Shown here in pieces: positions 1-64,000 of a DNA stretch of 64,000 bases. Source of the DNA: Oxalobacteraceae bacterium CAVE-383 (GTDB lineage: Bacteria; Pseudomonadota; Gammaproteobacteria; Burkholderiales; Burkholderiaceae_D). The notes under the pieces were generated by a model. The model searched no databases. It saw only the letters and a program-made list of their open reading frames with translations, and was not told the DNA's origin. The stretch spans positions 620,001-684,000 of the forward strand of contig REGP01000002.1 in assembly GCA_004134995.1 (NCBI GenBank), in the 5' to 3' direction. The translations under genes were made by a program, and so were the position numbers. Position 1 is the stretch's first letter; each line of letters opens with the position of its first letter.

Positions 1-12
1 GCCATGGCCTGA
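1..12 (+). CDS. Possible last codons of an upstream gene (hisG expected), partial
   Basis: The window opens with Ala-Met-Ala followed by a TGA stop in frame 1, 42 bases before hisD. In betaproteobacterial his operons hisG usually precedes hisD, so this may be the end of hisG. Three codons cannot identify a gene, so the call rests on gene order alone. Confidence 0.3.
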   Translation, partial: AMA

Positions 13-54
13 AGCGATATTGACGATTTTGATGATTCCGACAAGAGCGAAGAC

Positions 55-1368
55 ATGACGATTGCGATCAGAAAGCTGGATGCGGCCGATGCCGATTTCA
101 AGCAGACTTTGTCCGCGGTGCTGGCGTTCGAGGCCGGCGAGGACGAAGCGATCGATCGCGCCGCCGCCGCCATCCTGGCCGACGTCAAGCTGCGTGGCGA
201 CGCCGCGGTGCTGGAATATACCGGACGTTTCGACCGCGTTGCCGCGCCAAGCGTCGGCGCGCTGGAAATCGGCCGCGAAGCGATGCAGGATGCGCTGCGG
301 CAACTGCCGCCGGCGCGCCGCGCCGCGTTAGAAGCCGCCGCCGGCCGGGTACGGAGTTATCACGAACGCCAGAAGCGCGAATGCGGCTCCGACGGCTTCC
401 TGTATACGGAAGAAGACGGCACCGTACTGGGCCAGAAGGTCACGCCGCTGGACCGGGTCGGCATCTACGTCCCGGGCGGCAAGGCGGCTTATCCGTCTTC
501 GGTGCTGATGAATGCGATTCCGGCCAAGGTGGCCGGCGTGCAGGAAGTCATCATGGTGGTGCCGACCCCGGACGGCGTGCAGAATCAGCTGGTGCTGGCG
601 GCCGCGGCCATCGCCGGGGTCGACCGGGTGTTTACCATCGGCGGCGCCCAGGCCGTAGGGGCGCTGGCTTACGGCACCGCAACCATCCCGCCGGTCGATA
701 AAATCGTCGGTCCCGGCAATGCTTATGTGGCGGCGGCCAAGCGCCGCGTCTTCGGCGTGGTCGGCATCGACATGATCGCTGGTCCTTCGGAAATCCTGGT
801 GATCTGCGACGGCAGCACCGATCCGGACTGGATCGCGATGGACCTGTTTTCCCAGGCCGAGCACGATGAACTGGCGCAGTCGATCCTGCTGTGCCCCGAC
901 GCGGCCTATATCGCGAAGGTGGAAGAGAGCATCAACCGCCTGCTGCCGGAAATGCCGCGCCGCGACGTCATCCGTACTTCGCTGACCGATCGCGGCGCAT
1001 TGATCAAGGTGCGCGACATGGATGCCGCCTGCGACATCGCCAACATGATCGCCGCCGAGCATCTGGAGATTTCCGCCGAGAATGCGCAACACTGGGCCGA
1101 CAAGGTGCGCCATGCCGGCGCCATGTTCCTGGGCCGTTTTTCGTCGGAAGCGCTGGGCGACTATTGCGCCGGTCCGAACCACGTCCTGCCGACTTCGCGC
1201 ACCGCGCGTTTTTCGTCGCCGCTGGGCGTCTACGATTTCCAGAAGCGCTCCAGCATCATCCAGGTCAGCGCCGCCGGCGCGCAGACCCTGGGCGCCATTG
1301 CTTCCGAGCTGGCGCATGGAGAAGGTCTGCAGGCACACGCAAGATCAGCCGAAATGCGCCTTAAATAA
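55..1368 (+). CDS. hisD: Histidinol dehydrogenase
   Basis: Catalyses the last two steps of histidine synthesis, L-histidinol to L-histidine via the aldehyde, using two NAD+ and a Zn2+ ion in the cytoplasm. The 437-residue length is normal for HisD. The FSQAEHDEL segment contains the conserved His at about 270, the catalytic AAEHLEI pair lies at Glu335-His336, and GPNHVLPT follows near the C-terminus. The frame is intact. It heads the visible part of the his operon; the next gene starts one base after its stop, which suggests co-transcription. The Shine-Dalgarno is weak (gagcgaag), but the N-terminus fits the family. Confidence 0.97.
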
Positions 1369-1369
1369 T

Positions 1370-2173
1370 ATGAATAACATCAGTGAAGGCGCAGCCGACT
1401 GGCTGAACCGGATCTATTGCGAAGATGCGTTGCAGGGCCTGGCGCGGATTCCGGATGGCGCGGTCGATCTGCTGATCGCCGATCCGCCTTACGGCCTGGG
1501 CAAGGATTACGGCAACGATTCCGACAAGATGGCCGCGGTCGCCTATCTGGCCTGGATGGAAGCCTGGATTACGCTGGCGCTGCCCAAGCTCAAGGCCAAC
1601 GGCAGCCTGTATATTTTCCTGACCTGGCGTTACGCCCCCGAAGTATTCGTGATGCTCAAGCAGCGCCTGACCATGATGAACGAAATCATCTGGGATCGCC
1701 GGGTACCCTCGATGGGCGGCAGCACGCGGCGTTATTCCTCGGTGCACGATACGATCGGGTTTTTCGTCAAGGCCAAGGATTATTATTTCGATCTGGACGC
1801 GATCCGCATCGCCTACGACGCCGAAACCAAAAAAGCGCGTTCGCGCTCGATCTTCGTCGGCGCCAAATGGCTGGAGCTGGGCTATAACCCGAAAGACGTC
1901 TGGAGCGTCTCGCGCCTGCATCGCGAACACCGCGAACGGGCCGACCATCCGACCCAGAAACCGCTCGAAATCATTGAACGCATGATCCGCGCCTCCTGTC
2001 CAAGCGGCGGCGTGGTGCTCGACCCGTTCATGGGCAGCGGCACCACCGCGGTTGCCGCGCAGCAATGCGGCCGCCGGTTTGTCGGTTTCGAACTGAATCC
2101 CGAATATTGCGCATTGATCGAAAAACGTCTGGCTGCACAAAATGCCGGTAAAATGCTGTCTCCATTGAATTGA
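1370..2173 (+). CDS. Orphan beta-class DNA methyltransferase (N6-adenine or N4-cytosine), YhdJ-like
   Basis: Site-specific DNA methyltransferase of 267 residues. Motif IV (DPPY, residues 38-41) precedes the AdoMet-binding motif I (DPFMGSGTT, 218-226), the order that defines the beta class. The HPTQKP segment just before motif I resembles the E. coli orphan enzyme YhdJ. The start at 1370 lies one base after the hisD stop; a longer open frame reaches back into hisD but that part reads as antisense-like composition. No restriction endonuclease gene is adjacent. The gene overlaps the longest possible hisB frame, so it sits physically inside the his operon, where hisC is commonly found in related genomes. 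Target sequence cannot be deduced. Base composition resembles its neighbours, so there is no clear sign of recent transfer. Confidence 0.88.
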
Positions 2174-2190
2174 AGCCGATGCCCCAGCTT

Positions 2191-2787
2191 ATGTCTACAC
2201 CACGCACCGCAGAAGTCGTCCGAAACACCAGCGAAACGCAAATCCGCGTCGCCATCAATCTGGATGGCAGCGGACGCCAGACGCTGAATACGGGCGTCCC
2301 CTTTCTCGACCACATGCTGGATCAGATCGCCCGTCACGGCCTGATCGATCTGGACGTCGAAGCCAAGGGCGATCTGCATATCGATGCGCATCACACGGTG
2401 GAAGACGTCGGCATCACGCTGGGCCAGGCATTCGCCAAGGCCGTCGGCGACAAGAAGGGCATCCGCCGCTACGGCCATGCCTATGTGCCGCTGGATGAAG
2501 CGCTGTCGCGCGTCGTGATCGATTTTTCCGGCCGGCCCGGCCTGGAATTCAATGTGCCGTTCACCCGTTCGATGATCGGCGCCTTCGATGTCGACCTGAC
2601 CAGCGAATTTTTCCATGGCTTCGTCAATCACGCCCTGGTGACTTTACATATCGACAACCTGCGCGGCGTCAACGCCCACCATCAATGCGAAACCGTGTTC
2701 AAGGCCTTCGGCCGCGCGCTGCGCATGGCGCTCGAACTCGACAGCCGTTCCGCCGGCACCATCCCTTCCACCAAAGGCAGCCTGTAA
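2191..2787 (+). CDS. hisB: Imidazoleglycerol-phosphate dehydratase
   Basis: Dehydrates imidazole glycerol phosphate to imidazole acetol phosphate, the sixth step of histidine synthesis. This is a monofunctional enzyme of 198 residues without the phosphatase domain of enteric HisB. Two His-rich metal-binding motifs are visible, [10 protein letters not shown] in the first half and NAHHQCE in the second, as expected for the Mn2+ sites. The ATG at 2191 gives the family N-terminus (MSTPRTAEV). In-frame starts at 2170 (TTG, overlapping the methyltransferase stop) and 2179 (ATG) are also possible; no strong Shine-Dalgarno decides between them. A perfect 14-base palindrome (2801-2814) follows the gene. 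Confidence 0.96.
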
Positions 2788-2827
2788 GCAATCGGGAACG
2801 TGCGCCGCGGCGCAATAAAACATCGAT

Positions 2828-3466
2828 ATGAATAAAATTGTTGTAGTGGACTATGGCATGGGCAATCTGCGGTCGGTAGCGCAGGCCCTGCGGCATGTCG
2901 CCCCGGAAGCGGATGTGCGCATTTCCGGCGAGGCGGCCGATATCCGCGCCGCCGACCGGATCGTGCTGCCGGGCCAGGGCGCGATGCCCGACTGCATGCG
3001 CAGCCTGCGCGAATCCGGCGTGCAGGATGCCCTGCTCGAAGCCGTCCGCAGCAAGCCGCTGTTCGGCGTTTGCGTGGGCGAGCAGATGCTGTTCGACTGG
3101 AGCGACGAGGGCGGCACGCCCGGGCTCGGCCTGTTGCCGGGCAAGGTGGTCCGGTTTGCGCTCGAAGGCCGGGTGCAGGACGACGGATCGCGCTTCAAGG
3201 TGCCGCAAATGGGCTGGAACCGCGTGCACCAGAAAACACCGCATCCGCTCTGGGACGGCGTCGCCGACCAGGCCTATTTCTATTTTGTGCACAGTTACTA
3301 TGCCGTACCCGCGATCGGGGCGCACACCGTGGGAATAACCGAGTACGGTTCCGCGTTTAGTTGTGCGGTAGCGCGTGATAATATCTTTGCGACTCAATTT
3401 CATCCGGAAAAAAGCGCGTCCGCCGGATTGCAGCTGTATCGCAATTTTGTGCATTGGAAGCCTTGA
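2828..3466 (+). CDS. hisH: Imidazole glycerol phosphate synthase, glutamine amidotransferase subunit
   Basis: Class I glutamine amidotransferase that supplies ammonia to HisF. It is 212 residues long, the usual size. The catalytic triad is visible: Cys82 in the GVCVGEQ nucleophile elbow, and His192 with Glu194 in the FHPEKS motif near the C-terminus. It lies 40 bases after hisB and is separated from hisA by an AT-rich 80-base gap without an obvious hairpin. The partner HisF is encoded two genes downstream, consistent with a heterodimeric HisFH complex. Confidence 0.97.
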
Positions 3467-3546
3467 TTTCCACAGGTTTGCGCCTGGTCATTGCCGACTG
3501 ATGTTTTTTCTCTTCTAATTATTACTACTGAATTTACGACTAAGCC

Positions 3547-4341
3547 ATGTTGCTGATACCTGCCATCGACCTGAAAGACGGTCATTGCGTTCGCCTGAAA
3601 CAGGGCGATATGGACCAAGCCACCGTCTTTTCCGAAGACCCGGCCGAAATGGCGCGTCATTGGCTGGCGCAGGGTGCGCGGCGTCTGCATCTGGTCGATC
3701 TGAACGGCGCGTTCGCCGGCAAACCGAAAAACGAATCGGCGGTGCGGCTGATCCTGAGCGCGGTGCGCGATTTCGCGCTCGAAAACGATACCGATGAAAT
3801 CCCCGTGCAATTGGGCGGCGGCATCCGCGATCTCGACACCATCGAGCGCTATCTGGACGCGGGCCTGTCTTACATCATCATCGGCACCGCGGCGGTGAAA
3901 AATCCCGGCTTCCTGCATGACGCCTGCAGCGCATTCCCGGGCCAGATCATCGTCGGCCTGGACGCCAAGGACGGCAAGGTCGCCACCGACGGCTGGAGCA
4001 AGCTGTCCGGCCATGAAGTCATCGACCTGGCCAGGAAATTCGAGGATTACGGCTGCGAATCGATCATCTATACCGACATCGGCCGCGACGGCATGATGGG
4101 CGGCATCAATATCGAAGCCACCGTGCGCCTGGCGCAGAGCATGACGATTCCGGTGATCGCCTCGGGCGGCGTGCATAACATCAAGGATGTCGAACAATTG
4201 TGCGCGGTCCAGGACGAAGGCATCGAAGCGGTCATTTGCGGACGTTCGATCTATGAAGGCACGCTCGATCTGCAAAGCGCGCAATTGCGCGCCGATGAAC
4301 TGAGCGCGGCCCGGAACCAGTTGAAGCAAGAGTTGCCATGA
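3547..4341 (+). CDS. hisA: Phosphoribosylformimino-5-aminoimidazole carboxamide ribotide isomerase
   Basis: TIM-barrel Amadori isomerase that converts ProFAR to PRFAR. The catalytic Asp pair is present, Asp8 in the IPAIDLK strand and Asp139 in GLDAKDGK. The phosphate-binding glycines are visible as QLGGGIR and ASGGV. At 264 residues it is slightly longer than E. coli HisA, with extra residues at the C-terminus. The last codons overlap the hisF start by four bases (ATGA), so translation of the two is probably coupled. Confidence 0.97.
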
Positions 4342-5102
4342 CCCTGGCCAAACGGATCATTCCCTGCCTGGACGTCACCGCCGGCCGAGTGGTCAAAGGC
4401 GTCAATTTCCTCGAATTGCGCGACGCCGGCGATCCGATCGAGATCGCGCGCCGTTATGACGAGCAGGGCGCCGACGAGCTGACCTTTCTCGACATCACGG
4501 CATCCTCCGACGGCCGCGACCTGATCCTCGATATCATCGAAGCCGTGGCATCCCAGGTATTCATTCCGCTGACCGTGGGCGGCGGCGTGCGCACGGTGGA
4601 CGACGTGCGCCGGCTGCTCAACGCCGGCGCCGACAAGGTCGGCATCAATACCTCCGCGGTAACCCATCCGCAACTGGTGGCCGACGCCGCCGACAAATAC
4701 GGTTCGCAATGCATCGTGGTCGCGATCGACGCCAAGCGCGTCGGCGACAACAAATGGGAAGTGTTTACGCACGGCGGCCGCAATGCGACCGGCCTGGATG
4801 CGATCGAATGGGCGCGCAAGATGGCCCAGCTCGGCGCCGGTGAAATCCTGCTGACCAGCATGGACCGCGACGGCACCCGCAGCGGTTTCGACCTGGCGCT
4901 GACCGGCGCGGTGTCCGATGCGGTGGCGATTCCGGTGATCGCTTCCGGCGGCGTGGGCGGCCTCCAGGATCTTGCCGACGGTGTCAAGATCGGCAAGGCC
5001 GATGCGGTGCTGGCGGCCAGTATTTTTCATTACGGGCAGCATACGGTGCAGGAAGCCAAGCAATTCATGGCGGCACAGAATATTTCTATGAGGCTGGCAT
5101 GA
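4338..5102 (+). CDS. hisF: Imidazole glycerol phosphate synthase, cyclase subunit
   Basis: TIM-barrel cyclase that uses ammonia from HisH to make imidazole glycerol phosphate and AICAR from PRFAR. It has 254 residues with the catalytic Asp12 ([10 protein letters not shown]) and Asp131 (VAIDAKR). The conserved glycine-rich phosphate loops (VGGGVR, ASGGVG) are intact. It overlaps hisA at its start and hisI at its end by four bases each, a tight translational cascade. Confidence 0.98.
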
Positions 5103-5593
5103 GTATCAGTGCGAAGTGGTTGAACAAGGTCAAGTGGAACGAAATCGGCCTGGTGCCTGTGATTGCGCAGGAAGCCGGATCGAACGATGTCTTGATGTTC
5201 GCATGGATGAACCGCGACGCGCTGGCGCGCACGGTTGAACTGGGCGAAGCGGTGTATTGGAGCCGTTCGCGCAAGAAACTGTGGCACAAGGGCGAGGAAT
5301 CCGGGCATTTCCAGAAAGTGCTGGAAATCCGGCTGGATTGCGATGAAGACGTGGTGTTGCTGAAAGTCGAGCAGGTCGCCGGCATTGCCTGCCATACCGG
5401 ACGTCACTCATGTTTCTTCCAGAAACTGGAAGGCAGCGCCGAAAGCGGCGAATGGATCACGGTCGAACCGGTGCAGGCCGAGCCGGAAGGCATCGAAGGC
5501 GCAACATCGGCAACGGCGCACGCACCCGCGCCGGCAGCCAAGGCGGAACCGGTGAAGAAGCCGCGCAAACCGGCAGTCAAGGCGCCCAAATGA
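5099..5593 (+). CDS. hisI: Phosphoribosyl-AMP cyclohydrolase with a basic Ala/Pro/Lys tail
   Basis: Opens the adenine ring of phosphoribosyl-AMP, a Zn2+ and Mg2+ dependent step. The core (about residues 1-125) shows [23 protein letters not shown] and the metal-binding [10 protein letters not shown]. The last 40 or so residues are low-complexity, rich in Ala, Pro, Lys and Glu, and are absent from short HisI proteins. This is the separate HisI of betaproteobacteria, not the HisIE fusion; hisE follows as its own gene overlapping by four bases. Confidence 0.95.
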
Positions 5594-5925
5594 GCGATAC
5601 CCTGCAAAGACTGGCCGGCGTAATCGAATCGCGCAAGCCCGCCAATGGCGGCGACCCCGAAAAATCGTATGTGGCGCGCCTGTTCAGCAAGGGCGACGAC
5701 GCCATCCTGAAGAAAATCGGCGAAGAAGCCACTGAAACGGTGATGGCGGCCAAGGACGCACGCGTCGACGGCAAAACCGATAAAGTATTGTATGAATGCG
5801 CCGATCTCTGGTTCCATTCCATGGTGCTGCTGGCGCAATTCAATCTGACGCCGCAGCAGGTGCTGGACGAACTGGCCCGGCGCGAGGGCATTTCGGGCAT
5901 CGAGGAAAAGGCCGGCCGCAAATAG
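5590..5925 (+). CDS. hisE: Phosphoribosyl-ATP pyrophosphatase
   Basis: Hydrolyses phosphoribosyl-ATP to phosphoribosyl-AMP, the second step of the pathway. It is an all-alpha MazG-like fold of 111 residues; the EEATE motif of the Mg2+ site and the YECADLWFH helix are visible. The frame is open further upstream, but the ATG at 5590 overlaps the hisI stop (ATGA) and gives the usual N-terminus MSDTLQRLA. It closes the his biosynthetic set seen in this window. Confidence 0.95.
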
Positions 5926-5971
5926 GCGCCGGCATTAAATCTTGTGAAATGTGTTCTGGCAAGGAGCTGTT

Positions 5972-6352
5972 TTGGACAACTGCATATTCTGTAAGATCGT
6001 GGCCGGCGAGATTCCGTCCAGCGTATTGTACGAAGATGAACAGGTCAAAGTGTTCAAGGACATCAATCCGGCCGCGCCGGTGCATTTCCTGATTGTCCCG
6101 AAGGAACACGTCGAAACGCTGTCGGACTGCAACGACGGCCACGCCGCCTTGCTGGGCAAAATGGCGTTGCTGGCGCGGCGATTGGCGCATGAACAGGGCT
6201 GCGAATACAAGGTCGCGCCGGACGGCACCAAAAGCGGCGGTTACAAAACACTGTTCAACACCGGTCCGGATGGCGGACAAGAGGTGTACCATTTGCATCT
6301 GCATGTTTTAGGGGGCGCGCATCCGTGGCGCGCGGGATTTCTTAAGGCTTGA
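5972..6352 (+). CDS. HIT family (histidine triad) nucleotide-binding protein, TTG start
   Basis: Small purine nucleoside phosphoramidase-type protein, HinT-like, of 126 residues. The N-terminal CIFCKI begins the family fold and the catalytic triad HLHLHVLGG is near the C-terminus. The TTG at 5972 is chosen because a strong Shine-Dalgarno (aaggag, 5961-5966) lies five bases before it; a GTG at 5951 in the same frame has no such site. HIT genes commonly follow hisE in betaproteobacteria. The physiological substrate is unknown. Confidence 0.92.
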   Translation: MDNCIFCKIVAGEIPSSVLYEDEQVKVFKDINPAAPVHFLIVPKEHVETLSDCNDGHAALLGKMALLARRLAHEQGCEYKVAPDGTKSGGYKTLFNTGPDGGQEVYHLHLHVLGGAHPWRAGFLKA

Positions 6353-6362
6353 CCCGTGGCTA

Positions 6363-6382
6363 GCCGGCCTTGAAAGGCCGGC
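6363..6382 (+). terminator. GC-rich hairpin between the HIT gene and tatA
   Basis: A perfect 7-base G+C stem (GCCGGCC with GGCCGGC) encloses a 6-base loop just after the HIT stop. No uridine run follows immediately; the nearest T-rich stretch is about 20 bases later. It may be a weak terminator or a processing and stability element between the his and tat transcripts. Confidence 0.4.
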
Positions 6383-6420
6383 GGCGAAACGGGCGAGGTT
6401 ATTTTTGTCAGGAGAGTGAA

Positions 6421-6636
6421 ATGGGTTCCTTCAGTATTTGGCATTGGTTGATCGTTCTGGTCATCGTCGCGCTGATTTTCGGCACTAAAAAGCTCGGCAA
6501 CATGGGCGCGGATCTGGGCAAGGCAGTCAAGGGTTTCAAGGATGGCGTCAAGGGCGAGGAAGAGCGCGCGGCGGAAGCCAAGCAGCAATCGACCATCGAC
6601 GTGCAGGCCAAAGAGAAAGACAAAACCGCTCCATGA
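6421..6636 (+). CDS. tatA: Sec-independent (Tat) translocase subunit TatA
   Basis: Pore-forming subunit of the twin-arginine translocase in the inner membrane. The 71-residue protein has one N-terminal membrane helix (about residues 6-22), the FG hinge (IFGTKKL), then an amphipathic helix and a charged tail, as in TatA/E. A Shine-Dalgarno (aggaga) precedes the ATG at 6421; an upstream in-frame start lacks one. It is followed by tatB and tatC in the standard order. A probable Tat client, the Rieske protein PetA, is encoded in this window. Confidence 0.95.
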
Positions 6637-6650
6637 GCGGGATCTGATCC

Positions 6651-7148
6651 ATGATTGATATCGGCATCACGAAACTGGCGGTCATCGGCGTGGTTGCGCT
6701 GGTCGTGGTCGGCCCGGAGCGGCTGCCCAAGGTGGCGCGCATGGCCGGCACGCTGTTCGGCCGCGCGCAGCGCTACATCAACGACGTGAAATCCGAAGTC
6801 GGGCGCGAGATCGAGCTGGAAGAATTGCGCAAGATGCACAAGGACGTGGAAACCGCGGCCAGCGATATCAGCCAGGGATTCGCCAAGGAAATGACCGACG
6901 CCGAACATGCCATTACGTCGGCGTGGGACGAAAAGGGCAATTTCGACCACAACAGGTACGATATCCCGACCATCGAGTCGCTGGACCGCAAGGCCAGGAA
7001 TTTCCGGCAAAAGAAACTGCAGCGCAATTCGGCCACGCCGTCATGGTACAAGCATCAGACCGGGCGCCGCACCCGCGTCATCTCCGCCGCCGCCCGGGTG
7101 GCGAAATACCGTCCCGCCAGCGGCAAATCGACCGGTTCTTTTTTCTGA
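6651..7148 (+). CDS. tatB: Sec-independent (Tat) translocase subunit TatB
   Basis: Substrate-receptor partner of TatC. One N-terminal transmembrane helix with the VVGPERLPK hinge, which distinguishes TatB from TatA, is followed by a long charged amphipathic and probably coiled-coil region. It is 165 residues long, with a basic C-terminal third. It lies 14 bases after tatA. Confidence 0.94.
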   Translation: MIDIGITKLAVIGVVALVVVGPERLPKVARMAGTLFGRAQRYINDVKSEVGREIELEELRKMHKDVETAASDISQGFAKEMTDAEHAITSAWDEKGNFDHNRYDIPTIESLDRKARNFRQKKLQRNSATPSWYKHQTGRRTRVISAAARVAKYRPASGKSTGSFF

Positions 7149-7187
7149 TTGGCGTCATGCGTTCTTTATCCCGTAGCAGATTGATTC

Positions 7188-7958
7188 ATGACTGACGAAA
7201 ACTCCACCACCGGCACCGAAGATACGTTCATTTCGCATCTGGTCGAATTGCGCAGCCGCGTCGTCAAGTCAGCGGTCGCGGTCGTTGTCGTCTTCCTGTG
7301 CCTGATGCCGTGGGCCGCCCATATTTTCGATGTGCTGGCCCGGCCGATGATGGTCGCGCTGCCGGCCGGCAGCCACATGATCGCCACCGGCGTCATTACG
7401 CCGTTCCTGATTCCCGTGAAGGTGACCATGCTGGTCGCCTTCATCATTTCCCTGCCATGGGTGTTGTATCAGGCCTGGGCATTTATCGCGCCGGGTTTGT
7501 ACAAGCACGAAAAGCGCCTGATCGCGCCGCTGGTGATTTCGTCGTCGATCCTGTTCATTGCCGGCGTCGCGTTCTGTTATTTCTTTGTCTTCGGCACGGT
7601 CTTCCCATTTATCAATCACTTCGCGCCGAGTTCCGTTTCGGTCGCGCCGGATATCGACGCCTATGTCGATTTCGTGATGACGATGTTTTTCTCGTTCGGC
7701 ATGGCGTTCGAAGTGCCGATCGTGGTGATCATCCTGGTGCGCATGGGTCTGGTGCCTTTGGCCAAGCTCAAGCAGGTCCGTCCGTATGTGGTGGTCGGCG
7801 CATTCGTGGTCGCCGCGGTGGTGACGCCGCCGGACATCATGAGCCAGCTGCTGCTGGCCGTGCCGCTGGTGCTGCTGTACGAAATCGGCTTGTTTGCGGC
7901 GCCGATTTTCGCCAAAGCCACCACCGCCTCCGAAGAAGAAGCCGTCAGCGCCGATTAA
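7188..7958 (+). CDS. tatC: Sec-independent (Tat) translocase subunit TatC
   Basis: Six-helix integral membrane protein that recognises twin-arginine signal peptides. The N-terminal FISHLVELRSRV motif carries the conserved Glu of the signal-binding site, and the long hydrophobic helices continue to the end. Length 256 is typical. It overlaps tail-to-tail by four bases with the minus-strand DUF2461 gene, so the tat operon ends here without room for a separate terminator. Confidence 0.97.
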   Translation: MTDENSTTGTEDTFISHLVELRSRVVKSAVAVVVVFLCLMPWAAHIFDVLARPMMVALPAGSHMIATGVITPFLIPVKVTMLVAFIISLPWVLYQAWAFIAPGLYKHEKRLIAPLVISSSILFIAGVAFCYFFVFGTVFPFINHFAPSSVSVAPDIDAYVDFVMTMFFSFGMAFEVPIVVIILVRMGLVPLAKLKQVRPYVVVGAFVVAAVVTPPDIMSQLLLAVPLVLLYEIGLFAAPIFAKATTASEEEAVSAD

Positions 7959-8644
7959 TCCGCTTGCACAGGGGTTTCAACCTGCCTTAACCAGCTCACC
8001 AGCGCCTGCGACTGCTTGAATGCGGCAGCCAGATCCTTGCCCAGGTCGGCGGGAATCTTCTTCCTGATATCGGTCTCTTTCCAGACGATAAAACTCTTCA
8101 GCTTGATGTATTCGATATGCGGCGCGTCGGCATCGAAGCCTTTCGGCGGGCGCATCAGTTTGCCTTCCTGCTGGAGATCGCCGAAGGCCGTCTTGAGCGT
8201 TCTGTTTTTCAATAATTTTGCAAAGCCGTCGGCGTCGTCGATCACGCGCCGGCGAATGGCGCGCAGCCGTTCCGGCGGCGGCATGTATTCGCCGGCGGCG
8301 ATCAGCAGGGTGCCGGTTTCGTCGATGTGAAAATAATACGCCGGTCCGCCGCCCTGGCTCGGCTTCTTCAGGCCGCTGGCCGTGATCGCGGCGGAGAAAT
8401 GCGTCTTGTACGGGATCTTGTGGTGGGAAAAGCGCATGTCCCGGTTGATGCGGAACATCGCTTTCTTCGGATTGCAGGCCGCCACCGCCGGATCGAATTT
8501 GGCGATGTCGGCAATCAGCTTGATGACCACCGCCAGGAATTCGGCGCGCAGGATATCGTAGCGCGGCTTGTTCATTACAAACCACGCCCGGTTGTTGTTC
8601 TCGGCAAGTTCCGCCAGGTATTGGGTCAGGTCGCGTATATGCAT
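7955..8644 (-). CDS. DUF2461 family protein
   Basis: 229-residue cytosolic protein of the DUF2461 (TIGR02453) family, function unknown. Family features visible are the N-terminal ENNNRAWF segment, FRINRDMRFSHHKIPYK in the middle, and a C-terminal helical part. No catalytic residues are established for the family. It is convergent with tatC and lies 15 bases beyond the end of the divergently transcribed NIF3 gene's protease neighbour, which is on the same strand, so it may be read through from that protease gene. Confidence 0.85.
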   Translation of the reverse strand: MHIRDLTQYLAELAENNNRAWFVMNKPRYDILRAEFLAVVIKLIADIAKFDPAVAACNPKKAMFRINRDMRFSHHKIPYKTHFSAAITASGLKKPSQGGGPAYYFHIDETGTLLIAAGEYMPPPERLRAIRRRVIDDADGFAKLLKNRTLKTAFGDLQQEGKLMRPPKGFDADAPHIEYIKLKSFIVWKETDIRKKIPADLGKDLAAAFKQSQALVSWLRQVETPVQAD

Positions 8645-8659
8645 CTGCTGGTCGCCTGT

Positions 8660-9838
8660 CTACTGCTCCACGGGCTGCGGCGAAGGCCGCTTGCCGACCG
8701 TGACGTTGAGCGCGGTCTCCTTCGATTTGCGCAGCACGGTCATTTTGGCTTTGGCGCCCGGCGTCAGTTGCGCCACCAGATTGGTCAGCGCGGTGGTATC
8801 GGCCACCGGCTTGCCCTCTACCGCCACCACGATATCGCCCGGTATCATGCCGGCCTTGTCGGCCGGGCCGTTCTTGAGCACGCCGGCGATGATGGCGCCG
8901 GTCTTCTTGGTCAGGCCGAAGCTCTCCGCCAGTTCCGGCGTGATTTCCTGCGGTTCGACGCCGATCCAGCCGCGCACCACATGGCCGGTCTTGATGATGG
9001 ATTCCATCACGCTTTTGATGGTGGTGACCGGAATGGCGAAACCGATGCCCAGGCTGCCGCCGCTGCGCGAATAAATCGCGGTATTGATGCCGAGCAGGTT
9101 GCCGTTGGTGTCGATCAGCGCGCCGCCCGAATTGCCCGGATTGATCGCGGCGTCGGTCTGGATGAAGTTCTCGAAAGTGTTGATGCCGAGGTGATTGCGG
9201 CCCAGCGCCGAAATAATGCCCATGGTGACGGTCTGGCCGACGCCAAACGGATTGCCGATCGCGAACACGACGTCGCCCACGCTGGTGTTGTCGATATTGG
9301 CCAGCGTGATGGCAGGCAGGTCGGGCAGGTCGATCTTGATCACGGCCAGGTCGGTATCGGGATCGGTGCCGACCACTTTGGCGCTGGCCTTGCGGCCGTC
9401 CGACAATGCCACTTCAATGCCGTCGGCGGCTTCCACCACATGGTTGTTGGTCAGGATATAGCCTTGCGGGCTGACGATGACGCCGGAACCGAGGCTGGCC
9501 GACTTGTCTTCCTGGTCATCGCCGTTGTTCTGGTCGCCGAAGAATTTCTTGAAGAAAGGATCCTCCAGGAACGGATTGGTCTGCGGCTTGGCCTCGGACG
9601 TCGTGAAGATGTTCACCACCGACGGCATCGCCAGCTGCGCCGCCTTGCGATAGGAGCCCGGCGCCGGTTGTGCCAGGGCGGCTTCCTGCATCGCCACGCT
9701 GGAGGTGGCGACCGGCTTGCGAACGGTATTGAAGGCGCCGGCCATCCAATCCGGCTTCAAGGTCGTTACAATGAACCAAAGCGCCAGCGCAATCGTTACA
9801 GTTTGCGCAAACAACAGCCAAAAACGTCGTATATACAT
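8660..9838 (-). CDS. Membrane-anchored HtrA-type serine protease with one PDZ domain (DegS/DegQ-like)
   Basis: Periplasmic quality-control protease. A membrane anchor (about residues 8-25) follows the start MYIRRFW at 9838, then a trypsin-like domain with catalytic His133, Asp163 and Ser237 (GNSGG), and a single PDZ domain (about 290-385). The single PDZ and the uncleaved anchor resemble DegS, but the long acidic linker (about 85-112) is more like DegQ-type paralogues of betaproteobacteria. The start is divergent from the NIF3 gene with only 14 bases between the two start codons; a longer frame would overlap that gene. Confidence 0.9.
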
Positions 9839-9852
9839 GGTTAGGAAAGAAA

Positions 9853-10644
9853 ATGATCCGGAAGTTGGTAGATAGGGATGCGCTTGCAAGATATCTGGCG
9901 CAAAAACTCAATGTCGAACAATACAGGGATTATTGCCCAAATGGCCTGCAGGTGGAAGGGCGGGCCGAAATCGGCGTGATCGTCAGCGGCGTGACGGCCA
10001 GTCTGGCGCTGATCGAAGCCGCGCTCGATCTGAAGGCCGACGCGATCCTGGTGCATCATGGCTATTTCTGGCGCGGCGAAGATCCGCGTGTCGTCGGCAT
10101 CCGGCAAAAGCGGCTGGCGCGGCTGCTGGTCAACGGCGTCAACCTGTATGCCTACCATCTGCCGCTGGACATGCATCCGGAGCTCGGCAACAACGCCCGG
10201 TTGGGCGCATTGCTGGGATTTTCCGCGCATGGCCGATTTGCCGAAAACGGCATCGGCTGGCTCGGGCGCGCCGAGGCGCTGGCCTCGGGGACAGGCACGG
10301 CGCCCGCTCCCGCCACGGTAGCCGACCTCGCCGCGCGCATCGCGCAGAAACTGGGGCGGGCGCCGCTGGTGATCGGCGATCCGGACCAGCCGCTCGGCGA
10401 TATCGGCTGGTGCACCGGCGCTGCCCAGAACATGCTGGGCGATGCCATCGCGGCCGGCGCCACCGCCTACATCAGCGGCGAAATTTCCGAGCCGACGGTG
10501 CATCTGGCGCGGGAAAGCGGCGTGGCCTATCTGGCCGCCGGGCATCATGCCACCGAGCGCTACGGCGTGCAGGCGCTCGGCGCGCACCTGGCCGAGCATT
10601 ACGGGTTGCAGCATCATTTCGTCGATATCGACAATCCGGCCTGA
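9853..10644 (+). CDS. NIF3-like dinuclear metal-centre protein (YbgI family)
   Basis: 263-residue member of the NIF3/DUF34 family, often labelled GTP cyclohydrolase I type 2-like. The metal-binding HHGYFW motif near residue 73 and the C-terminal [11 protein letters not shown] are visible. Some members have been linked to repair of damaged tetrahydromonapterin or to cell wall functions, but the role is unsettled. A Shine-Dalgarno (aggaaag) precedes the ATG. Its neighbour on the other strand is the HtrA protease. Confidence 0.9.
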
Positions 10645-10674
10645 AAGCGAAAAACCGGGATCAAAACCGGGACT

Positions 10675-11109
10675 TCAGGCCTGCTTCTTCAGTGAATCGC
10701 GGATTTCGCGCAGCAGCACGATATCTTCCGGCGGCGCCGACGGGGCCGGCACGTCGGGCTGGGCCGGGTGCGCCATTTCACGCGCCCTGTTGATCAGGCG
10801 CACCATCTGGAAAATGATGAAGGCCAGGATCAGGAAATTGATCAGGATAGTGACGAAATTGCCATACGCCAGCACCGCGCCGGCCTTTTTGGCTTCGGCC
10901 AGCGTCAATTGCGTGCCCTGGCCGTTCAGCGGCAAGTAGTAATTGGCGAAATCGAGGCCGCCGAAAATCCGGCCGACCACCGGCATGATGATGTCCTGCA
11001 CCAGGGATTCCACGATTTTTCCGAACGCGGCGCCGATAATCACCCCGACCGCCAGATCGACGACGTTTCCTTTGATGGCGAAAGCCTTGAATTCCTGCAT
11101 CATGCTCAT
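10675..11109 (-). CDS. mscL: Large-conductance mechanosensitive channel
   Basis: Homopentameric inner-membrane channel that opens under hypo-osmotic shock. It is 144 residues with the signature [20 protein letters not shown] in the first membrane helix, a periplasmic loop, the second helix ([16 protein letters not shown]), and the C-terminal bundle helix with its charged ending. The ATG at 11109 is preceded by a ggaga Shine-Dalgarno eight bases away; the upstream TTG would place that site inside the gene. Confidence 0.97.
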
Positions 11110-11482
11110 GATCGATTTCTCCGTAATCAAGGGGAAGTTTATAGCGCGATAATATTAAAAAGTAAATCCATTGGGGGCGATATTGCGGCCTGGAACGGCT
11201 TTCCGGCGCGCCGTACAGGGGGCTTTTGGGGTAAAAATATTGTTAATATTCTCAACTCCTCATGCGATTAGCTTTAAAAGCTTGATCTAGTCCGATATAA
11301 TCTAGGGTTGCAAGGAGTCTATCGGACTTACGGCAGTTACCCATGAAGCATCCAGGCAGCCGGTTCCAGTCGAATCGGCGCAATCCGGAAATTCTTCGGT
11401 CGACAGCCCTAAGTCCGATAGGTTTGTGGGGAAGTTGCGTACAAATTGTGCAGATTTCGTATTTTGACTGATTGGGGTTGGT
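11110..11482 (+). promoter_or_regulatory. petABC promoter and leader with three copies of a 9-base motif
   Basis: The 373-base gap between mscL and petA holds no convincing gene. TATAAT at 11296-11301 with TTTAAA 17 bases upstream (11273-11278) is a plausible sigma70 promoter. AGTCCGATA occurs at 11289-11297, overlapping the -10, again at 11412-11420, and in inverted form at 11320-11328. The last two belong to a perfect 12-base inverted repeat (11319-11330 with 11410-11421), which could form a long-range stem in the transcript. Function is not known; regulator binding or leader folding are both possible. Confidence 0.5.
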
Positions 11483-12091
11483 ATGAGTAACGAAAAGCAG
11501 GTCGATTCTGGTCGGCGTGGTTTGCTCGTCGCTACGTGTGCGGCGGGTGGAGTGGCTGGATTGGCCACAGCGGGGGCATTCGTGTCTACCTTCCAACCGT
11601 CCGAGCGCGCGAAAGCAGCGGGCGCACCGGTTGAAGTGGATATTTCAACCCTGGCGCCGGGCGAGATGAGAACCATTGAATGGCGCGGCAAGCCGGTCTG
11701 GCTGATCAAGCGCACACAGGAAATGGTCGATTCGCTCAAAAAAACCGACGCGCTGGTCGCCGATCCGAATTCCGAACGCCATGACTTTTCGGTCACACCG
11801 GATTATGCGCTGAACGAATACCGTTCGATCAAACCCGAAGTGCTGGTCCTTGTGGGCATTTGCCCGCATCTGGGCTGCTCGCCGGGCGCGAAATTCCAGG
11901 AAGGCCCGCAGCCGTCGCTGCCGGATGACTGGGAAGGCGGCTTCCTCTGCCCATGCCACGGTTCGACATTCGACATGGCCGGCCGCGTATACAAGAACAA
12001 GCCGTCGCCGGATAACCTGCAAGTGCCGCGCCATATGTACGAAGGCGCTACCAAACTGGTCATCGGCAAAGACGAGAAAGGCGAGGCGTAA
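11483..12091 (+). CDS. petA: Ubiquinol-cytochrome c reductase Rieske iron-sulfur subunit
   Basis: Iron-sulfur subunit of the cytochrome bc1 complex, 202 residues. An N-terminal twin-arginine segment (SGRRGLL) and hydrophobic helix serve as Tat signal and membrane anchor. The Rieske cluster ligands are Cys127 and His129 (CPHLGC) and Cys156 and His159 (CPCHGS), with Cys132 and Cys158 positioned for the usual disulfide. It starts the petABC operon; tatABC upstream encode the likely export route. Confidence 0.97.
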   Translation: MSNEKQVDSGRRGLLVATCAAGGVAGLATAGAFVSTFQPSERAKAAGAPVEVDISTLAPGEMRTIEWRGKPVWLIKRTQEMVDSLKKTDALVADPNSERHDFSVTPDYALNEYRSIKPEVLVLVGICPHLGCSPGAKFQEGPQPSLPDDWEGGFLCPCHGSTFDMAGRVYKNKPSPDNLQVPRHMYEGATKLVIGKDEKGEA

Positions 12092-12093
12092 TC

Positions 12094-13500
12094 ATGGCTG
12101 CGTTTCAAGAAAAAAAATTGCCCGCCGACGCGCCGATAGCGGCCAAGGCACTGAATTGGGTTGACGCACGCTTTCCGGCCACCGCGCTGTGGAAGGCGCA
12201 TATTTCGGAATACTACGCACCGAAAAATTTCAATTTCTGGTACGCATTCGGTTCGCTGGCGCTGCTGGTGCTGGTCATCCAGATCGTTTCCGGCATTTTC
12301 CTGGTCATGCACTACAAGCCGGACGCCACGCTGGCGTTCGCATCGGTCGAATACATCATGCGCGACGTGCCGTGGGGCTGGCTGGTGCGCTACATCCATT
12401 CGACCGGCGCATCTGCGTTCTTCATCGTGGTCTATCTGCACATGGTGCGCGGCCTGCTGTACGGCTCGTACCGCAAACCGCGTGAGCTGGTCTGGCTGTT
12501 CGGCGTCGGCATTTTCCTGTGCCTGATGGGCGAAGCGTTCTTCGGCTACCTGCTGCCTTGGGGCCAGATGTCGTACTGGGGCGCACAGGTGATCGTCAAC
12601 CTGTTCGGCGCAATCCCGTTCATCGGTCCCGATCTGTCGTTGTGGATCCGCGGCGATTACGTCGTTTCCGACGCCACGCTGAACCGCTTCTTCGCGTTCC
12701 ACGTGATCGCCATTCCGCTGGTGCTGATCGGCCTGGTCGTCGCGCACATCATCGCGCTGCACGAAGTGGGCTCGAACAATCCGGACGGCATCGAAATCAA
12801 GGAAAAGACCGATGCCAAGGGGATTCCCCTGGACGGCATTCCTTTCCATCCTTACTACTCGGTGCACGATATTTTCGCCGTGTCGATCTTCCTGCTGGTG
12901 TTCAGCGCAGTGATCTTCTTCGCGCCTGAAATGGGCGGCTACTTCCTGGAGTTCAACAATTTCATCCCGGCCGATTCGCTGAAGACGCCGCTGCATATTG
13001 CACCGGTCTGGTATTTCACGCCGTTCTACTCGATCCTGCGGGCAACGACTTCGGACTTCATGGTCTACCTCATCGCCGGCGTGGCCGCTTTCGTGGCGCT
13101 GCTGATGCTGAAATCGAAACTGAGCAAGTTCGCCAAGATCGTGGTTGCCGTGATCGGCCTGGTCGTCATCTTCGGCATGCTGAAGCTGGATGCGAAGTTC
13201 TGGGGCGTGGTGCTGATGGGCCTGTCGGTAACGATCCTGGCGGCGCTGCCGTGGCTCGATCATTCGCCGGTCAAATCGATCCGCTATCGTCCAAGCTGGC
13301 ACAAATATATCTACATCCTGTTCGGTATTGCGTTCGTGGTGCTGGGCTACCTCGGTGTCGAGCCGCCTTCCGCCATCGGCAATGCAATTTCGCAGGTCGG
13401 CACCTTCGTTTATTTCGGTTTCTTCGTGCTGATGCCGTGGTGGAGCCGCATGGGGCAATTCAAGCCCGTGCCCGATCGCGTCAACTACCACCCGCACTAA
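12094..13500 (+). CDS. petB: Ubiquinol-cytochrome c reductase cytochrome b subunit
   Basis: Membrane subunit that carries the two b hemes and both quinone sites. It is 468 residues, the long single-chain form. The heme-binding helices (HSTGASAFFIVVYLHMVRG and the helix around FAFHVIAIPLVLIG) and the quinol-site region with GYLLPWGQMSYWGA are visible. It lies two bases after petA, so it is co-transcribed. The extra C-terminal helices beyond mitochondrial length fit betaproteobacterial proteins. Confidence 0.97.
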   Translation: MAAFQEKKLPADAPIAAKALNWVDARFPATALWKAHISEYYAPKNFNFWYAFGSLALLVLVIQIVSGIFLVMHYKPDATLAFASVEYIMRDVPWGWLVRYIHSTGASAFFIVVYLHMVRGLLYGSYRKPRELVWLFGVGIFLCLMGEAFFGYLLPWGQMSYWGAQVIVNLFGAIPFIGPDLSLWIRGDYVVSDATLNRFFAFHVIAIPLVLIGLVVAHIIALHEVGSNNPDGIEIKEKTDAKGIPLDGIPFHPYYSVHDIFAVSIFLLVFSAVIFFAPEMGGYFLEFNNFIPADSLKTPLHIAPVWYFTPFYSILRATTSDFMVYLIAGVAAFVALLMLKSKLSKFAKIVVAVIGLVVIFGMLKLDAKFWGVVLMGLSVTILAALPWLDHSPVKSIRYRPSWHKYIYILFGIAFVVLGYLGVEPPSAIGNAISQVGTFVYFGFFVLMPWWSRMGQFKPVPDRVNYHPH

Positions 13501-13519
13501 GCCGCACAGAGGACATCAA

Positions 13520-14284
13520 ATGAAATTTATAACAAAATTGATCGCGATCCTGGCACTGCTGCCGACACTGGCGCTTGCTGAAGGCGGCGAATTTCCACTG
13601 GACGCGCAGCCGAAGGGCACGACCGATCTGTCGTCGCTGCAAAACGGCGCCAAGCTGTTCGTCAATTACTGCCTGAACTGCCATTCGGCGTCGGCCATGC
13701 GTTACAACCGCCTGCGCGACATCGGCCTCTCCGAGGAACAGATCAAGGACAACCTGCTGTTCACCGGCACCAAGGTCGGCGATCTGATGAAGACTTCCAT
13801 GCTGCCGGCAGACGGCAAGGCATGGTTCGGCGCAACGCCGCCGGATCTGTCGGTGATGGCGCGGGCCAAGGCATCGCACGCCGGCAGCGGCGGCGATTAC
13901 CTGTACACCTATCTGCGTTCCTTCTACAAGGACGACACCCGTCCGACCGGCTGGAACAACATGGTATTCCCGAATGTCGGCATGCCGAATGCGCTGTGGG
14001 AACTGCAAGGCATCCGCACAGTCAAGATGGTTGAAGAAAAAGATCCGCATGACGAAAGCAAGTCGGTCCAGACCTTCGGCGGCTACAACCAGGTTACGCC
14101 TGGCAAGCTGTCGCCGCTGGAGTACGACAATGCGGTCGCCGATCTGGTTTCCTACATGGTATGGATGGCCGAACCCGCACAAAATACCCGTCGTCAATTG
14201 GGTGTCTGGGTTCTGTTGTTCCTGGGATTGTTCGCGGTCCTCGCGTGGCGTCTGAACGCCTCGTACTGGAAAGAAATTAAATAG
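13520..14284 (+). CDS. petC: Ubiquinol-cytochrome c reductase cytochrome c1 subunit
   Basis: Periplasmic c-type heme subunit of the bc1 complex, 254 residues. A cleavable signal peptide ends near residue 20 (LALA). The covalent heme site is CLNCHS (Cys51, Cys54, His55) and the likely Met ligand is in PNVGMPN. A C-terminal membrane anchor (LGVWVLLFLGLFAVLAW) holds it to the inner membrane. A good Shine-Dalgarno (gagga) precedes the ATG. Two hairpins follow the gene. Confidence 0.97.
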   Translation: MKFITKLIAILALLPTLALAEGGEFPLDAQPKGTTDLSSLQNGAKLFVNYCLNCHSASAMRYNRLRDIGLSEEQIKDNLLFTGTKVGDLMKTSMLPADGKAWFGATPPDLSVMARAKASHAGSGGDYLYTYLRSFYKDDTRPTGWNNMVFPNVGMPNALWELQGIRTVKMVEEKDPHDESKSVQTFGGYNQVTPGKLSPLEYDNAVADLVSYMVWMAEPAQNTRRQLGVWVLLFLGLFAVLAWRLNASYWKEIK

Positions 14285-14322
14285 TTTTTCATACCCGCAG
14301 CGACTTGCGGGTGTGCGTTTTA

Positions 14323-14358
14323 GGGTGAGCCGTCCAAGGCTCGCCCTGTTTGCTTTTT
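14323..14358 (+). terminator. Intrinsic terminator after petABC
   Basis: A 9-base stem (GGGTGAGCC with GGCTCGCCC, one G-T pair) encloses a 6-base loop and is followed by a T-rich stretch. A second smaller hairpin (ACCCGCA with TGCGGGT) lies just upstream. Together they separate petABC from sspA. Confidence 0.75.
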
Positions 14359-14372
14359 AAGGCACAATAATC

Positions 14373-14984
14373 ATGATGGTTCTCTACTCAGGTACTACCT
14401 GCCCATTTTCCCAACGCTGCCGTCTGGTCCTGTTCGAAAAGGGCATGGACTTCGAAATTCGCGATGTGGATCTGTTCAACAAGCCGGAAGATATCTCCAC
14501 GATGAACCCGTACGGCCAGGTCCCGATCCTGGTCGAACGCGATCTGATTCTGTACGAATCGAACATCATCAATGAATACATCGACGAACGTTTCCCGCAT
14601 CCGCAGCTGATGCCGGCCGATCCGCTGATGCGCGCGCGCGCGCGCCTGATGCTGTTCAATTTCGAAAAGGAATTGTTCATTCACGTGCATACGCTGGAGA
14701 ACGAAAAGACCAAGGCCGCCGAGAAAAATCATCAGAAGGCGCGCGAAGAAATCCGCGATCGCCTGACCACGCTGGCGCCGTTGTTCCTGAAGAACAAGTA
14801 CATGCTGGGCGATGAATTCTCGATGCTGGACGTGGCATTGGCGCCGTTGCTGTGGCGTCTGGACCACTACGGCATCGAACTCTCGAAGACCGCTGCGCCG
14901 CTGATGAAATATGCCGAACGAATTTTCTCGCGTCCGGCTTATATCGAAGCGCTGACGCCGTCCGAAAAGGTCATGCGCCGCTAG
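14373..14984 (+). CDS. sspA: Stringent starvation protein A (glutathione S-transferase fold)
   Basis: RNA polymerase-associated regulator with a thioredoxin-like N-terminal domain (about 1-80) and an all-helical C-terminal domain. The family segment SGTTCPFSQRCR and the NPYGQVPILVERDLILYESNIINEYI region are clear. Length 203 is typical. It is followed three bases later by sspB, the classical pair, and often lies downstream of petC in beta- and gammaproteobacteria. Confidence 0.95.
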   Translation: MMVLYSGTTCPFSQRCRLVLFEKGMDFEIRDVDLFNKPEDISTMNPYGQVPILVERDLILYESNIINEYIDERFPHPQLMPADPLMRARARLMLFNFEKELFIHVHTLENEKTKAAEKNHQKAREEIRDRLTTLAPLFLKNKYMLGDEFSMLDVALAPLLWRLDHYGIELSKTAAPLMKYAERIFSRPAYIEALTPSEKVMRR

Positions 14985-14987
14985 AAT

Positions 14988-15482
14988 ATGCCTGAGATAT
15001 CCACCAAACCTTATATGCTGCGCGCCATTTACGAATGGTGCACGGACAACGGCTACACGCCGCATATCGCGGTGTCGGTCGATGCCCAGACGCAGGTTCC
15101 GATGCAATTCGTCCGCAATGGCGAAATTGTGTTGAACATCAGTTTCGACGCGACCAGCGGTTTGAAAATGGACAATGACCAGATCAATTTCAGCGCCCGT
15201 TTCGGCGGCGTTGCGCGGCAGATCTCGGTGCCGGTTGCAAACGTCATCGCGATTTACGCGCAGGAAAACAATCAGGGCATGGCGTTCGAAGTCACGCCGC
15301 CGGGCGAGCGCGACAGCGCCGAACCGGCCGTCACTGAGCCGCTCGCCGGGCTGCCGGCGCCAACCGGCCCCAAGCTGGCGTCCGTGCCGCAGCCTAAATC
15401 CGGCGACGACACCCCGCCTGATCCGGACGATGGCGGACCGGCAAAAAAAGCCGATCGGCCGACACTCAAGCGGATTAAATAG
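14988..15482 (+). CDS. sspB: ClpXP adaptor protein SspB
   Basis: Adaptor that delivers ssrA-tagged peptides to ClpXP. The folded N-terminal domain (about 1-105) is followed by a long disordered linker rich in Pro, Asp and Gly. The last residues RPTLKRIK match the ClpX-binding XB tail seen in E. coli SspB. Length 164 is normal for betaproteobacteria. A tRNA gene begins 26 bases after the stop. Confidence 0.94.
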   Translation: MPEISTKPYMLRAIYEWCTDNGYTPHIAVSVDAQTQVPMQFVRNGEIVLNISFDATSGLKMDNDQINFSARFGGVARQISVPVANVIAIYAQENNQGMAFEVTPPGERDSAEPAVTEPLAGLPAPTGPKLASVPQPKSGDDTPPDPDDGGPAKKADRPTLKRIK

Positions 15483-15508
15483 AGTATAATTTCGTTCTTT
15501 CAAGTTTC

Positions 15509-15584
15509 GCTGGCTTAGCTCATCTGGTAGAGCACCTGACTTGTAATCAGGGGGTGGCGGGTTCAAGTCCTGCAGCCAGCACCA
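15509..15584 (+). tRNA. tRNA-Thr (anticodon TGT)
   Basis: Complete 76-base tRNA with encoded CCA. The acceptor stem GCTGGCT pairs with AGCCAGC, the D arm is GCTC/GAGC, the anticodon stem CCTGA/TCAGG encloses loop CTTGTAA, and the T arm GCGGG/CCTGC encloses TTCAAGT. The anticodon TGT reads ACA threonine codons. A TATAAT at 15485-15490 just upstream may be its own promoter. Confidence 0.98.
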
Positions 15585-15591
15585 GTAATTC

Positions 15592-15627
15592 AAAAGGCCC
15601 ACAGTGTATGTGGGCCTTTTTGTTTTT
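15592..15627 (+). terminator. Intrinsic terminator after tRNA-Thr
   Basis: A 12-base stem (AAAAGGCCCACA with TGTGGGCCTTTT) and a T-rich tail (TTTTTGTTTTTT) follow the tRNA by eight bases. Confidence 0.92.
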
Positions 15628-15687
15628 TACATCGCAAGTACATCACAAGCCACCATTCACACCAAAATTATCGGTTACAATGCACGC

Positions 15688-15840
15688 ACTCTTTGGGGAG
15701 TAGCCATCTTCCGAGCAATTCGGAAGAGCCCGTGTCAACATTCTCGACTATTTCCATAGTCGTGGCACCGGTAGCCAATCTGGTAGGCGAGACCAACGAC
15801 ATATCCGCGTATTCGGTCGGGCGCGCGGGTGCGTCGTTGA
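15688..15840 (+). promoter_or_regulatory. yybP-ykoY (Mn2+) riboswitch upstream of mntP
   Basis: The leader contains the conserved segments CTTTGGGGAGTAGC (from 15691), a TGTCAACA block, and GGTAGGCGAGACC before the downstream stem. Helices TCTTCCGA/TTCGGAAGA and CGACTA/TAGTCG fit the multi-stem aptamer. A later hairpin (CAACGAC with GTCGTTG, 15794-15839) close to the gene start may act as the expression platform. The class is known to sense Mn2+ and to control mntP, the gene found here. Confidence 0.85.
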
Positions 15841-15867
15841 ACCTTGCCTGATCCGGATGCTTTTCAA

Positions 15868-16434
15868 ATGAATTTCGCTGCTTTAGTTCTCCTCGCCTTG
15901 GCCATGTCGACAGATGCGTTTGCCGCCGCAATCGGCAAAGGCGCTTCGATGCCAAAACCCCATTTTTTCCAGGCTCTGCGCATTGGCGTCTTGTTTGGCG
16001 CGATCGAAGCCATCACGCCGGTTATCGGATGGCTGATCGGCTCCCTGGCAAGCAAATGGGTGGCCCAATGGGACCACTGGATTGCATTCACGCTCCTTCT
16101 CGTCCTTGGCGGCCACATGATCTGGGCCGGCCTGAAAACCGATGCCGAAGAGGAAACGGAAACCCCCAGGAATCAATCCATCCTGATGCTCGCGCTTACC
16201 GCCGTTGCGACCAGCATTGACGCGATGGCCGTCGGCGTCGGGCTGGCATTCGTGGATGTCAGCATTGGCGAGGCGGCCCTGCTGATCGGCCTGGCGACCA
16301 CCACCATGGTTACGATCGGCGTGTTGCTCGGCCGCGTGCTTGGCAGCCTGATCGGCAAGCGGGCGGAAATCGTCGGCGGCCTGGTGTTAATCGGCGTGGG
16401 CGCAACGATACTGTATGAACATCTTGCGGCGTAG
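15868..16434 (+). CDS. mntP: Manganese efflux pump MntP
   Basis: Small six-helix inner-membrane exporter of the DUF204/MntP family, 188 residues. The two homologous halves show the conserved [16 protein letters not shown] and [19 protein letters not shown] segments with their membrane-buried Asp residues. The ATG at 15868 gives the family N-terminus; the frame is open a little further upstream into the riboswitch. Expression is predicted to rise with Mn2+ through the leader RNA. Confidence 0.95.
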
Positions 16435-16440
16435 TTGTCT

Positions 16441-17028
16441 TCAACGCGGCGCCGGCGGCGGCTTCCGCCCAAGCTTTTGAAGCAGGCATGCACCGCGATC
16501 GACGCCGCGGCAAACCCCTGAGGCAATAACGCCGGTGACGGCAAGCATCGCCAAGGTATGAACGCCCACGGCCGCCAGCGCCAACGTCAGGGATCCGGAC
16601 GCCGTGATTTCATGGGCGGGACCATTTCCCGCGCAAAGCGGAATCAATACCGGCACGAGCATTAATCCGGCCCCGTGCGCGGAGGACATCATGAAAGACC
16701 AGAGCGCCAATCCCGCATGGCTTGCAGGCGTCCGATAGCGCCCGGTTTTGCGGCCCAGCAAACAAGTCGCCGCGACGGCCAGCAGCAGCCCGGCCGCAAA
16801 TGTTTGCAGCAAGCCGCGGTCCATGGCCAGGCCAAGCGCCACCGCGGCAGCCACGAGAGCGACCGACGCCGCGTGTCCGCAGGCGATCGGCGCCAACGCC
16901 CGCAGGGCCTGCATCCGGTCGCGCGACCGCACGCCCCAGGCGGCGGCAAACATCCAGCCGGAAGCTGGGTTCAATCCGTGCAGAGCGCCGGCTCCCGCAA
17001 CCGCCAGCCATGGCCAAAGGTTCGACAT
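16441..17028 (-). CDS. Integral membrane protein of unknown function
   Basis: 195-residue, strongly hydrophobic protein with five or six predicted membrane helices. His residues sit in small motifs near helix ends (LHGLNPASGW, CGHAAS, SSAHGAG), which loosely recalls metal transporters of the NicO/HupE type, but I do not recognise the family. The start at 17028 (MSNLWPW) avoids overlap with the upstream gene; a start at 17085 is also open. It is the last gene of a minus-strand run of closely spaced genes from 20260 downward, and is convergent with mntP. Confidence 0.7.
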   Translation of the reverse strand: MSNLWPWLAVAGAGALHGLNPASGWMFAAAWGVRSRDRMQALRALAPIACGHAASVALVAAAVALGLAMDRGLLQTFAAGLLLAVAATCLLGRKTGRYRTPASHAGLALWSFMMSSAHGAGLMLVPVLIPLCAGNGPAHEITASGSLTLALAAVGVHTLAMLAVTGVIASGVCRGVDRGACLLQKLGRKPPPAPR

Positions 17029-17060
17029 GCCGTGCTCGCGCGCCCAGGCTGTCCGCCGCT

Positions 17061-17843
17061 TCAGGCCGAAGGGGAATGGCAGCACGACCCGGCCGCTGTC
17101 TTTGCTGCCGGCTCCGGCTCATAGCGGTCGTGATGGCGCACCCATTCCATTTTGCGCGGAACGTCCCTTTCATCGCGCCCCTTGGGCATCAGATCCATCA
17201 TCTTGTACGCGCCTATCATCACTTCCACGCCGCGGCCGTAGGTCGAATAGGTGTGAAAGATTTCGCCGGCATCGTTCTTGTAGAACACGCTGATGCCGGG
17301 CATCTCTTCGGCCGCGAAGGACTTCATGCCGTAGTTGTAGTAGATCTCGCCCCTGGCCTGTGCTTCCGGCGTGAAGCTGACGTCGAAGTCGTAGTTGAAA
17401 TCGCTGTCCTGCGAGGATACCCATTCGAAGCGCCAGCCCATGCGGTTGCGGAAGCGCTCGATGTCGGCCAGCGGCGCGCGCGAAACGGCCACCAGCGTAA
17501 TGCCGCGATGGGCCAGATGCACATTCATGCCGTCGGTATGGTCGGCCATGAAAGAACAGCCCGTACAGCCTTGCTCCCAGCCCGGAACGAACATGAAATG
17601 CTGCACCAGCAACTGGCTGCGGCCGTCGAAAAGATCGGCGAGCGTACGGTGCCCGTCGGGCGTGTCGAAGACGTAATTCTTTTCGACGCGTTCCCAAGGC
17701 AGTTCGCGGCGTTCACGCGCAACCTGGTCCTGCAGATGCATCAATTCCTTTTCGCGCGCCAGCAGGGCGCGGCGCTCGCGCAGCCATTGTTCGCCGGATA
17801 CGACGGGATGGTTGCCGATATTTGCTTCGATGGTGGTATTCAT
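17061..17843 (-). CDS. DUF899 family thioredoxin-like protein
   Basis: 260-residue cytosolic protein of the DUF899 family with a predicted thioredoxin-like fold. Conserved features visible are EKELMHLQDQVARERRELPW near the start, LLVQHFMFVPGWEQGCTGCSFMAD with a CxxC pair, and the tyrosine-rich YYNYGMKSF segment. No substrate is known. The C-terminal tail ends in a CCHSPSA stretch. It lies 79 bases after the beta-propeller gene and 32 before the membrane protein. Confidence 0.88.
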   Translation of the reverse strand: MNTTIEANIGNHPVVSGEQWLRERRALLAREKELMHLQDQVARERRELPWERVEKNYVFDTPDGHRTLADLFDGRSQLLVQHFMFVPGWEQGCTGCSFMADHTDGMNVHLAHRGITLVAVSRAPLADIERFRNRMGWRFEWVSSQDSDFNYDFDVSFTPEAQARGEIYYNYGMKSFAAEEMPGISVFYKNDAGEIFHTYSTYGRGVEVMIGAYKMMDLMPKGRDERDVPRKMEWVRHHDRYEPEPAAKTAAGSCCHSPSA

Positions 17844-17922
17844 ACTGTTCTCCCTGGCTCGAAGAGCCGTTCAAGATTAGTGATTTGGCTAACCGATTTC
17901 AATGCGCCGGCCGCGGATCCAA

Positions 17923-18633
17923 TCAGGGCCGGACGCCTTTCGGACGCCGCACGGCGCGCACTTTTCCGCTCGAGCCGCCGCCGCAATAGAACAGATCCGC
18001 GCCGTCGGATTCGAGCCCGCTGACGGCGGTGCCTTGCGGCATTTCCAGCCGTTCGAGCACGGCGCCGCTGACGGGATCGATGCGGCGGATGTCGCTCTCG
18101 TCGCCTTCCCATGTCCCGTGCCACAGCTCGCCGTCGACCCAAGTCACGCCGGTGACGAAACGGTTGGAATCGATGGTGCGGATGATGGCGCCGGTGGCCG
18201 GGTCGATCTGATGGATCTTGCGGTCACGATGCTGGCCTACCCACAGGCTGCCTTCGGCCCAGGCCAGGCCGGAATCGCTGCCGTTGCCGGGCGCCGGGAT
18301 CGATGCCAATACCTTGCCGCTGGCGGGATCGATCTTGTCGATGCGCGCCTCGGCGATCTGATAGAGATAGGTGCCGTCGAAGGTGGTGCCGGCGTCGCAA
18401 GCGATGTCGATGGTGCGTGTGGGTGTGGGTGTGTCGCTGCCGGGCTCGAAGGCGATCAGCCTGTCGCCGGTGGCGGCCCAGACGCGTTGGCCGTCATGGG
18501 TGACGCCGGCCACTTGCGCAACGCCGGGAAAAGGGCCGTATTCGCGCACGATTTCGGCCGCATGCACTGTTGTCCCGGATTTGTTCTTGCCGGTCTTGCT
18601 GGTCTGGCTACTTTTGCCGGTGTTGCTGCCCAT
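17923..18633 (-). CDS. Beta-propeller protein, SMP-30/glutamine cyclotransferase-like
   Basis: 236-residue protein with repeated blades of the form [IL]DP-x-[ST]-G-x-[IV], seen at IDKIDPASGKVL, IHQIDPATGAII and IRRIDPVSGAVL. This resembles SMP-30/gluconolactonase or glutaminyl cyclase-like propellers that bind small ligands. A Ser/Lys-rich leader precedes the first blade. No signal peptide is seen, so it is probably cytosolic. The ATG at 18633 has a strong Shine-Dalgarno (aaggag); a much longer open frame upstream overlaps the regulator gene and is rejected. Confidence 0.82.
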   Translation of the reverse strand: MGSNTGKSSQTSKTGKNKSGTTVHAAEIVREYGPFPGVAQVAGVTHDGQRVWAATGDRLIAFEPGSDTPTPTRTIDIACDAGTTFDGTYLYQIAEARIDKIDPASGKVLASIPAPGNGSDSGLAWAEGSLWVGQHRDRKIHQIDPATGAIIRTIDSNRFVTGVTWVDGELWHGTWEGDESDIRRIDPVSGAVLERLEMPQGTAVSGLESDGADLFYCGGGSSGKVRAVRRPKGVRP

Positions 18634-18676
18634 CGCTGTCTCCTTGTTGCGCCATGGATCGGCGCGCAAGAGAACT

Positions 18677-19897
18677 TTAATCCATCGGCAGCGCGGCGGG
18701 GAGTAACAAGATTGTCGTGAATCCGGCCAGCGGCGGCGACAGCCAGCGGCGCGTGCGCGTCTGTCCGATCGAGCGTACCCGTCCGGCGGCCTCCAGCTCG
18801 GCCAGCGCGCGCTGTATGCTGCGCTGGCTTGCGCCCAGGGCAAGCGCCAGGGCCGAGGTGGACCAGGGCGCGCCGTCGGAAAGCAGCGCCAGCAGCGATG
18901 CCTGATCGCCGTCGATGGGCGGCGCCAGTACGACAACGGCGCGATCGTCCAATGGCCGCAGGATGAAGCCGCGCGCGGTGGCCTCGATCCGCGCCAGCGT
19001 TGCGGCCAGCGCGCGCAAGCGGCCGATCTCGACCCGCAGGCGCGCCCGATGCGATTCGTCGGGATGACGGGTGCGGAACGCGCATGCGATCAAGGTCTCG
19101 CGATCGGCGTCGCCGGGCCAGGCCTCGGCCAGCGCACGCGCCAGCGCGAACAGTATCGGCCGGCGCGCCAGCGGGCGCCAGACCGTGCCCGCGCCCATGC
19201 CGCGACGGCAGGCGTCAAGCACCAGCGCATCGGAAGCCAGCAGCGCGGCGACTTCGTCCAGGCGCAGTGCCTGTTCGCCATCGGCGGACAGACGGCGGGC
19301 GGCGGGACGATCCAGCGCGGCCCGCGCTTCCATCGCTTCGGCCAGCAGCGCCGGCACGCGCGCGCGGCCGGCTGCTTCATGCGCGCGGGCCAGCGCAGCC
19401 CGCGCCGCATCGACACGCAGGGAACGCAGCGCCAGTTCCGCCGCCGTCAATTCGGCCACCGCCGCCAATAACGGCGGCAGGCCGCGCGCATCGAGCATTG
19501 CCAGCGCGGCTTCGGCTTCTTCGAGACGGCCGAGCAGCACCAGCCTGCGCACTGCGATCAGCCGCGCCTGCAACGCATTGGCATGATCCGCATGCGCTTC
19601 GAGTGTGGCCAGCGCAACCGTCAGCGGCCGCGGCGAGCCGCCGATATCGCGCACGGCCAGCGCCACTTCGGCTTCGGCCACCACGCAGCGGGCGCGCGCC
19701 AGTTCCTCGTGCGCGCCGAAACCGCGGGCGGCGCGCCGCAGCAGTTCACGGGCGCGCGGATGCTCGCCGAGCTGCGCCATGGCGATGCCGCGCAAGGCCA
19801 GCGCCGGCGGGTCGTCGCGCAGGGCAACGTGCTTGAGCGCGCCCAGCGCATCGCCGGCGGCGAGGGCGCGCGCCGAAGCGGCAATCAGCGAATCCAT
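18677..19897 (-). CDS. Helical-repeat (TPR-like) transcriptional regulator with C-terminal winged helix
   Basis: 406 residues. The first half is an Ala/Leu/Arg-rich alpha-solenoid with TPR-like helical pairs (about 1-200). Residues about 330-390 form a helix-turn-helix with winged-helix look (STSALALALGASQRSIQRAL, then a basic wing). A middle segment with RARLRVEIGRLR resembles the DNA-binding part of other large regulators. I infer control of the neighbouring propeller, DUF899 and GFA genes on the same strand. G+C is very high, but an intact frame over 1.2 kb and its domain content support the gene. Confidence 0.75.
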   Translation of the reverse strand: MDSLIAASARALAAGDALGALKHVALRDDPPALALRGIAMAQLGEHPRARELLRRAARGFGAHEELARARCVVAEAEVALAVRDIGGSPRPLTVALATLEAHADHANALQARLIAVRRLVLLGRLEEAEAALAMLDARGLPPLLAAVAELTAAELALRSLRVDAARAALARAHEAAGRARVPALLAEAMEARAALDRPAARRLSADGEQALRLDEVAALLASDALVLDACRRGMGAGTVWRPLARRPILFALARALAEAWPGDADRETLIACAFRTRHPDESHRARLRVEIGRLRALAATLARIEATARGFILRPLDDRAVVVLAPPIDGDQASLLALLSDGAPWSTSALALALGASQRSIQRALAELEAAGRVRSIGQTRTRRWLSPPLAGFTTILLLPAALPMD

Positions 19898-19912
19898 GGC
19901 AACAGCGCGGGC

Positions 19913-20260
19913 TTACTTGTCCTTGCCATTGAAGTGCGTCACCTTGAGCGCGGCCAGGTCGACCGCCGGCACGCAGCGCAGATTGATCGCGGCCATCGCG
20001 GCGCCGTTCGGCGCAGCGCCTTCGCCATAAGGGGCAATGCCGCATTTGGCGCAGAAATGGTGTTGGATGAGGTGATGGTTGAACGTGTAGGTCGAGACGT
20101 TCGCTTCCGGGGTTGTCAGGGTCAGCTTGTCGCGCGGGACAAAGGCCAGCAGGCTGCCCCGGCGTCGGCACAGTGAACAATTGCAATCGATCGCTTCATT
20201 GAAATCGCCTTCCACTTCGAACGCGATATTGCCGCAATGACAACTTCCTTCGTAGTGCAT
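19913..20260 (-). CDS. GFA family (CENP-V/GFA domain) protein
   Basis: 115-residue Zn-binding protein of the glutathione-dependent formaldehyde-activating (GFA) family. Metal ligands appear as CHCGN near the N-terminus, CNCSLCRR around residue 28, and FCAKCGIAPYG around 70. Such proteins react with or release glutathione adducts, but most have no proven substrate. It is 15 bases upstream of the regulator gene on the same strand, so the two are probably co-transcribed. Confidence 0.88.
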   Translation of the reverse strand: MHYEGSCHCGNIAFEVEGDFNEAIDCNCSLCRRRGSLLAFVPRDKLTLTTPEANVSTYTFNHHLIQHHFCAKCGIAPYGEGAAPNGAAMAAINLRCVPAVDLAALKVTHFNGKDK

Positions 20261-20334
20261 GATCTCTCCCGGCAGGTTTTCGATTGGGAATTATAGTCGG
20301 CGCCGGCGCCGTGGCAACGCGGAGACGGCATTTC

Positions 20335-22968
20335 TTATCCTGCCGCCTCGAATCCCAGAATCCGCATGGCTTTGGTCACGCTCTGCGAAAGAAACGGCGC
20401 ATCTTCCCAGGGCCGGTTGCCGACATCCAGCCGCGTATGGATATTGGCGATATTCCATTGCGCGCTGCCGTGCAGTTTTTCGACTTCCTCCCATGCAAGC
20501 GGCACCGATACGCCCAGATGCGGCCGTGCGCGCGCGGACCAGGCGCAGGCCGTGGTCGCGCCGAAGCCGTTGCGCAGATAGTCGATGAATATCTTGCCGA
20601 CCCGGTTGCGCGGCCCGCTCTTGGCGCTGAAGCGCTCGGGCAGCGTCGTGGCCAAGTGTTCGACGATGGTGCGCGAAAAATCCTTGATGGTGTCCCAATC
20701 GTATTGCTTGCGGATCGGCACCACCACATGCAGGCCTTTGCCGCCGCTGGTCTTGACCAGCGATTCCAGTTGCAGCTCCTGCAGGAACGAGCGCACCAGC
20801 AGCGCCGCTTCCTGCATGGCGCGCCATTCGACCTTTTCGCCGGGATCGAGATCGAAGCTGAAGCGGTCGGGTTTGGACAGCGCGCTCTTGACGCCATTCC
20901 AGGTATGGAATTCAACCACGTTCATCTGCGCCGCAGACAGCAGGCCGGCCGGCTCCGCCACCTCCAGATACGGCGGATGATCCGGATCCAGCGCCTGCGG
21001 CAGCGCACGCACGCCCGGCATGTTCGCGCGTTCGAAATGCTTCTGGAAAAACAGCTGGCCGTCGATGCCGTCCGGCGCGCGCACCAGCGATACCGGACGT
21101 CCCTGGAGGTGGGAGATCATCAACGGCGCAACCAGGGCGTAGTAGCGGATCAGCTCGATTTTGGTGGCGCCCGATGCGGGATCGATCACGCGTTCCGGAT
21201 GGGTGACTTTCAGGCCGGCGAGCGGCGAGCGCACTTCAGGGGCGGCGGCCTGCGCCGTTTTTTGGGATGAAGAAGCGGCCGCGGCGGATTTTCCGGATGG
21301 GGCGACCTTGGTCACCGGCACCGGCTTTTCGCGTGTAATCGCGCGCGGCTTCTTGTCCGTGCGCAAGCCCTGGAATACCGAATGGCGAATACGGCCGTCG
21401 CTGGTCCATTGCGCGAACGAGACTTCGGCCAGTAGTTGCGGCTTGACCCAATGCGGCTTGCGATAGCGTCCGGTGGGGCCCTCGAACGGCGCCTCATCGG
21501 TATGCAGCGGCGTCAGTTTCTTGAGCAAATCGGCCAGCAGGCGGTCGTTGAATCCGGCGCCGACATTGCCGGCATAGCGCAGCTTCCCGTCTTCGTCATG
21601 GATGCCGAGCAGCAGCGAACCGATCGCCGTGCGCGACCCCTGCGGATCGGTATAGCCGCAGATCAGGAACTCCTGCCGCTGCGAGCATTTCAGCTTGATC
21701 CAGCTGGATGAGCGGCGCAATTCGTAGGTGGCGTCCTGGCGCTTGCCGATCATGCCTTCCAGGCCCATATGGCAGGCTGAGCGCATGATTTCCTCGGGGG
21801 CGATGTCGAAGGTTTCGCTGAAGCGCACGTCGGCCGGCGCATCGGCCAGCAGCGATGCCAGCAACTGCCGCCGGTCGCGCAGCGCGACCGACCGCAAATC
21901 GTAGCCGCCGCAATAGGGCAGGTCGAACAGGTAGTAGACCAGGCTCTGCGTATTCGATCCGTCGAAGGCCTGCTGCAGCGTCTGGAAATCCGGCATGCCG
22001 TTGCGGTCCAGTGCGACGATCTCGCCGTCGTACCAGCCGGGCGGCAGTTTCATTTTGGCGAGGGAAGCGGCCAGCACCGGCAATTGCCCGGTCCAGTCGT
22101 TGCCGTTGCGCGTGAACAGGCGCAATGATTTGCCGTCGATTCGCGCCAGCAGGCGGTAGCCGTCGAATTTGATTTCATATTCCCATCCCTCGGGATCGGC
22201 CGGCGGCTGGTCGACCAGGGTGGCGAGTTGCGGCGAGAGCTTGGCCGGCAATGCGGCCTTGACGGCGCCGGCGGGATATTGGCTCTTACCGGCGTGGCTC
22301 TTACCGGCGCGGTTCTTGCCGGCGGCGGGACTTTTCTTCGAAGACGACTCTGGCGTTTCGCTTTCAACGGCCGTGTCGCTTTTTTTACCGCTTCCCTTGC
22401 CGCCGCCCGGATCCTTCAGCCGCGCCACGCTGTCCGGCATTTCGTCGATCACGCTGAATTCGGCGGCGGGGCGCGCGTACTCGTCTTTTTCCTTGATCAG
22501 CAGCCAGGCTTCCTGCTTTTCCGGTTTGTCGCCGCGCGGTTTCATGCGCACCAGCGCCCAGCGGCCGTGCAGCTTGTGTCCGGTCAGATTGAATTTCAGA
22601 TGGCCTTCGCGATAGCCCTTGGCGGGATCGCCGATCGGCTCCCAACTGCCCTTGTCCCAGATAATCACCTTGCCGGCGCCGTATTGCTTTTCCGGAATCT
22701 GGCCTTCGAACTTGTTATACGAGATGGGATGGTCTTCCACATGCACCGCCATGCGCTTGTCCTGGGGATCCAGGCTGGGGCCTTTCGGCACCGCCCAGCT
22801 TTTCATTGCGCCGTCCAGCTCCAGCCGGAAATCGTAGTGCAGCCGGGTGGCCCAGTGTTTCTGGATCACGAATGCCAGCGCGCCAACGCTGCCGGCGCCG
22901 GATTCCGCCGGTTCGGGCGTGATCGAGAAATTGCGTTTTGCCTTATATTTTTCCAGTAGATCGGTCAT
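20335..22968 (-). CDS. ligD: ATP-dependent DNA ligase D, three-domain
   Basis: Repairs double-strand breaks by bacterial non-homologous end joining. Domain order in the 877 residues is 3'-phosphoesterase (about 1-190, with HYDFRLELDG), a Ser/Lys/Ala-rich linker, ATP ligase (about 235-560, adenylation Lys267 in EIKFDGYR), a second linker, and the LigD primase-polymerase domain (about 590-870, with the SFDLDPGE metal site). The PE-Lig-Pol order is the Pseudomonas-type arrangement. No ku gene is visible in the window. The 74-base gap to the GFA gene leaves open whether they share a transcript. Confidence 0.95.
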   Translation of the reverse strand: MTDLLEKYKAKRNFSITPEPAESGAGSVGALAFVIQKHWATRLHYDFRLELDGAMKSWAVPKGPSLDPQDKRMAVHVEDHPISYNKFEGQIPEKQYGAGKVIIWDKGSWEPIGDPAKGYREGHLKFNLTGHKLHGRWALVRMKPRGDKPEKQEAWLLIKEKDEYARPAAEFSVIDEMPDSVARLKDPGGGKGSGKKSDTAVESETPESSSKKSPAAGKNRAGKSHAGKSQYPAGAVKAALPAKLSPQLATLVDQPPADPEGWEYEIKFDGYRLLARIDGKSLRLFTRNGNDWTGQLPVLAASLAKMKLPPGWYDGEIVALDRNGMPDFQTLQQAFDGSNTQSLVYYLFDLPYCGGYDLRSVALRDRRQLLASLLADAPADVRFSETFDIAPEEIMRSACHMGLEGMIGKRQDATYELRRSSSWIKLKCSQRQEFLICGYTDPQGSRTAIGSLLLGIHDEDGKLRYAGNVGAGFNDRLLADLLKKLTPLHTDEAPFEGPTGRYRKPHWVKPQLLAEVSFAQWTSDGRIRHSVFQGLRTDKKPRAITREKPVPVTKVAPSGKSAAAASSSQKTAQAAAPEVRSPLAGLKVTHPERVIDPASGATKIELIRYYALVAPLMISHLQGRPVSLVRAPDGIDGQLFFQKHFERANMPGVRALPQALDPDHPPYLEVAEPAGLLSAAQMNVVEFHTWNGVKSALSKPDRFSFDLDPGEKVEWRAMQEAALLVRSFLQELQLESLVKTSGGKGLHVVVPIRKQYDWDTIKDFSRTIVEHLATTLPERFSAKSGPRNRVGKIFIDYLRNGFGATTACAWSARARPHLGVSVPLAWEEVEKLHGSAQWNIANIHTRLDVGNRPWEDAPFLSQSVTKAMRILGFEAAG

Positions 22969-23198
22969 CGGGATTCACCATCGTGAAGTCGTGAGGATTG
23001 GCCGTGGGTGAAGCAATGGGAGGGTATCGAATATTCTGGAAACTTCTTCTGTGTCCCGCTATAGGACATCGCCGCATGCTGTTGTAGGCGTATCGGGGCG
23101 CAATCTTTTGTTACAAGAGTTATATATTTGCTGTATCCAGATGCGGCCCCGCAATGCGTTACTGAGCGGATGGAAACAAGTCCTGCGAAAGGATCGCC

Positions 23199-24536
23199 AT
23201 GAGACATTTATCGATCGCCGCGATGTCGGCCGTTGCATTGCTGGCGGGATGCGTGCAGGCTTCGCCGCCAAACAGGGTATCGGCAGCGCCGGATGGCGGT
23301 ATCGTGCCGCAGGAACCGCGCTATGTTTACGGCGCGCCGCAGCCCGGCTATCAGGATGGACCCGAGGCCGGCTATGGCTATAACGGCGGATATGCCGACG
23401 CCGCGCCGCAGGACGAGGCGCCTGACGAGGTTTATATCGATCCGCCGCTGGATCAGCCGCCGCCCGTCAGGGTGGAATGGGCGCCGCCGCCGTTGCTTGA
23501 CGAGCCGGTGCCGCCGCAGCCCTATCCCGACGCCATCTGGACCGGCGGTTACTGGGTATGGCAGGACAACTGGGTCTGGGCGCGCGGCCGCTGGCTGGCG
23601 CCGCCGCGCCCCGATTATCGCTGGGTGCGCCCGTATTACGAGCATCGCGGCGATTCGGTGATTTTCATCAACGGTTTCTGGGCCGCGCCCGGCGTATCGT
23701 TCCGCCGGCCGCCGCCGACGCTGAATATTCCCTATGCGCGCGTGCGCCCGGGTGTGGCGCGCGGTCCGCGTCCGAGCGGTCCGGAAGGCTCGTTCATGCC
23801 GCCCCCGCATGGCGCCCGGCGCGGCGCGTTCGTTCCCGCGGCCTTGCCTGAACCGCAAGCGGTGCGTCCGCCGGAGCGCCGGCCGCCGCAGTCCGAACCG
23901 CCGCGAGCACGCGAACCGCAACCTGCGCCGGCCCCGGGCCAGGCTTCGCCGGATCGCCCGTATGAGCCCGGAACGCAAAGGCTGCCCGACCGTTCCGTGC
24001 AGGATCGCGATCGGAATCACGACCAAAACCGCGATCAAAACGGCGGCCAGGACAGAAACCGGAATCGGACGCAGGCAAGGCCGCAGGGTATGACGCCGCC
24101 TGCGCCTTCAGCGCCGTCTCCGCAAGCCGTGCCGGCGCGGCCCGACCGGCCCGATCGCGCGCGGCCGGAAAACGGTGCGCGTGCGCCATTGACGCCGCAG
24201 CCTTCGCAGGCCGATCGGAATCCGGACAAAGATCGCGAGAGGAATTCCGATAGGAATCGCGAAAGGAATTTCGACAGGAATCCGGTCGTGCGTCCGCCGC
24301 AAGTCCAGCATGTCCAACGGCCGCAGCCGCAGATTCAGCCGCAGATGCAACCGCAGGCGATGCCGCGGCCGCAGCCGTCGGTTCAGCAACATGTGCAGCC
24401 GCCTGCGTCGGCACCAGCAGCAGTGCCGCAGCCAAGGCCTGAACATCGGGCGCCGCCGCCTGCGACGCCACCCGCGGAAGCTGCTCCGGCGCAGCGCGAG
24501 GGAAGGGACAGGGACAGGGGAGGACGCGAGCGTTAG
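23199..24536 (+). CDS. YXWGXW-repeat lipoprotein with long disordered tail
   Basis: 445-residue predicted lipoprotein. The signal peptide ends in the lipobox LLAGC with Cys18 as the lipidation site. A middle region (about 105-165) carries aromatic repeats of the YXWGXW type (GGYWVWQDNWVWARGRW, then a second YRWVRPYYEH unit). The remaining 250 residues are low-complexity: Pro, Arg, Gln, Asp and Asn, with DRN/DQN stretches. The Shine-Dalgarno (gaaaggat) is good. Function unknown; envelope attachment is the only safe inference. The isolated location gives no context. Confidence 0.82.
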   Translation: MRHLSIAAMSAVALLAGCVQASPPNRVSAAPDGGIVPQEPRYVYGAPQPGYQDGPEAGYGYNGGYADAAPQDEAPDEVYIDPPLDQPPPVRVEWAPPPLLDEPVPPQPYPDAIWTGGYWVWQDNWVWARGRWLAPPRPDYRWVRPYYEHRGDSVIFINGFWAAPGVSFRRPPPTLNIPYARVRPGVARGPRPSGPEGSFMPPPHGARRGAFVPAALPEPQAVRPPERRPPQSEPPRAREPQPAPAPGQASPDRPYEPGTQRLPDRSVQDRDRNHDQNRDQNGGQDRNRNRTQARPQGMTPPAPSAPSPQAVPARPDRPDRARPENGARAPLTPQPSQADRNPDKDRERNSDRNRERNFDRNPVVRPPQVQHVQRPQPQIQPQMQPQAMPRPQPSVQQHVQPPASAPAAVPQPRPEHRAPPPATPPAEAAPAQREGRDRDRGGRER

Positions 24537-24553
24537 CGGCTAGTGACTAGTGG

Positions 24554-25441
24554 CTAGCGGCCATAGATGAAAAGCTTGTTGAAGGCCGGGCTATTGCCAT
24601 GGAAGCGCACCGGCCGATGCAGCGCCGCGGTTTGCGGGGCGAGTAGGGTATGGGTGCACCAATAGCGCAGCGGATTGTCGGGCGCCGACAACAGGCGCAA
24701 GGCCATCGCGCAGCACATGCAGACCAGCAGGGCGCGGATGGCGCGGGGGCTGATGCGCATGGCGCAGGCCGCGCCGCATTGCGCTCCCAGTCCGGCCCCG
24801 GCGATCATCGCCAGCGCCACCGGCCAGACGATCGCCCCCTGGATCGCAAACGCCGCCAGCGCCCCCAGGTTGCTGGCGGCGTTCAGAGCCTTGGTGTGGG
24901 CGATCGCCTGCAGCAGCGCGCAGCCGGACAGCAATACCAGCGCCACCATATAAAACGCGCCGACCCCGGGACCGAAGACGCCATCGTAGAAACCGAGCGC
25001 GGGCGCCACCAGCAATGCAAACGCCGGCGCCGACAGTCGCGCCTTGCCGCCGTCCGCATGAATGCGCGGGCCGAACGCGAAATACAGCGCCACGCCGATC
25101 AGCAGCAGCGGCACGCCCCAGTCCAGCACACCCGCCGGCAGCAGGCTGACCGACGCCGCGCCGGCGACCGAGGCGGCTGCCGCGGCGGCCGCCGCCGGCA
25201 TCAGCGTGCGCCATGCGATCAGGCCGCGCCGTGAAAACGACACGCCGGCGGAGACGCTGGCCGCCACGGCCTGGCATTTATTGGTGGCGATTGCGGCCAC
25301 CGGATCGAGCCCGGCCAGCAACAGCGCCGGCAAGGTCAGCAAGCCGCCGCCGCCTGCGATTGCATCCAGGAAGCCGCCCGCCACCGCCACCAGAAACATC
25401 GCCAGCACGCCGGCCATCCCTACATCTCCGCTCACGATCAT
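24554..25441 (-). CDS. TauE/SafE-type sulfite or organosulfur exporter family membrane protein
   Basis: 295-residue integral membrane protein with eight or so helices. The family mark GGFLDAIAGGGGLLTLPALLLAG near the start and its repeat FYDGVFGPGVGAFYMVALVLL in the second half are clear. Substrate is unknown in most of this family. The last 45 residues after the final helix are an unusual soluble extension (HTLLAPQTAALHRP onward). It is divergent from the CobW-type gene. Confidence 0.88.
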   Translation of the reverse strand: MIVSGDVGMAGVLAMFLVAVAGGFLDAIAGGGGLLTLPALLLAGLDPVAAIATNKCQAVAASVSAGVSFSRRGLIAWRTLMPAAAAAAAASVAGAASVSLLPAGVLDWGVPLLLIGVALYFAFGPRIHADGGKARLSAPAFALLVAPALGFYDGVFGPGVGAFYMVALVLLSGCALLQAIAHTKALNAASNLGALAAFAIQGAIVWPVALAMIAGAGLGAQCGAACAMRISPRAIRALLVCMCCAMALRLLSAPDNPLRYWCTHTLLAPQTAALHRPVRFHGNSPAFNKLFIYGR

Positions 25442-25622
25442 GATTGTCCCCGCCCGTTATAAGGTGAGGACAAACTAAACAGATCAATGCGCCGGCGCTA
25501 GTTGGCAGCAGCCTAAACAAAGTACGGATAAATCCTATAAATTGGAAAAACGATTTATGGCATCATTCGTTCTTCGGGGCCATCGCCTATCTTTCCTTCT
25601 TTCTTCTGGATTTCAATTCATC

Positions 25623-26753
25623 ATGAGCGCAGCCAAATCCGATCTGATTCCCGTTTCCCTGCTGACCGGTTTTCTCGGCAGCGGCAAAACCACCTTGCTC
25701 AATCATCTGGTGCATCAGCCCGCCATGCGCGACACGCTGGTGATCATCAATGAATTCGGCGAGATCGGCCTTGACCATCTATTGGTTGCGCACAGCGAAG
25801 AAAACGTGGTTGTTGAAATGAGCAGCGGCTGCCTGTGCTGCACCATCCGCGGCGATCTGCAAAAAACCCTGAAGGACGCGCATTGGCGTTTCGCACGTAA
25901 TGCCCAGCGTCAGTTCAACCGGGTTTTCATCGAAACCACCGGCCTGGCCGATCCGATGCCGATCCTGCATACCCTGATGGCCGATGCCGAGCTCTCGCAG
26001 CATTACCGTCTGGACGGCGTGATCGCCACCATCGATGCCGTCAACGGCATGGCGACGCTGGACGAGCATCAGGAAGCGGTGCGCCAGGCCGCGGTAGCCG
26101 ATCGCCTGCTGCTGACCAAGACCGATCTGGCCGATGCGGCGCAAGTGGCCGCTTTGCGGCAGCGGCTGGCGGCCATCAATCCGGGCGCGGCGCAGACGGC
26201 GATATTGAACGGCGCGGTCGAAGCCGACACCTTGTTCGACCTCGGGCTGTTCCGCGCCGAAGGCAAATCGCTGGATGTGCAGAAATGGCTGAATGAAGAG
26301 GCCTACAAGGAAAAGGGCGACCATGATCACGATCATCATCACGGCCATGCGCATGCACACCACGATCATGATCACGGCAACGACCGCGGCCAGGACGCCC
26401 ACGACGTCAACCGCCACGACGACCGCATCCGCGCCTTCTGCTTTACTTTCGACAAGCCGATCGATCCGGCGATGTTCGAGGAATGGCTGACCTTGCTGAT
26501 GTCGCTCAAGGGCGGCGATATGCTGCGCCTGAAGGGCATCCTGAACCTGGCCGGCCACAGCGGCCCGACGGTGATCCACGGCGTGCAGCATATCTTCCAT
26601 CCGACCATCGAACTGCCGGCCTGGCCTTCGGAAGATCACAGCACGCGCATCGTCTTCATTACCCGCGACATCGACAAGGCGCTGATCGAAAAGACCTTCG
26701 ACGCCTTCATGCGCACGCAACTGCAGATCGACCAGGCCTCGGCGGCCTGGTAG
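25623..26753 (+). CDS. CobW/P47K family GTPase, putative metallochaperone with His-rich loop
   Basis: 376-residue G3E GTPase. Walker A GFLGSGKTT spans residues 16-24, the metal-binding CxCC motif (Cys70, Cys72, Cys73) follows the NEFGEIGLD segment, and TKTD stands in for NKxD. A His/Asp-rich stretch at about 233-262 contains more than ten His residues and is typical of metal storage or sensing loops. A CobW_C domain completes the protein. The ATG at 25623 gives the family start; no strong Shine-Dalgarno is seen. I found no convincing Zur box, so whether it serves zinc, cobalt or nickel is open. Confidence 0.92.
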   Translation: MSAAKSDLIPVSLLTGFLGSGKTTLLNHLVHQPAMRDTLVIINEFGEIGLDHLLVAHSEENVVVEMSSGCLCCTIRGDLQKTLKDAHWRFARNAQRQFNRVFIETTGLADPMPILHTLMADAELSQHYRLDGVIATIDAVNGMATLDEHQEAVRQAAVADRLLLTKTDLADAAQVAALRQRLAAINPGAAQTAILNGAVEADTLFDLGLFRAEGKSLDVQKWLNEEAYKEKGDHDHDHHHGHAHAHHDHDHGNDRGQDAHDVNRHDDRIRAFCFTFDKPIDPAMFEEWLTLLMSLKGGDMLRLKGILNLAGHSGPTVIHGVQHIFHPTIELPAWPSEDHSTRIVFITRDIDKALIEKTFDAFMRTQLQIDQASAAW

Positions 26754-26793
26754 CGCGGGAAGTGCAGGAAGTTCAAGACGTTCAGGAGGCGGA

Positions 26794-27270
26794 TCAGGCC
26801 GGCGGCATGCCGTGTTCGACACGCAGCTTGTTTTTGGCGGTAAACAACTCTTCTCCCAGCTGATCCAGATTCAGGCCGGATGTTTCCGCCTTCGGAAACA
26901 TCTCTTTTTCTTCCTCTTCGACATGATGCTCAATCTGTTCGCTCAGGACCTTGATCTTGGCGTCGAACATCGGGTCGTCCGGCTTCAGCGCGCCCAACTG
27001 TTCGATCAGTTCCTTGGCGCCGGCATGCTCGACCACGGCTTCGTTGACCAGGTCGTCGTCATGCACCGCGCCGCGTACGCGCGGATAAAAGAGCTTTTCC
27101 TCGATCTCCATATGGATCAGCAGCGCGCCGCAGACTTTTTTGGCGATCTCGAACTTTTCCTGCGTTTTGTCGGTGTCCTTGAGTTTCTCGTACTGCGCGA
27201 AAAGATCTTCCGCTTCGCGGTGGTCGGCTTTCAGCAGCGCAATGGCGTCTTGGGTAACAGTGGTTGTCAT
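26794..27270 (-). CDS. Hemerythrin/HHE cation-binding domain protein
   Basis: 158-residue four-helix protein. The HHE motifs appear as KADHREAEDLF near the start, LIHMEIEEKLFYP, EAVVEHAGAK, and QIEHHVEEEEKEMFP, which provide His and Glu ligands for a di-iron site. Stand-alone proteins of this type are linked to nitrosative or oxidative stress. The ATG at 27270 has a good Shine-Dalgarno (gaggat). It lies next to the nitrate assimilation operon on the same strand but 130 bases after it, so the link is only suggestive. Confidence 0.9.
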   Translation of the reverse strand: MTTTVTQDAIALLKADHREAEDLFAQYEKLKDTDKTQEKFEIAKKVCGALLIHMEIEEKLFYPRVRGAVHDDDLVNEAVVEHAGAKELIEQLGALKPDDPMFDAKIKVLSEQIEHHVEEEEKEMFPKAETSGLNLDQLGEELFTAKNKLRVEHGMPPA

Positions 27271-27400
27271 GATTGGATCCTCATCCTCTGGGAGACATGC
27301 GACATGCATGCCGTGAGGCGGATTATGGCCGCGCCGCGACGCGCCCAGTATCAGACAAACGCTGTAATGCCTGTGGGGAAACGACGCGATTTCATACGGA

Positions 27401-30121
27401 CTACGCTTGAATCTCCAGCCGCGTTTCGGTCAGCAGTTTTTTGATCTCCGGCACGCAGGAGCCGCAATTGCCGCCGGCTTTCAGGCAGGCGGTGACCTGC
27501 GTCACGCTGTCCAGATTGCCCGCGCGGATGGCGTCGCAGATGGTATTGCTGCCGATTCCATAGCAGGAGCAGATGGTGCGGCCGGTATCGATGCCGGGCT
27601 CGGCCGGCTGGCCCAGCAGCAGGCCGGTGCGGTCGAGATCGTCCAGCCGCGGTTTTTCGAACAAGCCGGCCAGCCAGGCGCGCGGCGGCAGCGCGGCCGT
27701 GCTGCTCAGGAAAATGCACTTGTCGATGCGCTGATCGACCACATGCACCGCGCGGTAGACGCCGGCGCTCTTGTCTTCGTATTCCAGCCAGTCGGCATCG
27801 GGGTCGGCGATATCGAGCAGCGCGCGCGCCCAGGCGCGGTGATCGTCAATGGCTTCCCGTCCGGAAAATTCGTAGCGCACGAATTGCTTGCCGCGGATGC
27901 GGGTCCAATAGGTCAACTGGTCCGCGGCAATCGCATCGCGGCTCAGGATGAAACCGTGCCAGGCGACATGAAACGGTTCGATGCGCACCGGCGTGTGCTT
28001 GAATTCCGGCTCGCCGGAAACCGGATCGACCACCGGATTGACCAGGCCGCCGACACGCGCATCGGATGCGGTCTGGCCGTTCCAGTGAATGGGCACGAAC
28101 AGACTGCCGCGCGCGATGCCGCCGCTGGTCTGCACGCGCGCCACCATGGCGCCCCAGCGTGTGGCGATGCGCGCCAGCTGGCCGGCCTGCACCCCGTACA
28201 GCAGGGCGTCCTGCCCGTGCAGATCGATAAACGGTTCGGGCGTGTGCTCGGCCAGCCGCGCCGATTTCCCGGTGCGCGTCATCGTATGCCATTGATCGCG
28301 CATGCGGCCGGTGTTCAGAATCAATGGATAGCCGTCATCCGCGGCATGCATGGGCGCGCGCGGCGGGGTCGCGATGAAGCGCGCCTTGCCGTCGGCGTGC
28401 GCATAACGGTGGTCGGCGAACAGCCGCTGGGTGCCGGCGGCCGCGCCGGAGGGCTTGCGCGAGACCGGCCATTGAATCGGCTGCAGGCCGTCGAATTGCG
28501 CGCGGTCCATGCCGGCCAGGCCGTCGAGATTGAAGACGCGCGGTATGGCATCTTCGCCGCTGCCGCCGTTCCGGTAGGCGCTCAGCCGCGCGTGTTCGTC
28601 GAACACCTCGTGCGCCGCATTGAAGCCGAAGCCCGTGTAACCCATGCGCTGCGCCACCTGGCACAGGATCTGCCAGTCCGGCCGGGTTTCCCCCGGCGGC
28701 GCCAGGAAGCTGCGCTGGCGCGAGATGCGCCGTTCCGAATTGGTCACGGTGCCGTCTTTTTCGCCCCAGCCCTGCGCCGGCAGCAGGATATGGGCGAAGG
28801 CATTGGTATCGGTGCGTTCGACGATGTCCTGGCAGATCACCAGTTCGCATTTCTCCAGCGCGCGCTGCACCTGGCCGGCGTCCGGCAGGCTGACCATCGG
28901 ATTGGTCGAAACGATCCAGACCGCCTTGACGCGGCCGGCTTCGATGGCCTGGAACAGGTCGACCGCTTTCAGGCCGGGGCGCTCGGCAATGCGCGGCGAA
29001 TCCCAGAAAGTCTGCACCGCGGCGCGATGCGCAGGCTGCTCCAGATCCATATGCGCAGCCAGCATATTGGCCAGGCCGCCGACTTCGCGTCCGCCCATGG
29101 CGTTCGGCTGGCCGGTGATCGAAAACGGCCCCATGCCGGCGCCGCCGATGCGGCCGGTGAGCAGATGGCAATTGATGATGCTGTTGACTTTGTCGGTGCC
29201 GGCCGACGACTGGTTAACGCCTTGCGAAAAGGCGGTGATGACCTTGGCGGTGACGCTGAACTGCTGGTAGAAATCGAGCAGATCCTGCAATGGGATGCCG
29301 CACACTTGCGCCACCGCGGCCGGATCGGTGCAGTCGATCTCGGCGGCGGCCAGCGCGGCCTCCAGGCCATTCGTATGGCCGGCGATGAATTCGCGGTCGG
29401 CGGCGCCGTTGCGTTCGAGATAGCACAGCAGGCCGTTGAACAGCCAGACGTCGGTGCCGGACCTGACCGGCAGATGCATGTCGGCCTGTTCGCAGGTCGC
29501 GGTGCGGCGCGGATCGACCACTACCAGTTTCATCGCGGGCCGGTCCAGCTTGGCCTGCATGATGCGCTGGAACAGGATCGGATGGCACCAGGCGGTGTTC
29601 GATCCGGCCAGGACGATCATGTCGGCCTTTTCCAGGTCGTCGTAGCACAGCGGCACCAGGTCGGCGCCGAATGCGCGCTTGTGGCCGGCCACGGCCGAGG
29701 ACATGCACAGGCGTGAATTGGTATCGATGTTGGCGCTGCCGATATAGCCCTTCATCAGCTTGTTGGCGACGTAATAATCTTCTGTCAGCAACTGGCCCGA
29801 GACATACAGCGCCACCGCATCCGGGCCATGGCGTTCGATGATGCCGCGCAGGCCGCCGGCCACGGCGTCCAGCGCCTGATCCCAGCCCACCCGCTTGCCG
29901 TGTATTTGCGGATATAGCAGGCGTCCCTCGAGATCGACGGTCTCGCCCAGCGCGGCGCCCTTGACGCACAGCTTGCCGGCATTGGCCGGATGCGACTCGT
30001 CGCCCGCCACCGCGACGTTGCCGTCGGCATCCAGCGTGGCGCGCACGCCGCAGCCGACGCCGCAATACGGACAGGTGGTCAGGGTGCCGCTTTTGGCGGA
30101 GGAGGGCAGGGAGAGATTCAA
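27401..30121 (-). CDS. nasA: Assimilatory nitrate reductase catalytic subunit, TTG start, C-terminal BFD-like domain
   Basis: Molybdopterin enzyme that reduces nitrate to nitrite in the cytoplasm. The N-terminal [4Fe-4S] site is Cys17, Cys20, Cys24 and Cys52 (CPYCGVGCG and KLCVKG). The last 60 residues contain CSCYGIG and NCGSC, a bacterioferritin-associated ferredoxin-like [2Fe-2S] domain, as in many NasA proteins. The frame is open up to 30199, inside the previous gene, but GGAG seven bases before a TTG at 30121 marks the likely start and no in-frame ATG is near. An out-of-frame ATG three codons from a stop lies between them. 906 residues. Confidence 0.93.
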   Translation of the reverse strand: MNLSLPSSAKSGTLTTCPYCGVGCGVRATLDADGNVAVAGDESHPANAGKLCVKGAALGETVDLEGRLLYPQIHGKRVGWDQALDAVAGGLRGIIERHGPDAVALYVSGQLLTEDYYVANKLMKGYIGSANIDTNSRLCMSSAVAGHKRAFGADLVPLCYDDLEKADMIVLAGSNTAWCHPILFQRIMQAKLDRPAMKLVVVDPRRTATCEQADMHLPVRSGTDVWLFNGLLCYLERNGAADREFIAGHTNGLEAALAAAEIDCTDPAAVAQVCGIPLQDLLDFYQQFSVTAKVITAFSQGVNQSSAGTDKVNSIINCHLLTGRIGGAGMGPFSITGQPNAMGGREVGGLANMLAAHMDLEQPAHRAAVQTFWDSPRIAERPGLKAVDLFQAIEAGRVKAVWIVSTNPMVSLPDAGQVQRALEKCELVICQDIVERTDTNAFAHILLPAQGWGEKDGTVTNSERRISRQRSFLAPPGETRPDWQILCQVAQRMGYTGFGFNAAHEVFDEHARLSAYRNGGSGEDAIPRVFNLDGLAGMDRAQFDGLQPIQWPVSRKPSGAAAGTQRLFADHRYAHADGKARFIATPPRAPMHAADDGYPLILNTGRMRDQWHTMTRTGKSARLAEHTPEPFIDLHGQDALLYGVQAGQLARIATRWGAMVARVQTSGGIARGSLFVPIHWNGQTASDARVGGLVNPVVDPVSGEPEFKHTPVRIEPFHVAWHGFILSRDAIAADQLTYWTRIRGKQFVRYEFSGREAIDDHRAWARALLDIADPDADWLEYEDKSAGVYRAVHVVDQRIDKCIFLSSTAALPPRAWLAGLFEKPRLDDLDRTGLLLGQPAEPGIDTGRTICSCYGIGSNTICDAIRAGNLDSVTQVTACLKAGGNCGSCVPEIKKLLTETRLEIQA

Positions 30122-30134
30122 GGCATTGCTCCGT

Positions 30135-31439
30135 TCAGGCCGCGGCCTGTTCGCACAAGGCGCGGCCGAACAGCAGGCGATGGCGCATGGCGCCGACATC
30201 GGCGCCGCGCTGGATCAGATCGAAGTAGAACGGCCCGTCCTTGACGTCGCCATACAGGACGGCGCCGATCAGGCGGTCTTCCTTCAGCACCAGGCGCTTG
30301 TAGATGCCGCGGCGCGGATCGCGCAGGATCAGGTCTTCGCTGCCGGCGCCGCCGATGAAGTCGCCTGCGGAATACAGGTCCACGCCGGTCACCTTGAGCT
30401 TGGTGGCGGTGGCCTGCTGCACGTAGCGCCGGTGTCCGGCGTTGGCCAGATGCGCGCCGCAGACGCGCGCCTGGTCCCAGATCGGCGCCACCAGGCCGAA
30501 GGTGGCCTTGCGGTGCTGCACGCATTCGCCCACCGCGTAGATGCGCGGATCGTAGGTCTGCAGCGTGTCGTCGACCACGATGGCGCGTTCGCAATGCAGG
30601 CCGGCCTGCTGCGCCAATTGAATGTTCGGACGCACGCCGGCGGTCATCACCACCAGATCGGCGGGGATGGCGCTGCCGTCCTTGAATGCGACCGCCGTCA
30701 CATGATCCTTGCCGATGAGGGCGCTGGTATCGGTTTCCAGCAGGAAGCGCAGGCCTTTCGCTTCCAGCGCCTTCTTCAGCAGGATCGCGGCGGACTGATC
30801 CAGTTGCCGGTCCATCAGATGCGCGCCTTTATGCACCACTGTCACCTCCATGCCCTGGCGCTGCAGGCCGTTGGCGGCTTCCAGCCCCAGCAGGCCGCCG
30901 CCGATCACCACGGCGTGGCGCTTGTCGCGCGCCGCATGCAACATAGTTTCGACATCCTGGATATCGCGAAAGCCGATCACGCCGGGCAGCTTGTGGCCTT
31001 GCACCGGAATGATGAACGGCGTGGAGCCGGTGGCGATCAGCAGGCGGTCGTAATACGCTTCGACGCCGTTGCGCGAACGCACGAAACGCCGCTTGCGGTC
31101 GATGTATTCGATCGGGTCGCCCGCATGCAGCATGATGCCGTTGCCGCTGTACCATTCGCGCGTATGCAGCATGATGTCGTCGACCTGCTTGTCGCCGGCC
31201 AGCATCGGCGAGAGCAGGATGCGATTGTAATTGCCGTGCGGCTCCGCGCCGAACACCGTAATGCCGTACAGATCCGGCGCCAGCTTCAGCAGTTCTTCCA
31301 CGGTGCGCATCGCGGCCATGCCGTTGCCGATCACCACCAGCGACAGCTTGGCGGGGATGGCCGGCATGGAGGCCTGCGCGGGCGCGCCGGCTTGGCTGAT
31401 TTTCGGCTTGCTTATCTGGCTGTTCATCGGTGCATTCAT
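30135..31439 (-). CDS. FAD-dependent electron-transfer protein of nitrate reductase (NasB/NirB-N-like)
   Basis: 434-residue pyridine nucleotide-disulfide oxidoreductase. The FAD-binding VVIGNGMAAMRTVEELL and the NAD(P)H-binding VVIGGGLLGLEAANGL motifs are both complete, as is the ATGSTP signature. It resembles the N-terminal half of NirB but lacks the siroheme domain, and probably passes electrons to NasA, whose gene follows 13 bases later. The N-terminal 25 residues are Ala/Pro/Ser-rich. A start further in is possible because M25 precedes the core. Confidence 0.88.
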   Translation of the reverse strand: MNAPMNSQISKPKISQAGAPAQASMPAIPAKLSLVVIGNGMAAMRTVEELLKLAPDLYGITVFGAEPHGNYNRILLSPMLAGDKQVDDIMLHTREWYSGNGIMLHAGDPIEYIDRKRRFVRSRNGVEAYYDRLLIATGSTPFIIPVQGHKLPGVIGFRDIQDVETMLHAARDKRHAVVIGGGLLGLEAANGLQRQGMEVTVVHKGAHLMDRQLDQSAAILLKKALEAKGLRFLLETDTSALIGKDHVTAVAFKDGSAIPADLVVMTAGVRPNIQLAQQAGLHCERAIVVDDTLQTYDPRIYAVGECVQHRKATFGLVAPIWDQARVCGAHLANAGHRRYVQQATATKLKVTGVDLYSAGDFIGGAGSEDLILRDPRRGIYKRLVLKEDRLIGAVLYGDVKDGPFYFDLIQRGADVGAMRHRLLFGRALCEQAAA

Positions 31440-31464
31440 TTTTTTCAGTGCCTTCAGCCGCCTT

Positions 31465-31842
31465 CTAGGCAGCCACCCAGATTTTGCCGTCTTCGATGCG
31501 TGTCGGATAGGCGGTCACGGAATGCTCAGGCGCTTCCAGGCATTCGCCGGTCTGCAGATCGAAATGCTGTTTATAGATCGGCGAGGCCACCACGATGCGC
31601 TCGCCCAGATTGCCGACCAGGCCGCGCGACAATACGGCCGCCCCGGAATTCGGATCGACATTCTGGATGGCGAAGTAACGGTCGGCCTGGGTGGGCGCCT
31701 GGCCTTGGCCCTGGCCGCCGACGCGGACATGGAATACCGCGATCTGCTCGCCGGCGACCAGGGCGCAGACGCCGGTATTGGGCACGATCTCATTGAGTTG
31801 GCAGACCGGCGTCCAGCGCTGGATGGCTTGTTCGCTATGCAT
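31465..31842 (-). CDS. nirD: Nitrite reductase small subunit (NirD, Rieske-like)
   Basis: 125-residue Rieske-fold partner of NirB. The fold pattern is recognisable (FAIQNVDPNSGAAVLSRG, then HFDLQTGECLE), but the CxH and CxxH ligands of true Rieske clusters are missing, as is normal for NirD. The start at 31842 gives the usual N-terminus after the nirB stop; the frame runs a few codons into nirB. Confidence 0.95.
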   Translation of the reverse strand: MHSEQAIQRWTPVCQLNEIVPNTGVCALVAGEQIAVFHVRVGGQGQGQAPTQADRYFAIQNVDPNSGAAVLSRGLVGNLGERIVVASPIYKQHFDLQTGECLEAPEHSVTAYPTRIEDGKIWVAA

Positions 31843-31867
31843 GATGGTTCCTTGGTTCTTCGATTCT

Positions 31868-34399
31868 TCAAGCAACTTGCACGATCGGAATCGTGACCCG
31901 CTGCTTTTCTTCCGGCGTGGCCGGGCGTATCTGTCCGCGTTCTTCCATGAAGACCACGTTGCGGTCTTGCTGTTCGCTGTTGACGAAATGGCGGAAGCGC
32001 CGGCGGGTTTCCGGATCGGAGACGGCCTTTTTCCATTCGCATTCGTAAGCGTCGACCACCAGTTGCATCTCGGCCTCGAGTTCGGCGGCGATGCCCAGTT
32101 TGTCCTCCAGCACCACCTGCTTCAGATAGTCCAGCCCGCCTTCCAGATTGTCGCGCCAGACGCTGGTGCGCTGCAGGCGGTCGGCGGTGCGCACGTAGAA
32201 CATCAGGACGCGGTCGATGGTGCGGATCAGGGCGGCGCGGTCCAGGTCGGTGGCCAGCAGTTCGGCGTGGCGCGGCTTCATGCCGCCGTTGCCGCAGACA
32301 TACAGGTTCCAGCCTTTTTCGGTGGCGATCACGCCGATGTCCTTGCTCTGCGCCTCGGCGCATTCGCGCGTGCAGCCGGACACGCCGAACTTGATCTTGT
32401 GCGGCGCGCGCAGGCCCTTGTAGCGGTTTTCGAGATCGATGGCCAGGCCCATGCTGTCGTCCACGCCGTAGCGGCACCAAGTCGAGCCGACGCAGGATTT
32501 GACGGTGCGCAGCGCCTTGCCGTAGGCATGGCCGGTTTCGAAACCCGCGGCGATCAGTTCTTCCCAGATCGGCGGCAATTGCTCGACGCGCGCACCGAAC
32601 AGATCGATGCGCTGGCCGCCGGTGATCTTGGTGTACAGGCCGTATTTCTTGGCGATGTGGCCGATGGCGATCAGGCCGTCGGCCGTGACTTCGCCGCCGG
32701 CCATGCGCGGCACCACCGAATAGGTGCCGTCCTTCTGGATATTGCCGAGGAAATAATCGTTGCTGTCCTGCAGGCTGGCGTGTTCCTTCTTCAGCACGAA
32801 ATCGTTCCAGCAGGATGCCAGGATGCTGGCCGCCAGCGGCTTGCAGATATCGCAGCCGAGACCCTTGCCGTGCTGCGCCAGCAAGGCGTCGAAGGTCTTG
32901 ATGGCGCCCACGCGCACCAGGTGGTACAGCTCCTGGCGCGAATAGGCGAAGTGTTCGCAGACATGGTTGTTGACCGCCATGCCCTGCTTTTTCATTTCCG
33001 ATTTCATGATCTGCGTCACCAGCGAGACGCAGCCGCCGCACGAGGTGCCGGCCGCGGTGCAGCTTTTGACCGCGCCGATGGAGGTGGCCCCGTCGCGCAC
33101 CGCGGCGCAGATCGCGCCTTTGGAAACGTCGTTGCAGGAACAGATCTGCGCGCCGTCCGGCAAGGCGTCCACGCCGAGGCCGGGTTTGGCGTTGCCTTCG
33201 GCTTGCGGCAGAATCAGGAATTCGGGCGATTCGGGCAGTTCGATCCGGTTCAGCATCATCTGCAGCAGCGTGCCGTATTCGCTGGCGTCGCCGACCATCA
33301 CGCCGCCCAGCAAGTATTTGCCACAATCGGAAACCACGATTTTCTTGTAGATCTGTTTGCGTTCGTCGGTGAATTGATACGAGCGGCTGCCTTCGGCCTT
33401 GCCGTGCGGATCGCCGATGCTGGCCACGTCGACGCCCATCAGCTTGAGCTTGGTGCTCATGTCGGCGCCCTTGAATTCGCCGGCCTCGCCGATCAGATGC
33501 CTGACCGCGATGCGCGCCATTTCATAGCCGGGCGCGACCAGGCCGAAAATCTGGCCTCCCCACAGCGCGCATTCGCCGATGGCGTACACATCGGGATCGG
33601 AAGTCAGGCAGCTGTTGTCGATCACGATGCCGCCGCGCGGCCCCACTTCCAGGCCGCTTTCGCGCGCCAGTTCATCGCGCGGGCGGATGCCGGCCGAAAA
33701 TACGATCATGTCGGTTTCGAGATGGCTGCCGTCGGCGAAGTTCATGCGGTGCGTGGCGCTTTCGCCGTCGACGATTTCCAGCGTATTTTTTTGCGTATGC
33801 GCGGTGACGCCGAGATTCTCGATTTTCTTGCGCAGGATGCGGCCGCCGCCTTCATCGACCTGCACCGCCATCAGGCGCGGCGAGAATTCGACGACATGGG
33901 TTTCCAGCTGCATGTCGCGCAAGGCCTTCGCGCATTCCAGGCCCAGCAGGCCGCCGCCGACCACCACGCCGGACTTGGCGCGCCGGCCGCATTCCAGCAT
34001 CGCTTCGAGGTCTTCGATGGTGCGGTAGACGAAGCAATCCTTGCGGTCGTTGCCCGGCAATTGCGGCATGAACGGATAAGAGCCGGTCGCCATGATCAGC
34101 TTGTCGTAGGAGAGGATTTCGCCGGTGCTGACGGTCACCGTTTTGGCGGCGCGGTCGATGCTTGCGGCGCGCGCATTGAGTTTCAGCAGAACGTTGTTGC
34201 GCTCGAAGAAGCCGGCCGGCACCAGCGACAGATCTTCTGCGGATTTGCCGGCGAAAAATTCGGACAGGTGCACCCGGTCGTAGGCCGGACGCGGCTCTTC
34301 GCACAGAACCGTGACTTCAAGGCCGGGCAGGCCGCTGTCGGCCACGCTTTCCAGGAATTTGTGGCCGACCATGCCATGACCGATGACGATGATTTTCAT
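31868..34399 (-). CDS. nirB: Nitrite reductase (NADH) large subunit
   Basis: 843-residue siroheme enzyme that reduces nitrite to ammonium. The order is FAD domain with VIGHGMVGHKFLE at the N-terminus, NADH domain (VVGGGLLGLECAKAL), a BFD-like [2Fe-2S] domain (CSCNDVSKG to GTSCGGCVSLV), and the siroheme/[4Fe-4S] domain with CRYG, GCTREC and CGNGG near residues 640-720. A Shine-Dalgarno (ggag) precedes the ATG. It is the first gene of the nirB-nirD-nasB-like-nasA operon and is controlled from the leader at 34438-34580. No nitrate transporter gene is in the window. Confidence 0.97.
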   Translation of the reverse strand: MKIIVIGHGMVGHKFLESVADSGLPGLEVTVLCEEPRPAYDRVHLSEFFAGKSAEDLSLVPAGFFERNNVLLKLNARAASIDRAAKTVTVSTGEILSYDKLIMATGSYPFMPQLPGNDRKDCFVYRTIEDLEAMLECGRRAKSGVVVGGGLLGLECAKALRDMQLETHVVEFSPRLMAVQVDEGGGRILRKKIENLGVTAHTQKNTLEIVDGESATHRMNFADGSHLETDMIVFSAGIRPRDELARESGLEVGPRGGIVIDNSCLTSDPDVYAIGECALWGGQIFGLVAPGYEMARIAVRHLIGEAGEFKGADMSTKLKLMGVDVASIGDPHGKAEGSRSYQFTDERKQIYKKIVVSDCGKYLLGGVMVGDASEYGTLLQMMLNRIELPESPEFLILPQAEGNAKPGLGVDALPDGAQICSCNDVSKGAICAAVRDGATSIGAVKSCTAAGTSCGGCVSLVTQIMKSEMKKQGMAVNNHVCEHFAYSRQELYHLVRVGAIKTFDALLAQHGKGLGCDICKPLAASILASCWNDFVLKKEHASLQDSNDYFLGNIQKDGTYSVVPRMAGGEVTADGLIAIGHIAKKYGLYTKITGGQRIDLFGARVEQLPPIWEELIAAGFETGHAYGKALRTVKSCVGSTWCRYGVDDSMGLAIDLENRYKGLRAPHKIKFGVSGCTRECAEAQSKDIGVIATEKGWNLYVCGNGGMKPRHAELLATDLDRAALIRTIDRVLMFYVRTADRLQRTSVWRDNLEGGLDYLKQVVLEDKLGIAAELEAEMQLVVDAYECEWKKAVSDPETRRRFRHFVNSEQQDRNVVFMEERGQIRPATPEEKQRVTIPIVQVA

Positions 34400-34437
34400 G
34401 ATGCTTGCTCCAAGGCGTCAATACTGTTTGTCCGCGC

Positions 34438-34491
34438 AAAACGAAAAGCGCCCGCTCTTCATGGTTGCAAAACCCCATGCCGAGCGGACGC
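34438..34491 (-). terminator. Intrinsic terminator in the nirB leader (attenuator)
   Basis: On the minus strand a 10-base stem (GCGTCCGCTC with GAGCGGGCGC, one G-U) is extended by an inner CATGG/CCATG stem and followed by TTTTCGTTTT. It lies 38 bases before the nirB start, and its 5' arm shares bases with the second hexaloop hairpin, so the two structures are mutually exclusive. Confidence 0.85.
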
Positions 34492-34523
34492 CGTTGTCCT
34501 TGCAGACCCCACATTGGATCTGC
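34486..34523 (-). promoter_or_regulatory. Two adjacent hexaloop hairpins, ANTAR-type antiterminator RNA
   Basis: On the minus strand, the first hairpin (34502-34523) has an 8-base stem and loop AATGTG; the second (34486-34499), two bases later, has stem GGAC/GTCC and loop AACGGC. Both loops have six bases with A at position 1 and G at position 4, the pattern recognised by ANTAR-domain antiterminators such as NasR, NasT and EutV. The 3' arm of the second stem overlaps the downstream terminator. A NasT/NasR protein is therefore predicted elsewhere in the genome. Confidence 0.85.
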
Positions 34524-34565
34524 GTAAAATTGTGTGGATCGTCATTGATCCTGCGGTGTAGGCAA

Positions 34566-34580
34566 GCAAACACCGTGCCA
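34566..34580 (-). promoter_or_regulatory. Sigma54 (-24/-12) promoter of the nirB operon
   Basis: The minus strand reads TGGCAC, five bases, TTGC, then T: an exact match to the RpoN consensus. The transcript would start near 34555 and so contain the whole hexaloop and terminator leader. NtrC is the expected activator for nitrate assimilation; one TGGTGC half-site occurs at 34707-34712, but no full palindrome was found. Confidence 0.85.
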
Positions 34581-34867
34581 TCATGTGAAATCGCCTTCGG
34601 CCGCAGCGTTCGGAGCCGGACAGCGGCGGCGGCCGGCCGCTGGGCGTGGCGCGGTGCGCCGTAATGGAACGTTTTGGAATCTTCCGGCGGCGCGTCCGCC
34701 TGAAAATGGTGCGGCGCCGTTTTATCCATCGGCTATGGGAATCGAAAAGCGGCTGGCGTGCCGTAGAATCAAGTAATTCAAATTAGGCTTGCATAAATCA
34801 CTGTTCTTTTATACAGTGCTGTTTGTTGAACGAAAATCCGATCTCCCTTTGCTGAAAGACCATTGTT
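34581..34867 (+). promoter_or_regulatory. recA promoter region and shared nirB/recA upstream DNA
   Basis: Together with the nirB leader this makes a 468-base gene-free region. For recA, TTGCAT (34789-34794) and TATACA (34810-34815) are possible -35 and -10 elements, although the 15-base spacing is short. The LexA box overlaps the -10. The remainder is G+C-rich and may hold activator sites for the sigma54 promoter. Confidence 0.55.
34801..34816 (+). promoter_or_regulatory. LexA (SOS) box of recA
   Basis: CTGT, eight bases, ACAG is a perfect match to the LexA operator of beta- and gammaproteobacteria. It lies 52 bases before the recA start and overlaps the probable -10 element, a position suited to repression. 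Confidence 0.9.
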
Positions 34868-35995
34868 ATGAACGATAAGAAACCTGTCGACGCGTCGGAA
34901 AAGAGCAAGGCGCTGGCCGCCGCCTTGGCGCAAATCGAAAAGCAATTCGGCAAGGGCTCGGTGATGCGCATGGAAGATGGCCTCGTCGTCGAGGAAATCG
35001 CCGTCGTGTCGACCGGTTCGCTGGGCCTGGACGTCGCGCTGGGCGTCGGCGGCCTGCCGCGCGGCCGGGTGATCGAAATTTACGGTCCGGAATCGTCCGG
35101 TAAAACCACGCTGACGCTGCAGGCCATCGCCGAAATGCAGAAGCTCGGCGGCACCTGCGCGTTTGTCGACGCGGAACATGCGCTCGACGTCGGCTATGCC
35201 CAAAAGCTGGGCGTGAATCTGTCCGAATTGCTGATTTCGCAGCCCGATACCGGCGAACAGGCACTTGAAATCACCGATGCGCTGGTCCGTTCCGGCGGCG
35301 TCGACCTGATCGTCATCGACTCGGTGGCGGCATTGACGCCACGCGCCGAAATCGAAGGCGACATGGGCGATTCGCTGCCGGGTTTGCAGGCGCGCCTGAT
35401 GTCGCAGGCCCTGCGCAAACTGACCGGCAGCATCAACCGCACCAATACCACCGTGATCTTCATCAACCAGATCCGCATGAAGATCGGCGTGATGTTCGGC
35501 AGCCCGGAAACCACGACCGGCGGCAATGCGCTCAAATTCTACGCATCGGTCCGGCTGGATATCCGCCGCACCGGCTCGATCAAGGCCGGCGATGAGGTCA
35601 TCGGCAGCGAAACCAAGGTCAAGGTCGTCAAGAACAAGGTGGCGCCGCCGTTCAAGGAAGCGCGTTTCGATATTCTTTACGGAGAAGGCACCTCGCGCGA
35701 AGGCGAAATCATCGATCTCGGTTCCGATCACAAGATCATCGAAAAATCCGGCGCCTGGTACAGCTATAACGGCGAACGCATCGGCCAGGGCAAGGACAAT
35801 GCGCGCAATTTCCTGAAAGAGCGCCCGGAACTGGCCCGCGAGATCGAAAACAAGGTGCGCGCCGTACTGGGCGTGCCGGAACTGGGTTTGCTGAAGGGCG
35901 AAAAGCCGGCCAAACCCGCCAAGCCGGCCAAGGCTGGCAAAGTGGCTGATTCGGTCGATACCGAGTCGTCCGATGCAGCCGAGTCCGACGCTTAA
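34868..35995 (+). CDS. recA: Recombinase RecA
   Basis: DNA strand-exchange and SOS co-protease. The Walker [10 protein letters not shown] starts at residue 73, and the family segments [18 protein letters not shown] and [29 protein letters not shown] are intact. It is 375 residues, with an Ala/Lys/Glu/Asp-rich acidic tail at the C-terminus as in other proteobacteria. Regulation by LexA is predicted from the operator upstream. recX follows after 77 bases with a hairpin in between. Confidence 0.99.
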
Positions 35996-36016
35996 GCACG
36001 TAAAGTACTTAAGCGT
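35988..36016 (+). repeat. Hairpin overlapping the recA stop (recA-recX junction)
   Basis: A perfect 9-base inverted repeat (ACGCTTAAG with CTTAAGCGT) encloses 11 bases and begins inside the last recA codons. No T run follows, so it is not a typical intrinsic terminator. In E. coli a terminator between recA and recX limits recX expression; this hairpin could serve a similar purpose. Confidence 0.55.
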
Positions 36017-36072
36017 ACATAAGCTCCCAACGCGTCAAGCTTTAGCTTCCCGGCCCGTGTTTTCAGACTGAA

Positions 36073-36543
36073 ATGGCGAGACCTTCCATCAGTCTGAAAG
36101 CACGGGCCTTGCGTTATCTGTCGATGCGCGAACACAGCCGCATCGAGTTGGCGCGCAAGCTCGCGCGCTATGCCGAAGAAGGCGACGACATCGAGGCCCT
36201 GCTCGATACGCTGGAGGCCGCCAATTTCCAATCCCAAAGCCGTTTTGCCGAATCGCTGGTGCATCGGCGCGCGCATCGCTTCGGCAACAGCCGGATCGCG
36301 ATGGAACTGCAAAGCCACGGCCTCGACGCCGAAACGCTGGCTGCCGCCAAGGGCGAGCTGGCCCGGGATGAAGCCGGCCGCGCCTGCGAAGTCTGGCGCA
36401 AGAAATTCTCTCATCCGCCGCGGGATGCCGCCGAGCGCGCCAAGCAGATGCGCTTTTTGCAGCAACGCGGCTTTTCCCATCCCGCGATCCAGGCCGCGAT
36501 GCGCGCCGCGGAGCGCAATGAGGACGACGAGGACGGTGCATAG
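36073..36543 (+). CDS. recX: Regulatory protein RecX
   Basis: Small helical inhibitor of RecA filaments, 156 residues. The three tandem helical repeats typical of RecX are visible as [21 protein letters not shown], then [17 protein letters not shown], then [18 protein letters not shown]. The position directly after recA is the classical one. Confidence 0.94.
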
Positions 36544-36879
36544 GAGACTGTTGCAAAGTTTCCTCCCCCATTCGGGTGCTGTTGATACGCCAGCTGTGCT
36601 AGAATTTCGCAGTTTTGCTGCGCCGCAATCCGGTCGTTGTCGGAAATATTCCGGCGGTTATTGGCAAGCGGCAACGATTAATGGCGTTCCACTGGCATCT
36701 ATGCCCCTATCAAATCTTAATTCCCGCCGGATTCCGCCGTCCTCATCTGCGATAGCCGCTGTCCTCATGTGCGACAGCAACCGGCGTGCCTGCGATCCGG
36801 CATTACCAGGTTTCATCACATCGTCACCAGTTTCGTTCGTTCAATTTCAATATCAATCAGTATCTGAAGGGAAGCTCGC
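36544..36879 (+). promoter_or_regulatory. sucCD upstream region with two 19-base direct repeats
   Basis: 336 bases without a convincing gene. Two 19-base direct repeats with three mismatches (36737-36755 and 36759-36777, core GTCCTCAT) start 22 bases apart, about two turns of the helix, and end about 100 bases before sucC. TAGAAT at 36600-36605 is a possible -10 but lacks a well-placed -35. The repeats may be an operator; no regulator is known. Confidence 0.45.
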
Positions 36880-38040
36880 ATGAAAATCCATGAGTATCAG
36901 GGCAAAGAAATCCTCCGCAAGTTCGGTGTCACCGTGCCGCGCGGCATTCCATGTCTGAGCGTCGATGAGGCTGTCAAGGCCGCTGAAACGCTGGGCGGCA
37001 AAGTCTGGGTCGTGAAGGCGCAGATCCACGCAGGCGGCCGCGGCAAGGGCGGCGGCGTCAAAGTCGCGAAATCGCTGGAACAAGTCAAAGAATACGCACA
37101 ACAAATCCTCGGCATGCAGCTGGTCACGCACCAGACCAGCGCCGAAGGCCAGAAAGTCCGCCGCCTGCTGATCGAAGAAGGCGCCGACATCAAGAAAGAA
37201 CTGTACGTCAGCCTGGTGACCGATCGCGTCAGCCAGCGCGTGGTGCTGATGGCATCGAGCGAAGGCGGCATGGACATCGAAGAAGTCGCCGAATCCCATC
37301 CTGAACTGCTGCACACTGTCGTGATCGATCCGGCCACCGGCCTGACCGACGCCGACGCCGACAGCATCGCCAAGAAAATCGGCGTGCCTGAAGCCTCCGT
37401 GGTCGACTGCCGCAAGAATCTGCAGGGCCTGTACCAGGCTTACTGGGAAACCGATGCATCGCTGGCCGAAATCAACCCGCTGATCCTGACCGGCGACGGC
37501 AAGGTGATCGCACTGGACGCCAAATTCAACTTCGACTCGAACGCGCTGTTCCGCCGTCCTGAAATCGTCGCTTACCGCGATCTGGACGAAGAAGATCCGG
37601 CTGAAATCGAAGCATCCAAGTTCGACCTGGCCTACATCTCGCTGGACGGCAATATCGGCTGCCTGGTCAACGGCGCCGGCCTGGCCATGGCCACCATGGA
37701 CACCATCAAGCTGTTCGGCGGCGAGCCTGCCAACTTCCTCGACGTCGGCGGCGGCGCCACGACAGAGAAAGTGACTGAAGCATTCAAGATCATGCTGAAG
37801 AATCCTGGCCTGAAAGCCATCCTCGTCAACATCTTCGGCGGCATCATGCGCTGCGATGTGATCGCTGAAGGCGTTATCGCCGCATCCAAAGCCGTTTCGC
37901 TGAATGTGCCGCTGGTCGTGCGCATGAAGGGCACCAACGAAGAGCTGGGCAAGAAATTGCTGGCCGATTCGGGCCTGCCGATCATTGCAGCCGACAGTAT
38001 GGAAGAAGCCGCGCAAAAAGTTGTCGCGGCCGCCAAGTAA
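36880..38040 (+). CDS. sucC: Succinyl-CoA synthetase beta subunit (ADP-forming)
   Basis: Beta subunit of the citric-cycle enzyme that makes succinate and ATP from succinyl-CoA. The 386 residues include the ATP-grasp start [17 protein letters not shown], the [16 protein letters not shown] loop, and the C-terminal ligase domain with [17 protein letters not shown] Shine-Dalgarno (gaaggga) precedes the ATG. sucD follows 26 bases later. Confidence 0.98.
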
Positions 38041-38066
38041 TTAACGGATATTAGCGAGGAATTAAT

Positions 38067-38948
38067 ATGTCGATTCTCATCAACAAAGATACCAAAGTCA
38101 TCACCCAGGGGATTACCGGCAAGACCGGCCAGTTCCATACCCGTCTGTGCCGCGATTACGCAAACGGCAAGGCCGCGTTCGTCGCGGGCGTCAATCCGAA
38201 GAAGGCCGGCGAAGATTTCGAAGGCATCCCGATTTTCGCAACCGTCTCCGACGCCAAGGCCAAGACCGGCGCGACCGTCTCGGTCATCTACGTGCCGCCT
38301 GCGGGCGCCGCCGCCGCGATCTGGGAAGCCGTCGAAGCCGAACTGGATCTGGCCATCTGCATCACCGAAGGCATTCCTGTACGCGACATGCTGGCGTTGA
38401 AAGACCGTATGGCAAAGGCCGGCAGCAAGACACTGCTGCTCGGACCGAACTGCCCGGGCCTGATCACACCGGACGAAATCAAGATCGGCATCATGCCGGG
38501 CCACATCCATAAAAAAGGCCGCATCGGCGTGGTTTCGCGCTCCGGCACATTGACCTATGAAGCAGTGGGTCAATTGACCGCGCTGGGCCTGGGTCAATCG
38601 TCGGCGGTCGGCATCGGCGGCGATCCGATCAACGGCCTGAAGCACATCGACGTGATGAAGCTGTTCAACGACGATCCCGATACCGACGCGGTCATCATGA
38701 TCGGTGAAATCGGCGGACCGGACGAAGCCAACGCTTCGTACTGGATCAAGGACAACATGAAGAAACCTGTGGTCGGTTTCATCGCCGGCGTGACAGCGCC
38801 TCCAGGCAAGCGCATGGGCCATGCCGGCGCGCTGATCTCCGGCGGCGCCGATACCGCGCAAGCCAAGCTGGACATCATGGAAGCCTGCGGCATTACCGTG
38901 ACCAAGAATCCATCGGAAATGGCGCGTCTGCTGAAGAAGATGCTGTAA
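38067..38948 (+). CDS. sucD: Succinyl-CoA synthetase alpha subunit
   Basis: Alpha subunit, 293 residues, with the CoA-binding Rossmann domain (VITQGITGKTGQFHT) and the phosphorylated active-site His252 in GHAGALI. The GGDPINGL segment of the second domain is also present. Frame and length are normal, and it pairs with the preceding sucC. Confidence 0.98.
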   Translation: MSILINKDTKVITQGITGKTGQFHTRLCRDYANGKAAFVAGVNPKKAGEDFEGIPIFATVSDAKAKTGATVSVIYVPPAGAAAAIWEAVEAELDLAICITEGIPVRDMLALKDRMAKAGSKTLLLGPNCPGLITPDEIKIGIMPGHIHKKGRIGVVSRSGTLTYEAVGQLTALGLGQSSAVGIGGDPINGLKHIDVMKLFNDDPDTDAVIMIGEIGGPDEANASYWIKDNMKKPVVGFIAGVTAPPGKRMGHAGALISGGADTAQAKLDIMEACGITVTKNPSEMARLLKKML

Positions 38949-38970
38949 TATCCCGTTCCCACGGACAGAA

Positions 38971-39001
38971 AGGAGGGCCTTTGCGGCCCTCCTTTTTTTT
39001 G
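38971..39001 (+). terminator. Intrinsic terminator after sucCD
   Basis: A perfect 10-base stem (AAGGAGGGCC with GGCCCTCCTT) and 5-base loop are followed by a run of eight T. Confidence 0.95.
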
Positions 39002-39091
39002 TATGAAAATTACGGAAAACCGGTATTCACGGCGCTTGCGCATTTAGAATAGCCGCTGGCGCTGGATTGCAGCGATGAATAAAGGAGCAAG

Positions 39092-39829
39092 ATGGAATTT
39101 TTAGCGAATTTGAATTGGGTTGCGGTCGGCCAGATTATCCTGATCGATATCCTGCTGGGCGGAGACAATGCAATCGTCATCGCGCTGGCCTGCCGCAACC
39201 TGCCGCCGAAAATGCGCACGCGCGGCATCATCTGGGGCACGTTCGGCGCCGTCGGCATCCGTATCGTCCTGATCGCATTCGCGGTAACCTTGCTGAACCT
39301 GCCGTTCATCAAAATGATCGGCGGCCTGCTGCTGCTGTGGATCGGCATCAAGCTGTTGTCGGACGACGACAGCCACGGCGACATCGCCGGCAGCGACCGC
39401 CTGCTCGCCGCCATCAAGACCATCATTGTCGCCGACCTCGTCATGAGCGTGGACAACGTGCTGGCCGTCGCCAGCGCCGCCTCCCAGGCCGCCGGCGAGC
39501 ACCAGTTCATGCTGGTGGTATTCGGCATCCTGATCAGCATCCCGATCATCATCTGGGGCAGCACCCTGGTATTGCGCCTGATGGAACGCTTTCCCATTAT
39601 CATCACGCTCGGCGCCGCACTGCTCGGCTATCTGGCCGGCGGCATGATCTTCACCGATACGGCCGTATCGCCATGGCTGATCGCCAACCTGCCGGTGGCC
39701 AATGACTTCGTCGTGCCGGGGCTCGGCATGCATCTGAGCCTGCCGGGCGTGGTGCTGGCGGTCGTGGTGGTGGCGGCGGGTACATATCTGGCCCGGAAAA
39801 AGCAGGCTGCCGGCGCGCAGCATCCTTAA
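39092..39829 (+). CDS. TerC family integral membrane protein (YjbE-type)
   Basis: 245-residue membrane protein with about seven helices. The two acidic family motifs are present, LLGGDNAIVIALA near residue 22 and VMSVDNVLAVASAA near 116, with charged residues inside helices, suggesting metal-ion transport. Such proteins have been tied to Mn2+ efflux or metal loading of exported enzymes in other bacteria. A Shine-Dalgarno (aaaggag) precedes the ATG. Confidence 0.9.
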   Translation: MEFLANLNWVAVGQIILIDILLGGDNAIVIALACRNLPPKMRTRGIIWGTFGAVGIRIVLIAFAVTLLNLPFIKMIGGLLLLWIGIKLLSDDDSHGDIAGSDRLLAAIKTIIVADLVMSVDNVLAVASAASQAAGEHQFMLVVFGILISIPIIIWGSTLVLRLMERFPIIITLGAALLGYLAGGMIFTDTAVSPWLIANLPVANDFVVPGLGMHLSLPGVVLAVVVVAAGTYLARKKQAAGAQHP

Positions 39830-39925
39830 AAAGGGCAGCCGATATTCGCGGACTAATAACAGGTTCGGCGATAATTGGCTGTCGGTATAATCCGCAAAAC
39901 AAAAAAATTTTCTGAGGATGTAATC

Positions 39926-40474
39926 ATGACCGCAACACAAAGCCCGGCTGCTGCTCCTGCCAAGGCCAAGCAGCCCCGGCAAACGCTTTATGCGAAATCG
40001 CTCGGCTTCACGCTGATCGAACTGATGATGGTGCTGGCAATCATCGGCATTCTGGCCACAATCGCCATTCCCCAGCTCCGCAATTACATGACGCGCACCC
40101 GCGTCACCGAAGGACTGAACCTCGCGGCGACGTACAAGCTGGCCGTGGAGGAACTCGCCGCCAGCAACAACAACACGTTCACCAAGGAGCAACTGGCCTT
40201 GCTCGATTTCGTGCCGACGCAGAATGTGCAGAACATCACGGCGTCGCCGATGAACAACGGCTCCGGCGGCATCGTCACGATCACCTATAGCCAGAACGTC
40301 GAGAAAGACGCGACGCTGATTTTAACGCCAACCGTTACCGACAGCGGCATTCAGTGGCAGTGTGCCGCCAAAGGCAGCAGCAAGGCCGCATTGCCGCCCA
40401 ACGGCGCGATCGACAACAAGGAGTTTGCCGCAGGAACATTGCCAGCGAGATTTGCGCCAGCCAATTGCCGTTAA
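39926..40474 (+). CDS. Type IV pilin-like protein (PilA type) with a long leader
   Basis: 182-residue prepilin. The cleavage and methylation site is SLG followed by FTLIELMMVLAIIGIL, so a PilD-type peptidase would remove 27 residues, far more than the 5-10 usual for type IVa. The hydrophobic N-terminal helix, globular domain, and a Cys pair (QWQC and ANCR) that could form the C-terminal D-loop disulfide are visible. The ATG at 39926 has a Shine-Dalgarno (tgagga); an earlier start lacks one. No other pilus gene is nearby. Confidence 0.88.
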   Translation: MTATQSPAAAPAKAKQPRQTLYAKSLGFTLIELMMVLAIIGILATIAIPQLRNYMTRTRVTEGLNLAATYKLAVEELAASNNNTFTKEQLALLDFVPTQNVQNITASPMNNGSGGIVTITYSQNVEKDATLILTPTVTDSGIQWQCAAKGSSKAALPPNGAIDNKEFAAGTLPARFAPANCR

Positions 40475-40494
40475 TTGGATTTGCAGGAGGAAAT

Positions 40495-40716
40495 GTGGAA
40501 AGCAGAGTGGCAAAATTGGAAAGTGCCGTTGAATATATTCAACGCGACCTTGCCGATATCAAGGCGGATATTCGGGACATGAAGCAAACATCATCCGCGA
40601 ATATTCGAGACATGAGGCATGCATCGTCCACGGATTTTCGGATCATGTTCGGCGCGCTGATAGCCGTTTCGCTGGGCCTGGCCGGTTTGATGGCCAAGGG
40701 ATTCCAGTGGATTTAG
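40495..40716 (+). CDS. Small coiled-coil membrane protein, GTG start
   Basis: 73 residues starting with GTG at 40495, with a strong Shine-Dalgarno (caggagg) four bases earlier. A charged coiled coil (VAKLESAVEYIQRDLADIKADI) is followed by an 11-residue imperfect tandem repeat (IRDMKQTSSAN, IRDMRHASSTD), then one C-terminal membrane helix (FGALIAVSLGLAGLMA). It resembles XhlA-like or DUF1640-like small membrane proteins but is not clearly either. It lies 20 bases after the pilin, so may be co-expressed. Confidence 0.68.
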   Translation: MESRVAKLESAVEYIQRDLADIKADIRDMKQTSSANIRDMRHASSTDFRIMFGALIAVSLGLAGLMAKGFQWI

Positions 40717-40738
40717 CTTGAATAATTCAGCGAATAAT

Positions 40739-40771
40739 AAAAAGGGCCATGTTCAACATGGCCTTTTTGCT
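40739..40771 (+). terminator. Intrinsic terminator after the pilin/small protein pair
   Basis: Stem GGCCATG/CATGGCC with flanking A and T runs and a 5-base loop, followed by TTTTTGCTTT. Confidence 0.88.
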
Positions 40772-40887
40772 TTCCAAAGGCATTCGCCTACAGAGAGAGC
40801 ACGTCGAATCCGATAGCGAAGATCAATCAAAAGTGGGAATATCGAACATCCGGAGATTGGTGCTGCCAAGACAAGGAGATCGATGCC

Positions 40888-41853
40888 ATGAGAACAGAAT
40901 CGAAGGCGACAAATGGAGACGCGAATACGCGGCAAGCGCCGCCAAGCGGTCAGGCAGTGAAAGCTGCACCGGAAAAATTATCGAAGCGCATGACAGTCGA
41001 GCAGGCCTATCAGGAAATCCTCCGTAATTGCCTGAATCAAATCCAGGCAAACAGGGATGTGGTGGCGAATAAAAAGGATATCGAAAGCCTGCATCAAATG
41101 CGCGTCGGCCTGCGCAGACTGGATTCCGCGCTTGATCTGTTTGGAGATTTTTTCAGCCTGCCGAAAAAAATACGGCAAGACCTGGATTGGTTGGGCGAAC
41201 AATTGGGCGCCGCACGCGATTGGGATGTATTGCGGGAATCGACCTTGCCATATATCGCCGACGCCGTCGGCGACACGTCCAGGTTATCCCGGATAGAAGC
41301 CGCCGCGGCGGAAAAATCCGTGGAACGGCACAACGCCGTCGCCACCGCGGTGACATCGGCCAAATATGCGCGCCTGATGCAGGATTTCAATTATTGGCTG
41401 CAGAGTTGCGGCTGGCGCGACGCCTTGCCTGAAAAAACACCTCGGCCGTTGACGGCGCGGATTCCGGATTTGGCCCACGATCTCCTGTCGCACGCGCAGC
41501 GCCGTCTTTGCAAGCGTGGTAAAAGGCTGCCCGATGCGACGCCGAAAGCGCGGCATAAAGTCAGGATCGCGGCCAAGAAAGCGCGTTATGCGGCGGAGTT
41601 TTTTGAATCGCTGCTGGCGAAGAAAGCGGCAAGGCGTTATATAAAAACAATCTCGGGCCTGCAAGACGAACTTGGCCGCCTCAACGATATGTCGGTCGCG
41701 GATCATCTTCTGAAAGACCTGACGCGTCAACGCGCCGATTTACTGGAAAGCACCAGTTTCATTCGCGGCTACCTGGCGGCATATACGGAGAGCGAAGCAG
41801 GCAATATCCAAAGCCTGTGGAAAAAATTCTCGCAATCGCGCTTGCCGCACTGA
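40888..41853 (+). CDS. CHAD domain protein
   Basis: 321-residue all-helical protein of the CHAD family, which binds inorganic polyphosphate in characterised members. The conserved histidine and arginine pattern is visible as LHQMRVGLRRLDSAL (about residues 72-86), RDWDVL, and KARHKVRIAAKKARYAAEFF (about 225-245). No CYTH domain is fused. The Shine-Dalgarno aaggag is nine bases from the ATG; a second ATG in between is out of frame. Confidence 0.9.
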   Translation: MRTESKATNGDANTRQAPPSGQAVKAAPEKLSKRMTVEQAYQEILRNCLNQIQANRDVVANKKDIESLHQMRVGLRRLDSALDLFGDFFSLPKKIRQDLDWLGEQLGAARDWDVLRESTLPYIADAVGDTSRLSRIEAAAAEKSVERHNAVATAVTSAKYARLMQDFNYWLQSCGWRDALPEKTPRPLTARIPDLAHDLLSHAQRRLCKRGKRLPDATPKARHKVRIAAKKARYAAEFFESLLAKKAARRYIKTISGLQDELGRLNDMSVADHLLKDLTRQRADLLESTSFIRGYLAAYTESEAGNIQSLWKKFSQSRLPH

Positions 41854-41934
41854 TGATATGAATGCTCTCGGGCCGGGGATAAGCGGCCGCGCTTTCCATT
41901 AGAATGTCGTGGCGGACATCGTGAACGCATTACC

Positions 41935-42606
41935 TTGGGGCGCTATTTGAACGAGAATAAATTTACCGACGCCGAGATCGCCTCTGTCTACAAAGCGATC
42001 CGCGAACGCCGCGACATGCGCCATTTCGTTTCCACGCCGCTGGAAGACGGCCAGTTGATGCGCTTTATCCAAGCCGCGCACATGGCGCCAAGCGTCGGCC
42101 TGATGCAGCCCTGGCGTTTCCTCCGCGTGACCGATGCCGCCTTGCGCGCCGCCCTCCAGGAGCACGTCGAAAGCGAGCGCATTGCAACGGCAGAGGCGCT
42201 GGGTCAGCGTTCGGACGAATTCATGCGCCTGAAGGTGGAGGGGATACATGCCTGCGCCGAGGTATTGGTGGTCGGCCTGATCGATCACCGCGAGAAGTAC
42301 ATTTTCGGGCGCCGGACCATGCCGGAAATGGATCTGGCCTCGGCTACCTGCGCGATACAAAACATGTGGCTGGCGGCGCGGGCGGAAGGCATCGGGATGG
42401 GATGGGTGTCCCTGTTCGATCCGGAACGCGTGCGCGAACTGTGCCAAATGCCGGCGGGCAGCCAGCCGATCGCGATTCTTTGTCTGGGGCAAGTCCCGGC
42501 GTTTTACGAGGCGCCCATGCTGGAGCTCGAAGCCTGGGACAAACGCAAAGCCGTCAGCGAAGTGTGCTTTGAAAATGTCTGGGGCAAGGAAGAATCTCCG
42601 GACTGA
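41935..42606 (+). CDS. bluB: BluB-like nitroreductase family flavoprotein (5,6-dimethylbenzimidazole synthase)
   Basis: 223-residue FMN enzyme. The RRDMRHF motif near residue 28, the HMAPSVGLMQPWRF segment, and ARAEGIGMGWVSLF fit BluB, which cannibalises FMNH2 to make the lower ligand of vitamin B12. No other cobalamin gene is near, so this rests on motif recognition. The start is uncertain: TTG at 41935 begins the open frame and no clear Shine-Dalgarno is present. Confidence 0.78.
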   Translation: MGRYLNENKFTDAEIASVYKAIRERRDMRHFVSTPLEDGQLMRFIQAAHMAPSVGLMQPWRFLRVTDAALRAALQEHVESERIATAEALGQRSDEFMRLKVEGIHACAEVLVVGLIDHREKYIFGRRTMPEMDLASATCAIQNMWLAARAEGIGMGWVSLFDPERVRELCQMPAGSQPIAILCLGQVPAFYEAPMLELEAWDKRKAVSEVCFENVWGKEESPD

Positions 42607-42630
42607 AGCGATCGATTCCAATCGCGTATT

Positions 42631-42660
42631 GGCAATAATGGGCAATAACGGGCAATAAAA
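42631..42660. repeat. Three tandem 10-base repeats
   Basis: GGCAATAA followed by TG, CG or AA is repeated three times without spacing in the short interval after the BluB-like gene, directly before the terminator stem. Confidence 0.8.
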
Positions 42661-42690
42661 AAGGACAGGTAAATACCTGTCCTTTTTTTA
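42657..42690. terminator. Bidirectional intrinsic terminator
   Basis: GGACAGGTA pairs with TACCTGTCC, with A runs on the left and T runs on the right, so it can end transcripts from the BluB-like gene and from the minus-strand secreted protein. Confidence 0.9.
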
Positions 42691-42703
42691 TTGCGCGCAG
42701 CGA

Positions 42704-43027
42704 TTACTTGGCGGCGTCTGCCTTGGCGTCGGCTTTGGCGGCAGTGCTATCTGCCTTGGCCTTGGTCTTTGCCTTGACGGCTTTTTCATGCGCCTTGGTC
42801 TTGCTTACCTTGGCATCGGATTTTGCGTCAGCGGCCTTGGCGTCTGCCTTGGCATCGGTCTTCGCTTCCTTGGCGTCCGCTTTCACATCGGCCTTGGTTT
42901 CCTTCGATTCAGCCTTCATGGTTTTTGTAGGCGCAGGCGCCGGAGCCGGTGCGGCAGGGGCGGTAGCTTGAGCGAAAACGGAAGTAGCGAACAGACCAGC
43001 GATCAGTGCAGCGATTAACTTGTTCAT
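42704..43027 (-). CDS. Secreted Lys/Ala/Asp-rich low-complexity protein
   Basis: 107 residues. A signal peptide (MNKLIAALIAGLFATSVFAQ) is followed by a Pro/Ala segment and then about 75 residues of Ala, Lys, Asp repeats (KADAK, KAADAKSDAK), recalling histone H1-like tails but exported. A Shine-Dalgarno (gaggag) is nine bases before the ATG and lies in a hairpin. Function unknown; similar small proteins are common in Burkholderiales. The frame is open in the other strand too, but signal peptide, ribosome site and terminator all favour this one. Confidence 0.78.
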   Translation of the reverse strand: MNKLIAALIAGLFATSVFAQATAPAAPAPAPAPTKTMKAESKETKADVKADAKEAKTDAKADAKAADAKSDAKVSKTKAHEKAVKAKTKAKADSTAAKADAKADAAK

Positions 43028-43038
43028 TTTTAAATCTC

Positions 43039-43074
43039 CTCAGGTTTGCGGCTCAAGTATTTGAGTCCTGAGGC
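43039..43074 (-). promoter_or_regulatory. Nested hairpin that covers the ribosome binding site of the secreted protein
   Basis: The leader contains CCTCAGG paired with CCTGAGG, and inside it CTCAA paired with TTGAG around a 4-base loop. On the minus strand the outer 3' arm CCTGAGG includes the first bases of the GAGGAG Shine-Dalgarno for the gene at 43027, so folding could block translation. Confidence 0.5.
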
Positions 43075-43148
43075 AAAGAACGGCGTCGATAACGGCAACG
43101 TTGACGGGTATTACATGTGCTTACAGGAATGATGGAATTGATACATTT

Positions 43149-43673
43149 TTACAACGGAACACGCCAATCCCCCGACTTCCCCCCATGCTTCTCCAGCACC
43201 CGCACATCCCCCATCACCATCCCGCGATCCACCGCCTTGCACATATCGTAAATCGTCAGCAGCCCAATCTGCACCGCGGTCAACGCCTCCATCTCCACCC
43301 CGGTTTTCCCAACCGTCCTGACCTCTACCGTGCAGGCAATGCTGCTGGCGGCCTCATCGATGTCGAACGCCACCGACACATGCGTCAGCGCCAGCGGATG
43401 GCATAAGGGGATCAGGTCGCTGGTGCGCTTGGTCGCCATGATGGCGGCGATGCGGGCGATGCCGAGCACGTCGCCTTTCTTGGCGTTGCCTTCCGTAATG
43501 ATTTTCAGCGTGGCCGGCTGCATGCGGATCACGCCCGCCGCGGTGGCGGTGCGCTGCGTGTCGGCTTTGTCGCCGACGTTCACCATGTGGGCCTGTCCGC
43601 CGGCGTCGAAATGGGTCAGGCCGGCATTGGCCGCGTCGGATGCAATATTGGGATTTCGATCGGAAGTCGGCAT
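43149..43673 (-). CDS. moaC: Cyclic pyranopterin monophosphate synthase
   Basis: Molybdenum cofactor enzyme, 174 residues. The family motifs [14 protein letters not shown] (about 75-90), [10 protein letters not shown], and the [10 protein letters not shown] catalytic segment with Asp and Lys are visible. The start at 43673 (MPTSDRNPN) fits the family, though its Shine-Dalgarno is weak; a longer frame runs upstream. Cofactor supply would serve NasA in this window. It is divergent from the BepA-like gene, 104 bases away. Confidence 0.95.
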
Positions 43674-43777
43674 AGGCGTATGGACAAGCAAATAGGAATA
43701 GAAGGATCGGAAAATGCGTTCTAGTATCATAGCATTCGCATTTCGCCGGTATTTCGTCTTATTTAGAATTTCAGTCT

Positions 43778-45283
43778 ATGTTCCTGCCGCCAAAATTGCG
43801 TATGGCCTTGCTGCCTGCGTTGTTATCCGTTGCCCTGTTATCGCCGATTCCCGCGCCGCTGCATGCGCAGGGCCTGCCGACGCTGGGCGATACCGAGCGC
43901 GAGGCGCTCTCGCCGCTGATGGAGCGCAAGGTCGGCGAGGAAATCATGCGCGATATCCGGCGCGACAGCGATTATATGGATGACCCGCCGCTGCTGGAAT
44001 ATCTGCACAATTTCGGCGGCACGCTGGTGGCCGCGCGGCCCGATGTGCGCGGCGAAGCCGATTACGACTTTTTCTTTTTTGCAATTCGCGATCCGGTGCT
44101 TAATGCATTCGCCTTGCCGGGCGGATTCATCGGCGTGCAATCCGGCCTGATCCTGGCGGCGCAGAGCGAATCGGAACTGGCGTCGGTGCTGTCGCATGAA
44201 ATCGGCCATGTGGCGCAGCGCCATATCGCGCGCATGCTCGGGCAGGCCAAGGGCAATACGATTATCCAGCTGGCCGCGATGCTGCTGGGCGCCCTGAGCA
44301 TGCATTCAGGCTCGGACGCCGGGATGGGCGTGATGCTGGGCGGCACCGGCCTGGCGATGCAGCGGCAATTGAACTTCAGCCGCGACGCCGAGCGCGAGGC
44401 CGACCGGGTCGGATTGCAGATTCTGCGCGAGGGCGGCTTCGATACCTCCGGCATGGTGGCTTTTTTCGGCCGTTTGCAATCCGCCTCGCGCTCGATGAAC
44501 GATTCGGTGCCGCCCTATTTGCTGACGCATCCGCTGACCAGCGAACGCATTGCCGATATCGAGGCGCGCATTCGCGACCGGCGTTATTTCCAGCGCCGCG
44601 ACAATCCCGATTATCAATTGATACGCGCCCGCGTGCGCGTGCTGCAGGGCAAGTCGAACCAGGATCTGCTCGATGCGCAGGTCTTTTTCCAGAACCAGCT
44701 GGCGCAGAACAGCATGGCCTTGAACGCCGCGGCAAAATACGGGATGACGCTGATTGCGCTGCGGCAAAACCGCTTCGACGCCGCCCGTGCGTTGTTGAAA
44801 GAGGCGCGCGCTTTGTCGGTTTCGCCACAGGCCGCCTCCAGCGTGCTGTTTGCCGGCACGGAAATCGAGATCGAGCTGGCGGCCAAGCATCCCGAGCGGG
44901 CGGTTGCGCTGGGCGATGCGGCGCGCAAGGCGTTTCCCATTTCACGCGCGATATCGCGGCAGTATGCAAGCGCGCTGATCGCCAATCGCCAGTATGCGGA
45001 CGCGGTGGACGAGCTGCGCGACCAGGCGCTGCTTTACCGTTCAGACGATCAGGTGCAGAAATTGCTGGCGCAGGCCTATGACGGGCAAGGCCGCCGCGCC
45101 CTGCAGCATCTGGCGCTGGCGGAATCGTATGCCTTGAGCGGCGCGCTGCCGGCGGCGATCCAGCAATTGACGATCGCGCGCACGGCGCCCGATGCGACGT
45201 TTTACGATCACTCCCTGATCGATGCGCGCGAGCGCGAATGGAAGGTCAAATACAAGGAAGAGGTCGACGCCGAGAGGAAGTAG
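43778..45283 (+). CDS. M48 family metalloprotease with TPR domain (BepA-like)
   Basis: 501-residue periplasmic Zn protease. A signal peptide (MALLPALLSVALLSP onward) ends near residue 30. The HEIGH motif (His140, Glu141, His144) and third ligand in DAEREADRVG are intact, and the last 200 residues form helical TPR-type repeats. This is the BepA/YfgC architecture, which in E. coli assists or degrades LptD and other outer-membrane proteins. It is convergent with the next gene, 12 bases away. Confidence 0.92.
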   Translation: MFLPPKLRMALLPALLSVALLSPIPAPLHAQGLPTLGDTEREALSPLMERKVGEEIMRDIRRDSDYMDDPPLLEYLHNFGGTLVAARPDVRGEADYDFFFFAIRDPVLNAFALPGGFIGVQSGLILAAQSESELASVLSHEIGHVAQRHIARMLGQAKGNTIIQLAAMLLGALSMHSGSDAGMGVMLGGTGLAMQRQLNFSRDAEREADRVGLQILREGGFDTSGMVAFFGRLQSASRSMNDSVPPYLLTHPLTSERIADIEARIRDRRYFQRRDNPDYQLIRARVRVLQGKSNQDLLDAQVFFQNQLAQNSMALNAAAKYGMTLIALRQNRFDAARALLKEARALSVSPQAASSVLFAGTEIEIELAAKHPERAVALGDAARKAFPISRAISRQYASALIANRQYADAVDELRDQALLYRSDDQVQKLLAQAYDGQGRRALQHLALAESYALSGALPAAIQQLTIARTAPDATFYDHSLIDAREREWKVKYKEEVDAERK

Positions 45284-45295
45284 GCTTATCCGAGG

Positions 45296-45943
45296 TTACG
45301 GCCGGGGCTGCGATACAAAATTGAAGCGTTGCGGAATATCCGGCTGTGCAATATGCGATACCGGAATGTCTTGCCCCTGGTATTGCAAAGTCAGTGTAGG
45401 CCTATCCGTATCCGTATCCGTATCCGCATCCGTTGCCGCCATCCATTCCATCAAGCGGATTTCGCCCATTTCGCCCATGTTGTCCAGCGGCGCCCCGTCG
45501 ATGCGCAACGCCGGCAGGCACTGCGCCAGATCGCGATCGTCCAGCGCGGCCGCGGTTTTTCTGCCGTTGCCGTCCGTGAAGCCCAGCAGCAGGCAGCCGG
45601 CATCGCTGAGCCAAGCCTGGTCGATATGCGCCAGCGCGGCGCCCGTATGCAATGCAAAGCCGCTCGCCGGATCGGTGCGGGCGATATAGGGCGTCAGCGC
45701 CAGATCGATGTAGACCCGTTGCGGGCCGTTCTGGAAATACCAGCATCCTTGCGCGTCGCAATCGACGTTGCGCTGGATGAACGCGATCAACGCCGCATGC
45801 ATGATTTTGTCGCCGGGAAGATTGTTGTCCTGGGTGTGCTGATCGCGCATGCGCCAGTTGCCGCGCGCGTCGAGCGCCAGCCAGCCATGGCAATGCGGGA
45901 CGTTGGGCCACTTTTTCAGGGCCTGGGCGACGATGTCATCCAT
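45296..45943 (-). CDS. Conserved protein of unknown function, coupled to the YheT-like hydrolase gene
   Basis: 215 residues, soluble, no recognised domain. The N-terminal MDDIVAQALKKWPNVPHCHGWLALD followed by GCWYFQNGPQRVY and SDAGCLLLGFTD patterns looks like a conserved Burkholderiales family. Its ATG overlaps the upstream hydrolase stop by eight bases, so translation is probably coupled. Near the C-terminus an Asp-Thr repeat is encoded by a hexanucleotide tandem repeat. A longer frame exists upstream but lies in the hydrolase gene. Confidence 0.75.
   Translation of the reverse strand: MDDIVAQALKKWPNVPHCHGWLALDARGNWRMRDQHTQDNNLPGDKIMHAALIAFIQRNVDCDAQGCWYFQNGPQRVYIDLALTPYIARTDPASGFALHTGAALAHIDQAWLSDAGCLLLGFTDGNGRKTAAALDDRDLAQCLPALRIDGAPLDNMGEMGEIRLMEWMAATDADTDTDTDRPTLTLQYQGQDIPVSHIAQPDIPQRFNFVSQPRP
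45403..45432. repeat. In-frame hexanucleotide tandem repeat
   Basis: TATCCG is repeated four times and followed by CATCCG, within the preceding unknown protein's coding sequence, where it encodes alternating Asp and Thr (with Ala). Length is a multiple of three, so copy changes would alter protein length without a frameshift. Confidence 0.9.
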
Positions 45944-46937
45944 AGCGCCGTTCTTCCGGATCGATGTCGTCGGCGCCTTGCAGGAAGGAAACCGTCTGTT
46001 GCGGCAGCCAGCCCAGCATGCCGGCCGGCCCCAGCGGACGCGCGCACAGAAAGCCGACGTGGCCGCCCTGTTCCGGATACGCCAGCCGCACCGACGGCGC
46101 GGCGTGCCGCGGCAGATGCTGCTGCGGCAGGAAGGGATCGTTGCGGGCGTTGAGCACCAGCGTCGGCACGGTGATGTCGCCCAGCACATGCTTGGCGCTG
46201 GCGCGGTGCCAGTAGTCGTCGGTGTCGCGGAAGCCATGCAGCGGGGCGGTGACGATATTGTCGAAGGCATACAGGTCGCGCGCCTGCATCAGGCGTTCGC
46301 GGTCGAACAGGGTGGGGAATTGTTCCAGCTTGGAAAGCGATTTGGCGCGCATGGTGCGCAGGAAATTCTGCGCGTACAGGCGATTGAAGCCCTTGCCGAG
46401 CGCCGCGCCGCCGCCGGCCAGGTCCAGCGGCGCCGAAATGGCGCAGGCCGCATCGACAAATTCGGCGTCGTGCTGGAATTCGCCCAGCCAGCGCAGCAAT
46501 GCATTGCCGCCCAGCGAAATGCCGGCGACGTAGAGCTTGCCGGCGCCGACGGCTTGCGCGTGCAGCGACAATTTACGCATGATCCAGTCAATTTCTTCAG
46601 CGTCGCCGGAATGATAGAAGCGCGGCGCCAGATTGATTTCGCCCGAGCAGCCGCGAAAATGCGGCACCGCGCCGGACCATCCCAGGGCCGCCGCCGTGGC
46701 CATCATGGCGCGCGCGTAATGGCTGTCGGAAGAGCCTTCCAGGCCATGGAACAGCACCAGCAGCGGCTGGCCGGGCTGGCCGTCGATGAAGTCGATGTCG
46801 ATGAAATCGCTGTCCGGCGCCGTCCAGCGCTCGCGCCGATAGCATACGGCGGGCTTGGGGACGAACAGGGCGGGATAAATGGTTTGCAGATGGCCGCCCG
46901 GCAGCCAGTTCGGCGCGCGGTACGGTATGGACAACAT
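45936..46937 (-). CDS. Alpha/beta hydrolase, YheT family
   Basis: 333-residue hydrolase. The nucleophile elbow GISLGGN (about residue 130), the LFHGLEGSSDSHYARAM oxyanion region, and the C-terminal HVGFLCA histidine complete a Ser-Asp-His triad. The family motif RAPNWLPGGHLQTIYPAL at the N-terminus marks it as YheT-like. The start at 46937 gives this N-terminus; a slightly earlier one is open. Substrate unknown, possibly esters or short lipids. Confidence 0.92.
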   Translation of the reverse strand: MLSIPYRAPNWLPGGHLQTIYPALFVPKPAVCYRRERWTAPDSDFIDIDFIDGQPGQPLLVLFHGLEGSSDSHYARAMMATAAALGWSGAVPHFRGCSGEINLAPRFYHSGDAEEIDWIMRKLSLHAQAVGAGKLYVAGISLGGNALLRWLGEFQHDAEFVDAACAISAPLDLAGGGAALGKGFNRLYAQNFLRTMRAKSLSKLEQFPTLFDRERLMQARDLYAFDNIVTAPLHGFRDTDDYWHRASAKHVLGDITVPTLVLNARNDPFLPQQHLPRHAAPSVRLAYPEQGGHVGFLCARPLGPAGMLGWLPQQTVSFLQGADDIDPEERRYG

Positions 46938-47039
46938 GGCTGACGGCGAATCGATGATGGCCTCGAAAAAGGGGAACAAGGGGAACGCCCAAAACCTTTA
47001 AGACTGCGGCAAAGCGGCGCGGTTCATGGCCGCGGCCAT

Positions 47040-47471
47040 TTAATGCAGCACCGATGTCCCGATGTGTTCGACCGGGGCGCTGCCTTCGGCCACCGAGGCG
47101 TGATGGATCACCATGCGCCAGCCATGCGCGGTTTTCATGTAGACGTTGGTGGCCAGCACATGCACGTCGACCACGGCATGGCCTTCGCGGTGTACGTTTT
47201 CGATCAGGTTGTGCACGGCGCCCATGACATTCTGCGTCGCATGCAGGCGCTGCGGCTGGATGTGCAGGCCGCCGTGCGCGAAGATCGCTTCCCATGAAGC
47301 GCGAATGGCGTCGTGGCCGACCAGGCGCGGGGCGCTGGGATGGATGCAGACGATTTCATCGTCGTCGGCCCAAAGCAGCATCAGCGCGTTGATGTCGGCG
47401 CGGGCCAGCGCGTCGTAATACGCGGCTTCGATGTCGTCGGCGGTTCCGTGTATCTGTCTGGCGCGTGACAT
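47040..47471 (-). CDS. SnoaL-like/DUF4440 nuclear transport factor 2-fold protein
   Basis: 143-residue cone-shaped alpha+beta barrel protein. The helical start (AAYYDALARADINALMLLWADDDEIVCIHP) and the later strands with GWRMVIHHAS fit the SgcJ/SnoaL group. These are often steroid-isomerase-like enzymes or sensors, and no active site is certain. Transcription goes away from ilvE toward the hydrolase, with a Zn-finger gene 24 bases upstream. Confidence 0.85.
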   Translation of the reverse strand: MSRARQIHGTADDIEAAYYDALARADINALMLLWADDDEIVCIHPSAPRLVGHDAIRASWEAIFAHGGLHIQPQRLHATQNVMGAVHNLIENVHREGHAVVDVHVLATNVYMKTAHGWRMVIHHASVAEGSAPVEHIGTSVLH

Positions 47472-47495
47472 GGCGGCTCCCGGTGGCGTCGCGGA

Positions 47496-47690
47496 TCAGT
47501 GGGCGTGGACGGCCGCGCCGGCTTTCATCTGATATTCGGTGCCGCAGTACGGGCACTTGGCATGGCCGTGCGCGTCGATTTCAAGGAACACGCGCGGATG
47601 CGAGGACCAGTTGCTCATGTTCTTGTTCGGGCAAAACGCCGGCAGGTCCTTGGTGTCGAGTTCGACGGCAGGGCTTGAAGTGGTGCTCAT
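47496..47690 (-). CDS. CHCC-type zinc-finger domain protein
   Basis: 64-residue protein with the Zn ligands in CPNKNMSNWSSHPRVFL, HAKCPYCGTEY and a His between them. This is the zf-CHCC domain also found in the NDUFS6 subunit of mitochondrial complex I; the bacterial stand-alone forms have no known role. It lies directly downstream of ilvE, which is common in betaproteobacteria. Confidence 0.9.
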   Translation of the reverse strand: MSTTSSPAVELDTKDLPAFCPNKNMSNWSSHPRVFLEIDAHGHAKCPYCGTEYQMKAGAAVHAH

Positions 47691-47732
47691 GCAAATCTCC
47701 AGTAAATGACAGATGACAATGGTTTATACGAA

Positions 47733-48653
47733 TTAATAAGGCGTCAGCCAGTGCCGGTATTTATCCTGCTTGCCCTTGACCACCTCGAAGAACAGGGCCT
47801 GGATCTGCGTCGTGACCGGGCCGCGCTTGCCGTCGCCGATAGGGCGGTTGTCCAGCTCGCGGATCGGCGTGATCTCGGCGGCGGTGCCGGTGAAGAAGGC
47901 TTCGTCGCAGCAATACATTTCATCGCGCGTGATGCGTTTTTCGATGACTTCGAAGCCGAGGTCGCGCGCCATGGTGACCACGGCGTCGCGCGTGATGCCG
48001 TCCAGGCAGGAAGCCAGGTCCGGCGTGTACAGCTTGCCGTTCTTGACGATGAAGACGTTTTCGCCCGAGCCTTCGGAAACGTAGCCGTCGGTGTCGAGCA
48101 GCAGCGCTTCGTCGTAGCCGTCGGTCAGCGCTTCCTGGTTGGCCAGGATCGAGTTGATGTAGTAGCCGCTGGCCTTGGCGCGCACCATCGACACATTGAC
48201 GTGATGCCGGCTGAACGACGAGGTCTTCACGCGAATGCCCTTGTTGAGGCCGTCGTCGCCCAGATAGGCGCCCCACGACCAGGCGGCGATCGCCACGTGC
48301 ACGGTATTGCTTTTGGCGGCAATCCCCATTTTTTCGGAGCCGATCCAGATCAGCGGACGGATATAGGCCGATGCCAGCTTGTTCTCGCGCAGCACTTCCA
48401 ATTGCGCGTCGATGATGGTCTGCATGTCGAACGGCACCTGCATCTGGAAGATCTTGGCGGAATTGAACAGGCGCTTGGTATGTTCCTGCAGGCGGAAGAC
48501 CGCGCTGCCCTGTTCGGTCTGGTAGGCGCGCACGCCCTCGAAGACGGCCATGCCGTAATGCAGGCTGTGGGTCAGGACGTGGATTTTCGCATCGCGCCAG
48601 TCCAGCAGTTTGCCGTCTTTCCAGATTTTGCCGTCGAGGTCGTCCATTGCCAT
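47733..48653 (-). CDS. ilvE: Branched-chain amino acid aminotransferase
   Basis: PLP enzyme that transaminates leucine, isoleucine and valine, 306 residues. Fold type IV features are seen: the HSLHYGMAVFEGVRAY start, the VRAKASGYYINSILANQEAL lysine region, EGSGENVF, and the FFTGTAAEITPI loop. The ATG at 48653 is preceded by ggag. It faces pgk across a 251-base gap in which no further gene is visible. Confidence 0.96.
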   Translation of the reverse strand: MAMDDLDGKIWKDGKLLDWRDAKIHVLTHSLHYGMAVFEGVRAYQTEQGSAVFRLQEHTKRLFNSAKIFQMQVPFDMQTIIDAQLEVLRENKLASAYIRPLIWIGSEKMGIAAKSNTVHVAIAAWSWGAYLGDDGLNKGIRVKTSSFSRHHVNVSMVRAKASGYYINSILANQEALTDGYDEALLLDTDGYVSEGSGENVFIVKNGKLYTPDLASCLDGITRDAVVTMARDLGFEVIEKRITRDEMYCCDEAFFTGTAAEITPIRELDNRPIGDGKRGPVTTQIQALFFEVVKGKQDKYRHWLTPY

Positions 48654-48904
48654 AGTATTTTTGCTCCAGATTGAAATAAATGCATGCGAAAACGCTGCCG
48701 CGCATGTCAAATCGCAATTCTAACGGATTCACGCACTCTTCAAGGGATGCATCGCATGTTGCGGCCGCCTTTGTTGCGGCGCGGTAAAGATGAATGAAAA
48801 TCGAGGTAAAAATCGGCGTAGCTATCGACGCATCGCCAAAACGGGATTTGGCCTCTTCCGTAGAGTAAAATAGCGCTTTTTTCCGCATAACCTTTTTGCC
48901 CATA

Positions 48905-50092
48905 ATGACTTTTAAGCGACTCAGCGACCTGACCGCAGCCAATCAGCTGCAAGGAAAACGTGTTTTTATACGCGCGGATTTGAACGTTCCGCAGGACAAT
49001 GCCGGCAATATCACCGAAGATACGCGCATTAAGGCATCGATTCCCGCAATTCAACAAGCCCTGAAGGCCGGCGCCGCCGTCATGGTGAGCTCGCATCTGG
49101 GCCGTCCGGTCGAAGGAAAACTGCGCCCTGAGGATTCGCTGGCGCCGGTTGCCGCGCGCCTGGCCGAATTATTGGGCATGCCGGTGCCGCTGAAGCAGAA
49201 TTGGGTCGACGGCGTGGATGTCGCGCCGGGCCAGGTCGTATTGCTGGAAAACTGCCGGGTCAATCCGGGCGAAAAAAAGAATGACGACGCATTGTCGAAG
49301 AAGATCGCGGCGCTGTGCGATGTCTATGTCAACGATGCTTTCGGCACCGCGCACCGCGCCGAAGCCACCACCTACGGCATCGCCCGTTTCGCCCCGATCG
49401 CCTGCGCCGGCCCGCTGATGGCCGCCGAACTCGATGCGCTGGGCAAGGCGCTGTCCGCGCCGGCGCGGCCGATGGTGGCGATCGTGGCCGGCTCCAAGGT
49501 TTCCAGTAAATTATCGATTCTGAAAGCATTATCGGACAAGGTCGACAACCTGATCGTCGGCGGCGGCATCGCCAATACTTTCATGCTGGCCTCGGGCCTG
49601 AAGATCGGCAAATCGCTGGCCGAGCCGGATCTGCTGGACGAAGCGCGCGCGATCATCGATTTGATGTCCAAGCGCGGCGCCACGGTGCCGATTCCGGTCG
49701 ACGTAATCTGCGGCAAGGCGTTCGCGCCGGATGCGGTCGCCACCGTCAAGCGCGCCAATGAAGTGGCCGATGACGACATGATTTTCGATATCGGGCCTGA
49801 AACCGCCGAAATCCTGGCGGCGCAAATCGCCAAGGCCGGCACCATTGTCTGGAACGGGCCGGTCGGCGTGTTCGAATTCGATCAGTTCAGCCATGGCACG
49901 CAGCGCCTGGCGCAGGCGATTGCCGGCTCGAACGGTTTTTCGATCGCCGGCGGCGGCGATACGCTGGCGGCGATCGCCAAATACGATATCGCGGACAAGA
50001 TCGGTTATATCTCTACCGGCGGCGGCGCCTTCCTGGAGTTTTTGGAAGGCAAGACCTTGCCGGCAGTCGAAATTTTGCAGCAGCGTGGATAA
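48905..50092 (+). CDS. pgk: Phosphoglycerate kinase
   Basis: Glycolytic kinase of 395 residues. The N-terminal RADLNVPQ, the SHLGRP motif, and the C-terminal nucleotide site with GGGDTLAAI are intact. The ATG at 48905 is chosen over a TTG nine bases earlier because it matches the family; no clear Shine-Dalgarno is seen for either. TAAAAT at 48866-48871 is a possible -10 with no good -35. Confidence 0.97.
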
Positions 50093-50228
50093 TAATAAAC
50101 AGGACCCATTCAAATGGGTTCCATCAAGTGACAATGGACAGGCACTAACGAGGAATCGTTGATAAAAACAGGTTGCAGACAGAGGGATGACCAGTCTGCG
50201 CCGCCATTGAAAATTGGAAAGAAATGCC

Positions 50229-51662
<1,434 letters not shown>

Positions 51663-51699
51663 TATTAGTTTCTGAGTTTTTGTTATCTGGAGAATTACC

Positions 51700-52764
51700 A
51701 TGCCTCTCGTATCCATGCGTCAATTGCTGGACCATGCCGCCGAAAACGGCTATGGCCTGCCGGCGTTCAATGTCAACAATCTGGAGCAGGTCACCGCGAT
51801 CATGCAGGCCGCCGATGAAGTCGGCGCGCCGGTGATCATGCAGGCTTCCGCCGGCGCCCGCAAATTCGCCGGCGAAGCTTTCCTGCGTCACTTGATCGAA
51901 GCCGCCGTGGAAGCTTATCCGCACATCCCGGTCGTCATGCACCAGGACCACGGCCAATCGCCGGCGGTCTGCATGGCTGCGATCAAGTCCGGCTTCACTT
52001 CGGTCATGATGGACGGCTCGCTGGAAGAAGACGGCAAGTCGGTCGCCAGCTATGAGTACAATCTCGAAGTGTCGCGCAAGGTGGTCGAGTTTTCGCATGT
52101 GATCGGCGTTACCGTGGAAGCCGAACTCGGCGTACTCGGTTCGCTCGAAACCATGAAGGGCGACAAGGAAGACGGGCATGGGGCCGAAGGCACGATGACG
52201 CGTGAACAGTTGTTGACCGACGTCGCGCAGGCCGCCGATTTCGTGCAGCGCACCCAGTGCGATGCATTGGCCATCGCCATCGGCACGTCGCACGGCGCCT
52301 ACAAGTTTTCGCGCAAGCCTACCGGCGACATCCTGGCGATCCAGCGCATCAAGGAAATCCATGCGCGCATTCCGAACACGCATCTGGTGATGCACGGCTC
52401 TTCGTCGGTGCCGCAGGAATTGCTGGCCGAGATCCGCGAATTCGGCGGCGACATGAAAGAAACCTACGGCGTGCCGGTGGAAGAAATCCAGATGGGCATC
52501 AAGCACGGCGTGCGCAAAGTGAATATCGATACCGATATCCGCCTGGCCATGACCGGCGCGATCCGCCGCTACCTGGCTGAAAACCCGAGCAAGTTCGATC
52601 CGCGCGACTATCTGAAGCCGGCCCGCGAAGCCGCCAAGATGGTGTGCAAGGCGCGCTACCTGGCGTTCGGCTGCGAAGGCCAGGGCAGCAAGATCAAGCC
52701 GGTGCCGCTGGAAAAAATCGCCGAGAAATACAAAAGCGGCCAACTGTCGCAAATCGTTCAGTAA
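51700..52764 (+). CDS. fbaA: Fructose-bisphosphate aldolase, class II
   Basis: Zn-dependent aldolase of 354 residues, the Calvin-type subgroup of class II. The metal-binding VMHQDHG segment, [15 protein letters not shown], and the C-terminal HGSSSV and NIDTDIR motifs are visible. It completes a glycolytic run pgk-pyk-fbaA on one strand, an order seen in other Burkholderiales. The Shine-Dalgarno (tggag) is seven to eight bases from the ATG. Confidence 0.96.
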
Positions 52765-52780
52765 TTCCGTTCGGCCAATC

Positions 52781-52813
52781 GACGCCGCGCTCGCCATTTG
52801 GCAGCGCGGCGTC
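52781..52813 (+). terminator. Strong hairpin after fbaA
   Basis: A perfect 11-base G+C-rich stem (GACGCCGCGCT with AGCGCGGCGTC) with a smaller GCC/GGC pairing in the loop. There is no T run, so termination may be weak or depend on Rho; RNA protection is an alternative. Confidence 0.55.
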
Positions 52814-52879
52814 GCCCGTATTAAGCCATGACTTTAAACAGTATCTTTTTTTATTGCCTCATCATTCGTTGAGAACATT

Positions 52880-53776
52880 ATGACCAGTCTGTATCAATCC
52901 TCCATCACTTCGCTTGCCGTGCTGGGCCGCGGCAAGGTGCGCGACAACTACGCCGTCGGCGACGACAAGATCCTGATCGTGACCACCGACCGCTTGTCCG
53001 CCTTCGACGTCGTGATGAGCGAGCCGATCCCGGGCAAAGGCAAGGTACTGAACCAGATGTCCGATTTCTGGTTCGAGCAACTGAGCGCGCTGGTGCCGAA
53101 TCATCTGACCGGCATCGCGCCGGAATCGGTGGTTTCTCCCAATGAGGCGGAGCAGGTGCGCGGACGCGCCGTGGTAGCCAAGCGCCTCAAGCCGATCCTG
53201 GTGGAGGCCGTGGTGCGCGGCTACCTGATCGGTTCGGGCTGGAAGGATTATCAGGAAACCGGCGCGGTCTGCGGCATCACGCTGCCGGCCGGCCTGCCGC
53301 AGGCGGCCAAGCTGGTGGAGCCGATCTTCACGCCGGCGGCCAAGGCCGATCTGGGCGAGCACGACGAAAACATCAGCTTCGAAGACATGGAACAGCGCAT
53401 CGGCGCGGAACTGGCCGGCAAGATGCGCGCCATCAGCATCGCGCTGTACAAGGCCGCGGCCGATTACGCCGCCACGCGCGGCATCATCATCGCCGACACC
53501 AAATTCGAATTCGGCCTCGACGACGACGGCGTGCTGCATCTGATGGACGAAGTGCTGACCGCCGACTCGTCGCGCTTCTGGCCTGCCGACAGCTATCGGG
53601 TCGGCATTTCGCCGCCGTCGTTCGACAAGCAGTTCGTGCGCGATTATCTGGAAACCATCACGACCTGGAACAAGACCGCGCCGGCGCCGAAGCTGCCGCC
53701 CGATGTGATCGAAAAGACCGGCGCCAAATACCGTGAAGCGCTGGAACGCCTGACCGGCGCCAAATTGAAGGAATAA
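52880..53776 (+). CDS. purC: Phosphoribosylaminoimidazole-succinocarboxamide synthase (SAICAR synthase)
   Basis: Eighth step of purine synthesis, joining CAIR and aspartate with ATP. The 298 residues show [34 protein letters not shown], and the DTKFEFG motif of the ATP/Mg2+ site. The length is the longer yeast-like type found in betaproteobacteria. purE follows with two bases between the genes. Confidence 0.97.
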
Positions 53777-53778
53777 TC

Positions 53779-54309
53779 ATGCCGACGACGCGCGAACAGG
53801 ATGCAAGTTCCGGAGGCGATGCCGCCCAGCCTTTGGTCGGCGTGGTGATGGGGTCTTCGTCCGATTGGGAAGTGATGCAGCATGCGGTGGCGATTCTGAA
53901 GGAATTCGGCATCGCGCACGAGGCGCAGGTGGTGTCGGCGCATCGCATGCCTGATCAGATGTTCGACTACGCCGCCGGCGCGCGCGCGCGCGGTTTGCGC
54001 GCCATCATCGCCGGCGCCGGCGGCGCGGCCCATCTGCCGGGCATGATTGCCGCCAAGACGATTGTGCCGGTGCTGGGCGTGCCGGTGCCGTCGAAATATC
54101 TGCGCGGCGAGGATTCGCTGCTGTCGATCGTGCAAATGCCGAAGGGCATTCCGGTCGCCACCTTCGCCATCGGCGAAGCCGGCGCGGCCAATGCGGCGCT
54201 GGCCGCCGTCGCCATGCTGGCGGCCACCGATGAAGCGCTGGCCGCGCGCCTGCTGGCCTACCGCGCGAAGCAGACGCAGGCAGCGCTCGACATGAAGTTG
54301 CCGCTATGA
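53779..54309 (+). CDS. purE: N5-carboxyaminoimidazole ribonucleotide mutase
   Basis: Converts N5-CAIR to CAIR. The 176 residues have the substrate loop [13 protein letters not shown] near residue 20, [11 protein letters not shown], and [16 protein letters not shown]. About 15 extra N-terminal residues ([12 protein letters not shown]) precede the core. A Shine-Dalgarno (aaggaa) overlaps the end of purC. The end overlaps purK by four bases (ATGA). Confidence 0.97.
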
Positions 54310-55553
54310 GCGATATGCAGCAAACCGCGTTGAATCCGCTGCAGTCGGCGGCGCCGGTGAACCCAGGCACAACGCCGGCGACCTGGCTGGGCGTGATGGG
54401 CGGCGGCCAGCTGGGCCGCATGTTTGCGCAGGCCGCGCAGTCGCTGGGCTATCGCGTGGCGACGCTGGAACCGGAAGCCGATTGTCCGGCCGCGCAAGTG
54501 GCCGACCGTCATCTGCAGGCCGCCTATGACGACCATGACGCGCTGGATCGCATGTCGAATCTGTGCGCGGCGGTCACCACCGAATTCGAAAATGTCTCGG
54601 CCGAGAGCCTGGCGCGCCTGGGCCGCCACAGCTTTGTCGCGCCCGGCGCGGCCGCCGTCTCTGTGGCGCAGGACCGCATTGTCGAGAAACGTTTCTTCAC
54701 CGAATGCAGCGCCGATTCCGGCGTGCTGCCGGCGCCGCACCGCGCCATCCTGAGCGATGGCGATATCGATACCGTCCCCGACGATCTGCTGCCCGGCATT
54801 CTGAAAACCGTGCGCCTCGGCTACGACGGCAAGGGGCAGGCCCGGGTTGCCACGCGCGAGCAGTTGCGCAGCGCGTTCGCCGACATGCAAGGCGTGCCGT
54901 GCGTGCTGGAAAAAATGCTGCCGCTGGCCTACGAAGTATCGGTGCTGGTGGCGCGCGGCGCCGACGGCGAAGCGGTGGTTTATCCGATCGCCGAAAACGT
55001 GCATCGCGACGGCATCCTTTTCAGCACCACGGTGCCGGGCCCGAACGTGTGCGCCGAATGCGCGCGGCTGGCCCAGCATGCGGCTTTGGCTATCGTGGCG
55101 AGGCTGGCCTATGTCGGCGTCTTGTGCATAGAATTTTTTGTGTTGAAGGACGGTTCGCTGGTGGTCAATGAAATGGCGCCGCGTCCGCACAACAGCGGCC
55201 ATTACACCATTGATGCCTGCATCACCAGCCAGTTCGAACAGCAGGCGCGGGCCATGGCGCGGCTGCCGCTGGGCGAGACGCGCCAGCATTCGCCGGCGGT
55301 CATGCTGAATATTCTCGGCGACGTCTGGTTCGAGGGCGAGGACGATGTCGACGAGGAAGCGCGGCCGCAGCAGGCGCGCGAGCCGCGCTGGGACCGCATC
55401 CTGGCCTTGCCCGGCGCGCATCTGCATCTGTACGGCAAGGCGCAGGCGCGCTGCGGCCGCAAGATGGGCCACATCACCTTTGTGGCGCCGACGCTGGAAC
55501 AGGCGCAGCAGCAGTTCGCCAAGGCCTGCCTGATGCTGGGCATCCCGCTGTAA
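54306..55553 (+). CDS. purK: N5-carboxyaminoimidazole ribonucleotide synthase
   Basis: ATP-grasp enzyme that makes N5-CAIR, 415 residues. The glycine-rich start [14 protein letters not shown], the [14 protein letters not shown] loop, and [12 protein letters not shown] are conserved. It is translationally coupled to purE, completing the purC-purE-purK group. Slightly longer than E. coli PurK because of an N-terminal extension of about 25 residues. Confidence 0.97.
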
Positions 55554-55581
55554 GCGGGACGAATCCCTGAATCCCGACACG

Positions 55582-56616
55582 ATGCCGGCGCCGGAATCCC
55601 TCCCTCCCGATATCGCCTTTGCCGCCCGCGCGCTGGAGGCCGGCGGCCTGGTCGCGTTTCCGACCGAGACGGTTTACGGCCTCGGCGGCGACGCCGAAAA
55701 TCCGCAGGCGATCGCCGCGATATACGCCGCCAAGGGGCGTCCCGCGAATCATCCGGTGATCGTGCATATCGCGCCCGAGGCCGATGTCGGCTATTGGGCC
55801 GGCGCCGTTCCGGCGGAGGCGCGGCAACTGATCGATGCCTTCTGGCCCGGTCCGCTTACCTTGATCCTGCCGCGTGCGGCGCACATTCCGGACGCGGTTT
55901 CGGGCGGCCAGGATACGGTCGGCGTGCGTTGCCCATCGCATCCGGTCGCGCAGGCATTGCTGCGGCAATTCAAGCAGGGCCGCGGCGGCATCGCCGGGCC
56001 GTCCGCCAATAAATTCGGCCATGTCAGCCCGACCACGGCGCAGCATGTACGCGATGAATTCGGCGGCGCCGATGCCGCGGCGATCGCCTGCATATTGGAT
56101 GGCGGCCAAAGCGAGGTCGGGATCGAATCGACCATTCTGGACGTATCTCGCGTGGCCACGCATGGCGTCGCGCTGCTGCGCCCGGGGCATATCTCCGCCG
56201 CGCAAATCGCCGAAGTGCTGGGCGTCGCGCCGAATGCGCCGGATGCCGCCGCGCCGCGCGCTTCCGGTACTTTGGACGCGCATTACGCGCCGGCCACGCC
56301 AGTGGCGCTGGTGAGCCGCGATCGCCTCGAGGCGGCGGCGCGGCAATTGCAGGAAGCGGGCAAGACCATGGCCCTGATTTATTATCGTTCGCCGGTCGCG
56401 CCCGCGCTGGCGGCCATGGCGTTGCCGGCCAATGCCGCCGGCTACGCACACGATCTGTATGCCGCATTGCGCGCCATGGATGGCGCGGGCGCCGATCTGA
56501 TCGTGGTTGAAGCGCCGCCGGCGGAATCCGCCTGGCAAGGCGTCAATGACCGCTTGCGGCGCGCCGCATTCGATTCGTCGGACTGGCTGTCGCGCCTCGC
56601 AGCACAGGCCAAATAG
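55582..56616 (+). CDS. L-threonylcarbamoyladenylate synthase (Sua5/YciO/YrdC family)
   Basis: Makes the threonylcarbamoyl-AMP used for the t6A modification of tRNA. The YrdC-like core (about 1-200) has FPTETVYGLGGDA, KGRPANHPVIVHI and GPSANKFGHVSPTTA. With 344 residues it also has the C-terminal Sua5 domain (about 220-340), so it is the long Sua5 type rather than the short TsaC. It lies 28 bases after purK and may be co-transcribed. Confidence 0.95.
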   Translation: MPAPESLPPDIAFAARALEAGGLVAFPTETVYGLGGDAENPQAIAAIYAAKGRPANHPVIVHIAPEADVGYWAGAVPAEARQLIDAFWPGPLTLILPRAAHIPDAVSGGQDTVGVRCPSHPVAQALLRQFKQGRGGIAGPSANKFGHVSPTTAQHVRDEFGGADAAAIACILDGGQSEVGIESTILDVSRVATHGVALLRPGHISAAQIAEVLGVAPNAPDAAAPRASGTLDAHYAPATPVALVSRDRLEAAARQLQEAGKTMALIYYRSPVAPALAAMALPANAAGYAHDLYAALRAMDGAGADLIVVEAPPAESAWQGVNDRLRRAAFDSSDWLSRLAAQAK

Positions 56617-56811
56617 GGCAGTTTCAGCCCGGCAATCGGGTTCGGTTGCCAAAAAAAGACACGATCTATACAAACGCCGGCAAACCTGCCATAGTTACCG
56701 CTAAAGAATAGCACGCCCGTTCTTTTATTTGATGTCAGTGAATTATCGAGAGCGAAAACATATTCGCCTCGCGTCTTTATCGGCCCCCTAAAATAATCTG
56801 GAGACAAAGAA

Positions 56812-57519
56812 ATGACCCCAACACTCAAAGCACTATCCTGCGCTGCCGCCCTGTCGACATTGGCGGCATTTTCTTTGCCTGCGGCCGCGCAAAGCGCCGG
56901 CAGCAATGTTGTCCAAGTGGGCTGGTTTCATTTCAGCCCCAACGATTCCAGCGATCCTTTGCAGGTCGGAGGGGCAGCGATCCCCGGCAGCGGCGCCACC
57001 ATCAAGGATGCCGATACGGTGGGTTTTGCGCTGACCCATTTCTTTACCGATAACTTCGGCGTCACCGCCGATCTCGGCGTGCCGCCGAAATTCAAGCTCA
57101 ACGGCGCCGGCACGCTCAGCAGCCTTGGCGAGGTCGGCTCCGCCAAACAGTGGAGCCCGGCCATCGTGGCCAAGTATTATTTCGGCGACGCGGAAAGCAA
57201 ATTCCGGCCGTTCATCGGCGCCGGCGTTACGTATGTCTGGTATTCCGATGTGCAGCTGAGCCGTTCCTTGCAAAGTGCGCTGACCGCCGGTACCGGCACC
57301 GCCACTGCGGATCTGAGTTCGTCATGGGCGCCGGTAGCCAATATCGGCGCGGCTTACAATTTCGATAAGAACTGGTCGGTTGCCTTGTCGGTTTCCTATA
57401 TCCCGTTGAAGACCGATGCCGATATCACAGGCACAACGCCAGCCGGCACCGTCAAGGCGAAAACATCGCTGACGATCAACCCGCTCGTGACATTCCTGTC
57501 GGTAGGCTACAGATTCTAA
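56812..57519 (+). CDS. ompW: OmpW family outer membrane protein
   Basis: 235-residue eight-stranded beta-barrel. A signal peptide ends near residue 26 (AAAQSAGS). The family traits are the NVVQVGWFHFSP start, the LTHFFTDNFGVTADLG hairpin, KYYFGDAESKFRPFIGAGVTYVWY, and a C-terminal Phe (SVGYRF). Implicated in uptake of small hydrophobic molecules in other species. A Shine-Dalgarno (ctggaga) is present. A possible FNR half-site (TTGAT) lies about 90 bases upstream; a full site is not seen. Confidence 0.95.
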   Translation: MTPTLKALSCAAALSTLAAFSLPAAAQSAGSNVVQVGWFHFSPNDSSDPLQVGGAAIPGSGATIKDADTVGFALTHFFTDNFGVTADLGVPPKFKLNGAGTLSSLGEVGSAKQWSPAIVAKYYFGDAESKFRPFIGAGVTYVWYSDVQLSRSLQSALTAGTGTATADLSSSWAPVANIGAAYNFDKNWSVALSVSYIPLKTDADITGTTPAGTVKAKTSLTINPLVTFLSVGYRF

Positions 57520-57535
57520 TAGTTGCGATGCATTG

Positions 57536-57563
57536 AAAAACCCGCCGAAAGGCGGGTTTTTTT
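57536..57563. terminator. Bidirectional intrinsic terminator after ompW
   Basis: AAAAACCCGCC and GGCGGGTTTTT pair around GAAA, followed by a T run; symmetrical enough to serve the convergent flavin reductase gene as well. Confidence 0.95.
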
Positions 57564-57567
57564 ATTT

Positions 57568-58077
57568 TCAGGCGCCGGTCGTCTTCACGAATTTCCCGTC
57601 ATGGAATACCAGTCCGGCTTGCGGATGCACTTCGCAATGCTCCACTTCGCCGACGAAGATGACGTGGTCGCCTTCCGGGTAGCGGCTGCGGTTGTGGCAC
57701 TCGAACCAGGCCGCGGCGCCGGTCAGTATCGGCAGGCCGGTGCGGGACAATTGATAATCGATGCCTTCGAATTTATTGGTCCGGCGCCGGCCGAAGCGTT
57801 CCGCCAGCGCCACCTGCTCCGCGCCCAGCACATTGATGACATAGTGGGAATTGCCGCTGAAGGCGTCGAGGCTGCTGGAGGCGTTGGCAAGGCTCCATAA
57901 CACCAGCGGCGGTTCCAGCGAGACGGAATTGAAGGAACTTGCGGTCAGGCCCAGAAAGCTGCCGTTCTCCAGACGCGTGGTGATGATGGTGACGCCGGTC
58001 GCGAACTGCGATAGCGCCTGACGAAACTGGATCGCGTCGAATTCCCTGGATAACGCGCGCGGTGAACGTATGTGCAT
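57568..58077 (-). CDS. Flavin reductase family protein
   Basis: 169-residue FMN-binding split-barrel protein. The family start (FRQALSQFATGVTIITT), GLTASSFNSVSLEPPLVLWSL, and YVINVLGAEQVALAERF motifs match NAD(P)H:flavin oxidoreductases that supply reduced flavin to monooxygenases. No partner oxygenase is near. Divergent from msrA with 114 bases between. Confidence 0.92.
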   Translation of the reverse strand: MHIRSPRALSREFDAIQFRQALSQFATGVTIITTRLENGSFLGLTASSFNSVSLEPPLVLWSLANASSSLDAFSGNSHYVINVLGAEQVALAERFGRRRTNKFEGIDYQLSRTGLPILTGAAAWFECHNRSRYPEGDHVIFVGEVEHCEVHPQAGLVFHDGKFVKTTGA

Positions 58078-58191
58078 CTATTGCCTGTCGAATCGAAAAT
58101 CGTGTGGAAGACTGTATTCGGCCAAATTCTCCCATATAAAGGGCGGTTTTGCGTTAAAGTTTGAAGCTGGGATCAATCATTGGAGCAGCGC

Positions 58192-58713
58192 ATGGCGACG
58201 GCAATCCTGGGCGGGGGATGTTTCTGGTGCACGGAAGCGGTTTTCAAGCAGGTCTCTGGTGTGACGGCAGTCGAATCGGGCTATACCGGGGGCGAGGTCG
58301 CCAATCCGACCTATGAACAAATCTGCACCGGCACGACCGGCCATGCCGAAGTCGTCAAGGTGACTTACGACCCGGATGCGATTCCCTATCGCGAATTGCT
58401 GGAAATTTTCTTCACGATCCACGATCCGACCACGCCCAACCGGCAGGGCAACGACGTCGGCACGCAATATCGCTCGGTCATTTATTACGAGTCGCCGGAA
58501 CAGCTCGATACCGCCCGCCAGGTAATCGCCGAAATGGCGCTGGTATGGGATGCGCCCATCGTCACGGAACTCAGCCCGCTGGCAGCCTATTACACCGCCG
58601 AAAGCTATCATCAGAATTATTTCGAGAACCATCCGCTGCAAGGCTATTGCGCGTTTGTCGTGGCGCCGAAGGTGGACAAATTTCAGAAATTATTCAGCGG
58701 GCGCGCAAAATAA
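58192..58713 (+). CDS. msrA: Peptide methionine sulfoxide reductase A
   Basis: Repairs oxidised methionine (S epimer), 173 residues. The catalytic motif GGGCFWC has the nucleophile at Cys10. The VESGYTGG, HAEVV and GTQYRS motifs are intact. A Shine-Dalgarno ggag is six bases before the ATG at 58192; a TTG four codons earlier is open. The C-terminus (ENHPLQGYCAFVVAPKV) keeps a possible resolving Cys. Confidence 0.97.
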   Translation: MATAILGGGCFWCTEAVFKQVSGVTAVESGYTGGEVANPTYEQICTGTTGHAEVVKVTYDPDAIPYRELLEIFFTIHDPTTPNRQGNDVGTQYRSVIYYESPEQLDTARQVIAEMALVWDAPIVTELSPLAAYYTAESYHQNYFENHPLQGYCAFVVAPKVDKFQKLFSGRAK

Positions 58714-58718
58714 CGTTT

Positions 58719-58853
58719 AAGAGACTATTGTAAAAAGAGGCGAGGCGGGGTGTTGTGCGAAGTGAGGTAAAGGAGGAGACGGCCGAAGGCCGGCGGGGGA
58801 CACGAATGCAGTACAACGCCCCGTCTTGCCTCTTTTTACAACAGCCTTTAAGG
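58719..58853. repeat. Palindromic intergenic repeat (about 125 bases), possible MITE or REP-type element
   Basis: 29-base arms (58728-58756 and 58813-58841) are inverted copies with three mismatches, starting TTGTAAAAAGAGGC; weaker matching extends about ten bases further on both sides. The centre holds a small CGGCC/GGCCG hairpin. It fills the gap between convergent msrA and pdxH. No coding capacity is apparent. It may be a non-autonomous mobile element or a large bidirectional terminator. Confidence 0.7.
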
Positions 58854-59483
58854 CTGAAGGCGTTGTTTGCGCCAGCTGCCGTCGGCCTCAAGCGTATACA
58901 CAATGCGGTCGTGCAGGCGCGAAGGACGGCCTTGCCAGAATTCCAGCCGGTCCGGCACCAGCCGATAGCCGCCCCAATGCGGCGGGCGCACCGGTCTGTC
59001 GCCGTACCTGTTTCCCGTATCCAGTAACTTCTGTTCCAGCGCGGCGCGGTCGGCGACCGGCATGCTTTGCGCGGACGCCACCGCGGCCAGCCGGCTCAGC
59101 AATGGACGCGTGCTGAAATAAGCATCGCTTTCGGCTTCCGGAACGCGCTCCACCTTGCCTTCTATGCGCACCTGCCGCTCCAGCTCGATCCAATGGAACA
59201 GCAAGGCCGCATACGGATTGGCCGCAAGCTCCTGTCCCTTCTGGCTATCGTAATTGGTAAACCAGTCGAAGCCTCGCGCATCGATATTCTTGATCAGCAC
59301 GATGCGCGACGATGGACGCCCGTTGGGCGCCACCGTGCTCAGGGACATCGCATTGGCCTCGGGGATTTCGGCCGTCAGCGCCTGTTGCAGCCAGATCGAA
59401 AATTGTTCGATCGGGTTGTCTGCCAGGTCGGCCTCGGTGAGGCTCATGCGGCTGTAGTCTTTACGAATATCGGCGAGGGACAT
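58848..59483 (-). CDS. pdxH: Pyridoxamine 5'-phosphate oxidase
   Basis: FMN enzyme that completes PLP synthesis, 211 residues. The N-terminal region [15 protein letters not shown], the FMN site [31 protein letters not shown], and the C-terminal RLHDRIVY motif are conserved. The ATG at 59483 is the family start; a TTG two codons earlier is open. It ends inside the palindromic repeat. Confidence 0.97.
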
Positions 59484-59509
59484 GGGCAAGGCGATTCCGG
59501 TGACGGGTC

Positions 59510-60091
59510 TTAATTGGTTTTGATGGCTTCAACCTGGATCGCCAGTTTTACCTGCGGCGCGAATTTCGGTACACCGTAATTGATGCCGAAATCGGCGCGG
59601 TTGAATGCCGTGCTGGCATCGGCGCCGCAGCGTTGGCGCTTGGTCAGGCCGTCGGTGACGCAGGTGAACTTGTTGATGGTCAGCGTCAGGGGTTTGGTCA
59701 CGCCGTGCAATGTCAGTTCGCCGTCGACCGAGACCGGCTTGTCGCCGTCGAATTTGACCGAGGTGCCCTTATAGGTGGCGTCCGGGAAGTTTGCGGTGTC
59801 GAACAGATCGGCGGCTTTGGCGCGCTTGTTCAGCGCCTCATTGCCGAATTCCATCGAAGTGGCGTCGATCTTGATCATCATCGAGCCGGTTTTGGCGGCA
59901 GGATCCAGCGTGATCTCGCCGCTGCTTTTGGTGAATTTTCCGCGCCAGACCGACAGGCCCATGTGGTCGGCTTCAAAGCTCGGATAGGTGTGCGTCGGGT
60001 CGATGGTGTAGGTGTCGGCGGCGAATGCGGAGGCGGCCGGCACGGCCAGCAGCGATACGGTGAACAGATGTGCAATCAAATTGTTTTTCAT
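59510..60091 (-). CDS. YceI family periplasmic lipocalin-like protein (second copy)
   Basis: 193-residue beta-barrel that binds isoprenoid quinones in characterised homologues. A signal peptide ([24 protein letters not shown]) is followed by the family motifs [32 protein letters not shown] and [17 protein letters not shown] Cys pair (FTCV and RCGA) is present in this copy. It lies 77 bases after another yceI gene and a cytochrome b561 gene. Confidence 0.93.
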
Positions 60092-60168
60092 GACCTGGTC
60101 CTTTATGGCGGGATGAGACGACGGAAGCGGTGGAAGCGACGAAAACCCGGGAATGCCCCGGGCGAAAA

Positions 60169-60744
60169 TCATGGCGTTGCGACGATATGGAATTTGATCA
60201 CGACTTCATCGGCCACGGTACTGGTGTCCTTCCAGTCGCCTTCGCCGATATTATAGGTCAGCCTTTTGATCGGCAGGACGCCGTCGAATACCTGCGCCGC
60301 GCCGTCTTTCTTGACAGTCAGCGGAAAGGCGACGTCGGTGCTTTTGCCTTTGATGGCCAGCTTGCCGGTGACGTTGTATGTGCCTGGCGCTGCTGCCTTG
60401 ATGGCGCCGGCGGTGAAGGTCGCCTTGGGAAACTGGGCCGCATTGAACCAGTCTTTTTTCATGACTTCCTGGTTGTAATCGGGGTCGCCCAGGTCGAAGC
60501 CGGCGATGTCGATATCGACGCCGGCCTTGGCGGCTTCCGGTTTGGCGGGGTCGAAGTCGATGAGCGCCGTGAATTTCCTGAATTTGGCTTCGACCGGTAC
60601 GCCCAGCTGTTTGAACACGATGGTGACGCTGCTTTTGGCGGCGTCGGTCTTGAGCGGCGCGGCGGCGGCGGCGATCGGCAGGCCGAGTGCCAAGAGCGTC
60701 GAGAATGCGGCAACTGTATTAGGCAAAACGCGATGCAATTTCAT
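60169..60744 (-). CDS. YceI family periplasmic protein (first copy)
   Basis: 191 residues with signal peptide and the YceI barrel motifs FKQLGVPVEAKFRKFTALIDFD and FNAAQFPKATF. It is more diverged from the canonical form than the second copy. The ATG at 60744 has a gagg Shine-Dalgarno. With a cytochrome b561 gene 22 bases upstream and a second yceI downstream, the three form a plausible electron-transport or quinone-handling operon. Confidence 0.93.
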   Translation of the reverse strand: MKLHRVLPNTVAAFSTLLALGLPIAAAAAPLKTDAAKSSVTIVFKQLGVPVEAKFRKFTALIDFDPAKPEAAKAGVDIDIAGFDLGDPDYNQEVMKKDWFNAAQFPKATFTAGAIKAAAPGTYNVTGKLAIKGKSTDVAFPLTVKKDGAAQVFDGVLPIKRLTYNIGEGDWKDTSTVADEVVIKFHIVATP

Positions 60745-60766
60745 GGTGATCCTCATGATGGAAAAA

Positions 60767-61306
60767 TCAGGGCAGCATCCTTTTCAGGACTTCGTCGCGA
60801 TCGATGAAATGATGTTTCAGCGCCGCCAGCACATGCAGGCAAACGAAAGCCAGCAGGGTCATGTTCAGCACGTAATGCGTCAATTTCAAGGCCGCCTTCC
60901 ATTCGGGATGGGGGCCGATCACGACCGGCAGCGGGAATATGCCGAAATAGACCACCGGCACACCCGCCGACAGGGTGTAGAAATAGCCGCTCAGCGGCAC
61001 CGCGAAAATCAGCAGATACAGCAGGAAATGCGTCAGATGGGCGGCGCCGATCTGCCAGCGCGGCATGCTTGAGGGATAAGGCGGCGCGGCGTGCGTAAGG
61101 CGCCACAGCAGGCGCAGGCAGGCCAGCGCCAGGATGGTCACGCCGCTCCACTTGTGCCATGAAAAATATTTCAGCTTGGCCGGCGTCAGCCCCGGGATAT
61201 CGACCATCACCAGGCCCAGCGTGAATGTGCCGATGATCATCAGGGCGATCAGCCAGTGCAGCAGAATTGCGATGCCGCCGTATTTCTTTTTGGAGAACTG
61301 TCTCAT
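60767..61306 (-). CDS. Cytochrome b561 family membrane protein
   Basis: 179-residue inner-membrane protein with four helices and the conserved heme-ligating His residues (LLHWLIALMIIGTF, FSWHKWSGVT, LTHFLLYLLI and LKLTHYVLN, VCLHVLAAL). It resembles CybB, which oxidises or reduces quinols and often accompanies yceI, as here. Its own partner is not identified. Confidence 0.92.
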   Translation of the reverse strand: MRQFSKKKYGGIAILLHWLIALMIIGTFTLGLVMVDIPGLTPAKLKYFSWHKWSGVTILALACLRLLWRLTHAAPPYPSSMPRWQIGAAHLTHFLLYLLIFAVPLSGYFYTLSAGVPVVYFGIFPLPVVIGPHPEWKAALKLTHYVLNMTLLAFVCLHVLAALKHHFIDRDEVLKRMLP

Positions 61307-61336
61307 GGGCTGGCTGGGTGGGGTGGCGGGGAGCTG

Positions 61337-62863
<1,527 letters not shown>

Positions 62864-62877
62864 TTATTCTGGATATT

Positions 62878-63483
62878 ATGAAACTAATTGCCTCTCTCGG
62901 TAGCGCGTATGTCCGTAAAGTTCGCATTGTCATGGCCGAAAAGAAGATCGATTACGATCTCGTGCTGGAAGATCCATGGAGCCCGGATACGCTGATCCAG
63001 CAATCCAATCCGCTGGGTAAGGTGCCGTGCCTGATGATGGACGACGGCGGCGCCATGTTCGATTCCCGGGTCATTGTGGAATATCTCGATATTCTGACGC
63101 CGGTCGGCAAGCTGATCCCCGTCAGCGGCCGCGAACGGGCGGAAGTCAAATGCTGGGAAGCGCTGGCCGATGGCCTGCTGGAGGCCGGTTCCCTGCTGCG
63201 CCGCGAAAAAATGCGTCCGGCCGGCAAGCAGGACGACGCCTGGATCAAGCGCCAGCAAAGCAAGATTGACGTGGCATTGAAGGCCATGTCGGAAGGCCTG
63301 GGCGACAAGCCGTTTTGCGTCGGCACCCATTATTCCTTGGCGGACGTGGCGACCGGCTGCGCGCTGGACTGGCTGAGCTTCCGTTTCCCGGATACAAGCT
63401 GGCGCGAGGATTATCCCGAATTGGCCAAATTGCTGGATAAATTGTCAGAGCGGCAATCGTTCAAGGACACTGCGCCCCAGTAG
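62878..63483 (+). CDS. Glutathione S-transferase family protein
   Basis: 201 residues with a thioredoxin-like N-terminal domain (MKLIASLGSAYVRKVRIVMAEKKI, LGKVPCL, the DSRVIVEYLD glutathione site) and a helical C-terminal domain. A Ser or Tyr near the start, rather than Cys, is the likely catalytic residue. The ATG at 62878 matches the family; a longer frame runs upstream to 62752. TATAAT at 62845-62850 may be its -10. Confidence 0.92.
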   Translation: MKLIASLGSAYVRKVRIVMAEKKIDYDLVLEDPWSPDTLIQQSNPLGKVPCLMMDDGGAMFDSRVIVEYLDILTPVGKLIPVSGRERAEVKCWEALADGLLEAGSLLRREKMRPAGKQDDAWIKRQQSKIDVALKAMSEGLGDKPFCVGTHYSLADVATGCALDWLSFRFPDTSWREDYPELAKLLDKLSERQSFKDTAPQ

Positions 63484-63501
63484 GCGTCGGCTGCATCAAT
63501 G

Positions 63502-63537
63502 AAAAAGGGCGCGGATCTTATGATCCGCGCCCTTTTT
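63502..63537. terminator. Bidirectional intrinsic terminator
   Basis: A 16-base perfect stem (AAAAAGGGCGCGGATC with its complement) and 4-base loop with A and T runs at its ends. It separates the convergent transferase and bacterioferritin genes. Confidence 0.96.
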
Positions 63538-63558
63538 CATTCTTCCATGCCGGCTTGA

Positions 63559-64000
63559 TCAGCTATCGCCGCCATCGATGATTTGCGCCTGCAGGTAGTT
63601 CGGCAGGCCGATTTTTTCGATCAGGTCCAGCTGCGTTTCCAGCCAGTCGATATGTTCTTCGGTATCGTCCAGGATCTCTTTCAGCAGATCGCGCGAAATA
63701 TAATCGCCGGCTTTTTCCGCCGTGGCGATGCCTTCCTTGACGGTCAGTTGCGCCGCCTGTTCCAGCTTCAGGTCGCTGCTCAGCATTTCCGGCGTATTTT
63801 CGCCGATCATCAGCTTGTGCAGCGCTTGCAGGTTCGGCAGGCCGTCCAGCATGAGGATGCGGTCGATCAGCTTGTCGGCATGCTTCATTTCGCCGATCGA
63901 TTCTTCGTATTCTTTCTTGGCGATTTTTTCCAGGCCCCAGTGCTTGTACATCCGGGCATGCAGGAAGTATTGATTGATCGCGGAGAGTTCGTTGGTAAGC
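63559..64000 (-). CDS. bfr: Bacterioferritin, 5' end outside the window
   Basis: Iron-storage and di-iron ferroxidase protein of the Bfr type. The visible 147 codons run from [18 protein letters not shown] through [20 protein letters not shown] to [14 protein letters not shown]. The ferroxidase ligands (Glu in NELSAIN, EXXH in GEMKHADK and EEHIDW) and the heme-binding Met in [11 protein letters not shown] are present. The reading frame continues past base 64000; roughly ten N-terminal residues are missing. An internal ATG at 63951 is not the start. Confidence 0.95.

Follow-up and report, generated by a model that had tools for sequence, protein, structure and literature searches.

ANTAR proteins control transcription termination through leader RNAs, and extracts of PMC3369931 and PMC3369936 give the rule by which such leaders are recognised: two hairpins, P1 and P2, each carry a six-base loop with A at position 1 and G at position 4 (A1/G4), and P2 and an intrinsic terminator exclude one another. 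In the extracts of PMC8934654 the minimal ANTAR site is redefined as one hexaloop, the dimer is proposed to be caught first by P1 (the recruitment hairpin) and then to move to P2, and the EutX sRNA is noted to carry an extra hexaloop. For nitrate assimilation, the corresponding portion of PMC3795266 mentions, with data not shown, several regulatory hairpins in a row upstream of Paracoccus nasA, and that of PMC5424462 the mutation in vivo of hairpins HI and HII in the Paracoccus nasA leader. A described ANTAR leader with three hairpins was not found among the titles and abstract openings covered by our literature search.

The leader considered here lies on the minus strand of the window (the whole 64-kb stretch of DNA that was analysed, in whose positions the coordinates below are given), between nirB and the divergent recA, and could be read directly from the letters. 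Its interpretation as an ANTAR-type antitermination leader is supported at the level of sequence, where we find the hairpins, the overlap of P2 with the terminator, their conservation, an ANTAR protein and an association with ANTAR genes. With a probability of roughly 0.88, we regard it as a leader of nirBD-nasA with three ANTAR-type hexaloop hairpins, through which NasT would control antitermination, presumably in response to nitrate. Its parts are as follows.

34580-34566, minus strand: sigma54-type promoter box TGGCAC-N5-TTGC, exact match
34551-34536, minus strand: P0 hexaloop hairpin GGATC-AATGAC-GATCC, loop A1/G4, -5.3 kcal/mol alone
34523-34502, minus strand: P1 hexaloop hairpin GCAGATCC-AATGTG-GGGTCTGC, -12.2 kcal/mol alone
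34499-34486, minus strand: P2 antiterminator hexaloop hairpin GGAC-AACGGC-GTCC, -4.0 kcal/mol alone
34491-34448, minus strand: intrinsic terminator stem GCGTCCGCTC...GAGCGGGCGC, 10 bp, -28.5 kcal/mol alone
34447-34438, minus strand: terminator U tract TTTTCGTTTT, read from the letters

The first-pass annotation of this DNA had described two neighbouring stem-loops with six-base A1/G4 loops (AATGTG and AACGGC), followed by a terminator whose 5' arm re-uses the second stem. Both hairpins are present where it placed them, and the letters bear out the re-use: the 5' arm of the terminator begins within the P2 loop and includes the entire P2 3' arm, and P2 and the terminator are therefore mutually exclusive. 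Where that annotation erred was in the count, given that with P0, which like the sigma54-type box was absent from it, the hexaloops number three. P1 and P2, as A1/G4 hexaloop stem-loops of at least 3 bp each, and the intrinsic terminator overlapping P2 are the features by which an ANTAR leader is recognised; the gap between P1 and P2 is 2 nt, counting the full P1 stem. When both strands were scanned for this composite (a hexaloop P1 of at least 5 bp, a hexaloop P2 of at least 4 bp, and a terminator overlapping P2), the leader was the single site in the window, and 0 of 100 dinucleotide-shuffled windows contained one. The minimum free energy of 34530-34435 is -46.8 kcal/mol versus -28.3 +/- 3.3 for shuffled sequences (z -5.67, with 0 of 200 as low). 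For a longer leader, the free fold, which contains P0, P1 and the terminator, reaches -55.6 kcal/mol versus -46.0 kcal/mol when P2 is forced, and it follows that the terminator is the predicted default and that P2 requires help.

The sigma54-type box is the sole exact match within the window, while with one mismatch allowed there are 9 matches versus 7.65 expected; as such, the box taken alone is weak evidence, and its weight comes from its position and conservation. NtrC-type sites are not enriched in the window (59 matches versus 60 expected). Sigma54 promoters are initiated at a characteristic distance from the box, and this textbook spacing predicts a transcript start near 34554, which would make P0 the 5' end of the transcript.

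The operon under the leader, and its divergent neighbour, are composed as listed here.

31868-34399, minus strand: nirB, nitrite reductase large subunit, first gene of the operon (ATG 34399); TIGR02374 1141 bits and PRK14989 1368 bits, both above cut-off
31465-31875, minus strand: nirD, nitrite reductase small subunit; TIGR02378 111 bits, above the cut-off of 74.65
30135-31439, minus strand: NirB-like FAD/NAD(P) oxidoreductase; N-terminal half of TIGR02374, 419 bits, below cut-off
27401-30199, minus strand: assimilatory nitrate reductase-like catalytic subunit, nasA by gene context
from 34868, plus strand: recA, divergent; TIGR02012 561 bits

The best NCBIfam scores of the nasA product are those for formate dehydrogenase alpha (489 bits) and NasC/NasA (428 and 390 bits), none of which reaches its cut-off, and the NirB-like oxidoreductase probably acts as the electron-donating subunit of this nitrate reductase. 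The best narK relative in the genome of the window has only 27% identity over part of the protein, and the leader therefore directly precedes nirB. Elsewhere in the window, a yybP-ykoY manganese riboswitch (15683-15863, plus strand, 51.2 bits, above the cut-off of 45) lies just 3' of a tRNA (15509-15581).

Relatives of nirB were sought in 61 genomes, and the 33 loci examined comprise the window, 29 same-genus loci, and G060, G018 and G027. A P2-anchored leader was obtained from 31 of the 33; the two loci that gave none belong to G060, from another family of the order, and to G027, a genome that is 63% complete. Since P2 served as the search anchor (as GGAC-A..G..-GTCC), its A1/G4 agreement in 31 of 31 is by construction, and its loops (AACGGC or AATGGC) and its 100% paired, invariant stem are to be read in the same manner; P1 and the terminator lay outside the anchor. 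The box TGGCAC-N5-TTGC recurs in 30 of the 31 aligned leaders, the remaining one (L037) having AGGCACGGAAGTTGC. In the alignment of these leaders (alignment A1), the P0 loop has G at position 4 in 31 of 31 and A at position 1 in 30 of 31, and 99.4% of its stem cells are paired, with two compensated pairs. The P0 of L050 has a fully compensated stem (GGGTC/GACCC) and the loop GAGGAT, in which G1 breaks the A1 rule. The first and fourth positions of the P1 loop are each kept in 30 of 31, the exception being L037, which is misaligned there and has its own hairpin loop ACAGAC; the P1 stem is paired in 87.6% of cells, with a 1x1 mismatch at one pair in 26 of 30. For the terminator stem the figure is 98.4%, again with two compensated pairs, and the retention of hexaloops and terminator in relatives, named as a check in the first-pass annotation, holds for P1 and the terminator on these counts and for P2 by construction. 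When P0, P1 and the terminator were put to a shuffle control, between 0 and 3 of 500 shuffles reached four measures, while 32 reached the pair types; with P0, P1 and P2, pairs changed on both sides were reached by 1 of 500 and the other four measures by 38 to 80 of 500. Variation within the genus is too low, and therefore covariation alone cannot prove the helices. A narK relative stands between leader and nirB in 29 of the 31 loci, with 75-100% identity to the gene of L003 (which itself scores 296 bits against the NarK family model, whose cut-off is 312), and none was found in that interval in the window or in L004/L038.

The genome of the window, 98.97% complete, contains one match to PF03861 (ANTAR), at 78.2 bits and outside the window, as had been anticipated when a NasT or NasR protein encoded elsewhere in the genome was predicted. 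The protein (P0001, 207 aa, ANTAR at 148-200) has PF03861 as its only Pfam match at E 0.001, with weak matches of 19-25 bits to receiver-type NCBIfam models. A receiver-type N-terminus joined to ANTAR, and no NIT match, is the NasT arrangement; NasR was rejected as the regulator on the same ground, and only the NasT half of the prediction stands. Alignment A2 contains 11 other NasT-like proteins, with which P0001 shares 37-48% identity, and the solved chains nearest to P0001 by sequence are a response regulator (6wsh), a putative antiterminator (1s8n), a nitrate regulatory protein (4akk) and AmiR (1qo0). Relative to the same 11 proteins P0001 has an insertion of ~14 residues near the N-terminus (residues ~12-26).

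This nasT gene immediately precedes nrtABC, an operon for a nitrate ABC transporter (substrate-binding protein PF13379, 343 bits; nitrate permease TIGR01183; ATPase TIGR01184). An open reading frame 3' of the transporter (L032:14996-16777) shows similarity to E3 ligase effectors of type III secretion (SlrP/IpaH, ~120 bits, far below the cut-offs). Between nasT and nrtA we find a second leader (L032:10446-10516), which scores 52.4 bits with the Rfam narK RNA, above its gathering cut-off of 43.2, and in which a sigma54 box, TTCGGCC-AACGGC-GGTCGAA, AGAC-AAAGGC-GTCT and then a terminator re-using P2 were made out partly by eye. The targets found in this genome are thus two, nirBD-nasA and nrtABC. 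Our leader model R1 gives 112.8 bits for the nirB leader, its next score in the genome being 18.2 bits at an overlapping site on the other strand, and it did not match the nrtA leader; R1 therefore overlooks relatives, and the target list may be incomplete.

A sensor is less readily assigned. No NasS gene apart from NrtA, and as such no cytoplasmic NasS, was found in the genome of the window, and the presumed nitrate response is therefore less simple than a NasS-type sensor would make it. The only strong NasS/NrtA relative there is the NrtA-like protein (L032:10582-11892), which is 53% identical to a Pseudomonas protein (L148) called NasS from its position before nasT; the next match to NrtA in the genome has 25.9 bits. 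The NrtA carries what we take to be a Tat-like signal (RRHLIKS...). Of the 34 genomes of the genus, 30 yield one strong relative (52-54% identity) with the Pseudomonas query, the others being G017 (47%), G003 and G027 (only 33-36%) and G009 (none), and many of them have a second relative near 35%.

Beyond the genus, leaders were sought at 80 named loci derived from the NasT alignment, and picked by protein rather than RNA. The parser, which is independent of R1 and requires three elements, namely a box resembling that of sigma54, a P2 with a hexaloop and a terminator that overlaps it, returned 44 leaders in 42 of the 80 nasT loci and none in the other 38. Upstream of P2, these 44 leaders have 0, 1 and 2 A1/G4 hexaloops in 2, 28 and 14 cases, respectively, where shuffles of the same stretches lead one to expect 41.7, 2.2 and 0.04. 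Among the 14, we regard L148, L154, L176 and L180 as doubtful. When upstream hexaloop hairpins of at least 5 bp were collected regardless of loop letters, 41 of 50 proved to be A1/G4. Leaders with three hexaloops occur in records labelled Rhodoferax, Acidovorax, Limnohabitans, Cupriavidus and others, and R1 located them in four genomes (L185-L188) that share the window's family but not its genus. The P0 stems of such leaders vary between families. In a set of 69 leaders, the next gene is a nrtA relative in 48, narK in 14, a FAD oxidoreductase in 3, nirB in 1 and none recognised in 3; within it, L184-L212 were fetched by R1 and are biased to the R1 structure, and their sources may overlap the 80 named loci. 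In another parse, 61 of 78 R1 matches were covered and the weakest 17 omitted.

Spacing was measured in 20 chosen three-hexaloop leaders, namely 17 of the 23 in the 69-leader set together with L138 and L142, both from the parse of R1 matches, and the window. The distance from promoter box to first loop is 34.1 +/- 1.4 nt, and the successive loop-to-loop distances are 32.9 +/- 6.5 and 27.7 +/- 7.9 nt. Six of the 23 had been dropped, five for doubtful hairpins or promoter (L148, L154, L176, L180 and L198) and one as same-genus (L184). With these restored, 22 of 26 have the first loop 32-37 nt from the promoter, which argues that P0 is usually, and not always, at the transcript start; the exceptions are L154 (44 nt), L148 (50), L198 (53) and L180 (59), and the tightness of the promoter-loop spacing thus partly reflects the choice of leaders.

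Within the Rfam table, the narK RNA (RF03032) is typed Cis-reg without a named regulator. The narK motif was reportedly described in an earlier paper, and the terms narK RNA, narK motif and RF03032 were not found in the literature searched, of which our coverage was partial. The consensus consists of a sigma54-like GGCACA...UUGCU, a CC-AACGGC-GG hairpin and CGAC-AAAGAC-GUCG. With this model the window leader reaches 17.8 bits (E 0.28), short of the gathering cut-off; the Rfam default cut-off applied to the whole window gives no match at the leader, and RF03032 had no match in the 19 same-genus loci scanned, some of them cut inside the leader 5' end. Other Rfam matches in the window at relaxed E (miRNA, snoRNA and others) were taken as chance. 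Three weaker narK matches in the genome of the window (19.9-23.5 bits) are all without a sigma54 box; the one at 23.5 bits, below the cut-off (L034, G000:C7:118383-118447), has two A1/G4 hexaloops and the other two at most one.

A sample of 300 genomes of the order, taken as the same for the RF03032, PF03861 and R1 searches (the genome labels agree), allows both models to be set against the occurrence of ANTAR, which is present in 148 of the 300. RF03032 has 35 matches at E 0.001, only 4 of them above the family cut-off, and 35 of 35 positive genomes have ANTAR (p 2e-12, kinship ignored). R1 has matches in 62 of the 300, a count that includes the window genome and one congener, both used to build it, and 61 of the 62 have ANTAR (Fisher p 3e-21, kinship again ignored), the exception being G197, which is 67% complete. 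Where a genome has matches to both models, they fall at the same site in 17 of 21. Among the best 30 of the 35 narK-RNA loci, with the window's own genome included, an ANTAR reading frame lies within ~1.5 kb in 19, and domain scans of five such proteins showed a NasR-like NIT-ANTAR arrangement in two and receiver-ANTAR in three. One reading frame adjoining a narK RNA (L071:284-2383, 700 aa) has receiver and ANTAR only at its C-terminal end, and its start codon may be wrong. Automatic parsing recovered two A1/G4 hexaloops behind a loosely defined promoter (GG-N9-11-GC) in 22 of the 30; the box selected in L078 is a poor sigma54 box. The other 8, whose stems, linkers or promoter boxes are beyond the thresholds, have by eye a first loop of AACGGC-, AATGGC- or AACGAC-type and were excluded from the count. 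From these patterns we consider it very probable that the Rfam narK RNA is an ANTAR leader and that the family also takes in the sigma54 promoter.

It is reasonable to postulate the following sequence of events at nirB. The RNA would start at the sigma54-type promoter, by virtue of which initiation would probably be under general nitrogen control. In the default state of the leader, the terminator would form alongside P0 and P1, and transcription would end before nirB. Active NasT would grip the hexaloops on the nascent RNA; with P2 held folded, the terminator stem would be broken, and RNA polymerase would read into nirB. In the simplest reading, P0 and P1 would both serve for recruitment and capture NasT while P2 has yet to emerge, a doubled recruitment suggested by its fit to the published EutV hand-over model.

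How far this can be generalised is a matter on which we are more tentative. The three-hexaloop leaders may constitute a distinct ANTAR leader class in Betaproteobacteria nitrate-assimilation operons, in which P0, at the transcript 5' end, usually follows a sigma54 promoter at an almost constant distance and would be the first landing site, NasT being handed along from P0 through P1 to P2 (or loading as two dimers) as polymerase moves, and in which the narK RNA would be the same class captured by a narrower model; we give this reading somewhat less than even odds, slightly lowered by the four spacing exceptions among 26. A different account, in which the window holds a classic two-hairpin ANTAR leader and P0 is an incidental 5' hairpin (e.g. 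an RNA-stabilising stem) with no NasT contact, would accord with the two hexaloops of the textbook motif as given in extracts of PMC3369931 and PMC8934654, with the commoner occurrence of one hexaloop upstream of P2 (28 of 44 leaders versus 14 of 44), and with the G1 that replaces A1 in the P0 of L050. However, the P0 loop is otherwise kept on the alignment at both critical positions, two upstream A1/G4 hexaloops were seen in 14 of 44 leaders versus the 0.04 expected, the 41 of 50 collected regardless of letters point the same way, and P0 stems vary between families, while a plain stabilising stem would need no A1/G4; we consider it unlikely that P0 is incidental, if by no means negligibly so.

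An exchange of partners between P0 and P1 is also conceivable, given that in most same-genus leaders the arms of P0 (GGATC/GATCC) and those of P1 (GATCC or GATCT/GGATC) are mutually complementary, such that an alternative P0:P1 pairing through the GATC arms might mask the loops and would have to be resolved by NasT or some other factor. The free fold nevertheless retains P0 and P1 as local hairpins, and in three-hexaloop leaders of other families the arms are, by eye, partly non-complementary (e.g. GGTGAGCGGCAC with TGAAGGCC in L195), which makes such partner exchange improbable. Last, the typing of the related narK RNA as Cis-reg without a named regulator would be compatible with an attenuator independent of NasT, such as a small-molecule riboswitch, bearing its hexaloops by chance. 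Chance is difficult to reconcile with A1/G4 in 41 of 50 upstream hexaloops, and independence from NasT with the presence of ANTAR in 61 of 62 and 35 of 35 element-bearing genomes (versus 148 of 300) or with the ANTAR genes, two of them NIT-ANTAR, close to 19 of 30 narK-RNA loci; this explanation we regard as very improbable. A NasT-controlled antitermination leader with three hexaloops is thus the interpretation retained here.

The mechanism class itself is already established, and what our data support as new is the three-hexaloop layout and the identity of the narK RNA. The latter gives a probable mechanism and regulator to a cis-regulatory family that has no named regulator in the Rfam tables consulted. 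With natural leaders that carry three ANTAR sites, the manner in which a dimer uses its hexaloops (simultaneously, or by recruitment and hand-over) becomes directly testable, and the findings draw attention to a clade whose NasT apparently acts without a separate NasS sensor.

In comparison with known systems, the window leader resembles those of EutV/eut, NasR/nasF and AmiR/amiE, as represented in extracts of PMC3369931, PMC3369936 and PMC8934654, in having two A1/G4 hexaloops, a P2 that overlaps the terminator, an ANTAR protein in the genome and an assimilation operon as its target. Unlike the dual-hexaloop leaders it has a third A1/G4 hexaloop, at the predicted transcript 5' end, and its P1-P2 gap of 2 nt compares with 5-12 nt in the E. 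faecalis eut leaders, where, according to the portion of PMC3369931 consulted, a 3-nt linker cut induction. Unlike the NasR system, P0001 does not have a NIT nitrate-sensing domain fused to ANTAR. The likeness to NasS-NasT of Paracoccus, Azotobacter and Pseudomonas lies in a NasT-like ANTAR protein and a nitrate assimilation target; in contrast to those systems, no NasS separate from the NrtA with its Tat-like signal was found in the window genome, and the operon begins with nirB. With RF03032 the leader shares a sigma54-like box and A1/G4 hexaloops, in addition to the coincidence of sites described above, but it has an extra hairpin, and the Rfam model stops at P2 and omits the terminator. 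The EutX and rli55 sRNAs, in the extracts of PMC8934654, likewise combine a dual hexaloop motif with an additional single hexaloop bearing G4; whereas these are possible sequestering sRNAs, the element described here is a leader that stands directly before the operon it would control.
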